Shown here piece after piece: positions 1 through 64,000 of a stretch of DNA of 64,000 nt. The position numbers were made by a program, and so were the translations under genes. The notes under the pieces are model-generated. The model worked only from the letters and a program-made list of their open reading frames with translations, was not told the DNA's origin and did no database searches. The stretch spans positions 229,361 through 293,360 of the forward strand of contig NZ_RXLQ01000009.1 of NCBI RefSeq assembly GCF_003953935.1, written 5' to 3'. The stretch comes from Massilia atriviolacea. Lineage in GTDB: Bacteria > Pseudomonadota > Gammaproteobacteria > Burkholderiales > Burkholderiaceae_D. The stretch's first letter is position 1. Each line of letters starts with the position of its first letter.

Positions 1-1089
1 TTCGGCCAGCGCCGACATGCCGGGCACCAGGCGGCCGTTCAGGGCCTTGACGTCCTCGGCGCGCAGCACGATCTTGACCGGCACGCGCTGCACGATCTTG
101 GTGAAATTACCGGTGGCGTTATCGGCCGGCAGCAGCGCGAACTGGTTGCCCGAGGCCGGCGAGAAGCTGTCGATGCGGCCGACCAGCGGGTGCTTCGGCA
201 TGGCGTCGATCACCACGTGCACGGCCTGGCCGGGCTGCAGGTCGGCCAGTTGCGTCTCTTTGAAATTGGCGGTAATCCAGACGTCGTCCTGCACGATGGC
301 GGCCAGCTGCTGGCCCGGCTGGACGCGCGCCCCCACTTCCACGCTGCGCCGCCCAAGGCGGCCTTCGACCGGCGCCAGGATGCGGTTGTAGGCCAGCTGC
401 TGCTGGGCGTCCTTCAACTGGGTTTGCAGGACCTTGATCTGGGCTTTTGCGACATCGCGCGCGGCGCTGGCGGCGGTGATCTGGGCCTGGGCCGCGACCA
501 CGGTGCCGCGCCGTGCCGAGACGTCGGCCACGGCGCCGGCGCGGCCGGCGTTGGCGGCATCGAGTTCGGCTTTCGAGACGGCTTTCATCTGCGCGTTATA
601 CAGCTGGCCGAAACGCTCGGCATCCTGTTTGGCGCGGGTCAGCTGCGCTTCCGACTGGACCACCTGGGCCGAGGCGGCGGCGGCCTGCGCGCGCACCTGT
701 TCGACCTGGGCGTCGGCCTGCAGCACCTGCTGCTGGGCGCTGGCGATCTGCGCCTGGATCTGTTCGACCTTGACGCGCTGGTCGGCCGGATCGAGCTCGG
801 CGATCACGTCGCCGGCTTTCACGGACTGGTTGTCGTCCACCAGCACCTTGGTCACCACGCCGGAAATGCGGGCCGACACCGGGTGCACATGGCCGGACAC
901 GAAGGCGTTTTCGGTCTCGACGAAATGCGAGCTGCGGTACCACATGCGGCCGCCGGCGCCGATGGCCGCCACGGCGATCAGGGCCAGCACGCCGCGCACG
1001 CGCCAGTTGGGCGGGGTCGCGGCGGGGGCGGCGACGGCGGGAACGGCGGCGGGGGTTGACGGCTCGGCCTGGGCTGGTGCTTGCGACAT
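1..1089 (-). CDS. HlyD/EmrA-family efflux periplasmic adaptor (3' end outside window)
   Basis: The reading frame is open from an ATG at 1089 to the window edge, so at least 363 residues are present and the C-terminus is missing. A short Pro/Ala-rich cytoplasmic tail is followed by one membrane anchor at about residues 31-50. A biotinyl-lipoyl-like half (VSGHVHPVSARISGVV) and a long Ala/Gln coiled-coil hairpin come next, and then the second lipoyl half and a beta-barrel (DDVWITANFKETQL). This is the layout of EmrA/HlyD membrane-fusion proteins, which join an inner-membrane MFS or ABC exporter to an outer-membrane channel. GGAG lies 7 nt before the ATG. It is divergent from a TetR gene, which probably represses it. 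An EmrB-like exporter would be expected beyond position 1. The family call is firm and the substrate is unknown. Confidence 0.9.
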   Translation of the reverse strand, partial: MSQAPAQAEPSTPAAVPAVAAPAATPPNWRVRGVLALIAVAAIGAGGRMWYRSSHFVETENAFVSGHVHPVSARISGVVTKVLVDDNQSVKAGDVIAELDPADQRVKVEQIQAQIASAQQQVLQADAQVEQVRAQAAAASAQVVQSEAQLTRAKQDAERFGQLYNAQMKAVSKAELDAANAGRAGAVADVSARRGTVVAAQAQITAASAARDVAKAQIKVLQTQLKDAQQQLAYNRILAPVEGRLGRRSVEVGARVQPGQQLAAIVQDDVWITANFKETQLADLQPGQAVHVVIDAMPKHPLVGRIDSFSPASGNQFALLPADNATGNFTKIVQRVPVKIVLRAEDVKALNGRLVPGMSALAE

Positions 1090-1152
1090 GGTACTGCTCC
1101 GATAATGAAATGGGGTAAGTGCATTATTCACCAAGCATTTCGCCAAGTCAAG

Positions 1153-1176
1153 AAATGAAACGGTTGCATTTCATTT
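1153..1176. promoter_or_regulatory. Candidate TetR operator between the divergent efflux and tetR genes
   Basis: A perfect inverted repeat, AAATGAAA-N8-TTTCATTT, sits 22 bp before the tetR start in the 109-bp divergent gap. A looser half-match (AATGAAAT) lies near the efflux gene start at about 1104-1111. The position suits a repressor controlling both genes. Binding by the adjacent TetR protein is inferred. Confidence 0.55.
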
Positions 1177-1198
1177 TAGATTGAATTAGAGTGAGGGC

Positions 1199-1861
1199 AT
1201 GACGACAGCCTCCCCTGCCCCCGTAGTTGCGCCCGCCAAATCGGCGGGCCGCCCGCGCGCCTGCGAGCTCGAAGCGCGCCACAACAACCTGATCGAGACC
1301 GCCGGCGAGCTGATGCTCAAGCATGGCTACGGCAAGGTCAGCCTGGAAACCATTGCGCGCGAAGCGCACGTGGCGGTGCGCACGATTTACGTCAAGTTCG
1401 GCGGCAAGGCGGGCCTGTTCCAGGCGGTGCTGCTGGCCAACCGCAGCCGCTTCTTTACGGCCAATCAGGTGGAAAGCGACATGCGGCCGCTCAAGCAGGT
1501 CATTTCCGAATTCAGCCTGCAGTTCTACGACATGATCACTGCGCCCGAAGCGCTGAGCATGCAGCGCATGGTGATTGCCGAAGCGGCGTCGAATCCGGAA
1601 TTGTCGGTGTCGTTTTACGAAGCGGGGCCGCGCCAGACGCGCGAGATGCTGGGGCGCTATTTCGCGCGGCCGGACATCAGGGCGCAATTGCGCGAGGACC
1701 TGGCGCTGGAACTGGTGCCGACGTTCCTGCTCAATTGCGTGCAGGGCGAGTACTTCGGGCGCTTCCTGTTCCAGCCGGTGCCGCAGGTGCGCGAGGAAGT
1801 GGTGAAGGGACTGGAGCAGCGGCTCGACCTGTTTTACCGCAGCGTGCTGCGCCCGGCATAA
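1199..1861 (+). CDS. TetR/AcrR-family transcriptional regulator
   Basis: The protein has 220 residues. The N-terminal 25 residues are a Pro/Ala-rich extension. A TetR-type DNA-binding domain follows at about 27-75 (LMLKHGYGKVSLETIAREAHVAVRTIYVKFGGKAGLF), with the usual KxGLF end of the helix-turn-helix. The C-terminal two thirds is the all-helical ligand-binding and dimer domain, resembling the AefR-like C-terminal type. It is transcribed away from the HlyD/EmrA gene over a palindromic gap, the standard layout of a local efflux repressor. The start at 1199 leaves little room for a ribosome site (GAGGGC lies directly before it), so an internal start is possible. The inducer cannot be read from sequence. 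Confidence 0.88.
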   Translation: MTTASPAPVVAPAKSAGRPRACELEARHNNLIETAGELMLKHGYGKVSLETIAREAHVAVRTIYVKFGGKAGLFQAVLLANRSRFFTANQVESDMRPLKQVISEFSLQFYDMITAPEALSMQRMVIAEAASNPELSVSFYEAGPRQTREMLGRYFARPDIRAQLREDLALELVPTFLLNCVQGEYFGRFLFQPVPQVREEVVKGLEQRLDLFYRSVLRPA

Positions 1862-1891
1862 GCGGCCGCGTGCCCGCGAGAATGTGCGCCA

Positions 1892-1916
1892 ACGCACCGA
1901 AACGGTGCGTCTTTTC
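1892..1916 (+). terminator. Rho-independent terminator after tetR
   Basis: The stem is ACGCACCG/CGGTGCGT (8 bp) with an AAA loop and a CTTTTCT tail, 31 bp after the tetR stop codon. Confidence 0.6.
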
Positions 1917-1948
1917 TGGCACAGTGACGCCCTTTCAAGGAGAACTGT

Positions 1949-2134
1949 ATGAGCAAGTCTGCTCGCTACGAATGGCACGACCAGCAAGCGTCACTGAATG
2001 AACGTATGAAGGGTTTTCTCGAGAACCCCAACATGGAACAACTCGAAGCGGTGGTCGCGGAGATGCACGCGTATGCGGCTGCGGCGCGCTCGGGGAATAT
2101 CGAGATTCCTGCGCGGTGGGTCAGTTTTCACTAA
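1949..2134 (+). CDS. Small protein of unknown function, 61 aa
   Basis: A 61-residue soluble protein (MSKSARYEWHDQQASL...) with a good ribosome site (AAGGAG, 6 nt before the ATG). It has its own strong terminator directly downstream, and the tetR terminator separates it from tetR. It is predicted mostly helical, with a central stretch NMEQLEAVVAEMHAYAAAA and no membrane segment or signal peptide. I do not recognise the family. The clear Shine-Dalgarno sequence and flanking terminators support a real monocistronic gene. Confidence 0.7.
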   Translation: MSKSARYEWHDQQASLNERMKGFLENPNMEQLEAVVAEMHAYAAAARSGNIEIPARWVSFH

Positions 2135-2146
2135 AGCGTGGAATAG

Positions 2147-2186
2147 AAAAAGCCCCGTTCACGTGATGCGTGAACGGGGCTTTTTT
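2147..2186 (+). terminator. Strong rho-independent terminator
   Basis: A 13-bp perfect stem AGCCCCGTTCACG/CGTGAACGGGGCT with a TGATG loop is followed by six T. A run of A precedes the stem, so it may also stop minus-strand transcription leaving lpdA. Confidence 0.9.
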
Positions 2187-2215
2187 CTGGAGCCGTTACG
2201 GCCGATAACTTAAAA

Positions 2216-2270
2216 ACCGTCGTTCCCGCCATTGGCAGAAACGACCTCCCGCGGAGGCGGGAACGACGGT
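2216..2270. repeat. REP-like palindromic repeat, copy 1
   Basis: Perfect 15-bp arms (ACCGTCGTTCCCGCC / GGCGGGAACGACGGT) enclose a 25-bp centre. It lies just past the lpdA stop codon. The core CGTCGTTCCCGC recurs at 5529-5598 and 52642-52681, so this is a dispersed palindromic element. Confidence 0.8.
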
Positions 2271-2277
2271 CTCACGC

Positions 2278-4101
2278 TTACTTCTTGCGCACCGGCGGCA
2301 AGTCCGTGCACACGCCTTCGTACACTTCCGCCGCCATGCCGATCGACTCGCCCAGGGTCGGATGCGGGTGGATCGTCTTGCCGATATCGACGCCGTCGGC
2401 GCCCATCTCGATCGCCAGCGCGATTTCGCCGATCATGTCGCCCGCATGCGTGCCGACGATGCCGCCGCCGACGATGCGATGCGTCTCGGCGTCGAACAGC
2501 AGCTTGGTGAAGCCTTCGTCGCGGCCATTGGCCACCGCGCGGCCGCTCGCGGCCCACGGGAAGTGACCCTTCTCCAGCTTGATGCCCTTGGCTTTCGCCT
2601 CGTCTTCGGTAATCCCGACCCATGCCACTTCGGGATCGGTGTACGCCACCGACGGAATCACCTTGACGTCGAAGAAGGCCTTCTCGCCATGCGCCGCTTC
2701 GGCCGCCACGTGCGCCTCATGCACCGCCTTGTGCGCCAGCATCGGCTGGCCCACCAGGTCGCCGATGGCGAAAATGTGCGGCACGTTGGTGCGCATCTGC
2801 GCGTCGACCGGAATGAAACCGCGCTCGGTGACCGTCACGCCAGCCTTGTCGGCCGCGATCTTGCCGCCGTTCGGGCTGCGGCCCACGGCCACCAGCACCA
2901 TGTCGTACAGTTGCGGCTCGGGTGCGGTCGCACCCGCTTCGGCCGCTTCGAAGGTGACCTTGATGCCCTCTTCCAGCGCTTCCACGGCGACCGTCTTGGT
3001 CTTGGTCATGACCTTGTCGAAGCGCTTCTCGTTGAACTTCTGCCAGACCTTGACCATGTCGCGGTCGGCGCCCTGCATCAGGCCATCGAGCATTTCCACC
3101 ACGTCGATGCGCGCACCGAGAGTCGAGTAGACAGTGGCCATTTCCAGGCCGATGATGCCGCCGCCGATGACCAGCATGCGTTTCGGGATCTGGCGCAGTT
3201 CCAGCGCGCCGGTCGAGTCGACGATGCGCGGATCTTTCGGCACGAACGGCAGGTTGACCACGGCCGAACCGGCGGCGATGATCGCCTTCTGGAACTGCAC
3301 GACCTTCTTGCTGCCGTCGGCGGCCGTCACTTCGATGTGGTTGGCGCTGACGAACTGGCCCACGCCCTGCACCACGTTCACCTTGCGCATCTTGGCCATG
3401 CCCGACAGGCCCGTGGTCATCTTGGTGATGACCTTGTCCTTGTAGGCGCGCAGCTGGTCGATGTCGATTTCCGGCTTGGCGAAGCTGATGCCGTGCTTGG
3501 ACATGGCTTGCGTTTCATCGATCACGGCGGCCACGTGCAGCAGCGCTTTCGATGGAATGCAGCCCACGTTCAGGCACACGCCGCCGAGCGAAGCGTAACG
3601 CTCGATCAGCACCGTGTTCATGCCCAGGTCGGCCGAGCGGAAGGCCGCCGAATAGCCGCCGGGACCGGCGCCGAGGACCATCATCTCGCATTCGATGTCG
3701 ACCTTGCCGTCATAGCTGGCCATGGCCGGCGCCGGTGCGGCGGCCACTGGCGCGGCCGGTTGCGCGGGCGCCTGCGATTCGGCCGCAGCGGCCGCAGGTG
3801 CAGGGGCGGGTGCGGCAGCAGGTGCGGCAGCGGCAGGAGCAGAAGCAGGAGCGGCACCTGCGCCGGCTTCGTCCAGCACCAGCAGCAGCGAGCCTTCGGC
3901 GATCTTGTCGCCCACCTTGACTTTGACTTCCTTGACCACGCCGGCATGGCTGGCCGGGATTTCCATGCTGGCCTTGTCGGATTCGACGGTGATCAGGGAC
4001 TGGTCGACCTTGATCGTGTCGCCCGCCTTGACCATCACTTCAATGACTTCGACTTCCTTGAAGTCGCCGATATTCGGTACTTTTACCTCGATTGTGCTCA
4101 T
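2278..4101 (-). CDS. lpdA: Dihydrolipoyl dehydrogenase (E3) with N-terminal lipoyl domain
   Basis: E3 of the pyruvate dehydrogenase complex reoxidises dihydrolipoamide using FAD and NAD+. The 607-residue protein is about 130 residues longer than classical E3. It starts with a lipoyl domain (residues 1-80, lipoyl-lysine in SDKASMEIP), then an Ala/Pro-rich mobile linker (about 85-125). Next come the FAD-binding GxGPGGY motif, the redox pair CLNVGC, the NAD-binding [10 protein letters not shown] and the C-terminal catalytic pair in [10 protein letters not shown] lipoyl-tagged E3 is known in Neisseria and Ralstonia PDH complexes. It lies 13 bp downstream of aceF and is the last gene of the operon. 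The call is secure. Confidence 0.97.
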
Positions 4102-4114
4102 CGCTGTGTCGTCC

Positions 4115-5476
4115 TTATAACAAGGTCTTGCGCAGATCGGCCATGACTTCGGCCAGATAGGCGGTGAAGCGCGCGGCCATGGCGCCGTCGATCACGCGGT
4201 GGTCGTAGGACAGCGACAGCGGCAGCATCAGGCGTGGCTGGAAGGCCGCGCCGTCCCACACCGGCTTCATGGACGACTTGGACAGGCCGAGGATCGCCAC
4301 TTCCGGTGCGTTGATGATCGGCGTGAAGGCCGTGCCGCCAATGCCGCCCAGGGACGAGATGGTGAAGGTCGCGCCCTGCATGTTGGCGGGACTGAGCTTG
4401 CCGTCGCGCGCCTGGCCGGACAGCTCGCCCATTTCGGTGGCGATCTGCGAGATCGATTTCTTGTCGGCGTCCTTGATGACCGGGACCACCAGGCCGTTCG
4501 GGGTGTCGGCCGCGAAGCCGATGTTGTAGTACTGCTTGAGAATCAGGTTGGCGCCGGTGGCGTCGATCGATGCGTTGAATGCCGGGTACTTCTTGAGCGC
4601 GGCGACGCTGGCCTTGATCACGAAAGCGAGCATGGTCAGCTTGACGGTCGACTTGGCCTTGGCCAGCGCGGCGTTCGAATCGACGCGGAACTGTTCGAGG
4701 TCGGTCACGTCGGACTCGTCGAACTGCGTCACGTGCGGGATCATAACCCAGTTGCGGTGCAGGTTCGGGCCGCTGATTTTCTTGATGCGCGACAGCGGCA
4801 GCAGTTCGGTCGGGCCGAATTTGCTGAAGTCGAGCGATGGCCATGGCAGCAGGTCGAGGCCCACGCCCGAGCCGCCGGCGGCTGCCTTGCTGCCGTTGCC
4901 CGGCGACGCGCTGGCGAGCACGCCCTTGACGAAGTTCTGCACGTCCTGCTGGGTGATGCGGCCTTTCGGACCGCTGCCCGGCACGCGCAGCAGGTCGACG
5001 CCGAGTTCGCGCGCGAACTTGCGGATCGATGGCGAGGCGTGCGCCTTGGCGTTCGATTGGGCTGGTGCAGCGTCGGCAGCAGGTGCTGGTGCCGATGCTG
5101 CCGCAGGTGCCGGCGCGGCTTGCGCAGGCGCTGGTGCGGCTGCTGGTGCCGGCGCCGGTGCGGCTGCTGGTGCTGCTACTGGTGCTGGCGCCGGTGCTGC
5201 TGTCGGTGCTGCGGCGGCTGCCGGTGCGGCGGCTGCGTCATCGCTTTCGAGGATCAGCAGCAGTGCGCCTTCGGCGACCTTGTCGCCGACCTTGATCTTG
5301 AGTTCCTTGACCACGCCTGCGTGGCTGGACGGGATCTCCATGCTGGCCTTGTCGGATTCGACGGTGATCAGCGACTGGTCGACCTTGATGGTGTCGCCCG
5401 GCTTGACCATCAGTTCGATGACTTCGACTTCCTTGAAGTCGCCGATATCCGGGACTTTGACTTCCACAATGCTCAT
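4115..5476 (-). CDS. aceF: Dihydrolipoamide acetyltransferase (E2) of pyruvate dehydrogenase
   Basis: E2 transfers the acetyl group from lipoamide to CoA and forms the core of the complex. The protein has 453 residues: one lipoyl domain (1-80, SDKASMEIP), and a long Ala/Pro linker of near-repeated APAPA units (about 84-140). A peripheral-subunit-binding domain follows (about 150-185, [16 protein letters not shown]), then the catalytic domain with the HRVIDG active-site motif near the end. E. coli E2 has three lipoyl domains, while here there is one, with a second carried by lpdA. The lipoyl domains of AceF and LpdA are nearly identical, pointing to duplication. It follows aceE after a 153-bp gap holding a REP-like hairpin pair. 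Confidence 0.97.
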
Positions 5477-5528
5477 AGCGTTTACTCCGTTCTTATTCGT
5501 TTAGTCGCGCGTCTGCGGCACCTCGGCA

Positions 5529-5598
5529 ACTTGGGTTCCCGCCTGCGCGGGAACGACGGGGCTAGCGTCGTCATTCCCGCGCAGGCGGGAATCCAAGT
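5529..5598. repeat. Head-to-head REP-like pair inside the pdh operon, copy 2
   Basis: Two inverted copies of the dispersed element (ACTTGGGTTCCCGCCTGCG... and its near-complement ending ...GGCGGGAATCCAAGT) form about 30-bp arms around GGGGCTAGC. It lies between the aceE stop and the aceF start, so the operon mRNA would carry a very stable stem-loop there. Confidence 0.85.
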
Positions 5599-5629
5599 TC
5601 AGCACGAGTGCTCAAACGTCGGGGCAAAG

Positions 5630-8326
<2,697 letters not shown>

Positions 8327-8417
8327 TGATGCGTCTCCTTTGTTAGTGCCCTACCCGATCGACATCGACGGCGGACGTTTTGCTGATTATTTACCAATAC
8401 CCAAATTTAGTGGAGCA

Positions 8418-8461
8418 ATTCTAACAGCAGTTTTCCGCTTTTTCAAATTACGATATATCGT
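8418..8461 (-). promoter_or_regulatory. pdh operon promoter with adjacent palindrome
   Basis: Reading on the minus strand, TTGAAA (8446-8441), a 17-bp spacer and TAGAAT (8423-8418) form a good promoter about 90 bp before aceE. Directly upstream of the -35 box is a perfect 12-bp palindrome ACGATATATCGT (8450-8461), a candidate operator. Neither has been tested, and the regulator is not identified. Confidence 0.6.
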
Positions 8462-8480
8462 TTCATATTGTGGAATTTAG

Positions 8481-8498
8481 CTTGACGTGAACGTCAAG
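8481..8498. promoter_or_regulatory. 18-bp inverted repeat between aceE and folD
   Basis: CTTGACGT-GA-ACGTCAAG is a perfect repeat with 8-bp arms, about 130 bp before folD. It has the shape of MerR-family (LiuR-like) operators as I recall them, but no gene of branched-chain catabolism is adjacent. The rest of the 299-bp aceE-folD gap holds the two promoters and nothing else recognised. Confidence 0.4.
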
Positions 8499-8569
8499 TC
8501 CATCTTTCTTTCAGTGCAAGATTATGGTCGCTTGCGGGGATTCGGGGCACGCGATAGCGGCACTGGCTT

Positions 8570-8575
8570 TATAAT
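8570..8575 (+). promoter_or_regulatory. Likely -10 box of the folD promoter
   Basis: A perfect TATAAT sits 50 bp before the folD ATG. No good -35 hexamer is seen at the right distance, so the promoter is weakly supported. Confidence 0.35.
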
Positions 8576-8625
8576 CCCGCTTTTCTCCGCACTCTTTCTT
8601 CCCACTCTTTTCCCGGCTAAAAATC

Positions 8626-9471
8626 ATGTCCGCTCAACTGATCGATGGTGTTCTCCTCTCCCAACAATTACGCGCAGAAATCAAGCAGCGCGCCGCCGTC
8701 CTGAGCGCCAAGGGCAAGCAGCCCGGGCTGGCCGTGATCCTGGTGGGGGAAGACCCGGCCAGCCACGTGTATGTGCGCAACAAGGTCAAGGCCTGCGCCG
8801 ACGTGGGCTTCCATTCGACCCTGGAAAAGTACGACGCCGACCTGACCGAAGCGGCCCTGCTCGAGCGCATCGCCAGCCTGAACGCCGATCCGGCCATCCA
8901 CGGCATCCTGGTGCAGATGCCGCTACCGAAGCACATCAACCCGAACAAGGTGATCGAAGCGATCTCCACCACCAAGGACGTGGACGGCTACTCGGTGCTC
9001 AGCGCGGGCGAACTGATGACCGGCCTGCCGGGTTTCCGCCCGTGCACCCCGTACGGCTGCATGAAACTGATCGAGAGCACGGGCTACGACCTGCGCGGCA
9101 AGCACGCGGTCGTGATCGGCCGCAGCAACACGGTCGGCAAGCCGATGGCGCTGCTGCTCTTGCAAGCGAACGCCAGCGTGACCATATGCCATAGTGCGAC
9201 GCCGGACCTGGCTTACCACACGCGCCAGGCCGACGTGGTGGTGGCCGCCGTCGGGCGCCGCAACACGCTCACCGCCGACATGGTCAAACCCGGCGCGATC
9301 GTGATCGATGTGGGCATGAACCGCGACGATGACGGCAAGCTGTGCGGCGATGTGGATACCGCCGGCGTGCGCGAGGTGGCTTCCCACATCACCCCGGTAC
9401 CGGGCGGCGTGGGGCCGATGACGATTACCATGCTGCTGATGAACACGGTCGAGGCAGCCGAGCGCGGATAA
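8626..9471 (+). CDS. folD: Bifunctional methylenetetrahydrofolate dehydrogenase/cyclohydrolase
   Basis: FolD interconverts 5,10-methylene-, 5,10-methenyl- and 10-formyl-tetrahydrofolate in the cytosol, using NADP. The 281 residues are typical. Visible signatures are [15 protein letters not shown] (with the catalytic lysine), the PLPKHIN loop, the nucleotide-binding [14 protein letters not shown] and the C-terminal [10 protein letters not shown]. It heads a plus-strand run folD-prlC-(glutaredoxin-like)-holC-(unknown) with gaps of 59, 26, 9 and -4 bp, which may be one transcription unit. Confidence 0.97.
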
Positions 9472-9530
9472 GCACGCGCGCTGTGCGGCGCCTTCGACGA
9501 TTACTTGAAACCGACATGAGGAATAACATA

Positions 9531-11615
9531 ATGACGACCGATACCAGCAATCCCCTGCTCGATTTCAGCGATTTGCCACGTTTTAACGACATCAAGCCGG
9601 AGCACGTGACGCCGGCCATCGACCTGCTGATCGCCCAGGCGAGCGCGGTCGTGGCCGAGCTCGAAGCCCCGTCCGCCGACGTGACGTGGGACAACTTCGT
9701 CATCCCGCTCGAAGAAGCGACCGAACAGCTGGGCCGCGCCTGGGGCGTGGTCAGCCACCTGAACAATGTGGTCGACACGCCCGAACTGCGCGCCACCTAT
9801 AACGACAACCAGCCGAAAGTGACCGAATTCTGGACCGCGCTGGCCCAGAACGAAGCGCTGTTCGCCAAGTACAAGGCGATCCGCGCCAGCAGCGCGTACG
9901 CGGCCCTGTCGGCGGCGCGCAAGCGCATCGTCGAGAACGCCCTGCGCGACTTCCGCCTGGGCGGCGCCGAGCTGCCCGAGTCGAAAAAGCAGCGCTTCGC
10001 CGAGATCCAGGAACAGCACGCCAGCATCTCGACGCGCTTTTCGGAAAACGTGCTGGACGCCACCAACGACTATAAATTGAACGTGGACAACGAAGCCGAC
10101 CTGGCCGGCCTGCCGGACGACGTCAGGCAGGCCGCGCGCGCCGCCGCCGAGAAGGATGGCAAGGCCGGCTGGCAGTTCACCCTGCACTTCCCGTCCTACT
10201 TCCCGATCCTGCAATTTGCCGACAAGCGCGAGCTGCGCGAAACCATCTACCGCGCCAGCGCCACCAAGGCCTCGGAAATGGGCACCGTGTTCAGCCAGCT
10301 GGAAAAATGGGACAACAGCGACAACATCGCCAGTTTGCTCAAATTGCGCGACGAAGAAGCCAAATTGCTCGACTATCGTAATTTTGCCGAAGTCTCGCTG
10401 GTGCCGAAGATGGCACAGAGTCCCGAGCACGTGATCGAATTCCTGGAAGACCTGGCGCGCCGCGCGCGTCCCTTCGCCGAGCAGGACCTGGCCGAACTGC
10501 GCGCCTTCGCCAGGGACGAACTGGGCATCGACAAGGTCGAAGCCTGGGACCTGACCTACGCCTCGGAAAAACTGCGTGAACGGCGCTACGCCTTCTCGGC
10601 CCAGGAAGTGAAGGAATACTTCCCCGAGCCGAAAGTCGTGGACGGCCTGTTCCGCCTGGTGCAAAGCCTGTTCTCCGTCGAGATCAAGCCCGACACGGCC
10701 GCTGTCTGGCATCCGGACGTGCGCTTCTTCCGCATCGAGAAGGGCGGCAAGCTGGTCGGCCAGTTCTACCTCGACCTGTACGCGCGCAGCGGCAAGGGCG
10801 GCGGCGCCTGGATGGACGACGCGCGCGGACGGCGCCTGCAGACCGGCGGCCTGCTGCAGACGCCGGTCGCTTACCTGACCTGCAACTTCACCCCGCCGGC
10901 CACGGTCGACGGCCAGCTGCAGCCGTCCCTGTTCACCCACGACGAAGTGACCACCCTGTTCCACGAATTCGGCCACGGCTTGCACCACATGCTGACGCAG
11001 GTGGACGAAATCGCGGTCTCCGGCATTTCGGGCGTGGAGTGGGATGCGGTCGAGCTGCCCTCGCAATTCATGGAAAACTTTTGCTGGGAATGGGACGTGC
11101 TGCAGCACATGACCGCCCACGTCAAGACCGGCGAGCCGCTGCCGCGCGCGCTGTACGACAAGATGCTGGCCGCCAAGAACTTCCAGTCCGGCCTGCAAAC
11201 CCTGCGCCAGGTGGAGTTTTCGCTGGTCGACATGCACCTGCACTACGACTTCGACCCGGCCAGCGCGCAAACCGTGCAGGAATTGATCAACGACGTGCGC
11301 CAGAAATTCTCGGTCATGATGCCGCCCGCATTTAACCGTTTCCAACACTCTTTCGGACATATTTTTGCCGGAGGGTACGCCGCCGGTTACTATAGCTACA
11401 AGTGGGCAGAAGTCTTGTCCGCCGACGCTTACGCCGCCTTTGAAGAAGCGGTCGAAGCGGGCGGCGGCGCCCTTTCCGAAGAAACCGGCAAACGCTTCCA
11501 GCAAGAGATACTGGCCGTCGGCGGTTCGCGCCCCGCGCTCGAATCGTTCAAGGCCTTCCGTGGCCGCGAACCCAGTATCGATGCGCTGTTGCGCCATAGC
11601 GGCATGCAGTCCTGA
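9531..11615 (+). CDS. prlC: Oligopeptidase A (M3 zinc metallopeptidase)
   Basis: A cytosolic zinc endopeptidase that degrades short peptides, including cleaved signal peptides. The M3 zinc motif HEFGHGLHHML is present at about residues 480-490, together with the upstream family blocks VGQFYLDLYARSGKGGGAWMDD and the C-terminal FGHIFAGGYAAGYYSYKWAEVLSAD region. I chose the ATG at 9531 (MTTDTSNPLL), preceded by ATGAGGAATAAC. It gives 694 residues, near the usual 680. In-frame upstream codons overlap folD and lack similarity to the family. Confidence 0.95.
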   Translation: MTTDTSNPLLDFSDLPRFNDIKPEHVTPAIDLLIAQASAVVAELEAPSADVTWDNFVIPLEEATEQLGRAWGVVSHLNNVVDTPELRATYNDNQPKVTEFWTALAQNEALFAKYKAIRASSAYAALSAARKRIVENALRDFRLGGAELPESKKQRFAEIQEQHASISTRFSENVLDATNDYKLNVDNEADLAGLPDDVRQAARAAAEKDGKAGWQFTLHFPSYFPILQFADKRELRETIYRASATKASEMGTVFSQLEKWDNSDNIASLLKLRDEEAKLLDYRNFAEVSLVPKMAQSPEHVIEFLEDLARRARPFAEQDLAELRAFARDELGIDKVEAWDLTYASEKLRERRYAFSAQEVKEYFPEPKVVDGLFRLVQSLFSVEIKPDTAAVWHPDVRFFRIEKGGKLVGQFYLDLYARSGKGGGAWMDDARGRRLQTGGLLQTPVAYLTCNFTPPATVDGQLQPSLFTHDEVTTLFHEFGHGLHHMLTQVDEIAVSGISGVEWDAVELPSQFMENFCWEWDVLQHMTAHVKTGEPLPRALYDKMLAAKNFQSGLQTLRQVEFSLVDMHLHYDFDPASAQTVQELINDVRQKFSVMMPPAFNRFQHSFGHIFAGGYAAGYYSYKWAEVLSADAYAAFEEAVEAGGGALSEETGKRFQQEILAVGGSRPALESFKAFRGREPSIDALLRHSGMQS

Positions 11616-11641
11616 AAGACCGTGCCAGCAGGAGAATTGTA

Positions 11642-12256
11642 ATGACAGTAACAAAAAAGATGGCTGGCATGCTGGCACTGCTGCTGTGCGCGGGCGGCGC
11701 CGGCGCGCAGCAGATGTACAAATGGGTCGACGCCTCCGGCAAGGTCACGTTCAGCGACAAGCCGCCGCCGGCCAACGCCAAGCCGATCGAAATCAAGGCC
11801 GGCGCCGGCGGCGCGGCCAGCGTGCCCCTGCCCTACGCGCTGGCGCAGGCGGCGCGCGCCCACCCGGTGGTGCTGTACACGCGCGCCAAGTGCGACTATT
11901 GCGACAGGGGCCGCAACCTGCTCAAGGAGCGCGGCATCCCGTTTACCGAGAAAACCGTGCAGACGCCGGCCGACGACGCCAAGCTCAAGGAAGCCGGCGG
12001 CGATGGCAGCCTGCCCTTCATCAAGGTTGGCCGCGCCAAGTCGACCGGTTTCGAAGCGGCGGCCTGGAACACCATGCTGACCGATGCCGCCTACCCGGAA
12101 AAGAAGATGCTTCCTCCCGGCTACCAGTATCCGAAAGCCACCCCGGCCGCGCCGCCGGAACCGGAAGCGCCCAAAGCGGAAGAGAAAGACAAGGTATCGG
12201 ACGCGCCCAAGGCGCCGCCGCGTGAAAAGAACACCCCGCCCGACTTCGTGTTCTGA
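11642..12256 (+). CDS. Exported DUF4124-glutaredoxin-like protein
   Basis: The 204-residue protein starts with a signal peptide (about 1-22, cleaved near AGAQQ). A DUF4124 segment follows (QMYKWVDASGKVTFSDKPPP, 23-45), then a glutaredoxin-like domain (about 72-150, VVLYTRAKCDYCDRGRNLL) with a CxxC pair, the cis-proline loop GSLPFIKV, and a Pro/Glu-rich tail. The family is usually annotated as glutaredoxin-like DUF4124 proteins in betaproteobacteria. A periplasmic thiol-disulfide role is likely, but the partner is unknown. It has an AGGAG site and lies 26 bp after prlC. Confidence 0.85.
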   Translation: MTVTKKMAGMLALLLCAGGAGAQQMYKWVDASGKVTFSDKPPPANAKPIEIKAGAGGAASVPLPYALAQAARAHPVVLYTRAKCDYCDRGRNLLKERGIPFTEKTVQTPADDAKLKEAGGDGSLPFIKVGRAKSTGFEAAAWNTMLTDAAYPEKKMLPPGYQYPKATPAAPPEPEAPKAEEKDKVSDAPKAPPREKNTPPDFVF

Positions 12257-12264
12257 GCGCGCCG

Positions 12265-12690
12265 ATGACAAGGATCGATTTCCATACCAACATCCCGGAC
12301 AAGCTGAGCTACGCCTGCCGGCTGGCGCGCAAGGCCCTGGCCAGCCGCGCCCGCGTAGTGCTGCTGGCCGAGGATGCGGCGCAGGCGCAGGCGCTGGACC
12401 AGGCCCTGTGGACCCTGTCGGAAACCGATTTCCTGCCGCATGTGATGGCCGGCGACCCGCTGGCCGCGCAGACCCCGGTCATCATCACCCACAGCGATGC
12501 GGCCGAACTGCCGCATCACGACATGCTGGTCAACCTGACGCGCTCCACGCCGGCCCAGCTGGCGCGCTTCCAGCGCGTGTTCGAAATCATTTCCACCGAT
12601 GAAAACGACGCCGCCGCCGGACGCAAGCGCTATGTCGCCTACAAGCAGCAATCCTATCCATTGACCCACTTCGTCGCAGGCCAGTCATGA
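12265..12690 (+). CDS. holC: DNA polymerase III chi subunit
   Basis: Chi links single-strand-binding protein to the clamp loader of the replicase. The 141 residues match the family length, and the fold blocks are seen: FHTNIPDKLSYACRLARKA at the start, VLLAEDAAQAQALDQALWT, then FLPHVMAGDPLA and a final RWxxYKQQSYPLTHF-type end. It lies 9 bp after the previous gene and overlaps the next by ATGA at 12687-12690, so the two are likely translationally coupled. Confidence 0.92.
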   Translation: MTRIDFHTNIPDKLSYACRLARKALASRARVVLLAEDAAQAQALDQALWTLSETDFLPHVMAGDPLAAQTPVIITHSDAAELPHHDMLVNLTRSTPAQLARFQRVFEIISTDENDAAAGRKRYVAYKQQSYPLTHFVAGQS

Positions 12691-13067
12691 GCCAGGCTCG
12701 TCCGTTCGACCCGCATATTCCTGTGTTGACGGAATTGTTTTCAGACAAAGGCGAGGCTCCGGCCGAGCCTGTTGCCGGGAGCGCGCCGGCGCTGCCCGAA
12801 GCGCCGCCCGCCAGCCCTGCCGATGCGCACTGGACAGCGCTGGAACAGCGTCTCTCCGAGCGCATCGTTCAGCAACTCCAGGCAAGCGTCGACATCGTCA
12901 TCGACCAGCGCCTGCGTGCCGGCATCGAACAGGTGCTCCAGCAAGCGGTCGCCAGCGTCACCGCCGAGCTGCGCAAGGGCCTGCAAGAGACCGTCGACAA
13001 TATCGTCGCCCACGCCATTGCACAAGAAATCAGCACCCTCCAGGCGCTGCGCCCGCCGCCGCCGTAA
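12687..13067 (+). CDS. Small protein of unknown function coupled to holC
   Basis: The 126-residue protein has no signal peptide or membrane span. Residues 1-45 are Pro/Ala-rich and likely disordered. From about 50 to the end it is a long amphipathic helix or coiled coil (LSERIVQQLQASVDIVIDQRL, then ELRKGLQETVDNIVAHAIAQEI), ending in poly-Pro. A similar protein (the DUF2486 group, as I recall) follows holC in many Burkholderiales. The ATG overlaps the holC stop by 4 nt. A structural or scaffolding role is only a guess. Confidence 0.75.
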   Translation: MSQARPFDPHIPVLTELFSDKGEAPAEPVAGSAPALPEAPPASPADAHWTALEQRLSERIVQQLQASVDIVIDQRLRAGIEQVLQQAVASVTAELRKGLQETVDNIVAHAIAQEISTLQALRPPPP

Positions 13068-13289
13068 AGGGCGCGTCTTTCATTTGCTTACAAAACCGCT
13101 GCAATCCGGTGCGCCGTCCGGTGCACCGGGCCCCGTCACGCACGTTGATGGTGAGCGGGCGCACATTGTTGTGAAAATTCTGACAATCGGCTTTGCGTAA
13201 CATTTAAATTGTTGTACCTTTTGGCCTGCACAAAATTTTCGAAACGGCGCCACGAGCGCTGTCTGTTTTCAATCCAATGGAGAATGCAC

Positions 13290-14435
13290 ATGCAGTTCAC
13301 GACCAAACTCATTCCACTCGCAATCGCCATGGCATTCGCCGGCAGCGCCAGCGCGCAGGACGTCGTCAGGATCGGCCACGTGGGCCCGATTTCGGGCGCC
13401 AGCGCGCACCTGGGCAAGGATAACGAAAACGGCGCCAAGATGGCCGTGGAAGAACTGAACGCCAAGGGCTTCATGATCAACGGCAAGAAGGTCAAGCTGG
13501 AACTGGTGCTGGAAGACGACGGCGCCGATCCGAAGCAGGGCACGGCCGTGGCGCAAAAGCTGGTCGACGCCAAGGTGCAAGGCGTGATCGGCCACCTCAA
13601 TTCGGGCACCACGGTACCGGCCTCGCGGATCTATCACAATGCCGGCATTCCCCAGATTTCGCCCTCCTCCACGATCCCCGAATACACCAAGCAAGGCTTC
13701 AAGTCGGCCTTCCGCGTGGTCGCCAACGACAACAAGCTGGGCGGCACCCTGGGACGCTACGCGGTCGAAACCCTGAAGGCCACCAACATTGCCATCATCG
13801 ACGACCGCTCGGCCTACGGCCAGGGCGTGGCCACCGAATTCCTGAAGGGCGCCAAGGCGACCAATCCCGCCATCAAGGTGGTCGGCAAGGAATTCACCAC
13901 CGCCACCGCCACCGACTTCACCGCCATCCTGACCTCGATCAAGAACAAGAAGCCGGACCTGGTCTTCTTCGGCGGCATGGACGCGGTCGGCGGCCCGATG
14001 CTCAAGCAGATGAAGGCGCTCGGCATCAACGCCAAGTTCATGGGCGGCGACGGCATCTGCACCGAATCGCTGGTGCGCCTGGCCGGTGACGGCGTGGGCG
14101 AAGGCAATGTGACCTGCGCCGAAGCGGGCGGCGTGAGCGGCGAGCAGGAAAAATCGATGGCCGACTTCGTGGCACGCTACAAAAAACGCTTCAACAACGC
14201 CGATGTGCAGCTGTACTCGCCGTATGTGTACGATGCGGTGATGGTCATGGCGACCGCGATGCAGAATGCCAAGTCGGCCGACCCGGCCAAGTACCTGCCG
14301 GAACTGCAGAAAATCAAGCACCAGGGCGTTACCGGCCTGATCCAGTTCGACGACAAGGGCGACATCAAGGATGGCGCGCTGACCATGTTCACCTTCAAAG
14401 GCGGCAAGAAGACCAAGATGTCCGTGGTCAAGTAA
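13290..14435 (+). CDS. Branched-chain amino acid ABC transporter substrate-binding protein (LivK-like)
   Basis: The 381-residue periplasmic protein has a signal peptide cleaved near SASA-QDVV (about residue 21) and a type I periplasmic-binding fold (IRIGHVGPISG-like start, HLNSGTTVPAS, ISPSSTIPEYT, FRVVANDNKLGG, IAIIDDRSAYGQG). It is of the Leu/Ile/Val-binding class. The ATG at 13290 is 6 nt after GGAGA and begins the signal peptide. No permease or ATPase gene is adjacent, so it is an orphan binding protein served by a transporter elsewhere. The 222 bp upstream hold no gene, and a strong terminator follows. Confidence 0.92.
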   Translation: MQFTTKLIPLAIAMAFAGSASAQDVVRIGHVGPISGASAHLGKDNENGAKMAVEELNAKGFMINGKKVKLELVLEDDGADPKQGTAVAQKLVDAKVQGVIGHLNSGTTVPASRIYHNAGIPQISPSSTIPEYTKQGFKSAFRVVANDNKLGGTLGRYAVETLKATNIAIIDDRSAYGQGVATEFLKGAKATNPAIKVVGKEFTTATATDFTAILTSIKNKKPDLVFFGGMDAVGGPMLKQMKALGINAKFMGGDGICTESLVRLAGDGVGEGNVTCAEAGGVSGEQEKSMADFVARYKKRFNNADVQLYSPYVYDAVMVMATAMQNAKSADPAKYLPELQKIKHQGVTGLIQFDDKGDIKDGALTMFTFKGGKKTKMSVVK

Positions 14436-14471
14436 GCTGTCGTGGGCGCTGGCCCACCGCCTGCAGGCAAC

Positions 14472-14507
14472 AAAAAACGCGCTCAATTCACATTGGCGCG
14501 TTTTTTT
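14472..14507. terminator. Bidirectional terminator between binding protein and cytochrome c genes
   Basis: The stem AAAAAACGCGC/GCGCGTTTTTT has a T-run on both strands. It serves the plus-strand binding-protein gene and the converging minus-strand cytochrome gene. Confidence 0.88.
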
Positions 14508-14524
14508 GTCGGGGGTAGGGCGAT

Positions 14525-14833
14525 TTACTTCTGGACCATGATCCATTTGACCAGGGTGCGCGCTTCAGCTTCGCTGACCTGCGGATTGGCGGGCATCGGT
14601 ACCGCGCCCCAGGCGCCGGCGCCGCCCTTCAGGACCTTGGTGACCAGCTTGTTTTCGGCATCTTTTTGGCCGGCATACTTGGCGGCGACATCCTTGTAGG
14701 CAGGTCCGACCAGCTTGTTCGCTACCGCATGGCACGCCATGCAATTTTTTGCTTTTGCCAAATCGGCGTTTGCCATGGCGCTCGACGAGGCCAACGCCGA
14801 CAACACCGTGAACAACATCAGGGACCGTTTCAT
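14525..14833 (-). CDS. Small class I cytochrome c (c551/c552-like)
   Basis: The 102-residue protein has a signal peptide (about 1-21, SSAMANA) and a heme-attachment motif CMACH at about residues 32-36. A C-terminal methionine ligand in VPMPANPQV follows, the pattern of cytochrome c551/c552 electron carriers of the periplasm. I chose the ATG at 14833 (MKRSLML), which has GGAGA 5 nt upstream, over an in-frame ATG 21 nt earlier. Likely partners are a terminal oxidase or a denitrification enzyme, neither of which is in the window. Confidence 0.93.
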   Translation of the reverse strand: MKRSLMLFTVLSALASSSAMANADLAKAKNCMACHAVANKLVGPAYKDVAAKYAGQKDAENKLVTKVLKGGAGAWGAVPMPANPQVSEAEARTLVKWIMVQK

Positions 14834-15018
14834 GTATTTCTCCAGAGTGAACAACTGACTGCAATTTTACCGTGTTTCGGCGCGCCGAATGGGCGGCCAC
14901 ACGCACCATAACGGGTCAGGCATGTGGTTGGTTGACCCAACTATTTGCCCAGCGACACGATTTTACTGCCCCTCTGAAGAAATTGTTTGTAAGATACGCG
15001 TATCAAAAGGAGTTTGCC

Positions 15019-15249
15019 ATGCCCGTCATTCTATTAATCGCAGCGCTCGTGGGACTGCGCTATTTCGAAGTCTGGAAGTTCGCCGCCTTGTCCTGGTGGT
15101 GGATCATCGGACTGATGTTCGTGGCCTTCATCTGGTTCGAGTTTGTCGAAAAGATACTGGGACTGGACAAGAAAAAAGCCCACAACGTCGACGAAGCGCG
15201 GCGCAAGGCACGCATCAAGGAAGCCTTCGACAAGGCCAACAAGCGCTAA
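15019..15249 (+). CDS. Small Trp-rich membrane protein (TIGR04438 type)
   Basis: The 76-residue protein has two hydrophobic spans (about 3-20 and 25-44), the second rich in aromatic residues (LSWWWIIGLMFVAFIWFEF). A basic soluble tail follows (KKKAHNVDEARRKARIKEAF). It fits the small Trp-rich protein family found in Burkholderiales, of unknown function. The AAAGGAG site is 9 nt before the ATG at 15019. It converges with ilvD over a GC-rich hairpin. Confidence 0.85.
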   Translation: MPVILLIAALVGLRYFEVWKFAALSWWWIIGLMFVAFIWFEFVEKILGLDKKKAHNVDEARRKARIKEAFDKANKR

Positions 15250-15252
15250 GTA

Positions 15253-15274
15253 CTCGCCCCCGCGCGGGGGCGAG
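15253..15274. terminator. Perfect GC hairpin between convergent genes
   Basis: A 22-bp perfect palindrome (CTCGCCCCCGC and its complement) lies between the Trp-rich gene stop and the ilvD stop. It lacks a T-run, so it is a transcript-end stabiliser or weak terminator for both strands rather than a classical terminator. Confidence 0.55.
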
Positions 15275-15286
15275 ATGGCACCGCAA

Positions 15287-16972
15287 TCAGCCGGTCACGG
15301 CGCCCTTGCTGGCCGGCGCGGCCAGCGCCGCGAACTTGGCCAGCACCCCGCGCGTATAGCGCGGCGCCGGCTTGACCCAGTTGGCGCGGCGGCGGGCGAT
15401 CTCTTCATCGCTCACATTAAGCTCGATCAGCTGCTGGTGCGCGTCGATGGTCACCGAATCCCCCTCTTCCACCAGCGCGATGGTGCCGCCCTCGAAGGCT
15501 TCCGGCGTCACGTGGCCGACCACCATGCCCCAGGTCCCGCCCGAAAAACGCCCGTCGGTAATCAAGCCCACCGATTCGCCCAGGCCCTTGCCGATCAGCG
15601 CCGCCGTCGGCGCCAGCATTTCCGGCATGCCCGGTCCGCCCTTCGGCCCCAGGTAACGCATCACCAGCACGTCGCCGGCCTGGATGCCGTCCGCCAGGAT
15701 CGCGTCCATGGCCGAATACTCGTCGTCGAAGACGCGCGCCGGACCGGTGATCACCGGGTTCTTCAGGCCGGTAATCTTGGCCACGCAGCCTTCCGGCGAC
15801 AGATTGCCCTTGAGGATGGCCAGGTGGCCCTGGCGGTACAGCGCCTTGTCGATGGTGCGGATCACATCCTGCGCCGGGTCCGGTACCGACGGGATAGTCG
15901 CCAGTTCTTCGGCCATCGTGCGGCCGGTGATGGTCATGCAGTCGCCGTGCAAGAGGCCGGCGTCGAGCAGCAGCTTGAGCACTTGCGGAATGCCGCCGGC
16001 CTTGTGCAGGTCGGTCGCCACGTACTGGCCGGACGGCTTGAGGTTGCAGATGACCGGCACCTTGCGCCGCACGCGCTCGAAGTCGTCGATGGTCCACTCG
16101 ACTTCGGCCGCGTGGGCGATCGCCAGGTAGTGCAGCACCGCATTGGTGGAGCCGCCCGTGGCCATGATCAGCGAGACCGCGTTCTCGATCGACTTGCGGG
16201 TGATGATGTCGCGCGGCTTGAGATCCTTTTTCACGGCCTCGACCAGCACGCGCGCCGATTCGGCGGCCGAGCCGACCTTTTCGTCGTCCGGGTTGGCCAT
16301 GGTCGAGGAATACAGCAGGCCCATGCCCAGCGCCTCGAACGAGGACGACATGGTGTTGGCGGTGTACATGCCGCCGCAGGAACCGGCCGAGGGGCAGGCG
16401 TTGCGCTCGATGCCGTCGAAGTCTTCCTTGGACATGCGCCCGGCCGTGAACTCGCCGACCGCCTCGAAGGCCGAGACGATGGTCAGGTCCTTGCCCTTCC
16501 AGTTACCCGGCTTGATGGTGCCGCCGTACACATAAATGCCCGGCACATTGGTGCGCGCCAGGGCGATCATCCCGCCCGGCATGTTCTTGTCGCAGCCGCC
16601 GATCACGACCACGCCATCCATCCACTGGCCGTTGACGGCCGTTTCGATGCAGTCGGCGATGACTTCGCGCGAGATGAGCGAATATTTCATCCCTTCCGTG
16701 CCCATCGACATGCCGTCCGAAATGGTCGGCGTGCCGAACACCTGCGGATTGGCGCCGGCGCTCTTGATCGTCGTAATGGCGATGTCGGCCAGCTTTTGCA
16801 GGCCCGAGTTGCACGGCGTGATGGTGGAATGGCCGTTGGCGACGCCGATCATCGGCTTGTCGAAATCCTCGGCCTGATAGCCCATGGCGTAGTACATCGA
16901 GCGGTTCGGGCTGCGCGAGACGCCTTCGGTGATGTTGCGGGAACGGCGGTTGTAGCGTGGCTGGTCTGACAT
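15287..16972 (-). CDS. ilvD: Dihydroxy-acid dehydratase
   Basis: IlvD dehydrates dihydroxy-isovalerate and dihydroxy-methylvalerate in valine/isoleucine synthesis, using an Fe-S cluster. The 561 residues match the family. Cluster cysteines are visible in [19 protein letters not shown] and [14 protein letters not shown], and the C-terminal [19 protein letters not shown] block is present. The ATG at 16972 ([11 protein letters not shown]) has CGGAG 8 nt upstream. An in-frame ATG 30 nt earlier is less likely. It is divergent from a LysR gene, which may regulate it. Confidence 0.96.
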
Positions 16973-17096
16973 GGCTTGCTCCGGATGATTTGATATCGTC
17001 AAGAATGCCTTGCGGGCAAGCGCGCGTCAAATATATCATTTGCATCGCTGTGAGTCGCAAAAAATATCACAGGCACCGTTCGACATGGAAAAACAT

Positions 17097-18011
17097 ATGA
17101 ACCTGGAACTGCGCCAGCTGCGCTACTTTGTCGCAGTGGCCGAGGAACTTCACTTCGGCAAGGCCGCGCTGCGCCTGCACATGACCCAGCCGCCGCTGTC
17201 GCAAACCATCCAGGGCCTGGAAGAGCTGCTCGGCGCGCCGCTGTTCGCGCGCAGCCGCCGCGCGGTCGAGCTCACCCCGGCCGGCCAGGCCCTGCTGCCG
17301 GAAGCGCGCCGCATCCTGGCCGCCGGCGCCGCCCTGCCCGCGCTGGTGCGACGCGCCGCCGGCGGCGAGGCCGGCCGCCTGTCGCTGGCCTTCGTCTCCT
17401 CGGCCGACTACAGCGTGCTGCCGCCCTTCCTGCGGCGCTACCGCGCGGCCTTTCCGCTGGTCAGTATCACCCTGCAGGAAGCGACCTCGGACGTGCAGAT
17501 CGACGAGCTGCTGCATACACGCATCGATGCCGGCCTCCTGATTCCGCCGCTGCCCGACAAGGCGCGCCTGGAACTCGATTACCTGAAGGTGCTGACCGAA
17601 GCGCTGATCGTGGCCCTGCCGGCCGGCGCCATCGCCGCCGGCGCCGGCCCGGTGGCGCTGGGCGCGCTGCCGCCGCTGCCGCTGATTATCTTCCCGCGTC
17701 CGATCGCGCCGGCCCTGCACGACGCCATCCTGGCCTGCTTCCGCGCGGCCGGCATCACGCCCGAGATCGGGCAGGAAGCGATCCAGATGCAGACCATCGT
17801 CAGTCTCGTGTCGGCCGGCATGGGGATGGCACTTGTGCCACAATCGGTGTCCAAGCTGAGGCGGCCCGGCGTAGAATACCGGGCCTTGCGCGACCCGACG
17901 CCGCAGGTGGAAACCGGACTGGCCTGGCGGCGCGATGCCGTCTCCCCGGTCCTGCAGGGCTTTTTGGATTTACTACGAAAGAATACCGATGCTGACCCAT
18001 CCGATGCCTGA
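17097..18011 (+). CDS. LysR-family transcriptional regulator
   Basis: A 304-residue LysR regulator. The N-terminal winged helix-turn-helix covers about residues 1-60 (MNLELRQLRYFVAVAEELHFGKAALRLHMTQ...), and the effector-binding domain follows (about 88-295). The start is at 17097, with GGAAAA 4 nt upstream. A second ATG at 17085 would add four residues. It is divergent from ilvD with a 124-bp gap, the usual site of LysR control. It overlaps the start of lgt by 23 bp. Its effector is unknown. A link to ilvD is inferred from position only. Confidence 0.9.
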   Translation: MNLELRQLRYFVAVAEELHFGKAALRLHMTQPPLSQTIQGLEELLGAPLFARSRRAVELTPAGQALLPEARRILAAGAALPALVRRAAGGEAGRLSLAFVSSADYSVLPPFLRRYRAAFPLVSITLQEATSDVQIDELLHTRIDAGLLIPPLPDKARLELDYLKVLTEALIVALPAGAIAAGAGPVALGALPPLPLIIFPRPIAPALHDAILACFRAAGITPEIGQEAIQMQTIVSLVSAGMGMALVPQSVSKLRRPGVEYRALRDPTPQVETGLAWRRDAVSPVLQGFLDLLRKNTDADPSDA

Positions 18012-18834
18012 CCCCGTCGCCTTTTCGCTCGGACCGCTGCATGTGCACTGGTACGGCCTGATGTACGTACTGGCCTTCGCCATGTTCATCGCCCTCGGGC
18101 GCGTGCGCATCAAACAGCCGCACATCGCCGCGCGCGGCTGGAAGAAGGAAGACCTGGACGACATGCTGTTCTACGGGATGCTCGGCGTGATCATCGGCGG
18201 GCGCCTGGGCGAAGTCTTCTTCTATCAGCCGGCCCGCTTCATGGCCGATCCGGTCGCCATCTTCAAGGTGTGGCAGGGCGGCATGTCCTTCCACGGCGGC
18301 TTCCTGGGGGTGCTGCTGGCGATGGGCCTGTGGGCGCGCAAGGCCGGGCGCAACTTGCTCGACGTCTACGATTTCATCGCCCCGCTGGTCCCGCTCGGCT
18401 ACGCCGCCGGCCGCATGGGCAACTTCATCAACGCCGAACTGCCGGGACGGTTGGCCGACCCCAGCCTGCCGTGGGCCATGCTGTGGCCGGGCGTGCAGGG
18501 TCCGCGCCATCCTTCGCCGCTGTACCAGATGATCGTCGACGGCCTGCTGGTGTTCGCGCTGCTGTGGATCTATGCGCGCAAGGAACGGCCGCGCCTGGCG
18601 GTGGGGGCGATGTTCACCCTGCTGTACGGCTGCGCGCGCTTTTTCACCGAATACTTCCGCGTGCCGGACTGGCAGGTCAGCGTGGCCGGCCTGCCCGTCA
18701 GCTCGGGCCAGATGCTGTCGCTGCCGATGATCGGCGGCGGGATCGCGATGCTGGTGTGGGCCTACCGGAACGGGGGCAAGGGGGTCAGTGAAACGCCTTC
18801 CACAGCATATAGCCGGCCAGCGCATACAAAATAA
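17989..18834 (+). CDS. lgt: Prolipoprotein diacylglyceryl transferase
   Basis: Lgt attaches diacylglycerol from phosphatidylglycerol to the lipobox cysteine of prolipoproteins in the inner membrane. The 281-residue protein has seven hydrophobic segments and the family motifs HWYGLMYV (near the start), GGRLGEVFFY and the signature GRMGNFINAE (about 139-148), followed by RHPSPLYQ. The ATG at 17989 gives the standard N-terminus but overlaps the LysR gene by 23 bp. The 3' end overlaps the convergent TauE/SafE gene by 50 bp, so the last residues (SETPSTAYSRPAHTK) are an unusual tail. Confidence 0.94.
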   Translation: MLTHPMPDPVAFSLGPLHVHWYGLMYVLAFAMFIALGRVRIKQPHIAARGWKKEDLDDMLFYGMLGVIIGGRLGEVFFYQPARFMADPVAIFKVWQGGMSFHGGFLGVLLAMGLWARKAGRNLLDVYDFIAPLVPLGYAAGRMGNFINAELPGRLADPSLPWAMLWPGVQGPRHPSPLYQMIVDGLLVFALLWIYARKERPRLAVGAMFTLLYGCARFFTEYFRVPDWQVSVAGLPVSSGQMLSLPMIGGGIAMLVWAYRNGGKGVSETPSTAYSRPAHTK

Positions 18835-19588
18835 ACGCGAAGATGCGCTTCAGGCGCTGCACCGGCATGCGGTGCGCGGCGCGCGCGCCCAGCGGCGCGG
18901 CCAGCACGCTGGCGGCGGCGATCACGGCCAGCGCCGGCAGGTAAATATAGCCGAGCGAATACGGCGGCAGGCCGGGCTGGTGCCAGCCGAACCAGATGTT
19001 CGACAGGGTGCCCGACAGCGCGATCGGAAAGCCCAGCGCGGCGCTGGTGGCCACCGCGTTGTGGATCCGGACATTACACCAGGTCATGAACGGGATCGAC
19101 ATGAAGCCGCCGCCCGCCCCCACCACGCCCGAGACCACGCCGAACAGCCCGCCGGCGGCGAACATGCCTGGCGCCGCCGGCAATTCGCGCGCGCCGGCCG
19201 GCTTTTTCCCGCTCAGCATCTGGGTGGCCGAAAACGCCACGAACACGGCGAACACCAGCGCCAGCGCGGTGGTGTTGAGCTGCTTGCCCAGCCACGGCCC
19301 GATCCACGAGCCGATCAGGATGCCGGGGGTGAGCATGCGCACCACCGGCCACAGCACCGCGCCATGCGCGTGATGCGCGCGCACCGACGACAGCGAGGTA
19401 AACATGATGGTGGCAAGCGAAGTGGCGATCGCCATGTGCACCACCGCCTCGGGCGGAAAATGCTCGGCCGTGTAGATCATCGTGATGAAGGGCACCAGCA
19501 CCATGCCGCCGCCGATGCCCAGCAAACCGGCCGCGAAGCCGCCGGCGCCGCCCATCGCCAGCAGGATCAGAATCAGGGTCCAGTTCAT
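18785..19588 (-). CDS. TauE/SafE-family sulfite/organosulfur permease
   Basis: The 267-residue integral membrane protein has about eight hydrophobic segments and two internal repeats, each opening with the glycine-rich motif of the family (GFAAGLLGIGGGMVLVPF near residue 17 and GVVSGVVGAGGGFMSIPF near 153). The family exports or imports small anions such as sulfite, sulfoacetate or other sulfonates. The substrate here is not known. The ATG at 19588 starts the first membrane segment. Its 3' end overlaps lgt on the other strand. Confidence 0.9.
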   Translation of the reverse strand: MNWTLILILLAMGGAGGFAAGLLGIGGGMVLVPFITMIYTAEHFPPEAVVHMAIATSLATIMFTSLSSVRAHHAHGAVLWPVVRMLTPGILIGSWIGPWLGKQLNTTALALVFAVFVAFSATQMLSGKKPAGARELPAAPGMFAAGGLFGVVSGVVGAGGGFMSIPFMTWCNVRIHNAVATSAALGFPIALSGTLSNIWFGWHQPGLPPYSLGYIYLPALAVIAAASVLAAPLGARAAHRMPVQRLKRIFAFILYALAGYMLWKAFH

Positions 19589-19654
19589 CGGCCCCCCCGC
19601 ACACTGCCCACCGGCGGCATGGAGCCGGCAGATGTCGATCGCATCATAAATTTC

Positions 19655-19682
19655 CAAAAGAGAACATTCCCGGTCGGGAATG
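19655..19682 (-). terminator. Terminator ending the signalling gene cluster
   Basis: On the minus strand, directly after the REC-EAL stop codon, a stem CATTCCC/GGGAATG with a GACC loop is followed by TTCTCTTTT. It can also be read as a palindromic operator for the TauE/SafE gene 77 bp further on. Confidence 0.6.
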
Positions 19683-19683
19683 C

Positions 19684-20916
19684 CTACTTTACACCAAGCC
19701 CGGGCGCGCCGCGCAAGCCGGCGCGCTGGCGGTACCAGGGCGCCAGCGCCGGCCCGGCCATCGGGTGCGCCAGGTGGTAGCCCTGGCCGATGGTGCAACC
19801 GAGCGCGCGCACCAGGTCGGCGTCGGCCTCGGTCTCGATACCTTCGGCCACCACCCGCAAGCCCAGGCTGGAAGCGAGTTCGGTGATCGAGCACAGGATC
19901 AGCAAGCCTTTGTCGCTGGCGCCGGCGGCGCTCACGAAGCTGCGGTCGATCTTGATTTCGGTGACCGGCAGCGCAGCGATCCTTTGCAGCGAGGAATAGC
20001 CGATCCCGAAATCGTCGATGGCCAGTTCGACACCGTGCATGCGCAGGCGCACCACGGAATCGAGCAGATCGGCGGCGTGCTCGGGCAGCGCGGTCTCGGT
20101 CAGTTCCAGGGTAATGCGTTGCGCCGCGATGCCATAGGTACGCGCCAGCGCCAGCAGGCGATCCGCAAAATCATGGCGCTGCATGCTGCGCGGCGAGACG
20201 TTCAGCGACAGCCTGAGGGCGATGCCGGCGCCGTCCCAGCGTGCGCACCAGGCCAGCGCCTTGCCCAGCACGTGTTCGGTCAAGCCATCGAGCAAGCCCT
20301 CCTCCTCCATCAGGTCGATGAAGTGCTCGGGACCGATCACGCCCAGGCGCGGATGGCGCCAGCGTGCCAGGATCTCGACCTGGCGGCAAGCGCCGCCGCT
20401 GAGCGCGCACTGAGGCTGGAAATACGGCTCGAACTGGCCGGCGCCGAGCGCGCGCGCCAGCGTGGCCCGGCTCCAGCGCGCGCCGGCCGGGGCCGCGGCC
20501 GGCGGCGGCGTGGCGCGGGTGGCGGCCGCCAGCAGGCTCGCCAGGCGGGCCGGCTCGACCGGCTTGGGCAGCACGCCGGCCACGTCCAGCCCGTGCGCGC
20601 GCGCGCCCTGCATGGCACAAGCGAGCACCCCGCCATCGAAGGCGGACGAGAGCACGAAGCGGTACGCGCCCTGGGCGCCGGCGCGGCGCAGGAACGCCAT
20701 CCCATCCATGTCCGGCATCTTCAGGTCGACGATCACCAGGTCGGGCGCCTCGGGGCTGTCGGCCAGCACGGCCAGGCCGGCCGCACCGTCGCCCGCCGCC
20801 AGCGGCCGCGCCACCCCGAGCTGGCGCAGCAAGGCCAGCATCAGCGCGCGGTGCAGCGCGTCGTCGTCGACCACCAGCACCCGCAGCCCGGTCGGCGACG
20901 GGGCTGGCGCGCTCAC
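19684..20916 (-). CDS. Response regulator with EAL c-di-GMP phosphodiesterase domain
   Basis: The 410-residue protein has a receiver (about 10-125; phospho-Asp in VIVDLKMPD, Lys in LPKPVEP) and an EAL domain (about 145-395). Catalytic residues of active EAL enzymes are present: the Glu of VEILARW (EIL in place of EAL), the Asn of LNVSP, ELTET, IDDFGIGYSSL, the Lys of EIKIDRSF and VAEGIET. It should hydrolyse cyclic di-GMP under control of phosphorylation. The start is a GTG at 20916 that overlaps the stop of the preceding gene (GTGA). It is the last gene of a coupled set behind a chemoreceptor. Confidence 0.9.
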   Translation of the reverse strand: MSAPAPSPTGLRVLVVDDDALHRALMLALLRQLGVARPLAAGDGAAGLAVLADSPEAPDLVIVDLKMPDMDGMAFLRRAGAQGAYRFVLSSAFDGGVLACAMQGARAHGLDVAGVLPKPVEPARLASLLAAATRATPPPAAAPAGARWSRATLARALGAGQFEPYFQPQCALSGGACRQVEILARWRHPRLGVIGPEHFIDLMEEEGLLDGLTEHVLGKALAWCARWDGAGIALRLSLNVSPRSMQRHDFADRLLALARTYGIAAQRITLELTETALPEHAADLLDSVVRLRMHGVELAIDDFGIGYSSLQRIAALPVTEIKIDRSFVSAAGASDKGLLILCSITELASSLGLRVVAEGIETEADADLVRALGCTIGQGYHLAHPMAGPALAPWYRQRAGLRGAPGLGVK

Positions 20917-21524
20917 CGCCCACCCCGGAGCGGATCGGCACGGCCGAAGGCGCGCAGGGCCAGCGCCAGTTGTCCGCCGGCGCTGGCGGCATGCGCCTGC
21001 CCCCCGCAAAACAGCAGCACCGGCGCGGCGCCGTCCCAGCCGGCGTAGGCGGCCAGCAGCGCGGCCACCCCGCTCACCCCGCTGTCGGCGACCACCAGGC
21101 GAAAGCGCGCCCCGGCCAGCAAGGTGGCGGCGTCGGCGACGCTGGCCGCCAGCACCAGGTGGCAGCCAGGCTCCAGCAGCGCGGCCACGGTACGCCGCAG
21201 CGTTTCGTCGGTCTCGATCAGCAATACGCGCGGGGCGGGGCCGGCGCAAGCCGCTCCGGCGCGGGCGGCCTGGGCATCGAGCACGCAGCGGATCTGATAA
21301 GCCAGCTGGACGCGGTAGCTGGCCGCCAGCTCGAGCAGGGCCGCGATGCCCGGATGGGCGCCGCCCGCCGTCGCCGCAGCCAGCGTGCCCAGGCCGGCGG
21401 GCAGCTGTTCCGGCGTCCCTTCGTGCAGCAGGGTCATGGTGAATTCCTGGCGCATCTGTTCGAACAGTTCGGTGCTGCCGGCGGGCGCGCCGCCGGCGCT
21501 CTCATCGTGGGCGCGTGCCATCAT
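20913..21524 (-). CDS. Receiver-like protein with helical N-terminus, function unknown
   Basis: The 203-residue protein has an N-terminal helical segment (about 1-90, [19 protein letters not shown]...), resembling a phosphotransfer or dimerisation region. A receiver-like domain follows (about 100-200, [28 protein letters not shown]). The phospho-Asp position is kept but the usual Lys-Pro end is not recognisable, so the receiver may be non-canonical. The start at 21524 overlaps the chemoreceptor stop (ATGA), and its stop overlaps the GTG of the REC-EAL gene. It therefore appears to be the middle gene of a translationally coupled trio. Confidence 0.65.
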
Positions 21525-23152
21525 GCGTGCTCCCATGCGCGCGTGCGCGGGCCGGCCAGCGCCGCCGGCGCGCTGCGCCCGGCGCGCGGCTGGCGCGGCG
21601 GCGCGGCGCGCGCAACGGTAAAGGCGGCCACGACCTGGGACAACACGCCCGACTGCTGCTGCAGGGCCGCCGCCGCCGCGGCCGCCTGCTCCACCAGGGC
21701 CGCATTTTGCTGGGTCACGACATCCATCTCGCCGATGGCCTGGTTGATCTGCCCGATGCCCGCCTCCTGCTCGCCGCTGGCAGCGCCAATCTCGGCCATG
21801 ATATCGCTGACACGGCGCACGCTGGCGACGATCTCGTCCATCGTGCCGCCGGCCTGTTCGACCTGCCGGGCGCCGATACCGGCTTTCTCGACCGAGTCGC
21901 CGATGAGGGCCTTGATTTCGCGCGCCGCGCCGGCCGAGCGCTGCGCCAGGCTGCGTACCTCGGTGGCGACGACGGCGAAGCCGCGTCCCTGCTCGCCGGC
22001 GCGCGCAGCCTCCACCGCCGCGTTCAGGGCCAGGATATTGGTCTGGAAGGCGATGCTGTCGATGACGGCGATGATGTCGACGATCCTGCGCGATGCCTCG
22101 TTGATGTCGTGCATGGTGCCGACCACGCGCGCCACCGCCGCCCCGCCCTGTTGCGCCACATCCGATGCGCGCGCCGCCAGCGCGCTGGCCTGGCGCGCAT
22201 TGTCGGCATTGCGGCGCGCGATCGAGGTCATTTCTTCCATCGACGACGCGGTCTCTTCCAGCGAGCCGGCCTGGCGCTCGGTGCGCGCGGACAGGTCCAG
22301 ATTGCCGCTGGCAATCTGGCTCGACGCGGTGGCGATCGCATCGGTACCGCTGCGCACCTCGCCCACCACCGCCAGCAAGGCATCGTTCATGCCCTTCAGG
22401 GCCAGCAGCAGCTCGCCGGTTTCATCGGTCCGGTCGACCACGATGATGCTGGTCAGGTCGCCCGAGGCGACGGTCCTGGCCACCCGCAGCGCTTCGCCCA
22501 GCGGCACGGTGATCGAACGGGTGATCCAGCCGCCCAGGGCGAGCGCGGCAAGCAGGGCGGCCGCGCTCACGCCCAGCAGCTGGCTGCGTGCCGTCGCGAA
22601 GACCTGCTCGCCGTGCGTGCCGACTTCTTCGAACAGGCGCGCCTGCAAGGCGGTCTGCCTGCGCAGGGAAGCGACGAAGGCTTGCATGGCGGTATAGGCA
22701 TCGCCGTAGGCGAGCTGGCGCGCCTGCTCGCGCTGGCCATCCTTGAACAGCGCCTGTACCTGTGCGCACGCCTGCACGTAGCGGTCGCGCAGCGCCAGCG
22801 CTTCGGCATGGTTGGCTTTGCCCTGCTCGGTGCGCAACATCAGGCCCAGCTTGCCCAGGGCCTCATCGAAGGCGGCGCGGTTGGCCTCGAAACGGGCGAG
22901 CGCCTCCGCCGAGCGGGCCTCGTCGATCCCGGCCACCAGCTGGAACATCCGGGCGATACTGCCGCGCGCGTTATCGAGCGCCTCGCCTTCGAGCTTGGCC
23001 TTGGGCCAATGATTGTCGACCAGGATGGCCGCATCGTCGTGCAGGCGCATCAGATTGACGATGCCGAGGCTGGCGACGGTGGCCAGCAAGACCAGGACGA
23101 TGCCGAAGCCGAGGCAGAGGCGCCGGGCGATCGTGAGATTCAACAGTGTCAT
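21521..23152 (-). CDS. Methyl-accepting chemotaxis protein (first paralogue)
   Basis: A 543-residue transmembrane chemoreceptor with TM1 at about 10-32, a four-helix-bundle-type periplasmic domain (about 35-185) and TM2 at about 190-212. HAMP comes next (about 213-265), then the cytoplasmic signalling rod, whose hairpin tip [20 protein letters not shown] is typical. No CheR-binding pentapeptide is seen at the end (TRAWEHA). The ATG at 23152 has AGGAG 6 nt upstream and overlaps the end of a 30-codon leader ORF. It is paralogous to the next receptor upstream, and its own stop overlaps the receiver-like gene. The ligand is unknown. Confidence 0.93.
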
Positions 23153-23241
23153 GATGGGCTCCTGAAAAATGGCACGGCGCGGGCGCCGCGGGGCAAGGCA
23201 ATGGCGGGCGCGGTGGCGCCGCGAAAATCGGTATGGAACAT
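23149..23241 (-). CDS. Putative 30-residue leader peptide coupled to a chemoreceptor gene
   Basis: A short frame opens at an ATG at 23241 preceded by AAGGAG (4 nt spacing). It encodes 30 residues ([20 protein letters not shown], then [10 protein letters not shown]) and ends in a TGA overlapping the chemoreceptor ATG. Only the ribosome site and the overlap support it, and no similarity is recognised. It may couple or attenuate receptor translation, or be chance. Confidence 0.35.
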
Positions 23242-23520
23242 GCTGCTCCTTCGGTTCGGACAAGGTGATTGACAAGGACAAGCGGCCGTACAGCGGCAGC
23301 GGGCGAGCGCAGGGGGCGCGCGCTGGCATGAGGGTCGGTCGTGAAGCGGCGGGGTGGGGCCGAGGGGGAAACAGCGGCCGCCCGGACAGGGGCGGCCTTG
23401 AAAAACGATTCCGTGGCGCTATCCCGGCAACGGGGAGGGGTTGCGGGAGGGCCGCCGGGCAATGGCGGCGCGATCGGAACAAGCTGGCTACAGCATACCC
23501 TGAAAATTTCCCAAGAACAA
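23153..23520 (-). other. Long leader of the first chemoreceptor gene
   Basis: These 368 bp hold no full gene. They contain the 30-codon frame near the receptor and a hairpin-forming 27-bp block at 23420-23446 that is 25/27 identical to one before the other receptor. An AT-richer stretch near 23495-23520 may be the promoter. Confidence 0.5.
23420..23446 (-). repeat. Conserved leader hairpin, copy A
   Basis: On the transcript, GCAAC and GTTGC pair around CCCCTCCCC, followed by CGGGATA. The copy before the second receptor (25375-25401) differs at two bases, both in the loop, and lies at almost the same distance from its start codon (253 versus 268 bp). Confidence 0.55.
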
Positions 23521-25122
23521 CTAAATTGTCGACAAATCCTGCTGCCGCGATCGCGCCGCGACACCGGCCCGGGCGGGGGCGGCCAGCGTGAACGCGCCGA
23601 CCACGGTGGCCAGCTCGGCGGCCTGCTGGTTCAGCGCGGCGGCGGCGGCGGCGGCCTGTTCGACCAGGGCCGCGTTTTGCTGGGTCACGCTGTCCATGTC
23701 GCTGACGGCCCGGTTGATTTGCTCGATGCCGGCGTCCTGTTCGGCGCTGGCGGCGCTGATCTCGGCCATGATGTCGGTCACGCGCTGCACGCTGGCGACG
23801 ACCTCGCTCATGGTGCTGCCAGCCTCGCCGACCAGGGTCGTGCCGGACCCGACTTGCGCGACCGAATCGGCGATCAGGACCTTGATTTCCTTGGCCGCCG
23901 TCGCCGAGCGCTGCGCCAGGTTGCGCACTTCGGATGCGACCACCGCGAAGCCGCGGCCCTGCTCGCCCGCGCGGGCCGCCTCGACGGCGGCGTTCAGGGC
24001 CAGGATATTGGTCTGGAAGGCGATGCCGTCGATCACCGAGATGATGTCGACGATCTTGCGCGACGCTTCATTGATGCCGTTCATGGTATCGACCACGCGG
24101 CCCACCACGGCGCCGCCCTGGCGCGCCACCGCCGAGGCCGAAGCCGCCAGCAGCGTGGCCTGGCGCGCATTGCCGGCGTTCTGGCGCGTGGTCGAGGTGA
24201 TCTCTTCCATCGAGGAGGCGGTTTCTTCCAGCGCGCCGGCTTGCTGTTCGGTGCGCGCGGACAGGTCCAGATTGCCGCTGGCGATGTCGGCGGTCGCGCC
24301 GGCGATGCTGTCGGTGCCGCGGCGCACCTCGGCCACGATGCGCACCAGGTTGGCGTTCATTTGCCGCAGGGCCAGCATCAGGCGCCCCGTCTCGTCCTCG
24401 TCATGGCCCTCGATGATGCTGGTCAGGTCGCCCGCGGCGACGGTTTGCGCCACCGCCATCGCCGCCTTGATGGGCACGGTAATCGAGCGGGTGACGCGCC
24501 ACGCCAGCACGCCGCCGGCCAGCAGCGCCGCCGCGCTCAGCCAGAGTATCAGGGCGTGCGCCCACGCGTAGTTGGCGCCGGCGTCCTGGGCCTCCGCTTC
24601 CACCGCCTTGAGCTCGGCATCGATATGGTCGGCGATCGCATCCTGCCACTCCTGGGTCAGCGGTCCGGCGCGGCCGAGCAGCAGGGCCGTCGCTTCGGCC
24701 TGCTTGCCGGCGCGCGCCAGCACGAGGACGTCATCGTTGAGCGGCCGGACGCGTTGCTCGATGGCCGTCAGGCGCTCGACGAAAGCGTGCTCGGCGGCGT
24801 CCTGCGGCGTGGCAGCATAGGTCTTGAAGGCGGCTTCGTAGCGCTCGCGCGCCTTGACGATCTTGAGCGCCTCACGGTCCATGGCGGCCTGGTCCGACAG
24901 CAGGGCCATGGTGCGCGAAACACGGGCCACGATGTGCACCGATTCGGACAAATGGTGCAGCAGCTCGGTGCGCTGCAAATGTCCGTGCACGATGCTGTGC
25001 ATGTGTCCCTGCACGTTGCCCAGCGAACGCAGGCCGGTGCCGGCCAGCGCCAGCATCATGGCCAGCAGGACCGCGAAGCCGATGGCGAGGCGGGTACCGA
25101 TATTGTGTCGAGCGATCTTCAT
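23521..25122 (-). CDS. Methyl-accepting chemotaxis protein (second paralogue)
   Basis: The 533-residue receptor is built like its downstream neighbour: TM1 at about 10-32, a helical periplasmic domain (about 33-190), TM2 at about 192-212, HAMP (about 213-265), then the signalling rod with [20 protein letters not shown]. The cytoplasmic halves of the two receptors are closely similar while the periplasmic halves differ, suggesting duplication followed by sensor divergence. The ATG at 25122 has AAGGA 6 nt upstream. The C-terminus (RQQDLSTI) has no CheR tether. The ligand is unknown. Confidence 0.93.
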
Positions 25123-25524
25123 GGTCAATCCTTTTTGTGAATCGGGCCATCCCTGCCTGGCGGACTGCGGCGCCTGCCGGGGAGACGGCGAACCCGGGAG
25201 AGCGGCGGCCTGGCGCTGCCGCTCTCCCGGTATCGAAGGGGAGCGCACGCCGGGTGGCAGGATGCGGGAATGGCGCACCGGCACGCTGGCGCACGGTCGT
25301 GGAGCGGCGGGAGCTGGGCCGGGAAAACAGGCGATGTCCACCGCGAAGGGGGTGGCCCGCACAAGGTCGACTGGTATCCCGGCAACGAGGAAGGGTTGCG
25401 GCGGCGGTGCGGGCGCCGATACCATCGAAGCGACAGGGCCAGCTTACGCTCGAAATTTCCATATGGCAATAATTATCGGTGGCGCCGTTGCGCATCCGTC
25501 ACGCGCCCACGCCGCGCGCCGGGC
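25123..25524 (-). other. Long leader of the second chemoreceptor gene
   Basis: These 402 bp have no supported gene. They contain copy B of the conserved hairpin (25375-25401) and, nearer the gene, a perfect 13-bp stem CCGGGAGAGCGGC/GCCGCTCTCCCGG (25194-25230) without a T-run. An AT-rich patch at about 25445-25485 is the likely promoter. Confidence 0.5.
25375..25401 (-). repeat. Conserved leader hairpin, copy B
   Basis: Matches copy A at 25 of 27 positions, keeping both stem arms and the flanking CCGGGATA. Sequence around the block is otherwise poorly conserved between the two leaders. Confidence 0.55.
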
Positions 25525-26169
25525 CTACTTGCGCTCGCGCCGCGGCCCCAGGCGCGGATCGGCGAAGTTGAGCGCTTCGGCCGCCGCCAGCAGTTCGGCC
25601 GCCACGTCGTTGAGCTTCCTCTGGTGCGAGCGCGCGTGCTCGCGCAGCATCTGGAACGCGCTGTCGCGATCGGTGCGGTGGCGTTCCATCAGCACCCCGA
25701 CCGCCATCCCCACTTCGCGCCCCTGCTGCAGGGCCAGGGTCAGGCGGCCCTCGTTGCCGCGCAACTGGCGCAGTTCGTCCGCGCGCGCCAGCGCCGCCTG
25801 CACGCTGGGGGCGATGCGCGCGGTATCGACCGGCTTGACCAGGTAGCCCACGGCACCGCCGTCGATCGCCTGGCGCACGGTGGCCTGGTCGTCATTGCCC
25901 GACAAGAACATCACCGGGATATCGCCGTCGGCATGCAGGCGTTCGGCCAGCTCCAGGCCGGACATGCCCGGCATGCTCACGTCCAGCAGCGCCAGGTCGG
26001 GCACGCGGCCGCTCTCGGCCAGCATCGCCAGCGCCATCGCGCCGCTGGTGGCGATGCGCACCTCGTAGCCGGCCAGCTGCAGGAATTTGCCGAGCAGCCC
26101 GAGGATCAGCACATCGTCGTCGACCAGCAGGATCAGGCGTTTGGCGGCAGGCGCCGCGGGGCCGCTCAT
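25525..26169 (-). CDS. Response regulator with ANTAR RNA-binding domain
   Basis: The 214-residue protein has a receiver (about 10-125; acidic DDD, phospho-Asp in LLDVSMPGM, Lys in LVKPVD) and an ANTAR domain (about 135-195, LALQQGREVGMAVGVLMERH). ANTAR proteins bind paired-hexaloop RNA hairpins and act as antiterminators when phosphorylated. The ATG at 26169 overlaps the stop of the preceding receiver gene (ATGA). The hybrid kinase two genes upstream is the likely phosphodonor. Its RNA targets are unknown. The hairpin leaders of the nearby chemoreceptors are worth testing. Confidence 0.88.
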   Translation of the reverse strand: MSGPAAPAAKRLILLVDDDVLILGLLGKFLQLAGYEVRIATSGAMALAMLAESGRVPDLALLDVSMPGMSGLELAERLHADGDIPVMFLSGNDDQATVRQAIDGGAVGYLVKPVDTARIAPSVQAALARADELRQLRGNEGRLTLALQQGREVGMAVGVLMERHRTDRDSAFQMLREHARSHQRKLNDVAAELLAAAEALNFADPRLGPRRERK

Positions 26170-26582
26170 GGCTGCGCTCCGCGCGTGTACCTGGCCAGCA
26201 CATCGGCAATCTTCTTGGGCGTATAGGGCTTGACCACGAAGCCGGCGGCGCCGCCGCTGAGGGAGGACATGACGTTGTCGACGGCGCTGTCGGCGCTGAC
26301 GATAATGCAATCGCACGCCGGACAGCAATGCTTCGCCAGGGCCAGCAGTTCGATGCCGGAAAAACCGGGCATGTGAATGTCCAGAAAAGCCAGGCCGAGC
26401 GAAGGTCCCTCCTGGCGCATCAGGTCGAGCGCCTGCTGGCCGTCGGCGGCGAACAGGACATGCTGGAAGCCGCAGCGCTTGAGTATGCTCGCCAGCAAGT
26501 CGCGCATCAGGCGCTCGTCGTCGGCGATCAGGACAGTAGTGTCGTGCTTGCTTACCGGCGCCATGCCGCCCATCGTGTTCAT
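26166..26582 (-). CDS. Single-domain response regulator (CheY-like)
   Basis: A 138-residue stand-alone receiver: acidic pair in LIADDERLM, phospho-Asp in AFLDIHMPG, Ser in VSAD in place of Thr, Lys in VVKPYTP. The start at 26582 overlaps the stop of the hybrid kinase (ATGA), and its stop overlaps the ANTAR gene. It is clearly paralogous to the receiver at 29219-29608 (shared AFLDI-MPG-SG-E-LAL and [11 protein letters not shown]). It probably relays phosphate from the kinase's HPt domain. Confidence 0.9.
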
Positions 26583-29107
26583 GTCGTCTCTCCCGTGGTT
26601 CCCGTGTTTGCCGGCGCGCGCCGGTTCCCCTGCGCCGCCGCCATGACGCGTCGCACCTCATCCAAGGCGTTCAGGTCGGCCAGCAGGCGCGCCGCCGTGG
26701 CGCGCTCGCCGCACAGCAGCGCCTGCTCGATCGCGCCGGCCAGCCCGGTCACGCGCGGAAAGCCGAAGCTGGCGGCACTGCCCTTGAGCATATGCGCCAG
26801 ATCCGCCGCGGCCTGGTCGGCGCCCTGTTCCAGCAGCGCCGCCAGCTGCGCCAGGCGCGCAATCAGGCTGGCCTCGAACGCGCGCACCAGGTCGTCGTAG
26901 TTGTCCAGCTCGTCCAGGCCGAACGGCGCCAGGACCGCGGCCGGCGCCAGCAGGCGTGCCAGCAGCGCATCCATGCGCGCCATGTCGAGCGGCTTGCCGA
27001 GACAGTCCGAACAGCCGGCCGCAAGGTAGCGCGCCACGTCCTCGGGCATGACGTTGGCGGTCAGGGCGACGATCGGGCAGGTCAGCCCGGCCGCGCGCAG
27101 CAGCCGGGTGGCAGCGACGCCATCCATGACCGGCATCTGGATATCCATCAGGATCAGGTCGAATTCGACCGCCAGCGCCCGCTCCACCGCCTGGGCGCCA
27201 TTGTCGGCCAGCTCGCAGGACAGCCCGCGCCGCCCCAGGAATGCGCCGATCAGGGTACGGTTATCGGGCCCGTCCTCGGCCAGCAGGACCCGCCCCTGCA
27301 ACTGTGCCACGCCGCCCTCGGCCGGGCCCGGGCGCGTCTGCGGCGGCGCGGCGTCGAGCCAGCCGGCTCCCTCGGGCGCGGCGGCCGGGATCGTGATGTC
27401 GAAGCGCGAGCCCTGGCCCGCCGTGCTGGCGACCGTCACCGCGCCGCCCATCTTGGTGGCCAGCTCGCGCACCAGGTACAAGCCGAGGCCGGTGCCGCCG
27501 AAGCGGCGCGTGGTGGCGCTGTCGGCTTGCGAAAACGGCTTGAACAACTGGGCCAGCTGGGCCTCGGACATGCCGATCCCGGTATCGCTCACCGCGCACG
27601 CCAGCAGGCCGCGCGCGGCGTCGTAGCGCAAGGTCATCGTCACCGCGCCCAGTTCGGTAAACTTGATGGCATTGCCGCACAGGTTGAACAATACCTGCTT
27701 CCAGCGCGTCGGGTCTCCCAGCACCCGGGCCGGCAAGGGGTAGTCGATGCGCAGGATGAAATCGATGCCCTTGCTGCGGGCCTGGGCGCTCATCACCGAC
27801 TCCACGCCCCAGGCCGTCTCGGCGGGAGAAAACGGGACGTGTTCGAGGCCGAGGCGGCCCGCTTCGATCTTGGCCAGGTCGAGAATATCGTTGATCACGC
27901 TGAGCAGGTGCTGGCCGTTGCGCAAGATGACCTGGCCGGCCTCGCCCCGCAGCGCCGGCTCGGCGGCGCTGCCGAGCAGTTCGGCAAAGCCGATGATCGA
28001 GGTCAGCGGGGTACGGATTTCATGGCTCATCATGGTCAGGAAATCGGACTTGGCGCGGTTGGCGGCGTCGGCCTTGAGCATCAGGGAGCGGGTCAGTTCC
28101 AGGTCTTGCTCGCGCCGCCGCAGCAGGCGGTACAGCACCAGCGAGGCGAACAGCACCGCCGCGCCCGCCACGATGGCCAGCAGCAGGCGCACCATGCTGA
28201 ATTCGCGCCAGCGCGCCAGCAGCAAGTCTTCGGAAATGGTCAGGTTGACGATCAGCGGATAATTGCCCACCATGCGCGGCGCCCCCATGCGCAGCACCGG
28301 GGCGCCCCCTTCGGCGAAGCGCGGCGTCGAGGTCAGGACCACGTCATCGCGCTTGCCCATCAGTTCGACGACCTGGAAGGTCGAGCCGGTGCGGTTGACC
28401 TTGCCGATGAGTTCGTCGACATGCGGCCAGCGCGCCAGCAGGGTGAAGTCGCGCCGGTAGAGCGAGATGCTGGCCCCCTCCCCGAGCGTGATTTTCTTGT
28501 AGAACTCGGCCAGCGAGGCACAGGAAAAGCCGACCAGCACCACGCCCAGCCATTCTCCCTTGGGACCGCTCAGGCGCCGGCTCAGGTAGAACGTCCACTG
28601 TCCGTTGCCCTTGTTGCGCACCGGCTGGCTGATGAACAGCGCGCGCCCCGGGTCGCGCCGGTGGGCGCGGAAATAGTCGCGGTCGGCCAGATTGATCGGC
28701 GGCGCCGGCCATGCGCGCGTGAAGTTGACAACGTCGCCGTTGGCCGCCACGATGGTGACCACGTCGACCTGGGGCAGGCCGCGCGTCTTGTCGCGCATGC
28801 TCTCGAACATGGCCTGCCCGCCCATCCGCGCGCGCAGGGCGGCGTCGCTGTCGATCCCGGCGGCCTGCACCGAGTCGGCCACGCTGTCGAGCACCAGCGA
28901 CGCCGAGCTTACCTGCTGGCCGATGTGCTCGGCCAGCACCAGCGACAGGTTGCTGAGCTGCTTGCGCCATTCGCCGACGGTCTGCTTGCGCGCCGTCCAG
29001 CTGGCCGCCCCGAGCACCGACACGATCGCCACGAACAGAAAGCCCCCGAACAGCAAGGCGATCTGGCTGGAGCGAAGTTGGTAACGCGGGCGATCGCGGG
29101 TCGGCAT
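26579..29107 (-). CDS. Hybrid sensor histidine kinase with receiver and HPt domains
   Basis: The 842-residue tripartite kinase has TM1 (about 15-36), a periplasmic double-cache-like domain (about 40-295) and TM2 (about 306-328). The cytoplasmic part has a HisKA with His362 in SHEIRTP, an ATPase (about 465-575; N box [23 protein letters not shown]), a receiver with Asp655 (LILMDIQMP) and an HPt domain with His772 ([12 protein letters not shown]). This is the full His-Asp-His relay, which would pass phosphate to a separate receiver, most simply the gene coupled to it by ATGA. The signal is unknown. Confidence 0.93.
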
Positions 29108-29218
29108 GGGGACACGATAGCATGCGAAAATGGCTTCGGCGCATCGTGTTGCCGAACGACTACGGTATTTTTCAGGTCCGCGGCGCGCAACGCCGGCGGC
29201 CGGACCGGCTCTCGCGCG

Positions 29219-29608
29219 TCAGGCGCGCGCCGCGCGCTCGATCTTGAGCAGGACGTCGGCGATCTTCTGCGCCGAGTAGGGCTTGACGACGAAGCCGGCG
29301 GCGCCGCCGCGCACCGCCGCCAGCACGTTCTCGACGGCGCTGTGGGCGCTGACGATCACGCAGGCGCAGTCCGGGCGTTTTTGCCGGGTCAGGGCCAGCA
29401 CTTCGAGGCCGCTGGCGCCGGGCATGTCGATGTCGAGGAAGGCCAGGCGCAGCGCCGCGCCGGCCGTGCGCATCAGGTCGGACGCCTGGATGCCGTCCGA
29501 GGCGTGCACGAAGTCGCGGTAGCCGTGTTCCCTGAGCACCATGGCCAGCAGGCTGCGCATGGCGCCATCGTCGTCGGCGATCATGACCAGCGTGGCATCC
29601 TTGTTCAT
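29219..29608 (-). CDS. Single-domain response regulator, paralogue of 26166-26582
   Basis: The 129-residue receiver has all phosphorylation residues except that Thr is Ser: IADDDGAMR, AFLDIDMPG, IVSAHS, VVKPYSA. I chose the ATG at 29608 (MNKDATLV), with GGGAGG 5 nt upstream, over a longer in-frame start lying in the previous gene. It follows the degenerate receiver-HPt gene by 13 bp. Together they copy the arrangement 'receiver-HPt then single receiver' found at the end of the hybrid kinase unit. Confidence 0.9.
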   Translation of the reverse strand: MNKDATLVMIADDDGAMRSLLAMVLREHGYRDFVHASDGIQASDLMRTAGAALRLAFLDIDMPGASGLEVLALTRQKRPDCACVIVSAHSAVENVLAAVRGGAAGFVVKPYSAQKIADVLLKIERAARA

Positions 29609-29621
29609 CGTTCCTCCCCTC

Positions 29622-30338
29622 TCAATCGCCAGGCGGCAGCAAATGCCGCACATCGTCGAGCCGGCGCACCTGCGCCAGCAACTGCAGCGCCGCACCGGTT
29701 TCACCGTCGAGCAAGGCTTGTTCCAGTTCGCCCGCCAGCTCGCTCACGCGCGGATGGCCGAAGCTGCCGGCGCTGCCCTTGAGCATATGCGCCAGCGCCG
29801 CCGCACCGGGCAGGTCGGCGCCGTCCAGCAAAGCGTCGATACGCGCCAGGCGCGCGGCCAGGCCCGCTTCGAAGCCGCGCCGCACGGCAGCGAAGCCGTC
29901 GAGCTGGGCCAGGGTCAGCGCCGGCGCCGCCGGCATCAAGTCGGCCAGCAAAGCGGCCAGCAAGGCGGCCAGCGCAGCCTCGTCGAGCGGACTGGCGAGC
30001 CAATGGGTGAAGCCGGCGTCCAGGTAGCGCGCCACATTCTCCGGCGCCGTGTCGGCGCCGAGCGCCACCAGCGGCATGCCCGCGCCTGCCGCGCGCAGCA
30101 GGCTGGCCGCCTCCAGGCCGTTCATGAGCGGCAAATCGAGCGCCATCACGACCAGGTCGACATTGCCCGCCAGCGCCAGTTCGACCGCGCGCGGGCCATC
30201 GGCAGCCAGCTCGCACTCCAGGCCGAGGCGCGCCAGGCAGGCCTGGACCCGTCGCTGTTCGGCGGGCTCGCCCATGGCGGCCAGCACGCGCCGGCGCGGC
30301 GCAGGCTCGGTGGCTGTGGTGTTCGCGCGACCCGGCAT
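29622..30338 (-). CDS. Degenerate receiver fused to an intact HPt domain
   Basis: The 238-residue protein aligns with the receiver-HPt tail of the hybrid kinase. In the receiver half the phospho-Asp is Ala (VVMALDLPLMN versus [11 protein letters not shown]), the acidic pair is lost (LAAMGEP versus LLAEDGP) and the conserved Lys is Ser (ASPLD versus GKPLD). It cannot be phosphorylated in the usual way. The HPt His is kept ([15 protein letters not shown]). It may be a phosphotransfer adaptor or a phosphate sink for neighbouring receivers. The start at 30338 (MPGRANT) is chosen for its GGGAGG site. A longer frame from 30413 would run into the EVE gene. Confidence 0.8.
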   Translation of the reverse strand: MPGRANTTATEPAPRRRVLAAMGEPAEQRRVQACLARLGLECELAADGPRAVELALAGNVDLVVMALDLPLMNGLEAASLLRAAGAGMPLVALGADTAPENVARYLDAGFTHWLASPLDEAALAALLAALLADLMPAAPALTLAQLDGFAAVRRGFEAGLAARLARIDALLDGADLPGAAALAHMLKGSAGSFGHPRVSELAGELEQALLDGETGAALQLLAQVRRLDDVRHLLPPGD

Positions 30339-30355
30339 CGTGCCTCCCGACTGGC

Positions 30356-30841
30356 CTATTGTTCCAACAATGGTTCCAGCAATGGTTCCAGCAATGCCTC
30401 GATCGTACGCCATTCGTGCGGCTCGACCGGCATGACCGACAGGCGGCTGCCCTTGGCCAGCAGGCGCATGTCGGCCAGCGCGGCAATGGTGCGCAATCGT
30501 TTCAGGCTCAACAAGGCGGTCTTGCGCACGGCGCGCACGTCGACGCCGATCCAGCGCGGCTGTTCGAGGGTGGCCTTGGGATCGTAATACTGGCTGGCGG
30601 GATCGAACTGGGTCGCATCCGGATACGCGCCGCTGGCGATTTCGACGATGCCGGCGATGCCCGGTTCGGCGCAGCTGGAATGATAAAACAGCGCCAGGTC
30701 GCCGGCCCGCATGCCGTCGCGCATGAAATTACGCGCCTGGTAATTGCGCACGCCGAACCAGCCCACCGTCTGCCGCGGCGCGGCCAGCACATCGTCGATA
30801 CTTACTTCGTCCGGTTCGGACTTCATCAGCCAGTAGGCCAT
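30356..30841 (-). CDS. EVE-domain protein
   Basis: The 161-residue protein is almost entirely one EVE domain (PUA-like fold): MAYWLMKSEPDEVSIDDV, WFGVRNYQARNFMRD, DLALFYHSSC, GIAGIVEIAS, and YDPKATLEQPRW. EVE proteins are thought to bind modified bases in nucleic acids. The C-terminus ends in LLEPLLEPLLEQ, encoded by 12-bp tandem units at 30359-30394. The start at 30841 gives the standard MAYWL N-terminus. The gene lies downstream of 6S RNA. Confidence 0.93.
   Translation of the reverse strand: MAYWLMKSEPDEVSIDDVLAAPRQTVGWFGVRNYQARNFMRDGMRAGDLALFYHSSCAEPGIAGIVEIASGAYPDATQFDPASQYYDPKATLEQPRWIGVDVRAVRKTALLSLKRLRTIAALADMRLLAKGSRLSVMPVEPHEWRTIEALLEPLLEPLLEQ
30359..30394 (-). repeat. 12-bp tandem repeat at the 3' end of the EVE gene
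   Basis: Three adjacent units (TTGTTCCAACAA, then TGGTTCCAGCAA twice on the plus strand) encode a repeated four-residue LLE(P/Q) ending. Slippage could vary the tail length. Confidence 0.8.
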
Positions 30842-30889
30842 GGCATGGACTCCGTTCGGCGCGCGCCGGCATGCGAAGCGCGCGCCCAT

Positions 30890-30923
30890 AAAAAAACGGT
30901 TGCGCACCGAATGCTTGCAACCG
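30890..30923 (-). terminator. Terminator downstream of 6S RNA
   Basis: On the minus strand the stem GCGGTTGC/GCAACCGT is followed by at least six T. It stops transcription from 6S RNA before the EVE gene. Confidence 0.8.
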
Positions 30924-30934
30924 CCTGTAAAAAT

Positions 30935-31115
30935 CAGAGCCCCGCATGTGCCGTCTTTACCGGCATCCTGAACCTAATGGTTCAAGGCGGTCACAGTTAG
31001 TCCAATTTCGGGTTCGTCGGACAAGCGACGCTCACTCCCATCGAACAAAATTCCGCAACCTGTGCACATAAATGGTTCAAGGAATATATGGCAATCGCGA
31101 ACACCGCAGGGTGAG
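30935..31115 (-). ncRNA. ssrS: 6S RNA (regulator of sigma70 RNA polymerase)
   Basis: The gene lies directly downstream of zapA, its standard place in proteobacteria. On the minus strand the 3' part holds CCTTGAACC and GGTTCAGG in a hairpin, matching the E. coli 6S segment. The 5' part CCCTGCGGTGTTCGC keeps the TGTTCGC block and pairs with GCACATGCGGGG at the 3' end to form the closing stem. The estimated length is about 180 nt, and ends are approximate. It mimics an open promoter and binds sigma70 holoenzyme in stationary phase. Confidence 0.85.
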
Positions 31116-31159
31116 ACGCAGTTTACTCCGATGCACCGTCATGTCAAACGAAATTAAAC

Positions 31160-31471
31160 TCAGAACAGATTTTCTTGCGGGGTCAGGGCGTTGTCCAGCA
31201 CCGCATGCATCTCGCCGAGTTTTTGCTTGACTTCCAAAATCGTCATTTCGGCCAGCGGTCCCTGCGGCGTTTTCACCGACAGGAATTCGGCCGCCATATT
31301 GAGCGCGGCCATGACGGCGATGCGGTCGTTGCCCTTGACCTTGCCCGAATCGCGCACCGCGCACATTTTTCCGTCGAGATAACTGACCGCTTCCTGCAGG
31401 GTGCGTTCTTCGCCCTCCTTGCACACGAGGCGGTACGAGCTTCCCATGATCATCACGTTCAGCTGGATCAT
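31160..31471 (-). CDS. zapA: Cell division protein ZapA
   Basis: ZapA binds FtsZ filaments at midcell and promotes their bundling. The 103-residue protein has the N-terminal beta-hairpin region (MIQLNVMIMGSSYRLVC) and the long C-terminal coiled-coil helix (RIAVMAALNMAAEFLSV) of the family. The ATG at 31471 overlaps the stop of the upstream ZapB-like gene (ATGA). 6S RNA follows. Confidence 0.93.
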   Translation of the reverse strand: MIQLNVMIMGSSYRLVCKEGEERTLQEAVSYLDGKMCAVRDSGKVKGNDRIAVMAALNMAAEFLSVKTPQGPLAEMTILEVKQKLGEMHAVLDNALTPQENLF

Positions 31472-31743
31472 TGCCCGCCTCCGCTTGCCGGCGCCGGCGC
31501 CGGCGCCGCGCTCGCCACGGTCACGCCGTTCGGATCGGGCATCTGCGCCAGCAGCGCTTCGACCCGGCGCTGCACTTCGTTCAGGCGCACCAGGCACGCC
31601 TCCTTTTCGGCGAACAGCTGCGCGTTCGACTGGCGCACCTGCGTATTCCATTGCCGCAGCTGGGTATTCTCGGCGCGCAGTGAGAGGGTCAACTCGGCAA
31701 GCCGGTCGATTTTGTCGGACAGTTCGGTGAATTCAGAAATCAT
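31468..31743 (-). CDS. ZapB-like coiled-coil protein
   Basis: The 91-residue protein is a continuous coiled coil over about residues 1-65 (MISEFTELSDKIDRLAELTL, then RAENTQLRQWNTQVRQSNAQL), with a Pro/Ala/Gly tail. It fits the small coiled-coil family (TIGR02449-like) placed before zapA in betaproteobacteria, probably a division-ring cofactor. The start at 31743 has only a weak ribosome site. A longer in-frame start at 31899 would add an unlikely Arg-rich leader. Confidence 0.8.
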   Translation of the reverse strand: MISEFTELSDKIDRLAELTLSLRAENTQLRQWNTQVRQSNAQLFAEKEACLVRLNEVQRRVEALLAQMPDPNGVTVASAAPAPAPASGGGQ

Positions 31744-31928
31744 CCCGTAACTATAGGGGTGTGAAGGAAAGTCCGTCAACCGAATCAGTCGCACGGGTGG
31801 ACGATTGATGTAAGGGGATGTAAGAGAAGCGCGCCGCACCGCCTTGAGATAGCGCCGGCGGCGTGCGGCGCGGCGCACCCGGGGTTTGCGCAAGATCAAG
31901 CTCGTCCATTAAATAGTCAACAGGACGC

Positions 31929-31958
31929 CTTGAAAAAGACCTTGACCGTCCCTATAAT
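31929..31958 (+). promoter_or_regulatory. groESL promoter, sigma70 with possible overlapping sigma32 elements
   Basis: TTGAAA (31930-31935), a 17-bp spacer and TATAAT (31953-31958) form a near-consensus sigma70 promoter. CTTGAA (31929-31934), 15 bp and CCCTATAAT (31950-31958) also fit loosely the heat-shock sigma32 pattern. Confidence 0.75.
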
Positions 31959-31984
31959 TAGCACTCGTTAGTAGAGAGTGCTAA
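31958..31984. promoter_or_regulatory. CIRCE element, HrcA operator
   Basis: TTAGCACTC-N9-GAGTGCTAA is a perfect match to the CIRCE consensus. It begins at the last base of the -10 box, so HrcA bound here would block transcription of groESL until heat stress. Confidence 0.97.
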
Positions 31985-32095
31985 CAACTCTTTCTAGTCT
32001 TTGCGGCAACACCGCGGGACATGTTGAAACACCGGGAACGCCCGAGGCGGTCCTGACCAATAGCTACTAAACCATTGAATATTAAGGAGTTTTGC

Positions 32096-32386
32096 ATGAA
32101 CCTTCGCCCATTGCACGATCGCGTTATCGTCAAGCGTCTCGACCAGGAAACCAAAACCGCATCCGGCCTCATCATTCCTGACGCAGCTGCTGAAAAACCG
32201 GATCAAGGCGAAATCTTGGCTGTCGGCAACGGCAAACTCCAGGATGACGGCAAACTGCGCGCACTCGAAGTCAAAGTCGGCGACCGCGTCCTGTTCGGCA
32301 AATACTCCGGCCAAACCGTCAAGGTCGACGGCGAAGAGCTGCTGGTGATGCGCGAAGAAGACATCATGGCCGTGCTGGTCAAGTAA
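32096..32386 (+). CDS. groES: Co-chaperonin GroES
   Basis: The 96-residue 10-kDa lid of the GroEL folding chamber. Family blocks are [20 protein letters not shown] at the start, the mobile loop, then the [20 protein letters not shown] region and the end DIMAVL. AAGGAG lies 8 nt before the ATG at 32096. It is followed after 89 bp by groEL, and both are controlled by CIRCE. Confidence 0.98.
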
Positions 32387-32448
32387 TCGGCCTGAAGTCA
32401 TTGTCGAGCGCACGCGCACGACCTTTCATCAAGAATTCCACGCGATAG

Positions 32449-34122
<1,674 letters not shown>

Positions 34123-34177
34123 TTGCCTGATGGGCCGGCGCGGCTGGTCCGCTGCCGGGCTCAATCGCTGCTGCACG

Positions 34178-34215
34178 AAAAAAGCCTGCAAGGTTCGCGC
34201 CTTGCAGGCTTTTTT
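34178..34215 (+). terminator. groEL terminator
   Basis: The stem AAAGCCTGCAAGG/CCTTGCAGGCTTT with loop TTCGCG and a T-run lies about 60 bp after groEL. The A-run on the other side may serve the convergent OmpA-like gene. Confidence 0.92.
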
Positions 34216-34230
34216 GCGTGCGTCGATTGC

Positions 34231-34668
34231 TTACGGTTCGGCCGGGGCCGTCTTTGGCGCCACCAGCTGGACCTCGACCCGGTTATTGCGTGCGCGTCCT
34301 TCGCGGGTATCGTTATCCGCCACGGGCAGGCGCTTGGCCTTGCCTTCGGTGTAGATGCGGATGCGCTCGAAACCCTTGTCGGCAAGATAAGTCTTGACAG
34401 CTTCCGCGCGCTGCACCGACAGCGTCTGCGAGCGGGCGTCGCTGGGCAGTGCATCGGTGTGGCCGATGGCCATGATCAGTTCGGGATCGAGCTCGCGGCT
34501 TTTGCCGAGGACCTGATCGAGGATCGAGACGGCATCGGCCGACAGGCGCGTGCTGCCGCTGTCGAAAAACACTTCGGTCGCGAACTGGATCCTGCCCGGA
34601 TCGGCCTGCGCCAGGGCCGGCAGCGCGCAGGCCAGGCAAACCGAGAGCGCGGTAAAAAGTTGTCGCAT
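34231..34668 (-). CDS. OmpA-family periplasmic protein
   Basis: The 145-residue protein has a signal peptide (about 1-22, ALAQA) and a C-terminal OmpA-like peptidoglycan-binding domain (about 30-138): FFDSGSTRLSADAVSILDQV, IMAIGHTDALPSD, QRAEAVKTYLADKG and the NDTREGRARNNRVEVQL signature. It lacks both a beta-barrel and a lipobox, so it is a soluble periplasmic protein binding the cell wall. It converges with groEL. Confidence 0.92.
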   Translation of the reverse strand: MRQLFTALSVCLACALPALAQADPGRIQFATEVFFDSGSTRLSADAVSILDQVLGKSRELDPELIMAIGHTDALPSDARSQTLSVQRAEAVKTYLADKGFERIRIYTEGKAKRLPVADNDTREGRARNNRVEVQLVAPKTAPAEP

Positions 34669-34783
34669 GGCGGAACCTTCCGAGATAAGCTAGTCAGCCG
34701 ACTGTAACGCAATATTGCATTATTAACAAATAGCCCCGCCGGGTGCCGGGCTGGACATTGACGGCAGGACCAAAGGACAGGCC

Positions 34784-35413
34784 ATGACGACCGATGACCC
34801 GCAGCTCGAATTCTGGTTCGACTTCGGCAGCAATTACAGCTACCTCGCCACCATGCGCATCGAGGCGCTGGCCGGCGCGCAGGGCGTGCGCGTGCTGTGG
34901 AAGCCGTTTTTGCTGGGACCGGTCTTCAAGGCCTTCGGCTGGACCTCCTCGCCCTTCGTGCTGCAAAAGGAAAAAGGCGCCTACGTGTGGCGCGACATGC
35001 AGCGCCAGTGCGATCGATACGGCTTGCCGTGGACCCAGCCAAGCACCTTTCCGCGCCGCGCACTGCTGCCCCTGCGCGTGGCCCTGCTCGGCGCCAATGA
35101 ACGCTGGATCGGCGCCTTTTGCCAGCGCGTCATGCACGCCAATTTTGTGGACGACCGCGAGATCGACGACCCGGCCCTGGTCGCCGACATCCTCACCGAC
35201 CTCGGCCTCGATGCCGATGCCCTGCTGACCGCCGCCGGTGCGGAGCAGAACAAGCAGGCGATGCGCGCCCAGGGCGAGCAGGCCGTGCGGCGCGGCATGT
35301 TCGGCGCGCCGATGTTCTTCGCCGGCGATGAGATGTTCTGGGGTAACGACCGCCTGGAAGACGCCATCGCCTGGGCCGCAGGCCATGTTGCCGCACGTAT
35401 AGATTTGGCGTAG
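34784..35413 (+). CDS. DsbA-fold 2-hydroxychromene-2-carboxylate isomerase-like protein
   Basis: The 209-residue protein has the DsbA/kappa-glutathione-transferase fold: LEFWFDFGSNYSYLATMRI at the start (FDFxSxYSY with Ser as the active residue), WKPFLLGPVFKAFG, and the C-terminal GMFGAPMFFAGDEMFWGNDRL. Members isomerise aromatic ring-cleavage products using glutathione, or serve as general GST-like enzymes. No aromatic pathway is adjacent, so the substrate is open. Confidence 0.87.
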   Translation: MTTDDPQLEFWFDFGSNYSYLATMRIEALAGAQGVRVLWKPFLLGPVFKAFGWTSSPFVLQKEKGAYVWRDMQRQCDRYGLPWTQPSTFPRRALLPLRVALLGANERWIGAFCQRVMHANFVDDREIDDPALVADILTDLGLDADALLTAAGAEQNKQAMRAQGEQAVRRGMFGAPMFFAGDEMFWGNDRLEDAIAWAAGHVAARIDLA

Positions 35414-35451
35414 TATGGCCCCATCATTCACCTGCCCTGCCGCCCACACCC

Positions 35452-35964
35452 ATGTCCGGATCGTCGAAAAAACTCGTGCTGTTGCTTGCCATGGTTGCCT
35501 TTGTCGCGGGCGGGGCCGCGCTATACCATCACCATCACGAAGCGAACCTGGCGCCCGCCGCCGTCAAGCCCCCGGCCGCGTCCCAACCCGCGCAGCTGGC
35601 GCGCACCAAGGCCCAGGCGATCGACGCCCTGATGGCGCTGCCCGAGCTGAAAGCCTGGTCCGCGCACATCGAAAAAGCCTCGGCCGGCAAGGCCCGCGGC
35701 GCGCTGCTGGACGACCAGGACAGCGCGCCGAGGCGCATCGGCGGCAAGAGCTACTGGAGCCTCTCCTTCGTCGAAAACAGCGACGCGGCGGCGCACCGCT
35801 GGGAGAGCTTCCTGGTCGCCACCACGGGCGACGAGATCCTGGTCGACGACACCAACGACGATCGCCAATTGACCCTGGACCAGTGGCGCGCCGAGAAGCG
35901 TCCGATGGAGCGCATCGCTAAACAGGACGACAGCGCGCCGACCGAGGCCGCCGCGCCGAAGTAA
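35452..35964 (+). CDS. Membrane-anchored protein of unknown function with a His run
   Basis: The 170-residue protein starts with an N-terminal signal-anchor (about 7-25). The run HHHH follows immediately and then a Pro/Ala linker. A soluble domain (about 58-150) contains IGGKSYWSLSFVEN and ends in an acidic part (VDDTNDDRQLTLDQW). I do not recognise the family. The His run just outside the membrane could bind metal. No ribosome site is seen before the ATG, and it may be co-transcribed with the isomerase 38 bp upstream. Confidence 0.65.
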   Translation: MSGSSKKLVLLLAMVAFVAGGAALYHHHHEANLAPAAVKPPAASQPAQLARTKAQAIDALMALPELKAWSAHIEKASAGKARGALLDDQDSAPRRIGGKSYWSLSFVENSDAAAHRWESFLVATTGDEILVDDTNDDRQLTLDQWRAEKRPMERIAKQDDSAPTEAAAPK

Positions 35965-35981
35965 CGCCGCTCCCGGGGCGC

Positions 35982-37826
35982 TTATCCGCCCAGGTGCGAA
36001 ATCTGCGTATGCGCGCTGGCGCCGTCGGGCTGCGCATCGGCGCCCAGCGAAATCCCGACCGACAGGATATCGATCAACAGCAGCTGCATGATCCGCGAGA
36101 TCATCGACAGGAAGCTGGTGCTGTCTTCGGCATGGTCGACCGCCAGGCACACCGTGGCCTTCCTGGCCAGCGGCGTGCCGCTGCCGGTCATCGCAATCAC
36201 ATCGGCGCCGGCCGCGCGCGCGGCATCGACGGCGGCCAGCAGTTCGGGCAAGCGTCCCGAATTGGAAATCGCAATCACCACATCGCCCGGCTTGAGCAGC
36301 TCGGCCGCGAGCGAAAACAGGTGCGAGTCGCCGTAAGAAGACGTCGGAATGCGGAAGCGGAAGAACTTGTGCTGCCCGTCCAGCGCCACCACGCGCGAAT
36401 TGCCCATCGCGTAAAACTCGACCCGGCGCGCGCGCGTCAACAGTTCGATGGCGCGGTCGAGCGCGCGCACGTCGAGCTGGTCGCGGAACTTGAGGATGGC
36501 CGACACGGTGTTGTCGATCACCTTGGCCGACACGTCGTGCGTGCTGTCGCCGCCGCGCACCTGGCTGTGACGCACGGGAATGGCGCCGGTCAGGCTGCTG
36601 GCGAAGCGCAGCTTGAAGTCGGCCAGTCCCAGAAACCCGAGCGAGCGGCAGAAGCGGATCACGGTCGGCTGGCTCACTTCGGCCAGGCGCGCGATGTCGG
36701 CAATCGGCTCGCCCAGCACAAGGCGCGGCTGCTCCAGCACCAGGGTGGCCACGCGCTGTTCGGCGGGCGTCAGTTCGTGCTGCAGGTGCTGGACGCGCTC
36801 CATCAGCGTATTGGCGCCGCTGCGTCCGCGCAGGTGTTCCGACAAGATCGTCGCCACCCCATGGAAGGCCGGATTGGGCGTGGTGATCACGTAGGTGGGA
36901 ATGTCGGCCAGGTAGGTCGAAAAGCGCCCCTTGGCTTCGAAACGGCTGCGAAACGGCGACGCGGCAAACAGGTCGCCGATCCTCGGCACGATGCCGCCGC
37001 CGATGAAGATGCCGCCGAACGCGCCCAGGGTCACCGCCAGGTTGGCGGCAGCGCCGCCCAGCATGCCGCAGAAGCACTCGATCGCTTCCAGGCACAGCGG
37101 GTCCCGCTCGTCCAGGGCGCCGGCGATGATCTCGGGCGAGGTGCGCGGCGCGGCGGCCAGGCCGTTACGCCGCGCCAGCGCGCGGTAGATGATTTCCATG
37201 CCGGGGCCGGAAATGAGGCGCTCGTTCGAGACGTGCGGCCACTCCTGCCAGGCGAACTGCAGGATCGCGAATTCGCGCTCGTCGGCCGGCGCGAAGTTGA
37301 CGTGCCCTCCTTCGCTGCCCAAAGTCACGAAGCCGTCAAGCGTGGGAATCACACCCGAGACACCGAGGCCGGTGCCCGGACCGAGCACCCCGATCACGGC
37401 GTTGGCGGCGGCCTTGCCGGGGCCGACCTGCATTAAGTCGTCAAGCGTGAGGCCGGGCAGCGCCATCGCCAGGGCGGTAAAGTCGTTGACGATCAGGAGC
37501 GTGTGCAGCCCCAGTTCGCGCCGCACCGCATCGGTGGAGAATTCCCAGTCGCGGTTGGTCATGCGAACCTGGTCGCCGTTGACCGGATTGGCGACCGCCA
37601 GCGCCGCATGATGCAAGGTCATGCCGGCATGGTCGGCCAGGTAAAAGCGCAGCAGCGGAACGATGCCTTCGAAGTCGTCGCACTTGAGCACCCGCACCGA
37701 GCGGAACACGCCCGGCGCGGTCTGCAGCGCAAAGCGCGCATGCGTGGCGCCGATGTCGGCCAGCAGGCGCGGGCCGTCGGCAAAGGCGGTGCGGCCGGGT
37801 TTGTCGTCGTCGCGCGGCTCGTTCAT
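35982..37826 (-). CDS. Bifunctional glucokinase / RpiR (HexR)-type regulator, copy 1
   Basis: The 614-residue fusion is a glucokinase (about 15-340; nucleotide site LLADIGATHARFAL, catalytic VNDFTALAM, GPGTGLGVSG) joined to an RpiR/HexR regulator. The regulator has an HTH (about 350-425; LAEVSQPTVIRFCRSLGF) and a SIS sugar-phosphate-binding domain (about 465-600; FYAMGNSRVVALDGQHKFFR, PGDVVIAISNSG). Such fusions are annotated in Burkholderia. The enzyme makes glucose-6-phosphate. HexR proteins respond to downstream hexose-phosphate products. Its ATG overlaps the alpha-glucosidase stop by one base, so the two form an operon. Confidence 0.93.
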   Translation of the reverse strand: MNEPRDDDKPGRTAFADGPRLLADIGATHARFALQTAPGVFRSVRVLKCDDFEGIVPLLRFYLADHAGMTLHHAALAVANPVNGDQVRMTNRDWEFSTDAVRRELGLHTLLIVNDFTALAMALPGLTLDDLMQVGPGKAAANAVIGVLGPGTGLGVSGVIPTLDGFVTLGSEGGHVNFAPADEREFAILQFAWQEWPHVSNERLISGPGMEIIYRALARRNGLAAAPRTSPEIIAGALDERDPLCLEAIECFCGMLGGAAANLAVTLGAFGGIFIGGGIVPRIGDLFAASPFRSRFEAKGRFSTYLADIPTYVITTPNPAFHGVATILSEHLRGRSGANTLMERVQHLQHELTPAEQRVATLVLEQPRLVLGEPIADIARLAEVSQPTVIRFCRSLGFLGLADFKLRFASSLTGAIPVRHSQVRGGDSTHDVSAKVIDNTVSAILKFRDQLDVRALDRAIELLTRARRVEFYAMGNSRVVALDGQHKFFRFRIPTSSYGDSHLFSLAAELLKPGDVVIAISNSGRLPELLAAVDAARAAGADVIAMTGSGTPLARKATVCLAVDHAEDSTSFLSMISRIMQLLLIDILSVGISLGADAQPDGASAHTQISHLGG

Positions 37827-39466
37827 CAGCGCTTGGTACCGAACCAGGCGCCATACGCCGGCAGGGTGACAACGCCCTCTTCGGCGCTGCCGTGCAGGCC
37901 GTGCCCGATCATCGGTACCGCCCCGATGGCCTCGGCCAGTTGGTACGTCACCGGTTCCGCACCGAGGTTGAACACGGCCAGCACGCTGGGGTGGCCGGCC
38001 AGGTCGCGGCGCAGCGCCAGCACCGGCTCGGGCGCATCGAAGAAGACGATCTCGCCGCGCGTGAGCTGCGGCTGCTGGCGGCGCCAGGCGACGATGCGGC
38101 GCGCAAAATTGAGCGGCGAGTCGGTGTCGGTTTCCTGCGCGCTGGCGGCCGAGGCGATGTGCTCTTCGGCCACCGGCAGCCATGGCGTGCCGGTGGTGAA
38201 GCCGGCGTTGGGCAGTTCGGCGGTCCAGGGAATCGGCGTGCGGCAGCCGTCGCGCCCCTTGAACTCGGGCCAGAAGGTGATGCCGTACGGGTCCTGCAGC
38301 AGTTCGAACGGCACGTCCGCTTCGGTCAGCGCCAGTTCGTCGCCCTGGTACAGGCACGGCGTGCCCTTGAGCGAGAGCTGCATCGCCAGCACCAGCTTGG
38401 CCAGCGCATGGGTCGGCGCGGCGCCGCCCCAGCGCGTCATGACGCGGATGCTGTCGTGGTTACCGACCGACCAGGAAGCCCAGCCGCCCTTGACGCGCGC
38501 TTCGAATTGCTCGACCTGGCGCCGTACATGGCCCGCCGAAAATTCCGGCGTGAGCAGGTTGAAGCTGTAGGCCATGTGCAGCTTGTCGCCGTCGGCCGTG
38601 TAGTCGGCCATGACGCCGAGCGCGTCGTCGGCGCCCACTTCGCCGATGGCGACCGCGCCGAATTCGTCGAGCAGCACGCGGATCTTCTGCAGGAAGGCGA
38701 TGTTCTCGGGACGCGTCTTGTCGTACACGTGCGCCTGCATGCCGTACGGGTTGACGTCGGTGACGGTGGAGGTGTCGCGGTTGGCGGCGGCCGGATTGCT
38801 GCGCAGTTCAGGATCGTGGAAGTGGAAATTGCAGGCGTCCATGCGCACGCCGTCGACGCCGCGCGCCAGCCAGAAACGCAGGTTGTCCAGGTGCGCCTGC
38901 TGCACGTCCGGATGGTGGAAGTTCATGTCCGGCTGGCTGACCAGGAAGTTATGCAGGTAGTACTGCTTGCGCCGGCTGTCCCACTGCCACGAGGAGCCGC
39001 CGAACACCGACAGCCAGTTGTTCGGCGGGTTGCCGTCCGCGAGAGGATCGGCCCACACGTACCAGTCGGCCTTGGGATTGTCGCGGCTCTTGCGGCTCTC
39101 GACGAACCACGGGTGGATGTCGGCCGTGTGCGACAGCACCTGGTCGATCATGATCTTCAGGCCAAGGCTGTGCGCCCTGGCGATCAGCGCATCGAAGTCG
39201 GCCAGGGTGCCGAACATGGGATCGACGTCGCAATAGTCGGCCACGTCGTAGCCGAAGTCCTTCATGGGCGAGGTGAAGAAGGGCGAAATCCAGACGATGT
39301 CGGCCCCCAGTTGCGCGATGTAGTCGAGTTTTTCGGTAATGCCGGGCAGGTCGCCGATTCCGTCGCCGTTCGTATCACGGAAACTACGGGGATAAACCTG
39401 ATAAATGATGGCCTCGCGCCACCATGGCGTATTTTGTTCGGAGTGCAGCGAAATGTCGTTGTTCAT
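37826..39466 (-). CDS. GH13 alpha-glucosidase (oligo-1,4/1,6-glucosidase type)
   Basis: The 546-residue cytosolic enzyme (no signal peptide) hydrolyses maltose and maltodextrins to glucose. GH13 motifs in order are YQVYPRSFRDTNGDG, the region I Asp-His neighbourhood IDQVLSHTADIHPWF, the nucleophile in DGVRMDACNF (about residue 205), the acid/base Glu in AIGEVGADD and the third acid in GNHDSIR. This set is close to GH13_23 and related alpha-glucosidases of Proteobacteria. It is the first gene of an operon with glucokinase-HexR and has a promoter overlapped by a HexR-like palindrome. Confidence 0.94.
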   Translation of the reverse strand: MNNDISLHSEQNTPWWREAIIYQVYPRSFRDTNGDGIGDLPGITEKLDYIAQLGADIVWISPFFTSPMKDFGYDVADYCDVDPMFGTLADFDALIARAHSLGLKIMIDQVLSHTADIHPWFVESRKSRDNPKADWYVWADPLADGNPPNNWLSVFGGSSWQWDSRRKQYYLHNFLVSQPDMNFHHPDVQQAHLDNLRFWLARGVDGVRMDACNFHFHDPELRSNPAAANRDTSTVTDVNPYGMQAHVYDKTRPENIAFLQKIRVLLDEFGAVAIGEVGADDALGVMADYTADGDKLHMAYSFNLLTPEFSAGHVRRQVEQFEARVKGGWASWSVGNHDSIRVMTRWGGAAPTHALAKLVLAMQLSLKGTPCLYQGDELALTEADVPFELLQDPYGITFWPEFKGRDGCRTPIPWTAELPNAGFTTGTPWLPVAEEHIASAASAQETDTDSPLNFARRIVAWRRQQPQLTRGEIVFFDAPEPVLALRRDLAGHPSVLAVFNLGAEPVTYQLAEAIGAVPMIGHGLHGSAEEGVVTLPAYGAWFGTKR

Positions 39467-39776
39467 GATGGGCGCCCAGGTGAGATTTTGTACATAATAT
39501 ACATCAAATTAATCGATTTTACAATTCGGCCGCCTGTCCCGAAACAAGCCATAAAACGTCTATTTTTCAACTACTTACACATCAATTCCAGCTTCTTCTA
39601 AAACCGCAACGGTAGTCAAACTACACCCGCAAGCAGGAAGTTCGGCGCCTTCCCATCCATCCCGCCAGGGCGGGCCGCGCCGGCGCGGCGCTTTGCGGCG
39701 CCCATCCTGAATATACCTATTGCCAGCCCCCGGCCTTGGGCTTAGCATCCCATCTGTTTAAATAGTTGGAGTACCC
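39467..39776. promoter_or_regulatory. Divergent control region, alpha-glucosidase operon and POT transporter
   Basis: On the minus strand, TTGTAA (39524-39519), a 17-bp spacer and TATATT (39501-39496) form the alpha-glucosidase promoter, and the palindrome at 39489-39503 covers its -10 box. The middle (39540-39710) is GC-rich with short hairpins and no gene. On the plus side TTGGGC (39736) with TTAAAT (39758) is a weak promoter for the transporter. Confidence 0.65.
39489..39503. promoter_or_regulatory. HexR-like palindrome over the -10 box of the alpha-glucosidase operon
   Basis: TGTACATAATATACA has the TGTA-N7-TACA frame of HexR sites but a poorer centre (about 11 of 15 matches to TGTARTWAAATTACA). 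Its position fits a repressor site. Confidence 0.45.
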
Positions 39777-41375
39777 ATGTCGCAGTTGGATAAAGAAAGC
39801 GGAAACGGGCCGATGCCCCGGCAGATTCCGTACATCGTGGGCACCGAGGGATGCGAGCGATTCAGTTTTTACGGGATGCGCAACATCCTCACCCCCTTCC
39901 TGATCAGCACCCTGCTGCTGTTCATGCCGGTCGCCGACCGCGCCGGCGAAGCCAAGCACGTGTTCCACACCTTCGTCATCGGTGTGTATTTTTTCCCGCT
40001 GCTGGGCGGCTGGCTGGCCGACCGCTTCTTCGGCAAATACGACACCATCTTCTGGCTCAGTCTCGTCTACTGCGCCGGCCACGCCTGCCTGGCGATCTTC
40101 GAAGATAGCCTGAAGGGCTTTTACTTCGGCCTGTTTCTGATCGCGCTCGGCTCGGGCGGCATCAAGCCCCTGATCTCGTCCTTCGTGGGCGACCAGTTCG
40201 ACCAGACCAACAAGAACAAGGCGAAAATCGTCTACGACGTGTTCTACTGGATGATCAACTTCGGCTCCTTCTTCGCTTCGCTGCTGATGCCGATCTTCCT
40301 GCGCGATTTCGGCCCGGCCGTCGCCTTCGGCATTCCCGGCATCCTGATGTTCATCGCCACCATGGTGTTCTGGCTGGGACGCAAAAAGTACATCCACGTG
40401 CCGCCCGCGCCGCCCGATCCGGATTCGTTTACGCGCGTGGCGCGCACCGCGCTGCTGGCGCACGCACCCGGCAAGGCCCGCACCGGCCTTGGCGTGGCCC
40501 TGTTCGGCGTGGCTGGCGCTGTCGCCTCCATGGCCATGGCGCCGCAGTGGGGCTTTGTCATCGCCGCCTGCACCGCGCTGGTCCTGCTGCTGGCGTTCGG
40601 CGGCATCGGCACCTCGATGCAGCTCGAACGCGCGCGCGGCCTGCACCCCGATGTGGCGGTCGACGGCGTGCGCGCCGTGCTGCGCATCCTGATCGTGTTC
40701 GCGCTGGTCACGCCGTTCTTCTCGCTGTTCGACCAGAAGGCCTCGACCTGGATCGTGCAGGCCAATTCGATGGTCGCGCCCACCATCAGCATGTTCGGAC
40801 GCGACTTTACCTTCGTGCCGGCCCAGATGCAGGCGCTCAATCCGCTGCTGGTGATGATCCTGATCCCGTTTAACAACCTGGTGCTGTACCCCGCCCTGCG
40901 CAAGATGGGCGTGGAGCCGACCCCGCTGCGCCGCATGACCACCGGGATCGTGTTTTCGGCGCTGTCCTGGATCGTGATCGGCACCTTGCAGGTCCAGATG
41001 GACGGCGGCACGCCGACCTCGATGGCCTGGCAGGTCCTGCCGTACGCGCTGCTCACCTTCGGCGAGGTACTGGTGTCGGCCACCGGCCTGGAATTCGCGT
41101 ACAGCCAGTCGCCGCCATCGATGAAGGGCGTGATCATGGCGTTCTGGTTCCTGGCCACCACCGTCGGCAGCCTGTGGGTCCTGATCGTCAATGCCAGCGT
41201 CAAGAACGACGCGGTGGTCGCCAACATCGCCACCAGCGGCTTTAGCGTGATCGCCTTCCAGATGTACTTCTTCGCCGCCTTTGCGTTCGTGGCGGCCGCC
41301 GTCTTCGGCTGGTACGCCACGCGCTACAAGATGATGGATAACTACCGTTCCGACGCCGCACCGGCCAAGGCGTAA
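39777..41375 (+). CDS. POT/PTR-family proton-coupled oligopeptide transporter
   Basis: The 532-residue membrane protein has 12-14 predicted spans. The family motif EGCERFSFYGMRNIL is at about residues 24-38 (ExxERFxYYG), and GSGGIKPLISSFVGDQF follows near 130. These are the PTR2 signatures for proton-driven uptake of di- and tripeptides. GGAG lies 7 nt before the ATG. It is divergent from the alpha-glucosidase operon, and a 9-bp stem AGGCGGGAA/TTCCCGCCT (41391-41418) follows the stop. Confidence 0.93.
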   Translation: MSQLDKESGNGPMPRQIPYIVGTEGCERFSFYGMRNILTPFLISTLLLFMPVADRAGEAKHVFHTFVIGVYFFPLLGGWLADRFFGKYDTIFWLSLVYCAGHACLAIFEDSLKGFYFGLFLIALGSGGIKPLISSFVGDQFDQTNKNKAKIVYDVFYWMINFGSFFASLLMPIFLRDFGPAVAFGIPGILMFIATMVFWLGRKKYIHVPPAPPDPDSFTRVARTALLAHAPGKARTGLGVALFGVAGAVASMAMAPQWGFVIAACTALVLLLAFGGIGTSMQLERARGLHPDVAVDGVRAVLRILIVFALVTPFFSLFDQKASTWIVQANSMVAPTISMFGRDFTFVPAQMQALNPLLVMILIPFNNLVLYPALRKMGVEPTPLRRMTTGIVFSALSWIVIGTLQVQMDGGTPTSMAWQVLPYALLTFGEVLVSATGLEFAYSQSPPSMKGVIMAFWFLATTVGSLWVLIVNASVKNDAVVANIATSGFSVIAFQMYFFAAFAFVAAAVFGWYATRYKMMDNYRSDAAPAKA

Positions 41376-41390
41376 AACTGGCCTTATCGA

Positions 41391-41418
41391 AGGCGGGAAG
41401 GCAGCAGCTTTCCCGCCT
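41391..41418 (+). terminator. Hairpin after the POT transporter gene
   Basis: The stem AGGCGGGAA/TTCCCGCCT has a 10-nt loop and no T-run, and lies 24 bp before the next gene. It is more likely a weak terminator or mRNA stabiliser than a full stop. Confidence 0.4.
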
Positions 41419-41441
41419 CCACAACGATAGAGGGGTTCGTC

Positions 41442-41903
41442 ATGCGTAAATTGTTCCAGATAGCGTTAATGTGCTGCGCCGCCGTGTTCTGCACCAGCAG
41501 CCTCGCCGCCAGCGACCATGGCAGCGCGGAGGAAGCCAAGGCGCTGGTGCAGAAGGTGATCGCCTACATGAAAGCGAACGGGCGCGAAAAAACCATCGCC
41601 GAGATCAACGACCTGCAAAGCACGCGCTTTCGCGACCGCGACCTGTACGTGACCATCAACGACATGAACATGCGGAACCTGGCCCATGGCGCCAACGCCA
41701 AGATGCAGGGCAAGGACCTGATCGACCTGAAGGACGCCGACGGCAAGCCGTTCATGCGCGAACGCCTGGCCCTGCTCAAGACCAGGAACAACGGCTGGCA
41801 GGACTACAAGTTCGTCAATCCGGTCACCAAGCAGATCGAACCGAAGTCGATGTACTTCGAAAAATACGAAGACCTGGTCATCAACTGCGGCATCTACAAG
41901 TAA
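41442..41903 (+). CDS. Exported single-cache-domain protein
   Basis: The 153-residue protein has a signal peptide (about 1-22, SSLAA) and one cache-type sensor domain (AKALVQKVIAYMKANGREKT, DRDLYVTINDMNMRNLAHGA, GKDLIDLKDADGKPFMRERL). The sCache_2 fold normally occurs in chemoreceptors and kinases, but here it stands alone as a soluble periplasmic protein. It precedes the ABC importer and sensor kinase and may present a ligand to them, though this is inferred. A GC hairpin (41915-41936) follows. Confidence 0.82.
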   Translation: MRKLFQIALMCCAAVFCTSSLAASDHGSAEEAKALVQKVIAYMKANGREKTIAEINDLQSTRFRDRDLYVTINDMNMRNLAHGANAKMQGKDLIDLKDADGKPFMRERLALLKTRNNGWQDYKFVNPVTKQIEPKSMYFEKYEDLVINCGIYK

Positions 41904-41946
41904 GTACGCCTCGCGGGCGCCGCCAGCGCGGCGCCCCATCCTTCCT

Positions 41947-41995
41947 CGCGCGGTTTTCCGCACAGCGCCACGCTCCCATTCCGGATTTCCGCCAC
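41947..41995. promoter_or_regulatory. Two candidate upstream activator sites for the DctD-like regulator
   Basis: On the minus strand TGTGCGGAAAACCGCGCG (41964-41947) and GTGGCGGAAATCCGGAAT (41995-41978) share GCGGAAANCCG, with centres 31 bp apart (three helical turns). They resemble inverted repeats bound by DctD-type activators and lie upstream of the sigma54 promoter. Confidence 0.5.
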
Positions 41996-42046
41996 TTTTC
42001 ATCGCTCCTTGCGCCCCTGTGCCCCTGCGCGCGCCGCCGCCGGCGC

Positions 42047-42062
42047 TGGCACGAAAGATGCA
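42047..42062 (+). promoter_or_regulatory. sigma54 promoter of the ABC importer operon
   Basis: TGGCACGAAAGATGCA matches the -24/-12 consensus TGGCACRNNNNTTGCW at all fixed positions but one, with the right GG to GC spacing. It lies 40 bp before the binding-protein ATG. Confidence 0.75.
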
Positions 42063-42101
42063 ATGAACATGGTGTAGTTAAACCATAACGGAGACCGAAG
42101 C

Positions 42102-43070
42102 ATGAAAACCATCCACCACCTCGTCCTGGCGGCTGCCGCCCTGTCCGCGTCCGCCCAGGCGGCCGAGAATGTCGTCAGGCTCGGCAACCTCAAATTCGCC
42201 CATTACGGCGCCGTCTCGTACATCAAGGAGATCGCGCCCAAGTGCGGCATCAAGGTCGAAGAAAACATGTTCGCCAAAGGCCCCGACGTGATGCAGGCGA
42301 TCCTGTCGGGCGACCTCGACGTCGGCGCCACCGCATCGGAAGCGGCCATCTCGGGCCGCGCCAACGGCGCGCCGATCTACATCGTGGCCGGTTTCGCCAA
42401 AGGTGGCGCGCGCCTGGTCGCGCGCCCCGACGGCGGCATCAAGTCGGTCAAGGACCTCAAGGGCAAGAAGGTCGGCGTGACGCGCGGCGGCATTCATGAA
42501 GTGCTGCTGTACGCGCAGCTGGCCAAGCATGGCCTGACCTGGTCCGATTCCGCCGGCAAGGACGTGCACGTGATCTACCTGGCCTTTGCGGACCTGAACC
42601 AGGCGCTGCTCGGCAAGAACCTGGACGCGATCATGCAAAGCGAGCCGCAGTCGTCGCAGGCGATCAACAAGGGCTTCGGCATGGAAGTGATGAAGCCCTA
42701 CGACACCCCGATCGGCGAACCGGTACGCACCCTGGTCATGAGCGAAAAATTCTACAAGGAGAACCGCGCCACCGCCGTCAAGTTCATGAACTGCTTCGTC
42801 CAGGCCACCAAGCTGTTCATCGATAACAAGGCCGCCGGCGAGAAGTACGTGCGCGAGTCGATGTTCAAGAACCAGATCACCAAGGACGATTTCGAGGACG
42901 CGATCGCCAATTCGCCCTACACCTACGACGTGACCATCGAGCATATCCAGACCACCACCGATGTGATGCACAAGACCGGCACCGGCAAGATGCGCGTGCC
43001 GCCGCTGGCCAAGGACTGGGTCAAGACCGACCTGCTGGAGCAGGCCAAGAAGTCCCTGTCGATCCAGTAA
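42102..43070 (+). CDS. ABC importer substrate-binding protein (SsuA/TauA/nitrate class)
   Basis: The 322-residue periplasmic protein has a signal peptide cleaved near AQA-AEN (about 20). It has the NMT1/SsuA-like binding fold (LGNLKFAHYGAVSYIKEIAP, GATASEAAISGRANGAPIYIVA, KDLKGKKVGVTRGG). The class takes up sulfonates, nitrate, taurine, phthalates or pyrimidine precursors, and the ligand cannot be read from sequence. It is the first of three importer genes, spaced 12 and 1 bp, with a sigma54 promoter 40 bp upstream. Confidence 0.9.
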   Translation: MKTIHHLVLAAAALSASAQAAENVVRLGNLKFAHYGAVSYIKEIAPKCGIKVEENMFAKGPDVMQAILSGDLDVGATASEAAISGRANGAPIYIVAGFAKGGARLVARPDGGIKSVKDLKGKKVGVTRGGIHEVLLYAQLAKHGLTWSDSAGKDVHVIYLAFADLNQALLGKNLDAIMQSEPQSSQAINKGFGMEVMKPYDTPIGEPVRTLVMSEKFYKENRATAVKFMNCFVQATKLFIDNKAAGEKYVRESMFKNQITKDDFEDAIANSPYTYDVTIEHIQTTTDVMHKTGTGKMRVPPLAKDWVKTDLLEQAKKSLSIQ

Positions 43071-43082
43071 GCGGGGGCCTTC

Positions 43083-43904
43083 ATGACTCAAGCTAAGTGG
43101 CGCGAAAGCGCCGTCGGATTCGTCGTGCCCGTGGTCGTCGTCGCCCTGTGGCAGGCCGGCGCCATGCTCGGATTGATCAATCCGCAGGTGCTGCCCTCGC
43201 CCTGGGCGGTGCTGCTCAAGTGGATCGAATATGCGATGCCGCTCACCGCGTTCGACCCGGCCGCCGGTTCGCGCCTGGCGTGGATGTTTTCCGGCGAACT
43301 GCTGATCGACACCGCCGGCAGCATGTACCGCGTGGTGGTCGGTTTCGTCATCGGCGCCGGCCTGGCGCTGCCGCTCGGGCTGGCCATGGGATCGAGCCGC
43401 ACCATGTACAACTGGCTCAATCCCATGATGCAGGTGCTGCGCCCGATTCCCCCGATCGCCTACATTCCGCTGGCGATCCTGTGGTTCGGCCTCGGCAACG
43501 CGCCGGCCGTGTTCCTGATCGCCATCGGCGCCTTCTTCCCGGTGCTGATGAATACCATCGCCGGCGTGCGCCAGGTCGACAGCATCTACATCCGCGCCGC
43601 CCGCAACCTGGGCGCCAGCCAGAGCACCATGTTCCTGCGCGTGATGCTGCCGGCCGCCGTGCCCTACATCCTGTCCGGCGTGCGGATCGGGATCGGTACC
43701 GCCTTCATCGTCGTCATCGTCTCCGAGATGATCGCCGTGAACAACGGGCTCGGTTTCCGCATCCTGGAAGCGCGCGAGTACTTCTGGTCCGACAAGATCG
43801 TCGCCGGCATGATCAGCATCGGCCTGTTGGGCCTGGCCATCGACATCGGCATGAATAAACTGAACAACCACCTGCTGCGCTGGCACCGTGGCCTGGAGAC
43901 CTGA
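43083..43904 (+). CDS. ABC importer permease (SsuC/TauC class)
   Basis: The 273-residue inner-membrane protein has about six spans and a BPD_transp_1 domain with the EAA-type coupling loop (YIRAARNLGASQSTMFLRVMLPAA, about 160-185). It forms the channel of the importer encoded around it. It is 12 bp after the binding protein and 1 bp before the ATPase. The substrate is unknown. Confidence 0.93.
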   Translation: MTQAKWRESAVGFVVPVVVVALWQAGAMLGLINPQVLPSPWAVLLKWIEYAMPLTAFDPAAGSRLAWMFSGELLIDTAGSMYRVVVGFVIGAGLALPLGLAMGSSRTMYNWLNPMMQVLRPIPPIAYIPLAILWFGLGNAPAVFLIAIGAFFPVLMNTIAGVRQVDSIYIRAARNLGASQSTMFLRVMLPAAVPYILSGVRIGIGTAFIVVIVSEMIAVNNGLGFRILEAREYFWSDKIVAGMISIGLLGLAIDIGMNKLNNHLLRWHRGLET

Positions 43905-43905
43905 C

Positions 43906-44703
43906 ATGACTTCCTCCCATATCGACGTCGAAAACGTCAGCAAGATCTTCAACGCCGGCGAGCGTGAAGTGACCGCCCTGCGCGACATCAACCTGCACAT
44001 CCCGGACGGCCAGTTCGTCTGCCTGCTGGGGCCTTCGGGCTGCGGCAAGTCGACCCTGCTCAACGCGATTGCCGGCTTCTCGCTGCCGTCCACCGGCAAG
44101 ATCGAAGCCAACGGCAAGCTGGTGACCGCGCCGGGGCCGGACCGTGGCATGGTGTTCCAGGAATACGCGCTGTTCCCCTGGATGACGGTCGAGAAGAACA
44201 TCGGTTTCGGCCTCGGCATCAAGGGCATGGCCCCGGCGGAGATCGACAAGCGCGTCGGCGCCCTGCTGGACATGCTGTCGCTGTCGGACTTCCGCCACCG
44301 CTTTCCGAAGGACCTGTCGGGCGGCATGCGCCAGCGCGTGGCGATCGCGCGCGTGCTGGCGCTGGACTCGCCCATCATGCTGATGGACGAACCGTTCGGC
44401 GCGCTCGACGCGCTCACCCGGCGCAACCTGCAGGACGAGCTGCTGCGCATCTGGGCCGAACTGAAAAAGACCATCGTGTTCGTCACCCACAGCATCGAGG
44501 AGGCGATCTACCTGGCCGACCGCATCATCGTCATGACCTACCGCCCCGGCACCGTCAAGCGCGACATCATCGTCGAACTGCCGCGCATGCGCGATCCGTC
44601 AGCGGCGGCCTTCAATGAACTCAAGCGCGAGCTGGGGGCATTGGTGATGGAAGAGCAGCAGCGCCATCACAACGATGAAATCCGGATGGCGGCTGTCGAT
44701 TAA
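43906..44703 (+). CDS. ABC importer ATPase (SsuB/TauB class)
   Basis: The 265-residue ATPase has Walker A GPSGCGKSTLL (about 43-53), a Q-loop in VFQEYALFPW, the signature LSGGMRQRVAIAR, Walker B IMLMDEPFGALD and the switch His in VTHSIEEA. It powers the importer. I chose the ATG at 43906, with GGAG 9 nt upstream, over an in-frame one overlapping the permease. The sensor kinase follows after 45 bp. Confidence 0.95.
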   Translation: MTSSHIDVENVSKIFNAGEREVTALRDINLHIPDGQFVCLLGPSGCGKSTLLNAIAGFSLPSTGKIEANGKLVTAPGPDRGMVFQEYALFPWMTVEKNIGFGLGIKGMAPAEIDKRVGALLDMLSLSDFRHRFPKDLSGGMRQRVAIARVLALDSPIMLMDEPFGALDALTRRNLQDELLRIWAELKKTIVFVTHSIEEAIYLADRIIVMTYRPGTVKRDIIVELPRMRDPSAAAFNELKRELGALVMEEQQRHHNDEIRMAAVD

Positions 44704-44748
44704 GCCCCTGCGTGCAGTAGAATCGACGCCACTCACCGCGGACTTTTC

Positions 44749-46518
44749 ATGCACGTAAAACGACAACTCGCCTGGCTCCTCGCGCTGCTCGCCAGCGCGG
44801 GGCTGATCGTGGCTGTCTATTACTGGGCGGCGCGCCAGGGCGCGGCCGACGAACTCGAACGCGGCGCGCGCCAGTTGCAGCTGATGGCGCCCGAACTGGA
44901 GTCGGCGCTCGACAAGTTCGAAACCCTGCCCTACGTCGTCGGCCTGCAGGAGAACGTGGCAGCGCTGCTGGCCGCACCAGGCGAGCGCGCGCGCATCGAC
45001 CAGGTCAACCGCAGCTTCCAGGCCATCACGCGCCAGTCCAGGGTCGGCGCGATCTACCTGATGGACCGCGAGGGCAATACGCTCGCCGCCAGCAACTGGG
45101 ACCTGCCGCTCACGTTCGTGGGCAGGAACTTCGGCTACCGTCCGTATTTTCGCGCAGCGCTGGCCGGGCGCGCCGGCCGCTTCTACGGCATCGGCAGCAC
45201 CACCAGCGAACCCGGTTACTTCATCGCCCAGCCGGTGATGCGGGGCGCGGCCGTGCTGGGCGTGGTCGCGGTCAAGATCAGCCTCGACGAATTCGAACGA
45301 AACTGGGTCGGCCTCGACGACACCATCGTCCTGGCCGACAGCGCCGACGTGGTGTTCCTGTCCAACCGGCCGCAATGGAAGTACCGCAGCCTGCACGCGC
45401 TGAGCGAAAGCACCCAGCGCGAACTGGCCAGCACCGATCAATACGCGCGCCGTGCGATCGCGCCCATCGATGGCGTGGTGCCGGCGCATGCGGCGCGCCG
45501 CACCGGCCCCCTGGGCTGGCGGCTGATGCTGTTCCCGGCGCCGGAACGGATGCGCCGCAGCGCCGCCCTGTGGGCGCTGGCGGCCGCGCTAGTGGCGGGC
45601 AGCGCCATCGTCGCCGCCTGGGCCTCGTACCAGCGCCGCCGCCGTCTGGAAGAACGCCAGGCCGCCAACGCCGCCTTGCAGCGCGCCGCCGGCGACCTCG
45701 ATCTGAAGCTGGCCGAGCGCACTGCGCTGCTGCGCCAGGCCAACGACGATCTCGAAGCGCGCTACGCCACCCTCAAGGAAACCGAGCAGGTACTGCGTTC
45801 GACCCAGGACCAGCTGGTCCAGGCGGGCAAGCTGGCGATGCTGGGCCAGATGGCGGCCGGCGTCACGCATGAACTGAACCAGCCGCTGGCCGCGATCCGC
45901 GCCTTCGCCGACAACGCCCGCACCTTCCTCGAACGCGGCCAGCCGAACCAGGCCAGCGCCAACCTGACCCACATCAGCGACGCCAGCGCGCGCATGGGCG
46001 CCATCATCGGCCAGCTGAAAGGCTTCGCGCGCCGCAGCGACGCCGTGGCGACGGTCGACATCGCCCAGTCGCTCGCGGCCTCGGCCTTTTTGCTGCAGGG
46101 CGAATTCAAGCGCCTGGGCGTCGCGCTGGCGCTGCCGCCGCCGCTGCCGCTCCTGATCACCGGCGACGCCGTGCGCATCGAACAGGTGTTCATCAACCTG
46201 CTGCGCAATGCGCTCGACGCGGTCGACGAGGCCGACGTGCGCGAAGTGTCGGTGACCTTGGCGCAGGTCGATGGCTATGCGGTGGTGCGCATCGCCGACA
46301 GCGGCCCGGGCATGTCCGACAGCGTCGCCGCCCACCTGTTCGAGCCGTTTTTCACTACCAAGCCGTCGGGCAAGGGCCTCGGGCTCGGGCTGGCGATATC
46401 GTCGTCGATCGTGCAGGCCATGAACGGACGACTCGAAGGCAGCAACCGCCCCGGCGGCGGCGCCCTGTTCGAAGTGCGCCTGCCGCTGCCGGGCGCGGAC
46501 AACGAAGGAGACCAATGA
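44749..46518 (+). CDS. DctB-like membrane sensor histidine kinase
   Basis: The 589-residue kinase has TM1 (about 7-27), a periplasmic double-cache PAS-like sensor (about 35-265; AIYLMDREGNTLAASNW, GRNFGYRPYF as in DctB) and TM2 (about 271-291). A coiled coil follows, then HisKA with His374 (GVTHELNQPLAAIRAF) and an ATPase with NLLRNALDAVD and GLGLGLAISSSIV. It probably senses a small organic acid in the periplasm. Its stop overlaps the start of the regulator gene (ATGA at 46515). It is placed with an ABC importer, not with dctA. Confidence 0.92.
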   Translation: MHVKRQLAWLLALLASAGLIVAVYYWAARQGAADELERGARQLQLMAPELESALDKFETLPYVVGLQENVAALLAAPGERARIDQVNRSFQAITRQSRVGAIYLMDREGNTLAASNWDLPLTFVGRNFGYRPYFRAALAGRAGRFYGIGSTTSEPGYFIAQPVMRGAAVLGVVAVKISLDEFERNWVGLDDTIVLADSADVVFLSNRPQWKYRSLHALSESTQRELASTDQYARRAIAPIDGVVPAHAARRTGPLGWRLMLFPAPERMRRSAALWALAAALVAGSAIVAAWASYQRRRRLEERQAANAALQRAAGDLDLKLAERTALLRQANDDLEARYATLKETEQVLRSTQDQLVQAGKLAMLGQMAAGVTHELNQPLAAIRAFADNARTFLERGQPNQASANLTHISDASARMGAIIGQLKGFARRSDAVATVDIAQSLAASAFLLQGEFKRLGVALALPPPLPLLITGDAVRIEQVFINLLRNALDAVDEADVREVSVTLAQVDGYAVVRIADSGPGMSDSVAAHLFEPFFTTKPSGKGLGLGLAISSSIVQAMNGRLEGSNRPGGGALFEVRLPLPGADNEGDQ

Positions 46519-47855
46519 AGACCATGCAAGCCATCCTGGTGGAAGACGAGGCGCCGCTGCGCCTGGCCACCAGCCAGACCCTGGAACTGGGCGGCTTTAC
46601 CGTCAGCGCGTTCGCCAGCGCCGAAGAGGCGCAGACGGCGCTCGATGCCGCCTTCGACGGCGTGATCGTCAGCGACGTGCGCCTGCCCGGGCGCTCGGGC
46701 CTGGACTTGCTGGCGCAGGTGGTGGCGCTGGACGCGGAACTGCCGGTGATCATGGTGACCGGCCATGGCGACGTGTCGATGGCGGTCGGCGCCATGCGCG
46801 CCGGCGCCTACGACTTCATCGAAAAACCGTTCGGCGCCGAACGCCTGCTCGATGCGGTGCGGCGCGCCCAGGAGCGGCGTAGCCTGGTGCTGGAAAACCG
46901 CCGCCTCAAGACCGCCTGGGCGCTGCATCCGGACACGCCGCAACTGGTGGGACGCTCCGACGCCATCGAGCGGCTCAAGGTCCTGGTGCGCAATATCGCA
47001 CCGGCCGGGGTGGACATCCTGATCAACGGCCAGACCGGCACCGGCAAGGAAGTGGTGGCGCGCCTGATTCACGCGGCCAGCGCGCGCAAGGGCAATTTTG
47101 TCGCGATCAATTGCGGCGCGCTGCCCGAGTCGGTGTTCGAAAGCGAGATGTTCGGGCACGAGGCCGGCGCCTTTACTGGCGCGCACAAGCGCCGCATCGG
47201 CAAGCTGGAATACGCCAACGGCGGCACCCTGTTCCTCGACGAGATCGAGAGCATGCCGATGGCGCTGCAGGTCAAGCTGCTGCGGGTGCTGCAGGAACGC
47301 CAGCTGGAACGCCTGGGCGGCAACGAGGCCATCGCGGTGAACTTTCGCATCATCGCGGCCAGCAAGGCCGACCTGCTGGAGCTCAGTGGCGAGGGGCGCT
47401 TCCGCGAAGACCTGTATTACCGCATCGGCGTGGCGGCGATCGACCTGCCGCGCCTGAACGAGCGGCGCGACGACATTCCGCTCTTGCTTGCCCATTTCAC
47501 GCAGGACGCGGCGCAGCGCTACGGACGCCCGGTCCCGCAGTGGAGCGCCGAGCAAATGAGCCAGTGGCAGGCGGCGGATTGGCCGGGCAATGTGCGCGAG
47601 CTGCGCAACTTCGCCGAACGGCTGGCGCTTGGCATCGCGTCCACGCCGGCGCCGGCATCGGCCGCAGCGCAGGTTCCCGGCGCCGCCCTGAGCCTGCCGC
47701 AGCAGCTCGACGCCTACGAACGGGAACTGATCGCCCATGCGCTCGACACGGTCGACGGCAATGTGTCCACCGCCGCCGACCAGCTCGGCGTGCCGCGCAA
47801 AACGCTGTACGACAAGCTCAAGAAATATCAGCTGGCACCCGGAAGAAAAATGTAA
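46515..47855 (+). CDS. DctD-like sigma54-dependent response regulator
   Basis: The 446-residue NtrC-type activator has a receiver (Asp54 in IVSDVRLPG, Lys104 in IEKPFG), an AAA+ domain with Walker A GQTGTGKE (about 172-179), the sigma54-contact loop GAFTGA (about 218-223) and Walker B GGTLFLDEIE. A Fis-type HTH lies at the end (NVSTAADQLGVPRKTLYDKL). It is coupled to the kinase by ATGA. The only near-consensus sigma54 promoter noticed in the window is that of the importer at 42047, its likely target. A HexR-like site for pullulanase overlaps its stop codon. Confidence 0.94.
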   Translation: MKTMQAILVEDEAPLRLATSQTLELGGFTVSAFASAEEAQTALDAAFDGVIVSDVRLPGRSGLDLLAQVVALDAELPVIMVTGHGDVSMAVGAMRAGAYDFIEKPFGAERLLDAVRRAQERRSLVLENRRLKTAWALHPDTPQLVGRSDAIERLKVLVRNIAPAGVDILINGQTGTGKEVVARLIHAASARKGNFVAINCGALPESVFESEMFGHEAGAFTGAHKRRIGKLEYANGGTLFLDEIESMPMALQVKLLRVLQERQLERLGGNEAIAVNFRIIAASKADLLELSGEGRFREDLYYRIGVAAIDLPRLNERRDDIPLLLAHFTQDAAQRYGRPVPQWSAEQMSQWQAADWPGNVRELRNFAERLALGIASTPAPASAAAQVPGAALSLPQQLDAYERELIAHALDTVDGNVSTAADQLGVPRKTLYDKLKKYQLAPGRKM

Positions 47856-47865
47856 TTTCACTACA
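47851..47865. promoter_or_regulatory. Near-perfect HexR-type operator before pullulanase
   Basis: On the minus strand TGTAGTGAAATTACA matches TGTARTWAAATTACA at 14 of 15 positions. It lies 104 bp before the pullulanase ATG and covers the stop codon of the preceding gene. Confidence 0.65.
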
Positions 47866-47968
47866 AAGCTGCCGGAAATGTGCAAAAATCGGGGGCTTGG
47901 GTGAACATTGGGTGTAGCTGAGATACCCGCCGTCCGGGCGTTTTTCTAACGACGACTTCGGACGACAG

Positions 47969-50686
<2,718 letters not shown>

Positions 50687-50688
50687 AC

Positions 50689-52551
50689 CTAGATATCGAG
50701 GTGCGAGATGAGCGAGCGCTTCTTGTCGTGATCGGCCGGATCGGCGCCCTGCGCGCCGAGCGAAATCCCGACCGACAGGATATCGATCAGCAGCAGCTGC
50801 AGCACGCGCGAGATCATCGACAGGAAGCTGGTGCTGTCTTCGCTGTGATCGACCGCCAGGCAGATGGTGGCGCGTTTCGCCAGCGCCGACTTGCTGCTGG
50901 TGATCGCGATGACATCCGCGCCGGTCGCACGCGCCGCGTCGACGGCCGCCAGCAATTCCGGCAGGTTGCCCGAGGTGGAAATGGCGATCACCACATCGCC
51001 CGGCTTGAGCAATTCCGCCGCCAGGGTGAACAGGTGCGAATCGCCGTACGACGAAGTGGGAATGCGGAAGCGGAAGAACTTGTGCTGGCCGTCCAGCGCC
51101 ACCACGCGCGAATTACCCATGGCGTAGAACTCGACCCGGTTGGCCTTGCGCAGCAGCGCGATGGCGCGGTCGATCGAGACCACGTCGAGCTGGTCGCGGA
51201 ATTTCAGGATGGCCGATACGGTGTTGTCGATCACCTTGGCCGACAGGTCGTGCGTACTGTCGGACACGCGCACCTGGCTGTGGCGCACGGGGATGGTGCC
51301 GGTCAGGCTGCTCGCGAACTTGAGCTTGAAGTCGGCCAATCCCAAAAAGCCCAGCGAGCGGCAGAAGCGGATCACGGTCGGCTGGCTGACGTCGGCCAGG
51401 CGCGCGATCTCCGCGATCGGCTCGCCCAGCACCTTGCGCGGATGTTCCAGCACCAGGGTGGCCACGCGCTGTTCGGCGGGCGACAGTTCGTGCTGCAGAT
51501 GCTGCACGCGCTCCATCAGCGTGTTGGCGCCGCTGCGTCCACGCAGGTGTTCGGACAGAATCGTCGCCACGCCGATAAAGGCGGGGTTGGGAATCATGAT
51601 CACGTAGGTCGGGATCTGGCCCAGGTAGGAAGAAAAGCGGCCCTTGGCCTCGAAGCGTGCGCGGAACGGCGACGTGACGAACCACTCGCCCATGCGCGGC
51701 ACGATGCCGCCGCCGATGAAGATGCCCCCAAAAGCGCCCAGCGTGACCGCCAGGTTGGCGGCGGCGCCGCCCAGCATGCCGCAGAAGCACTCCAGCACTT
51801 CGAGGCAGAGCGGGTCCTTGTCGTCGAGCGCGCCGGCGATGATCTCGGGCGAGGTGCGCGGCGCGGCCTGTACGGCGTTCCGCTCGGCCAGCGCGCGGTA
51901 GATCAGTTCCATGCCGGGGCCGGAAATCAGGCGCTCGTTCGAGACGTGCGTCCATTCCTTCCAGGCGTACTGCAGGATCGCGAATTCGCGTTCGTCGGCC
52001 GGGGCAAAATTGACGTGGCCACCTTCGCTGCCGAGGGTGACGAAACCGTCCAGGGTCGGGATCATGCCCGACACGCCAAGGCCGGTGCCCGGTCCCACCA
52101 CGCCGATGACGGCGTTGGCTGCGGGCGCGCCGCCGCCGACCTGCATCAGGTCCTTGCCGGACAGGCCGGGCAGCGACATCGCCAGGGCGGTGAAGTCGTT
52201 CACGATCAGCAGGGTGTTCAGGCCCAGCGTGCGGCGCACTTCATCGGTGGAGAATTGCCAGTCGCGGTTGGTCATGCGGATCATGTCGCCGCTGATCGGG
52301 TTGGCGAGGGCGAAGGCGGCGTGATTGATGCGGGTGCCGCTGTGGTCGGCCAGGTAGGTATGCAGCAGCGGGACGATGCCGGGGAAGTCGTCGCACTTCA
52401 GTACGCGCACCGAGCGCAGCACGCCGGGCGCGGTTTCGAGGGCGAAGCGCGCGTGGGTCGCGCCGATATCGGCCAGCAGACGGGGGCCGTCGGCGTAGGC
52501 GGTGCGGCTGTACTTTTGTTCTGAATCGTTTTCTTTGGTCATCGCAGTCAC
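50689..52551 (-). CDS. Bifunctional glucokinase / RpiR (HexR)-type regulator, copy 2
   Basis: The 620-residue paralogue of the fusion at 35982-37826 is closely similar along its whole length. It has the glucokinase part (LLADIGATHARFAL, VNDFTALAM, GPGTGLGVSG), RpiR HTH (LADVSQPTVIRFCRSLGF) and SIS domain (FYAMGNSRVVALDGQHKFFR, PGDVVIAISTSG). Both enzyme and regulator halves look intact. The start is either 52551 or the ATG at 52539, and neither has a clear ribosome site. It is the last gene of the carrier-phosphoglucomutase-amylase set, separated from amylase by 134 bp with a REP-like element. Confidence 0.92.
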   Translation of the reverse strand: MTAMTKENDSEQKYSRTAYADGPRLLADIGATHARFALETAPGVLRSVRVLKCDDFPGIVPLLHTYLADHSGTRINHAAFALANPISGDMIRMTNRDWQFSTDEVRRTLGLNTLLIVNDFTALAMSLPGLSGKDLMQVGGGAPAANAVIGVVGPGTGLGVSGMIPTLDGFVTLGSEGGHVNFAPADEREFAILQYAWKEWTHVSNERLISGPGMELIYRALAERNAVQAAPRTSPEIIAGALDDKDPLCLEVLECFCGMLGGAAANLAVTLGAFGGIFIGGGIVPRMGEWFVTSPFRARFEAKGRFSSYLGQIPTYVIMIPNPAFIGVATILSEHLRGRSGANTLMERVQHLQHELSPAEQRVATLVLEHPRKVLGEPIAEIARLADVSQPTVIRFCRSLGFLGLADFKLKFASSLTGTIPVRHSQVRVSDSTHDLSAKVIDNTVSAILKFRDQLDVVSIDRAIALLRKANRVEFYAMGNSRVVALDGQHKFFRFRIPTSSYGDSHLFTLAAELLKPGDVVIAISTSGNLPELLAAVDAARATGADVIAITSSKSALAKRATICLAVDHSEDSTSFLSMISRVLQLLLIDILSVGISLGAQGADPADHDKKRSLISHLDI

Positions 52552-52641
52552 ATCGGACAGTTCGGGCAGTTCGCGCGTAGCATACCCTATTGTGCGAAAT
52601 GTATGAAATGGGGTGAGTGGCGATAGCGTTAACGTGTACTG

Positions 52642-52681
52642 CGTCGTTCCCGCGCCAAGGCGGCCCTCGGCGGGAACGACG
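52642..52681. repeat. REP-like palindromic repeat, copy 3
   Basis: Arms CGTCGTTCCCGC (52642-52653) and GCGGGAACGACG (52670-52681) share the core of the copies near lpdA and aceF. It lies just past the alpha-amylase stop codon. Confidence 0.75.
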
Positions 52682-52685
52682 GCGA

Positions 52686-54338
52686 TCAGTTCGCGATCAG
52701 CACAATGCCGTTCCTGGTGTGGAAATCGACCTTCCCGCCCGCCACCACGGCCTTCTTGCCCGAGTAGTAATCGGTCACCGATTCGCCATCGCGGAAAATC
52801 GGTCCGACCACGATCGGCGTCGACTTATCGGTCGGCAGGTCGAGCCCCACCACCACACGGTCCTTCTCCCAGGTCCGCGCGAAAATGTACGGCGTCGCCT
52901 GCAGCTTGCGATGCTCGCCCGCCCCCACCGCCGGATGCGCCTGGCGGAAGCGGCCGATGATGCCCCAGTGCTTGCGCACGTCCGCGATCCGGTAGCCGTC
53001 GCGTTGCGCATTGCTGGCCAGTTCGTCCCAGTTCATGAACGAGCGCAGCACCGCGTCGCCCTTCGCCCCCGCATGCGTGAGCAGGCGCGCGGTCTCGTCG
53101 CCATAATAGATCTGCGCCACGCCGGGCGACAGCAGCAGCTTCGCCGCCGAGTCCATGGGACGCGTACGCGCCGGATCGAACGGCGCTCCGTCGTCGTGCG
53201 AGCTCAGATAATTGATCACCGAATAACCGCGCAGCGGCCCGGCCAGCAGCGCGGCGTAGCGGCCGAACATGGCGTCGTAGCCGCCCTTGGCGTCGGACGT
53301 CATGCTGAAGTTGATCACGCTGTCGAAGCCATTGTCGTAGAAGTCGACAAAGGTTTCGCCGCCCATGTCGAACTGGTGGGCATGGCGCAGCGAGTAGTTA
53401 TAGACTTCGGCCGTCATGTAGAACTTGCCGTCGCCGAGGCGCTTGGAAGGATTGTCGCGCTTCCAGTCCTCGAACGCCTTGCTGGCGACTTTTTTCAGGT
53501 CCTTCCACACGCGCGGCTCCACATGCTTGGCCGTGTCGGCGCGGAAGCCGTCGAAGCCGTACTTGCGCACCCAGTCCGCGTGCCATTTCATCAGATAGTA
53601 GCGCGGCGCGCGCGGGTAGCCGGTCTCCTTGAAAAAGGCATCGAGGCTGGCCACTTCGCGCTCGTAGCGTCCTTCTTCCTTCCACTTGGCCACCAGCGCC
53701 GGCGGCAGCGCCACCGGGCGGTCGGCGTCGGTGCGCAAGTCCGGCAGGTTCTTCACCAGCGTGCAGTCGACGGTGGTGCGCGCATCCTTGTAGGTGCACA
53801 GCGGCGCCGTGCGCACCCATTCCTTCGGCCAGACCGGGTCGGACGCCGTCACCGGACCGGTATGGTTCATGACCACGTCGAGCAGCACGCGGATGCCGTT
53901 GGCGTGCGCGGTGTCGACCAGTTCCTGCAGGTCCGCTTCGGTCCCCAGGTTGGCGTCGATGCTGGTGAAGTCGCGCGCCCAGTAGCCGTGGAAGCCGTAC
54001 GATTTGCCGGTGCCTTCATCGGTGCCGGCGTGAATCTGCTCGACCGGCGGCGTGATCCAGAGCGCGTCGACGCCCAGCTCCTTGAAGTAGCCTTCCTTGA
54101 TCTTGGCCGTGACCCCGGCCAGGTCGCCGCCCATGTAGCCGCGCAGCGGCGCGGCATCGGCCTTGCGTCCATACGCCAGGTCGTTGGCCTTGTTGCCGTT
54201 GTTGAAGCGGTCCGTCAACAGGAAATACACAGTCGCGTTTTCCCACACAAACGGGGCGCGCGCCGGGGCTGGAGCGGCGCTGACGTGGGAGGCGCCGAAA
54301 GTGAGCGCCAGTGAGACTGCAAGTGCGGAAAATTTCAT
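52686..54338 (-). CDS. Secreted GH13 alpha-amylase (MalS-like)
   Basis: The 550-residue protein has a signal peptide (about 1-21, SHVSAA) and a GH13 barrel: VYFLLTDRFNNGNKAND, LLDVVMNHTGP, the nucleophile in DGFRADTAKHV, the acid/base Glu in MTAEVYNY, and INYLSSHDDG. A C-terminal beta domain follows. The pattern is that of GH13_19 periplasmic amylases such as E. coli MalS, which cut maltodextrins. It follows phosphoglucomutase by 27 bp in the same operon. Confidence 0.93.
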   Translation of the reverse strand: MKFSALAVSLALTFGASHVSAAPAPARAPFVWENATVYFLLTDRFNNGNKANDLAYGRKADAAPLRGYMGGDLAGVTAKIKEGYFKELGVDALWITPPVEQIHAGTDEGTGKSYGFHGYWARDFTSIDANLGTEADLQELVDTAHANGIRVLLDVVMNHTGPVTASDPVWPKEWVRTAPLCTYKDARTTVDCTLVKNLPDLRTDADRPVALPPALVAKWKEEGRYEREVASLDAFFKETGYPRAPRYYLMKWHADWVRKYGFDGFRADTAKHVEPRVWKDLKKVASKAFEDWKRDNPSKRLGDGKFYMTAEVYNYSLRHAHQFDMGGETFVDFYDNGFDSVINFSMTSDAKGGYDAMFGRYAALLAGPLRGYSVINYLSSHDDGAPFDPARTRPMDSAAKLLLSPGVAQIYYGDETARLLTHAGAKGDAVLRSFMNWDELASNAQRDGYRIADVRKHWGIIGRFRQAHPAVGAGEHRKLQATPYIFARTWEKDRVVVGLDLPTDKSTPIVVGPIFRDGESVTDYYSGKKAVVAGGKVDFHTRNGIVLIAN

Positions 54339-54365
54339 GTATTCCCTGTTGGTTGGATTAATTCG

Positions 54366-56012
<1,647 letters not shown>

Positions 56013-56054
56013 TTAACAATACGATACGACAGGTAGAAAAAATTCGACGCCAGC

Positions 56055-57386
56055 TTAGTTGGCTTGCTCGCCTTTATCGTTCACCAGCATGGTCAGCAAA
56101 CCGCCGACGGCCATGCAGGCGCCGGCCAGCAGCAGGGTCGCCACCGGACGCCCGCCCAGCAGGGCCTTGCTGATCGGGCCGAGGATCACGCCGCCGATAA
56201 TCTGCGGGATCACCACGAAGAAGTTGAAGACACCCATGTAGAAACCCATGCGCTGCGCCGGCAGCGCACCGGCCAGGATCGCATACGGCACGGTGAGGAT
56301 GCTGGCCCACGCGATGCCCACGCCGACCATCGGCAGCAGCAGCATCTCTTTTTGGGTGATGAAGAAGATGCTGGCCAGGCTGATGCCGCCGATGACCAGG
56401 CAGGCCAGGTGCGTCATCTTGCGGTTGGTGCGGCGCGCGATCGCCGGCAGGATAAAGGCGGCAATCGCCGACACGCCGTTATACACGGCGAACATCACGC
56501 CGACCCAGTTGCCGGCGCTCTGGAAGGCGGCCGACTGCGCGTCGACCGTGCCGAAGACGTTTTCGGCCACGGCCGGCGTGGTGTTGACCCACATCGTAAA
56601 CAGCGCCAGCCAGGAGAAGAAGCTCACGCTCGCCAGCTGCACCATCGTGCGCGGCATGGTGGTGAAGCCTTTGACGATTTCGCGCAGCGCGGTCAAGGTG
56701 CCCTTGCGCTGTTCGACCTCGGCGCGGAAGGCCGCCATGTCCTCGGGCGGCGTTTCGCGCGTGGTGATGACGGTCCACGACACCGCCCCCATGAAGGCCA
56801 GTCCGCCGGCATAGAAGGAGTAGCGCACCGTATCCGGAATGCCGCCGTCGACGGGGATGTTACTGACGTTGAACCATTCGGTAAACATGGTCGGCAGCAG
56901 CGAGGCGATCACCGAACCGCAGCCGATGAAGAAGGTCTGCATCGCAAAGCCGGAAGTCTGCTGGGCCGGATGCAGCTTGTCGCCCACAAAAGCGCGGAAC
57001 GGCTCCATCGACACGTTGATCGACGCGTCCATCATCCACAGCACGAACACCGCCATCCACAGCGACGAGGAATTCGGCATCAGGAACATGGCCACGGTCG
57101 CGAGCAAGGCGCCGAGGAAGAAGAAGGGACGGCGCCGGCCCCAGAACGGATGCCAGGTGTTGTCGCTCAGGTAGCCGATGATCGGCTGCACCAGGAGACC
57201 CGTGACCGGCGCGGCGAGCCAGAACAGCGGCAGGTCGTCGGCGTTCGCGCCCAGGGTCGAGAAAATGCGGCTGGTGTTGGCGTTTTGCAGGGCAAACCCG
57301 AACTGGATGCCGAAGAAGCCGAAGCTCATGTTCCACAACTGCCAGAAGCTCAGGCGCGGTTTGGTCGGCGGGAATTGCATCTGCAT
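56055..57386 (-). CDS. SLC45-like MFS sugar carrier, first of divergent pair
   Basis: The 443-residue carrier has about 12 spans and the motif WGRRRPFFFLGAL (about 75-87) typical of SLC45/sucrose-maltose-type MFS proteins. Next to amylase, phosphoglucomutase and glucokinase it probably takes up maltose or maltodextrins. I chose the ATG at 57386 (MQMQFPP), with GGAG 8 nt upstream, over an in-frame start 51 nt earlier that would include the promoter. Its -10 TATAAT (57419-57414) is preceded directly by a HexR-like site. Confidence 0.88.
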   Translation of the reverse strand: MQMQFPPTKPRLSFWQLWNMSFGFFGIQFGFALQNANTSRIFSTLGANADDLPLFWLAAPVTGLLVQPIIGYLSDNTWHPFWGRRRPFFFLGALLATVAMFLMPNSSSLWMAVFVLWMMDASINVSMEPFRAFVGDKLHPAQQTSGFAMQTFFIGCGSVIASLLPTMFTEWFNVSNIPVDGGIPDTVRYSFYAGGLAFMGAVSWTVITTRETPPEDMAAFRAEVEQRKGTLTALREIVKGFTTMPRTMVQLASVSFFSWLALFTMWVNTTPAVAENVFGTVDAQSAAFQSAGNWVGVMFAVYNGVSAIAAFILPAIARRTNRKMTHLACLVIGGISLASIFFITQKEMLLLPMVGVGIAWASILTVPYAILAGALPAQRMGFYMGVFNFFVVIPQIIGGVILGPISKALLGGRPVATLLLAGACMAVGGLLTMLVNDKGEQAN

Positions 57387-57413
57387 CGGGAGTCTCCAGG
57401 CGTTTGGCCACGC

Positions 57414-57442
57414 ATTATATTTGTAGGAAAATAACATGACGA
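57414..57442 (-). promoter_or_regulatory. Carrier promoter with HexR-like site in its spacer
   Basis: On the minus strand TATAAT (57419-57414) is a perfect -10 box, with TCGTCA as a poor -35 17 bp upstream. The site TGTAGGAAAATAACA (57422-57436; 13 of 15 matches to TGTARTWAAATTACA) lies between them on the plus strand, where a repressor would block polymerase. Confidence 0.6.
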
Positions 57443-57522
57443 TTTCTAAGTGTCAATCTAAACAGTTCCATAGTAGAATCGCCGCAGGAAGACGGATAAA
57501 TCGCACGACAAATCCAGGGATT

Positions 57523-57537
57523 TGTAGTCAAATAACA
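57523..57537. promoter_or_regulatory. HexR-like site before the second carrier
   Basis: TGTAGTCAAATAACA matches 13 of 15 positions of TGTARTWAAATTACA, 19 bp before the carrier ATG. With its partner at 57422 it shares TTTGTAG and AAATAACA in the same orientation. Confidence 0.6.
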
Positions 57538-57555
57538 GAACCAGATGGGGACACG

Positions 57556-58839
57556 ATGCGGGACATGCAGAAGCACCTGAACAAGCTTTTTTACGCGACC
57601 CTGAGCCTGCCGTCGACGGCCATGGGCTTCGCGCTGTGCATCCAGATTTCAGCGCTGAGCTGGATTTTGAGCACCCGCTTCAACCTGGAGATTCACGAAA
57701 TCGGCATCGTCTGGGCGGCCGGCCCGCTGGCCGGCATCTTCGGCCAGGTGATCATCGGCCTGATCAGCGACGACGCCTGGTTCTGGGGCGGGCGGCGCCG
57801 GCCCTTCATCCTGATCGGCGGCACGCTGGCCGCGCTGATGGTGTTCCTGCTGCCGCGCATCGACGTGGTGGGCAAGGTCCTCGGCATCGACGACATGGTC
57901 ATCGTCGCGGTGATCATTGCGCTCACGCTGGACCTGTCGATCAATATCAGTTTCAACCCGACCCGCTCGATCATCGCCGACCTCACGCCCGAAGGCGAAG
58001 CGCGCACGCGCGGCTATACCTGGATGCAGACCATCTCGGGCTTTTTCGGCGTGCTGGCCTACGTGATCGGCGCGACCATGGGCAACGACGTGCTCATTTC
58101 GGTCGGCGCGGGCATCGTGTTCCTGTTTTCGGTGGTGCCGATGTTCTTCATCAAGGAAGAACGCGAGCTGGTGAAAAAGAGCGCGACCGCCGTGGCCACG
58201 GTGGCCACCAGGGCCGACTGGGGCCAGCTGTGGCGCATCTACATCGCGCACGGCTTCGCGTGGCTGGGCGTGCAGTCGATGTTCGTCTACACCTATGGTT
58301 TCATACAGCAGCAGCTGGTGCCGGCGGGGCTGGACACCAGGGCGGCCGACGCGATGAGCGGGCAGATTATCGCCTACGCCTTCGCCGTATTGAATACCGT
58401 CGGCTTCCTGCTGCCGGCCCTGGTGCTGGCGCCACTGGCGCGCCGGATCGGACGCGTGCATACGCAGGCCGCCTGCATCGCCATCATGGCGCTCGGGTAC
58501 TTTGCGATTGCGACCATGGCGCGCACGCCGATGATGCTGTATGCGCTGATGGCGGTGGTCGGCATCGGCTGGAGCGCGATTGTCAGCCTGCCGTTTGCGA
58601 TCATGAGCGACAAGGTGGACAAGAGCCGCATGGGATTCTTCATGGGCGTGTTCAACCTGTCGGTGGTGCTGCCGCAGCTGATGTCCACGGGCGTGGGCTT
58701 CGTGCTGAAAAAAGTGCCGGACCAGAGTACCTTGTACCTTATCTGCGGCGTGTCGCTGGCCATCTCGGCGGCCTTGTGGTGCCTGGTGAAGGACGACGCG
58801 CCGGCGGCGCAAGCCGCGATGCCCGCTTCCGCGCACTGA
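57556..58839 (+). CDS. SLC45-like MFS sugar carrier, second of divergent pair
   Basis: The 427-residue carrier is distantly related to the divergent neighbour: about 12 spans, GGRRRPFILIGGTLAAL (about 77-93), FNPTRSIIADLTPEGEA. It is probably a maltose or maltodextrin importer. The ATG at 57556 (MRDMQKHLN) follows GATGGGG. MQKHLN at 57565 is an alternative. Two different carriers back to back suggest different oligosaccharide sizes or affinities. A strong terminator follows. Confidence 0.87.
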   Translation: MRDMQKHLNKLFYATLSLPSTAMGFALCIQISALSWILSTRFNLEIHEIGIVWAAGPLAGIFGQVIIGLISDDAWFWGGRRRPFILIGGTLAALMVFLLPRIDVVGKVLGIDDMVIVAVIIALTLDLSINISFNPTRSIIADLTPEGEARTRGYTWMQTISGFFGVLAYVIGATMGNDVLISVGAGIVFLFSVVPMFFIKEERELVKKSATAVATVATRADWGQLWRIYIAHGFAWLGVQSMFVYTYGFIQQQLVPAGLDTRAADAMSGQIIAYAFAVLNTVGFLLPALVLAPLARRIGRVHTQAACIAIMALGYFAIATMARTPMMLYALMAVVGIGWSAIVSLPFAIMSDKVDKSRMGFFMGVFNLSVVLPQLMSTGVGFVLKKVPDQSTLYLICGVSLAISAALWCLVKDDAPAAQAAMPASAH

Positions 58840-58848
58840 GGTAAACGC

Positions 58849-58880
58849 AAAATGGGCAGCCGAAGCTGCCCATCTTTTTT
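58849..58880 (+). terminator. Terminator after the second carrier gene
   Basis: The stem ATGGGCAGC/GCTGCCCAT with a CGAA tetraloop is followed by CTTTTTT. It lies between the carrier and the convergent helicase gene. Confidence 0.9.
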
Positions 58881-58894
58881 ACCCGCCTGCCGAA

Positions 58895-60730
<1,836 letters not shown>

Positions 60731-60889
60731 AGGACACTCACAATTTGACTAGCTAGCCCGACGGGAAAGCATCCTGCAGTTTACTCTCTTGTAGTCCAGA
60801 ATGCGATTTTTTGTAACGGCGTTGCGTGCAAGTGGGCGCACATTGAGGCTATTCGTGCAATCTGCACCTCATTCGCGCTCGCCCCAAAC

Positions 60890-60930
60890 GCAACAACCCC
60901 GCCGCACTCGCGTGCAACGGGGTTGTTTTC
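60890..60930. terminator. Hairpin downstream of the TonB receptor gene
   Basis: The stem AACAACCCCG/CGGGGTTGTT has a 16-nt loop. It ends in TTGTTTT on the plus strand and a weaker tail on the minus strand, about 30 bp after the receptor stop. Confidence 0.6.
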
Positions 60931-60960
60931 GGCGCCGGGATCGCCCCGGCAGCCCCTTCA

Positions 60961-63696
60961 TCAGAACTTGTAGTTGGCGCCCATCAGGAAGGTGCGGCCA
61001 TACTTCTGGTATTCCAGCGGCTTGTTGCGGTCGCCGGCGTAGGTTTCGTAGGCGGTATCGCCAACGTTATTAACCTGCAACACCAATCCCAGGCCCTTGA
61101 AGCTGCCTTCGGTAAAGTTGTAGCCGATCTGGAAGTCGACCACATCTTCGCCAACCACATAACGCAGGCTGCGCTCGTTGGCAAAGTTGCCGATTTCACC
61201 AACGAAATCGGAACGCTTGCGCTGGCTGACGCGGGTTTCGAAACCGTTCTTTTCATAGTACAAAGTCAGGTTGGTCACGCGCTTCGACAAGCCCGGCAGC
61301 GGGATGTTCTTGCCGATGTTGCTGTCCGGATCTTCGATGTTGATCGAGCTCTTGCTATGCGTGGCACTGGCCGAGACGCCGAAGCCGTCGAGTACCGGGG
61401 TCAGCAGGCTCAGCGGCAGCGATGCCGACAGTTCCAGGCCCTTCAGCTTGCCGCCATTGCCGTTGTACGGCGCCTTGTAGTTACCGATCGGGGTAATGGC
61501 ATTGGTGCCAGGAATATATTTCGAGAAATCGTAATCCTTGGTCTGCGTAAAGATGTAGGTATCGAGCTTCTTGTGGAAAGCCGCGACCGCCACATACGCC
61601 TTGTTGCCGAAATATTTCTCGTACGACAAGTCGAGTGCCTTGGCGCGCCATGGATCGAGGCGCGCATTGCCGCCGTTGGCGCTTGGCTTGAAGTCGGTGG
61701 TGCCGACGTTGAAGTCGAGCGCCGAGCGCAGCTGGTCGATACGCGGACGTGCCAGTTGCTTGGCGGCCGCAAAACGGATGGTCTGCTGGTTGCTCAGGCC
61801 AAACGACAGATTCAGGCTCGGCAGGTAATCGGTGTACGTCATGCCATCCGTGACCGGCTTGACCTGGCTGCCGACCGGTGCGGTACCGTCGAAATAATTG
61901 GCATTCGAGGACTGCTCGGTGCGCTGCACCTGCACGCCCACATTCCCCTTCACGCTGACCGAACCGATTTCGCTGTCGATATTGGCCTTGACGAAGCTGG
62001 TCGTGATCTTTTCGTTCACTTCCCAGGCCTTCGAAATCAGGAACGATTCCGTCGAGCTCGGGTTGAAGTTCATGTACTGGCCCACCACGCCCGGCACATT
62101 CCACGAAGGAATCATGCCCGTGCCGGCAAAGCCCAGGTCGACCTGGCTGTACAGCAGCTCGCCCGGCACCGGACCCGGCGCGCCGCGCAGGGTGATCGCG
62201 CCTTCCGGCTGGACCTTGTTCTTGCTGCGGTCGGCGTAGTTGACACCCACGTCCACGCCCGAGAAATAGCTTTCGAGCACGGTCGGCATCGGCAGCGAGG
62301 CGACCAGCTTGAAGCCCTTGAGTTCGTCTTCGATCTGCGGCGTCTTGCCGTAGCCAGAACCGTAGATCGTGTTGCGCAGGTACAGGTTCTTGGCGTCGCT
62401 GTAATTCAGGCGGCCGGCGATCTGCGAGAAACCGCCGGTCGCGAACTTGAGGTTGACGGTGTCGAGGAAAGGATCGCCGGCGGCGTTGCTCAGTTGCAGG
62501 TTATTTTCCAGGCTGACTTCATCGCGGTTCGCCTTCGAATAGCTGACGTCGGCAAACAGCGACCAGCCGCCTTCGAAGCGCAGGGTATTGCCCCAGCCGA
62601 TGGCCTTGATTTCATCCTTGCGGTCGTTGTACATGCCGCGCACCAATGGATACACGCCGCTGGCCGAGCCGCCGGTCAGCACGCCGTTGGAGGTGGTCGC
62701 CGGCGTGTACTGCAGGCCCGGCTCGAAGCCGCCGTTGTAGTTGCTCAGGTTGACTTCGAACTGGTTGGCGGTTTCTTCACGTTTGAATTTCGATGCGTAC
62801 ACATCGATCATGCTGGTCCAGGTCTTGTTCGGACGATATTGCAGCACGCCCATGACGCCGTCGCGCTTGTTGGTACCGCTGCGGGCGACCGATTTCAGGC
62901 CGTCCATCAGGTAGGTGCCGGCAGGCACGCCCGGACGCGCATCGGTTTTCCATGGCTCGTACAGGCCGGTTTCGTTGGACAGCACCGGCGAGGCCAGGTG
63001 CGCGTAGCCGATGGCGATACCGATCGTGCGGTCGGCGAACTGGTCGATGTAGCTGACGCTGAAACGCTTGCCGGTATCTTTGGCATTGGCGATGCCGCCG
63101 AGCGAGTTTTTCTCGCCGCGCACGTTCATGGCGATGGTGCGCTTGCCGAACGACAGCGGACGCACGGTCTGCATGTCGATCGTGCCGGACAGGCCCTGGC
63201 CGACCAGGCCGGCGTCCGGGGTCTTGTAAATGGTCACGCCGCTGAGCAGCTCGGACGGATACTGGTCGAACTCGACGCTGCGGTTGTCGCCGGTGCTGAC
63301 CTGTTCGCGGCCGTTCAGCAAGGTGGTCGAGAAGTCGGGCGACAGGCCGCGCACGCTGATCACCTGGGCGCGGCCGCCGACGCGCTGCGCCGCCAGGCCG
63401 GGAAGGCGGGCGATCGATTCAGCGATACTCACGTCCGGCAACTTGCCGATATCTTCCGCGGAGATCGCCTCGACGATGGAAGACGCATCCTTTTTCACCG
63501 AAATCGCATCCTCGATACCGCGGCGAATGCCCGACACCTTGACCGTGGCAATCGGCTGCTCGCTCGCTTGCGGGGCCGCGGGCGCTTGCGCATACACGCT
63601 GCCCGACATGGCGGAAACGAACAGGGCGCAACCTGCGGCGACCGGGCTCAGTGGAAATGCGGCACTCCTGGTACGGGTATTGGCGAAAAATTTCAT
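60961..63696 (-). CDS. TonB-dependent outer-membrane receptor, probable maltodextrin type
   Basis: The 911-residue receptor has a signal peptide (about 1-36, SVYAQ) and a plug domain (about 50-165; VSGIRRGIEDAISVKK, SAEDIGKLPDVSIAESIARL, RVGGRAQVISVRGLSPDF). A 22-strand barrel ends in the aromatic GANYKF. The plug signature is that of the Xanthomonas/Caulobacter-type receptors for sugars. Position next to maltodextrin genes suggests oligosaccharide uptake, though the ligand is inferred. Its promoter has consensus TTGACA and an upstream repeated motif. Confidence 0.92.
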   Translation of the reverse strand: MKFFANTRTRSAAFPLSPVAAGCALFVSAMSGSVYAQAPAAPQASEQPIATVKVSGIRRGIEDAISVKKDASSIVEAISAEDIGKLPDVSIAESIARLPGLAAQRVGGRAQVISVRGLSPDFSTTLLNGREQVSTGDNRSVEFDQYPSELLSGVTIYKTPDAGLVGQGLSGTIDMQTVRPLSFGKRTIAMNVRGEKNSLGGIANAKDTGKRFSVSYIDQFADRTIGIAIGYAHLASPVLSNETGLYEPWKTDARPGVPAGTYLMDGLKSVARSGTNKRDGVMGVLQYRPNKTWTSMIDVYASKFKREETANQFEVNLSNYNGGFEPGLQYTPATTSNGVLTGGSASGVYPLVRGMYNDRKDEIKAIGWGNTLRFEGGWSLFADVSYSKANRDEVSLENNLQLSNAAGDPFLDTVNLKFATGGFSQIAGRLNYSDAKNLYLRNTIYGSGYGKTPQIEDELKGFKLVASLPMPTVLESYFSGVDVGVNYADRSKNKVQPEGAITLRGAPGPVPGELLYSQVDLGFAGTGMIPSWNVPGVVGQYMNFNPSSTESFLISKAWEVNEKITTSFVKANIDSEIGSVSVKGNVGVQVQRTEQSSNANYFDGTAPVGSQVKPVTDGMTYTDYLPSLNLSFGLSNQQTIRFAAAKQLARPRIDQLRSALDFNVGTTDFKPSANGGNARLDPWRAKALDLSYEKYFGNKAYVAVAAFHKKLDTYIFTQTKDYDFSKYIPGTNAITPIGNYKAPYNGNGGKLKGLELSASLPLSLLTPVLDGFGVSASATHSKSSINIEDPDSNIGKNIPLPGLSKRVTNLTLYYEKNGFETRVSQRKRSDFVGEIGNFANERSLRYVVGEDVVDFQIGYNFTEGSFKGLGLVLQVNNVGDTAYETYAGDRNKPLEYQKYGRTFLMGANYKF

Positions 63697-64000
63697 TCTG
63701 TCCCCTCATCTCATCATTACTACACAATTCCCGTATCTTCAGTGCTGGCGACGACTGGACGGGTTCCAAAGGCAACGTTCTAGGACGTCTGAAGGCGATT
63801 CTGTATTAAAACTAGATGCACTGTCAACGTGAGTTGCGTACGACTACGTAAAAGTGCACTTTTTCTATATCTTGCCCGCAAGATGAGGCCCTCTCGTTGT
63901 ATTTCGGCTACAGAGAATGACAAGAGCAACTGTAGTACGACTACAAAATCACCTATTTTCACCACTTTGGACAGGCCTCGCACCATGACGGAGCAAGTTT
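63697..64000 (-). promoter_or_regulatory. Control region of the TonB receptor gene
   Basis: On the minus strand TTGACA (63827-63822), 16 bp and TACAGA (63805-63800) form the promoter, leaving a leader of about 95 nt. GTACGACTAC occurs at 63838-63847, just upstream of the -35, and at 63935-63944 inside the palindrome TGTAGTACGACTACA (63931-63945). An ATG at 63985 on the plus strand has no ribosome site and too little sequence to judge. Nothing else is seen in these 304 bp. Confidence 0.6.

Follow-up and report, generated by a model that had tools for sequence, protein, structure and literature searches.

The window, a 64-kb stretch of Massilia atriviolacea DNA analysed as a whole, carries a cluster of signalling genes on the reverse strand. 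A hybrid histidine kinase gene (26579–29107), encoding HisKA, HATPase, REC and Hpt domains and a dCache-like sensor that falls below the Pfam cut-off, is followed by genes for a single-domain response regulator (REC, 26166–26582) and a REC-ANTAR response regulator (25525–26169). Two genes for 4HB-HAMP-MCP chemoreceptors come next, MCP2 (23521–25122, ATG at 25122) and MCP1 (21521–23152, ATG at 23152). Their products share 52% identity along most of the sequence and 71% in the signalling half. In a search of 1,788 plasmid records, the 20 matches listed covered only the coding part of MCP2. The nearest named record of the ANTAR protein is from M. rubra CCM 8692 (86% identity), and its ANTAR domain follows the receiver domain, as in canonical RNA-binding ANTAR proteins.

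An earlier note had pointed to a 27-bp block shared by the leaders of the two chemoreceptor genes, with the REC-ANTAR gene directly upstream, and this description was confirmed. The copies at 23420–23446 and 25375–25401 lie 268 and 253 bp before the start codons of MCP1 and MCP2 and are identical at 25 of 27 bases. Both mismatches are confined to the loop, which reads CCCUCCCC in the MCP1 leader and CCUUCCUC in the MCP2 leader on the transcribed strand; the stem is the same in both (stem-loops at 23422–23448 and 25379–25401, reverse strand). A scan of the 64-kb window with up to three mismatches found no further match to the 27-mer, and none occurred in 100 shuffles. A looser hairpin pattern, with up to two mismatches, matched the M. 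atriviolacea genome at the two block sites alone, and its reversed control pattern matched once. The flanking leader sequence is indeed more diverged than the block: the two leaders are 63% identical when aligned over their whole length, and the block is the best 27-column window of that alignment (93%, versus 52% for the median window).

Folding of the shared leader

The same leader was found in five copies in three Massilia genomes, and all five could be aligned. In addition to the two window copies, M. rubra carries it before cheW and before a broken MCP1-like gene, and a third genome (G016) carries it before cheW; both cheW products are CheW proteins by Pfam. Comparison and folding of these leaders support the block as one arm (P3) of a three-way-junction RNA, in which P1 is the enclosing helix and P2 a variable hairpin. 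The predicted junction extends over 23408–23480 in the MCP1 leader and 25367–25428 in the MCP2 leader, with P2 at 23451–23469 and 25403–25417, respectively, as placed by core folds and covariation (all reverse strand). When the core sequences were folded alone, four of the five gave the three-way junction as the minimum-energy structure, including MCP1 (z −2.9) and MCP2 (z −1.8, with 12 of 200 shuffles folding equally well). Whole-leader folds returned the junction with P1 in three of five cases (both window leaders and the M. rubra cheW leader), the MCP2 fold keeping its inner part.

Supporting this model, 85.2% of cells in the five-leader alignment pair, compared with 24.5–44.6% when the partners were slid. 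Two-sided changes were observed at nine pairs, seven in P1, two in P2 and none in P3, a total reached by 19 of 500 shuffles; counted as cells, there were 15 versus 7.0 in shuffles (0 of 500). The number of pair types in the same alignment was not above that of shuffles, 415 of 500 reaching it. Variation of the P3 stem across the five leaders was limited to changes from A-U to G-U and to unpaired ends. Thus, the covariation for which the earlier note had proposed a search is present in the enclosing and sister helices around the block, but not in the stem of the block itself.

A junction model built from the five leaders (R1) was run on 17 genus genomes and 245 family genomes. R1 matched its five source sequences, in three of the 17 genus genomes, with E values of 1e-14 or better; no other match that strong was detected across the 245 family genomes, the next best having an E value of 2.3e-4 (G030). 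Strong copies of the junction are limited to three genomes in these searches. The RNA element envisaged in the earlier note is supported as a structured, probably transcribed leader, and the block is one arm of this larger fold.

A promoter-like pair with a 17-nt spacer was read in all five aligned leaders, as TTGTTC-N17-TATGCT before the MCP1 leader (23492–23520, reverse strand) and as TTGCCA-N17-TAAGCT before the MCP2 leader (25441–25469, reverse strand). Because a consensus scan of the leaders reported no sigma-70 site, the promoter assignment is putative; the leader RNA would start just 3′ of the pair. This pair, P1/P2 and the P5 region described below are conserved leader parts that the earlier note had overlooked. 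A 30-codon upstream open reading frame with its own Shine-Dalgarno-like stretch (23149–23241, reverse strand) ends in a TGA that overlaps the MCP1 ATG, and an M. rubra leader has a similar frame of 43 codons. A terminator-like hairpin followed by TTTTT lies directly before the MCP1 Shine-Dalgarno sequence (23164–23190, reverse strand). The MCP2 leader has only a weak terminator-like site, and neither site overlaps P5. In canonical ANTAR targets the second of the two hairpins overlaps an intrinsic terminator. The antitermination suggested in the earlier note is a possibility.

The consensus fold of the five leaders also contained a hairpin P4 (23376–23398 in the MCP1 leader and 25338–25357 in the MCP2 leader, reverse strand). 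Located 3′ of P4 is a possible hairpin P5 of the form CGGC–(8–9-nt C-rich loop)–GCCG, which full-leader folds placed at 23347–23362 (loop CCCACCCC) and 25305–25321 (loop CCAGCUCCC) on the reverse strand of the MCP1 and MCP2 leaders, respectively. P5 was present in three of the five whole-leader folds, the same three that contain the junction with P1. In the window leaders, P3 (core folds) and P5 (full folds) flank P4, with 59 and 57 nt between them. In the five-leader consensus fold, by contrast, the 5′ strand of P5 pairs with sequence beside P4, and these two predicted pairings exclude each other and could constitute a switch. Similarly, in the leader at a second REC-ANTAR locus of the same genome, the hairpins equivalent to P4 and P5 yield to pairing between their strands. 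The five whole-leader folds revealed no sequestration of the start codon or ribosome site that every Massilia leader shares: in the MCP2 leader the ribosome site pairs with the 3′ region of P1 (p about 0.86), that of the M. rubra pseudogene leader does so in part, and those of the other leaders pair elsewhere. Comparison of the leaders with 4227 Rfam models yielded no relevant match.

C-rich loops downstream of REC-ANTAR genes

The commonest form of P5 is the 16-mer CGGCCCARCTCCGCCG, from which the P5 sequences of the window leaders depart. Exact matches to it number 17 and are spread over 14 of the 17 genus genomes. Sixteen of these lie 188–284 nt past the end of a REC-ANTAR match, one of these frames being broken in a genome that is 48% complete (G006); the seventeenth precedes a different REC gene. 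Two of the 16 ANTAR-adjacent matches belong to the window-type locus and 14 to the second REC-ANTAR locus, whose REC-ANTAR proteins are 52–56% identical to the window protein where an identity was given.

A second model (R2) was built from the 14 second-locus leaders, with no MCP or cheW leader among them. Its alignment was 95.4% paired, with two-sided changes in 6 cells versus 1.4 in shuffles (0 of 500) and at two pairs, a number reached by 170 of 500 shuffles. In a 113-kb search, the locus with its own training sequence ranked first, followed by the cheW leaders of M. rubra (E 5.8e-4) and G016 (1.1e-3), the window MCP1 leader (4.8e-3; match 23328–23434, which contains P5), L185 (0.03) and the M. 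rubra pseudogene leader (0.073), and the MCP2 leader gave a partial match (E 1.3). When R2 was run genome-wide at E 0.01, the MCP and cheW leaders were not reported, indicating that the likeness is weak although high-ranking in a small search. A further R2 site in the M. atriviolacea genome (C1:243602–243710, E 3.7e-4) precedes a gene for a dCache-PAS protein; the 3.1 kb retrieved around it contain no ANTAR gene, and a second species has a corresponding site (E 3.7e-3). A weak match at L230 had neither the hairpin nor an ANTAR gene and was taken as chance.

We also ran R2 on the 245 family genomes, counting matches with E 0.001 or better. Outside the genus, 19 genomes had matches, and the loci were examined in 15. 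At 13 of these 15 loci, a REC-ANTAR match (54–57% identity) ends 71–184 nt upstream; of the remaining two, one is the leader of a CheW gene and the other that of a REC gene, at a locus with an Hpt match below the cut-off. The 15 loci come from six genera and include two pairs that are more than 90% alike, and they are not independent events, since a single genus contributes eight of them and their ANTAR genes are probably orthologous.

Similar C-loop hairpins recur 3′ of REC-ANTAR homologues, most of them from Beta- and Gammaproteobacteria. The training set consisted of 48 of 58 loci, with ten Massilia/Duganella loci set apart and leaders shorter than 300 nt left out. The loop rule was written after the training loci had been seen, and therefore only the new-locus counts and the non-genus R2 loci are fresh tests. 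Under the strict rule, 29 of 48 training loci had a C-loop hairpin and 9 of 48 had two close together, versus 497 and 18 of 3014 other 350-nt pieces, 139 and 7 of 960 shuffles, and 5 and 0 of 48 antisense sequences. A class-wide search, matched by 25 of 369 genomes, added 26 new loci, of which 24 were kept and two dropped for length; there were no near copies of training loci among them. A C-loop hairpin was detected at 11 of the 24 and a dual one at 2 of the 24, with one locus counted twice, compared with 39 and 1 of 246 elsewhere and 4 and 1 of 24 in antisense.

The enrichment was also evident in the loop letters. Since L200 and L213 are one locus, L213 was excluded here, leaving 23 new loci. 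With a letter-free hairpin rule, loops with at least four C made up 20 of 28 in the sense direction, 5 of 33 in antisense and 55 of 221 elsewhere; the corresponding counts at the training loci were 24 of 50, 6 of 45 and 791 of 2773. The density of C-rich loops was 2.37 per kb in sense, 0.06 in antisense and about 0.32 elsewhere. Ten downstream proteins, picked for their signalling look, comprised four MCPs (L038, L048, L051 and L057), two 4HB-PAS-HWE kinases (L070 and L073), a REC-SpoIIE protein (L049), a GGDEF-EAL protein (L066), a protein with PAS only (L065) and one without a Pfam match (L036). Several of the remaining downstream proteins do not resemble products of signalling genes.

Together, these sequence comparisons support P5-type sequences as a mark of the leaders that follow REC-ANTAR genes. 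The tie to the neighbouring REC-ANTAR gene, which the earlier note had suggested, is now comparative, with 16 of 17 CGGCCCARCTCCGCCG matches, 13 of 15 non-genus R2 loci and the sense-strand enrichment of the loops all pointing the same way.

Ten leaders from methylotrophs and Gallionella relatives aligned well and contain two hairpins, A and B, with loops such as CCUGACCCC and CCAGAACAC. In these hairpins 97.1% of cells are paired, with two-sided changes at 5 pairs versus 1.4 in shuffles and in 8 cells versus 1.5 (both 0 of 500). The 3′ half of hairpin B can alternatively pair with the start-codon region (84.5% paired), a pairing that is barely above shuffles (78 of 500; 12 of 500 by score) and that the consensus fold of the ten leaders favours over hairpin B. 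As the two pairings are mutually exclusive, they suggest translational control in these organisms. Start-codon pairing of this type was not common to the Massilia leaders in the five whole-leader folds.

The proteins differ from canonical ANTARs as well. In the EutV–RNA structure, as described in the accessible text of PMC8934654, the hexaloop base G4 is stacked against Tyr164, and Arg142, Lys149 and Glu160 hold it in place. EutV numbering was transferred by an assumed offset of 2, which fits the ten residues compared, and ten rows were dropped as not ANTAR or too short. The remaining rows were split, after the residues had been seen, into a subfamily of 83 and 12 Firmicute-type ANTARs, in agreement with record names where checked, save two unclassified records (L069 and L101). 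None of the 83 subfamily rows retains Arg142 or Lys149, and 19 retain Glu160. Position 164 is occupied by Phe in 72 rows and by Tyr in 2, Arg168 is retained in 82, and Met172 is replaced by Arg in 81. The Firmicute-type rows kept Arg142, Lys149 and Glu160 in 12 of 12 each. Met172 is present in just 4 of these 12, which weakens its change to Arg as a telling one. The window protein has Gly, Val and Arg at positions 142, 149 and 160, and the canonical set of G4-contact residues is thus absent from it. A third, NasT-like ANTAR of the same genome, whose gene is followed by one for a NasS-like protein as judged from the translation, keeps the canonical residues by eye. With the contact residues lost and the loops non-canonical, changed contacts and changed loops go together.

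A proposed ANTAR reading of the leaders and its rivals

Taken together, the alignments and predicted folds support both RNA structure in the leaders and their tie to the divergent ANTAR subfamily. We propose that this subfamily reads the leader RNA through its C-rich loops, a reading, with binding and output presumed, to which we assign a probability of about 0.58. Confidence is tempered by the competition between P5 and an alternative pairing, by a junction that appears in three of the five whole-leader folds and by the failure of R2 to report the MCP leaders in the genome-wide search. In the proposed mechanism, the kinase/REC/REC-ANTAR cluster would sense a signal, and the activated ANTAR protein would bind the C-rich loops of P3 and P5 (8–9 nt, on GC-closed stems). 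Binding would shift the leader fold and thereby control expression of the MCP message, or of cheW in relatives. The methylotroph and Gallionella leaders may represent a switch form, in which ANTAR binding to hairpin B, the competitor of start-codon pairing, would free the start codon. In Massilia the output, presumed like the direction of control, would be translational or by termination. A broader proposal is that a whole subfamily of ANTAR proteins in the Beta- and Gammaproteobacteria recognises a second RNA code, made of GC-closed hairpins with 8–9-nt C-rich loops in place of A1/G4 hexaloops, and controls a regulon of MCP, cheW, dCache-PAS and REC genes, partly in trans, via start-codon access or leader termination; this is more tentative, and we would give it slightly worse than even odds.

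Of the other explanations, the one that survives best, although we consider it unlikely, is that the leader is structured but not read by an ANTAR protein; the loops would form trans pairs with G-rich RNA or serve to load Rho, and the ANTAR adjacency would be old synteny. The loops and leaders are C-rich and the leader is G-poor, as this would lead one to expect, and synteny accounts for part of the association, since a single locus and its orthologues supply most of the ANTAR-adjacent matches. Exposed C-rich loops reportedly pair in trans in the Xanthomonas small RNA sX13; that molecule is a separate trans-acting RNA, whereas the leader described here is tied to an ANTAR gene. Against this reading stand the presence of ANTAR genes beside the element at 13 of 15 loci in six other genera, the recurrence of C-rich loops at diverged loci and the altered contact residues that accompany the altered loops.

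The duplication of the receptor genes offered as a rival in the earlier note, under which the leader would have been duplicated along with its receptor gene and the block would have decayed most slowly, appears improbable as the full explanation. It holds for the origin of the two leaders, in keeping with the identities between MCP1 and MCP2 and between their leaders, but the paired changes in P1 and P2 and the same leader before cheW in two other species are left unexplained, as are the P5 sequence and R2 match shared with the leaders of the second REC-ANTAR locus.

We regard as slightly less probable again a canonical target, in which an A1/G4 hexaloop elsewhere in the leader would be the real site and the C-rich loops bystanders. 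Both cheW leaders contain the hairpin GACG-ACCGUU-CGUC, an A1/G4 hexaloop, and a single hexaloop may suffice for an ANTAR protein according to the accessible text of PMC8934654; neither window leader shows this hairpin, however, and the G4-contact residues are lost. Moreover, A1/G4 hexaloop hairpins were not enriched after these ANTAR genes (0.81 versus 0.88 per kb elsewhere, 80 loci), and this candidate was set aside; the positive comparison with Firmicute loci is itself weak (0.83 versus 0.55 per kb, 12 loci). A DNA operator, with the inverted repeat as a protein-binding site near the promoter, is very improbable: the repeat does lie close to the promoter-like pair, but its arms vary with pairing kept, and C-rich loops on the sense strand are an RNA pattern.

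Few response regulators act on RNA, and the ANTAR proteins are among them. If the divergent ANTAR subfamily does read these C-rich loops, expression of chemoreceptors and cheW would be under post-initiation control by a two-component system, and a hexaloop search model for ANTAR targets would miss such leaders. The combination of changed contact residues and a changed loop makes ANTAR specificity directly testable.

Comparison with known ANTAR systems

The leaders described here resemble the ANTAR dual-hexaloop leaders of the eut, ami and nas systems, as presented in the accessible parts of PMC3369931 and PMC8934654, in combining a REC-ANTAR regulator with what may be tandem hairpins and in the predicted competition of hairpins with an alternative fold. 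The accessible part of PMC3369931 also mentions a putative ANTAR target that covers the start of an MCP gene. They differ from those systems, as far as the same texts describe them, in several respects. The loops are C-rich and 8–9 nt long, whereas canonical leaders have A1/G4 hexaloops; Arg142 and Lys149, which contact G4, are missing from the protein; there is an additional three-way junction; and no general intrinsic terminator was seen.

The window leaders fall outside the canonical ANTAR target family on both loop and linker, although an RNA that functions in the manner of such a target is still the explanation we favour. None of their loops (CCCUCCCC, CCUUCCUC, CCCACCCC and CCAGCUCCC) is an A1/G4 hexaloop, and P3 and P5 are 59 and 57 nt apart, compared with a canonical linker of 2–25 nt between the stem-loops (PMC8164766, accessible part). 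A search of the open-licence literature found no description of C-rich-loop ANTAR targets. The actinobacterial ANTAR RNAs, according to the accessible part of PMC8164766, are still dual hexaloops, with A1/G4 conserved in more than 50%, but are likewise divergent and likewise needed a broadened search model.

Upstream ORF in the MCP1 leader

The leader of MCP1, one of the two chemoreceptor genes of the window, contains an upstream ORF of 30 codons (23149-23241, minus strand), which is preceded by its own Shine-Dalgarno-like stretch and whose TGA overlaps the MCP1 ATG. Because a terminator-like hairpin (23164-23190, minus strand) lies within this ORF, translation-coupled attenuation is possible at MCP1. 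The corresponding Massilia rubra leader carries a 43-codon frame (L026:7023) that shares the start M-x-HTDF and the end RSPS with the window's ORF. The chemoreceptor cluster also includes a c-di-GMP phosphodiesterase-type gene, which encodes a REC-EAL protein (19684-21249, minus strand) and lies 3' of MCP1 in the same orientation.

Leaders in other gene contexts

At L026:6820-7343 in M. rubra, the MCP1-like gene 3' of the leader is disrupted early, and yet the leader's hairpin matches that of the MCP1 leader (copy 1) across the full aligned block. This points either to recent gene decay or to a leader RNA with a use of its own. At the second receptor gene, both M. rubra (L026:3291-4061) and a third Massilia genome (L027:3239) show the order leader, cheW, MCP2-like gene; in the window, cheW is absent at this place and MCP2 directly follows the leader.

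Within the window's own genome, a leader with tandem C-loops (L229:1501-1609; C1:243602-243710) lies 5' of a dCache-PAS protein gene. No ANTAR gene was found in the L229 stretch examined around it, and this leader is a candidate trans target. The P5 16-mer, the commonest form in the genus of a possible 3' leader hairpin, occurs exactly at L185:1501-1516, ~24 nt 5' of the start codon of a single-domain REC gene.

Other ANTAR loci of the genome

At the second REC-ANTAR locus (L172, contig C54), the leader has an alternative to its two 3' hairpins, in which a strand of one can pair with a strand of the other (GGCCGA with UCGGCC); the minimum-energy fold contains this pairing. Such alternative pairing might constitute a built-in switch. 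A third ANTAR gene (L247:904-1680, contig C12) is canonical, NasT-like and followed by a NasS-like gene, and offers a natural control for specificity.
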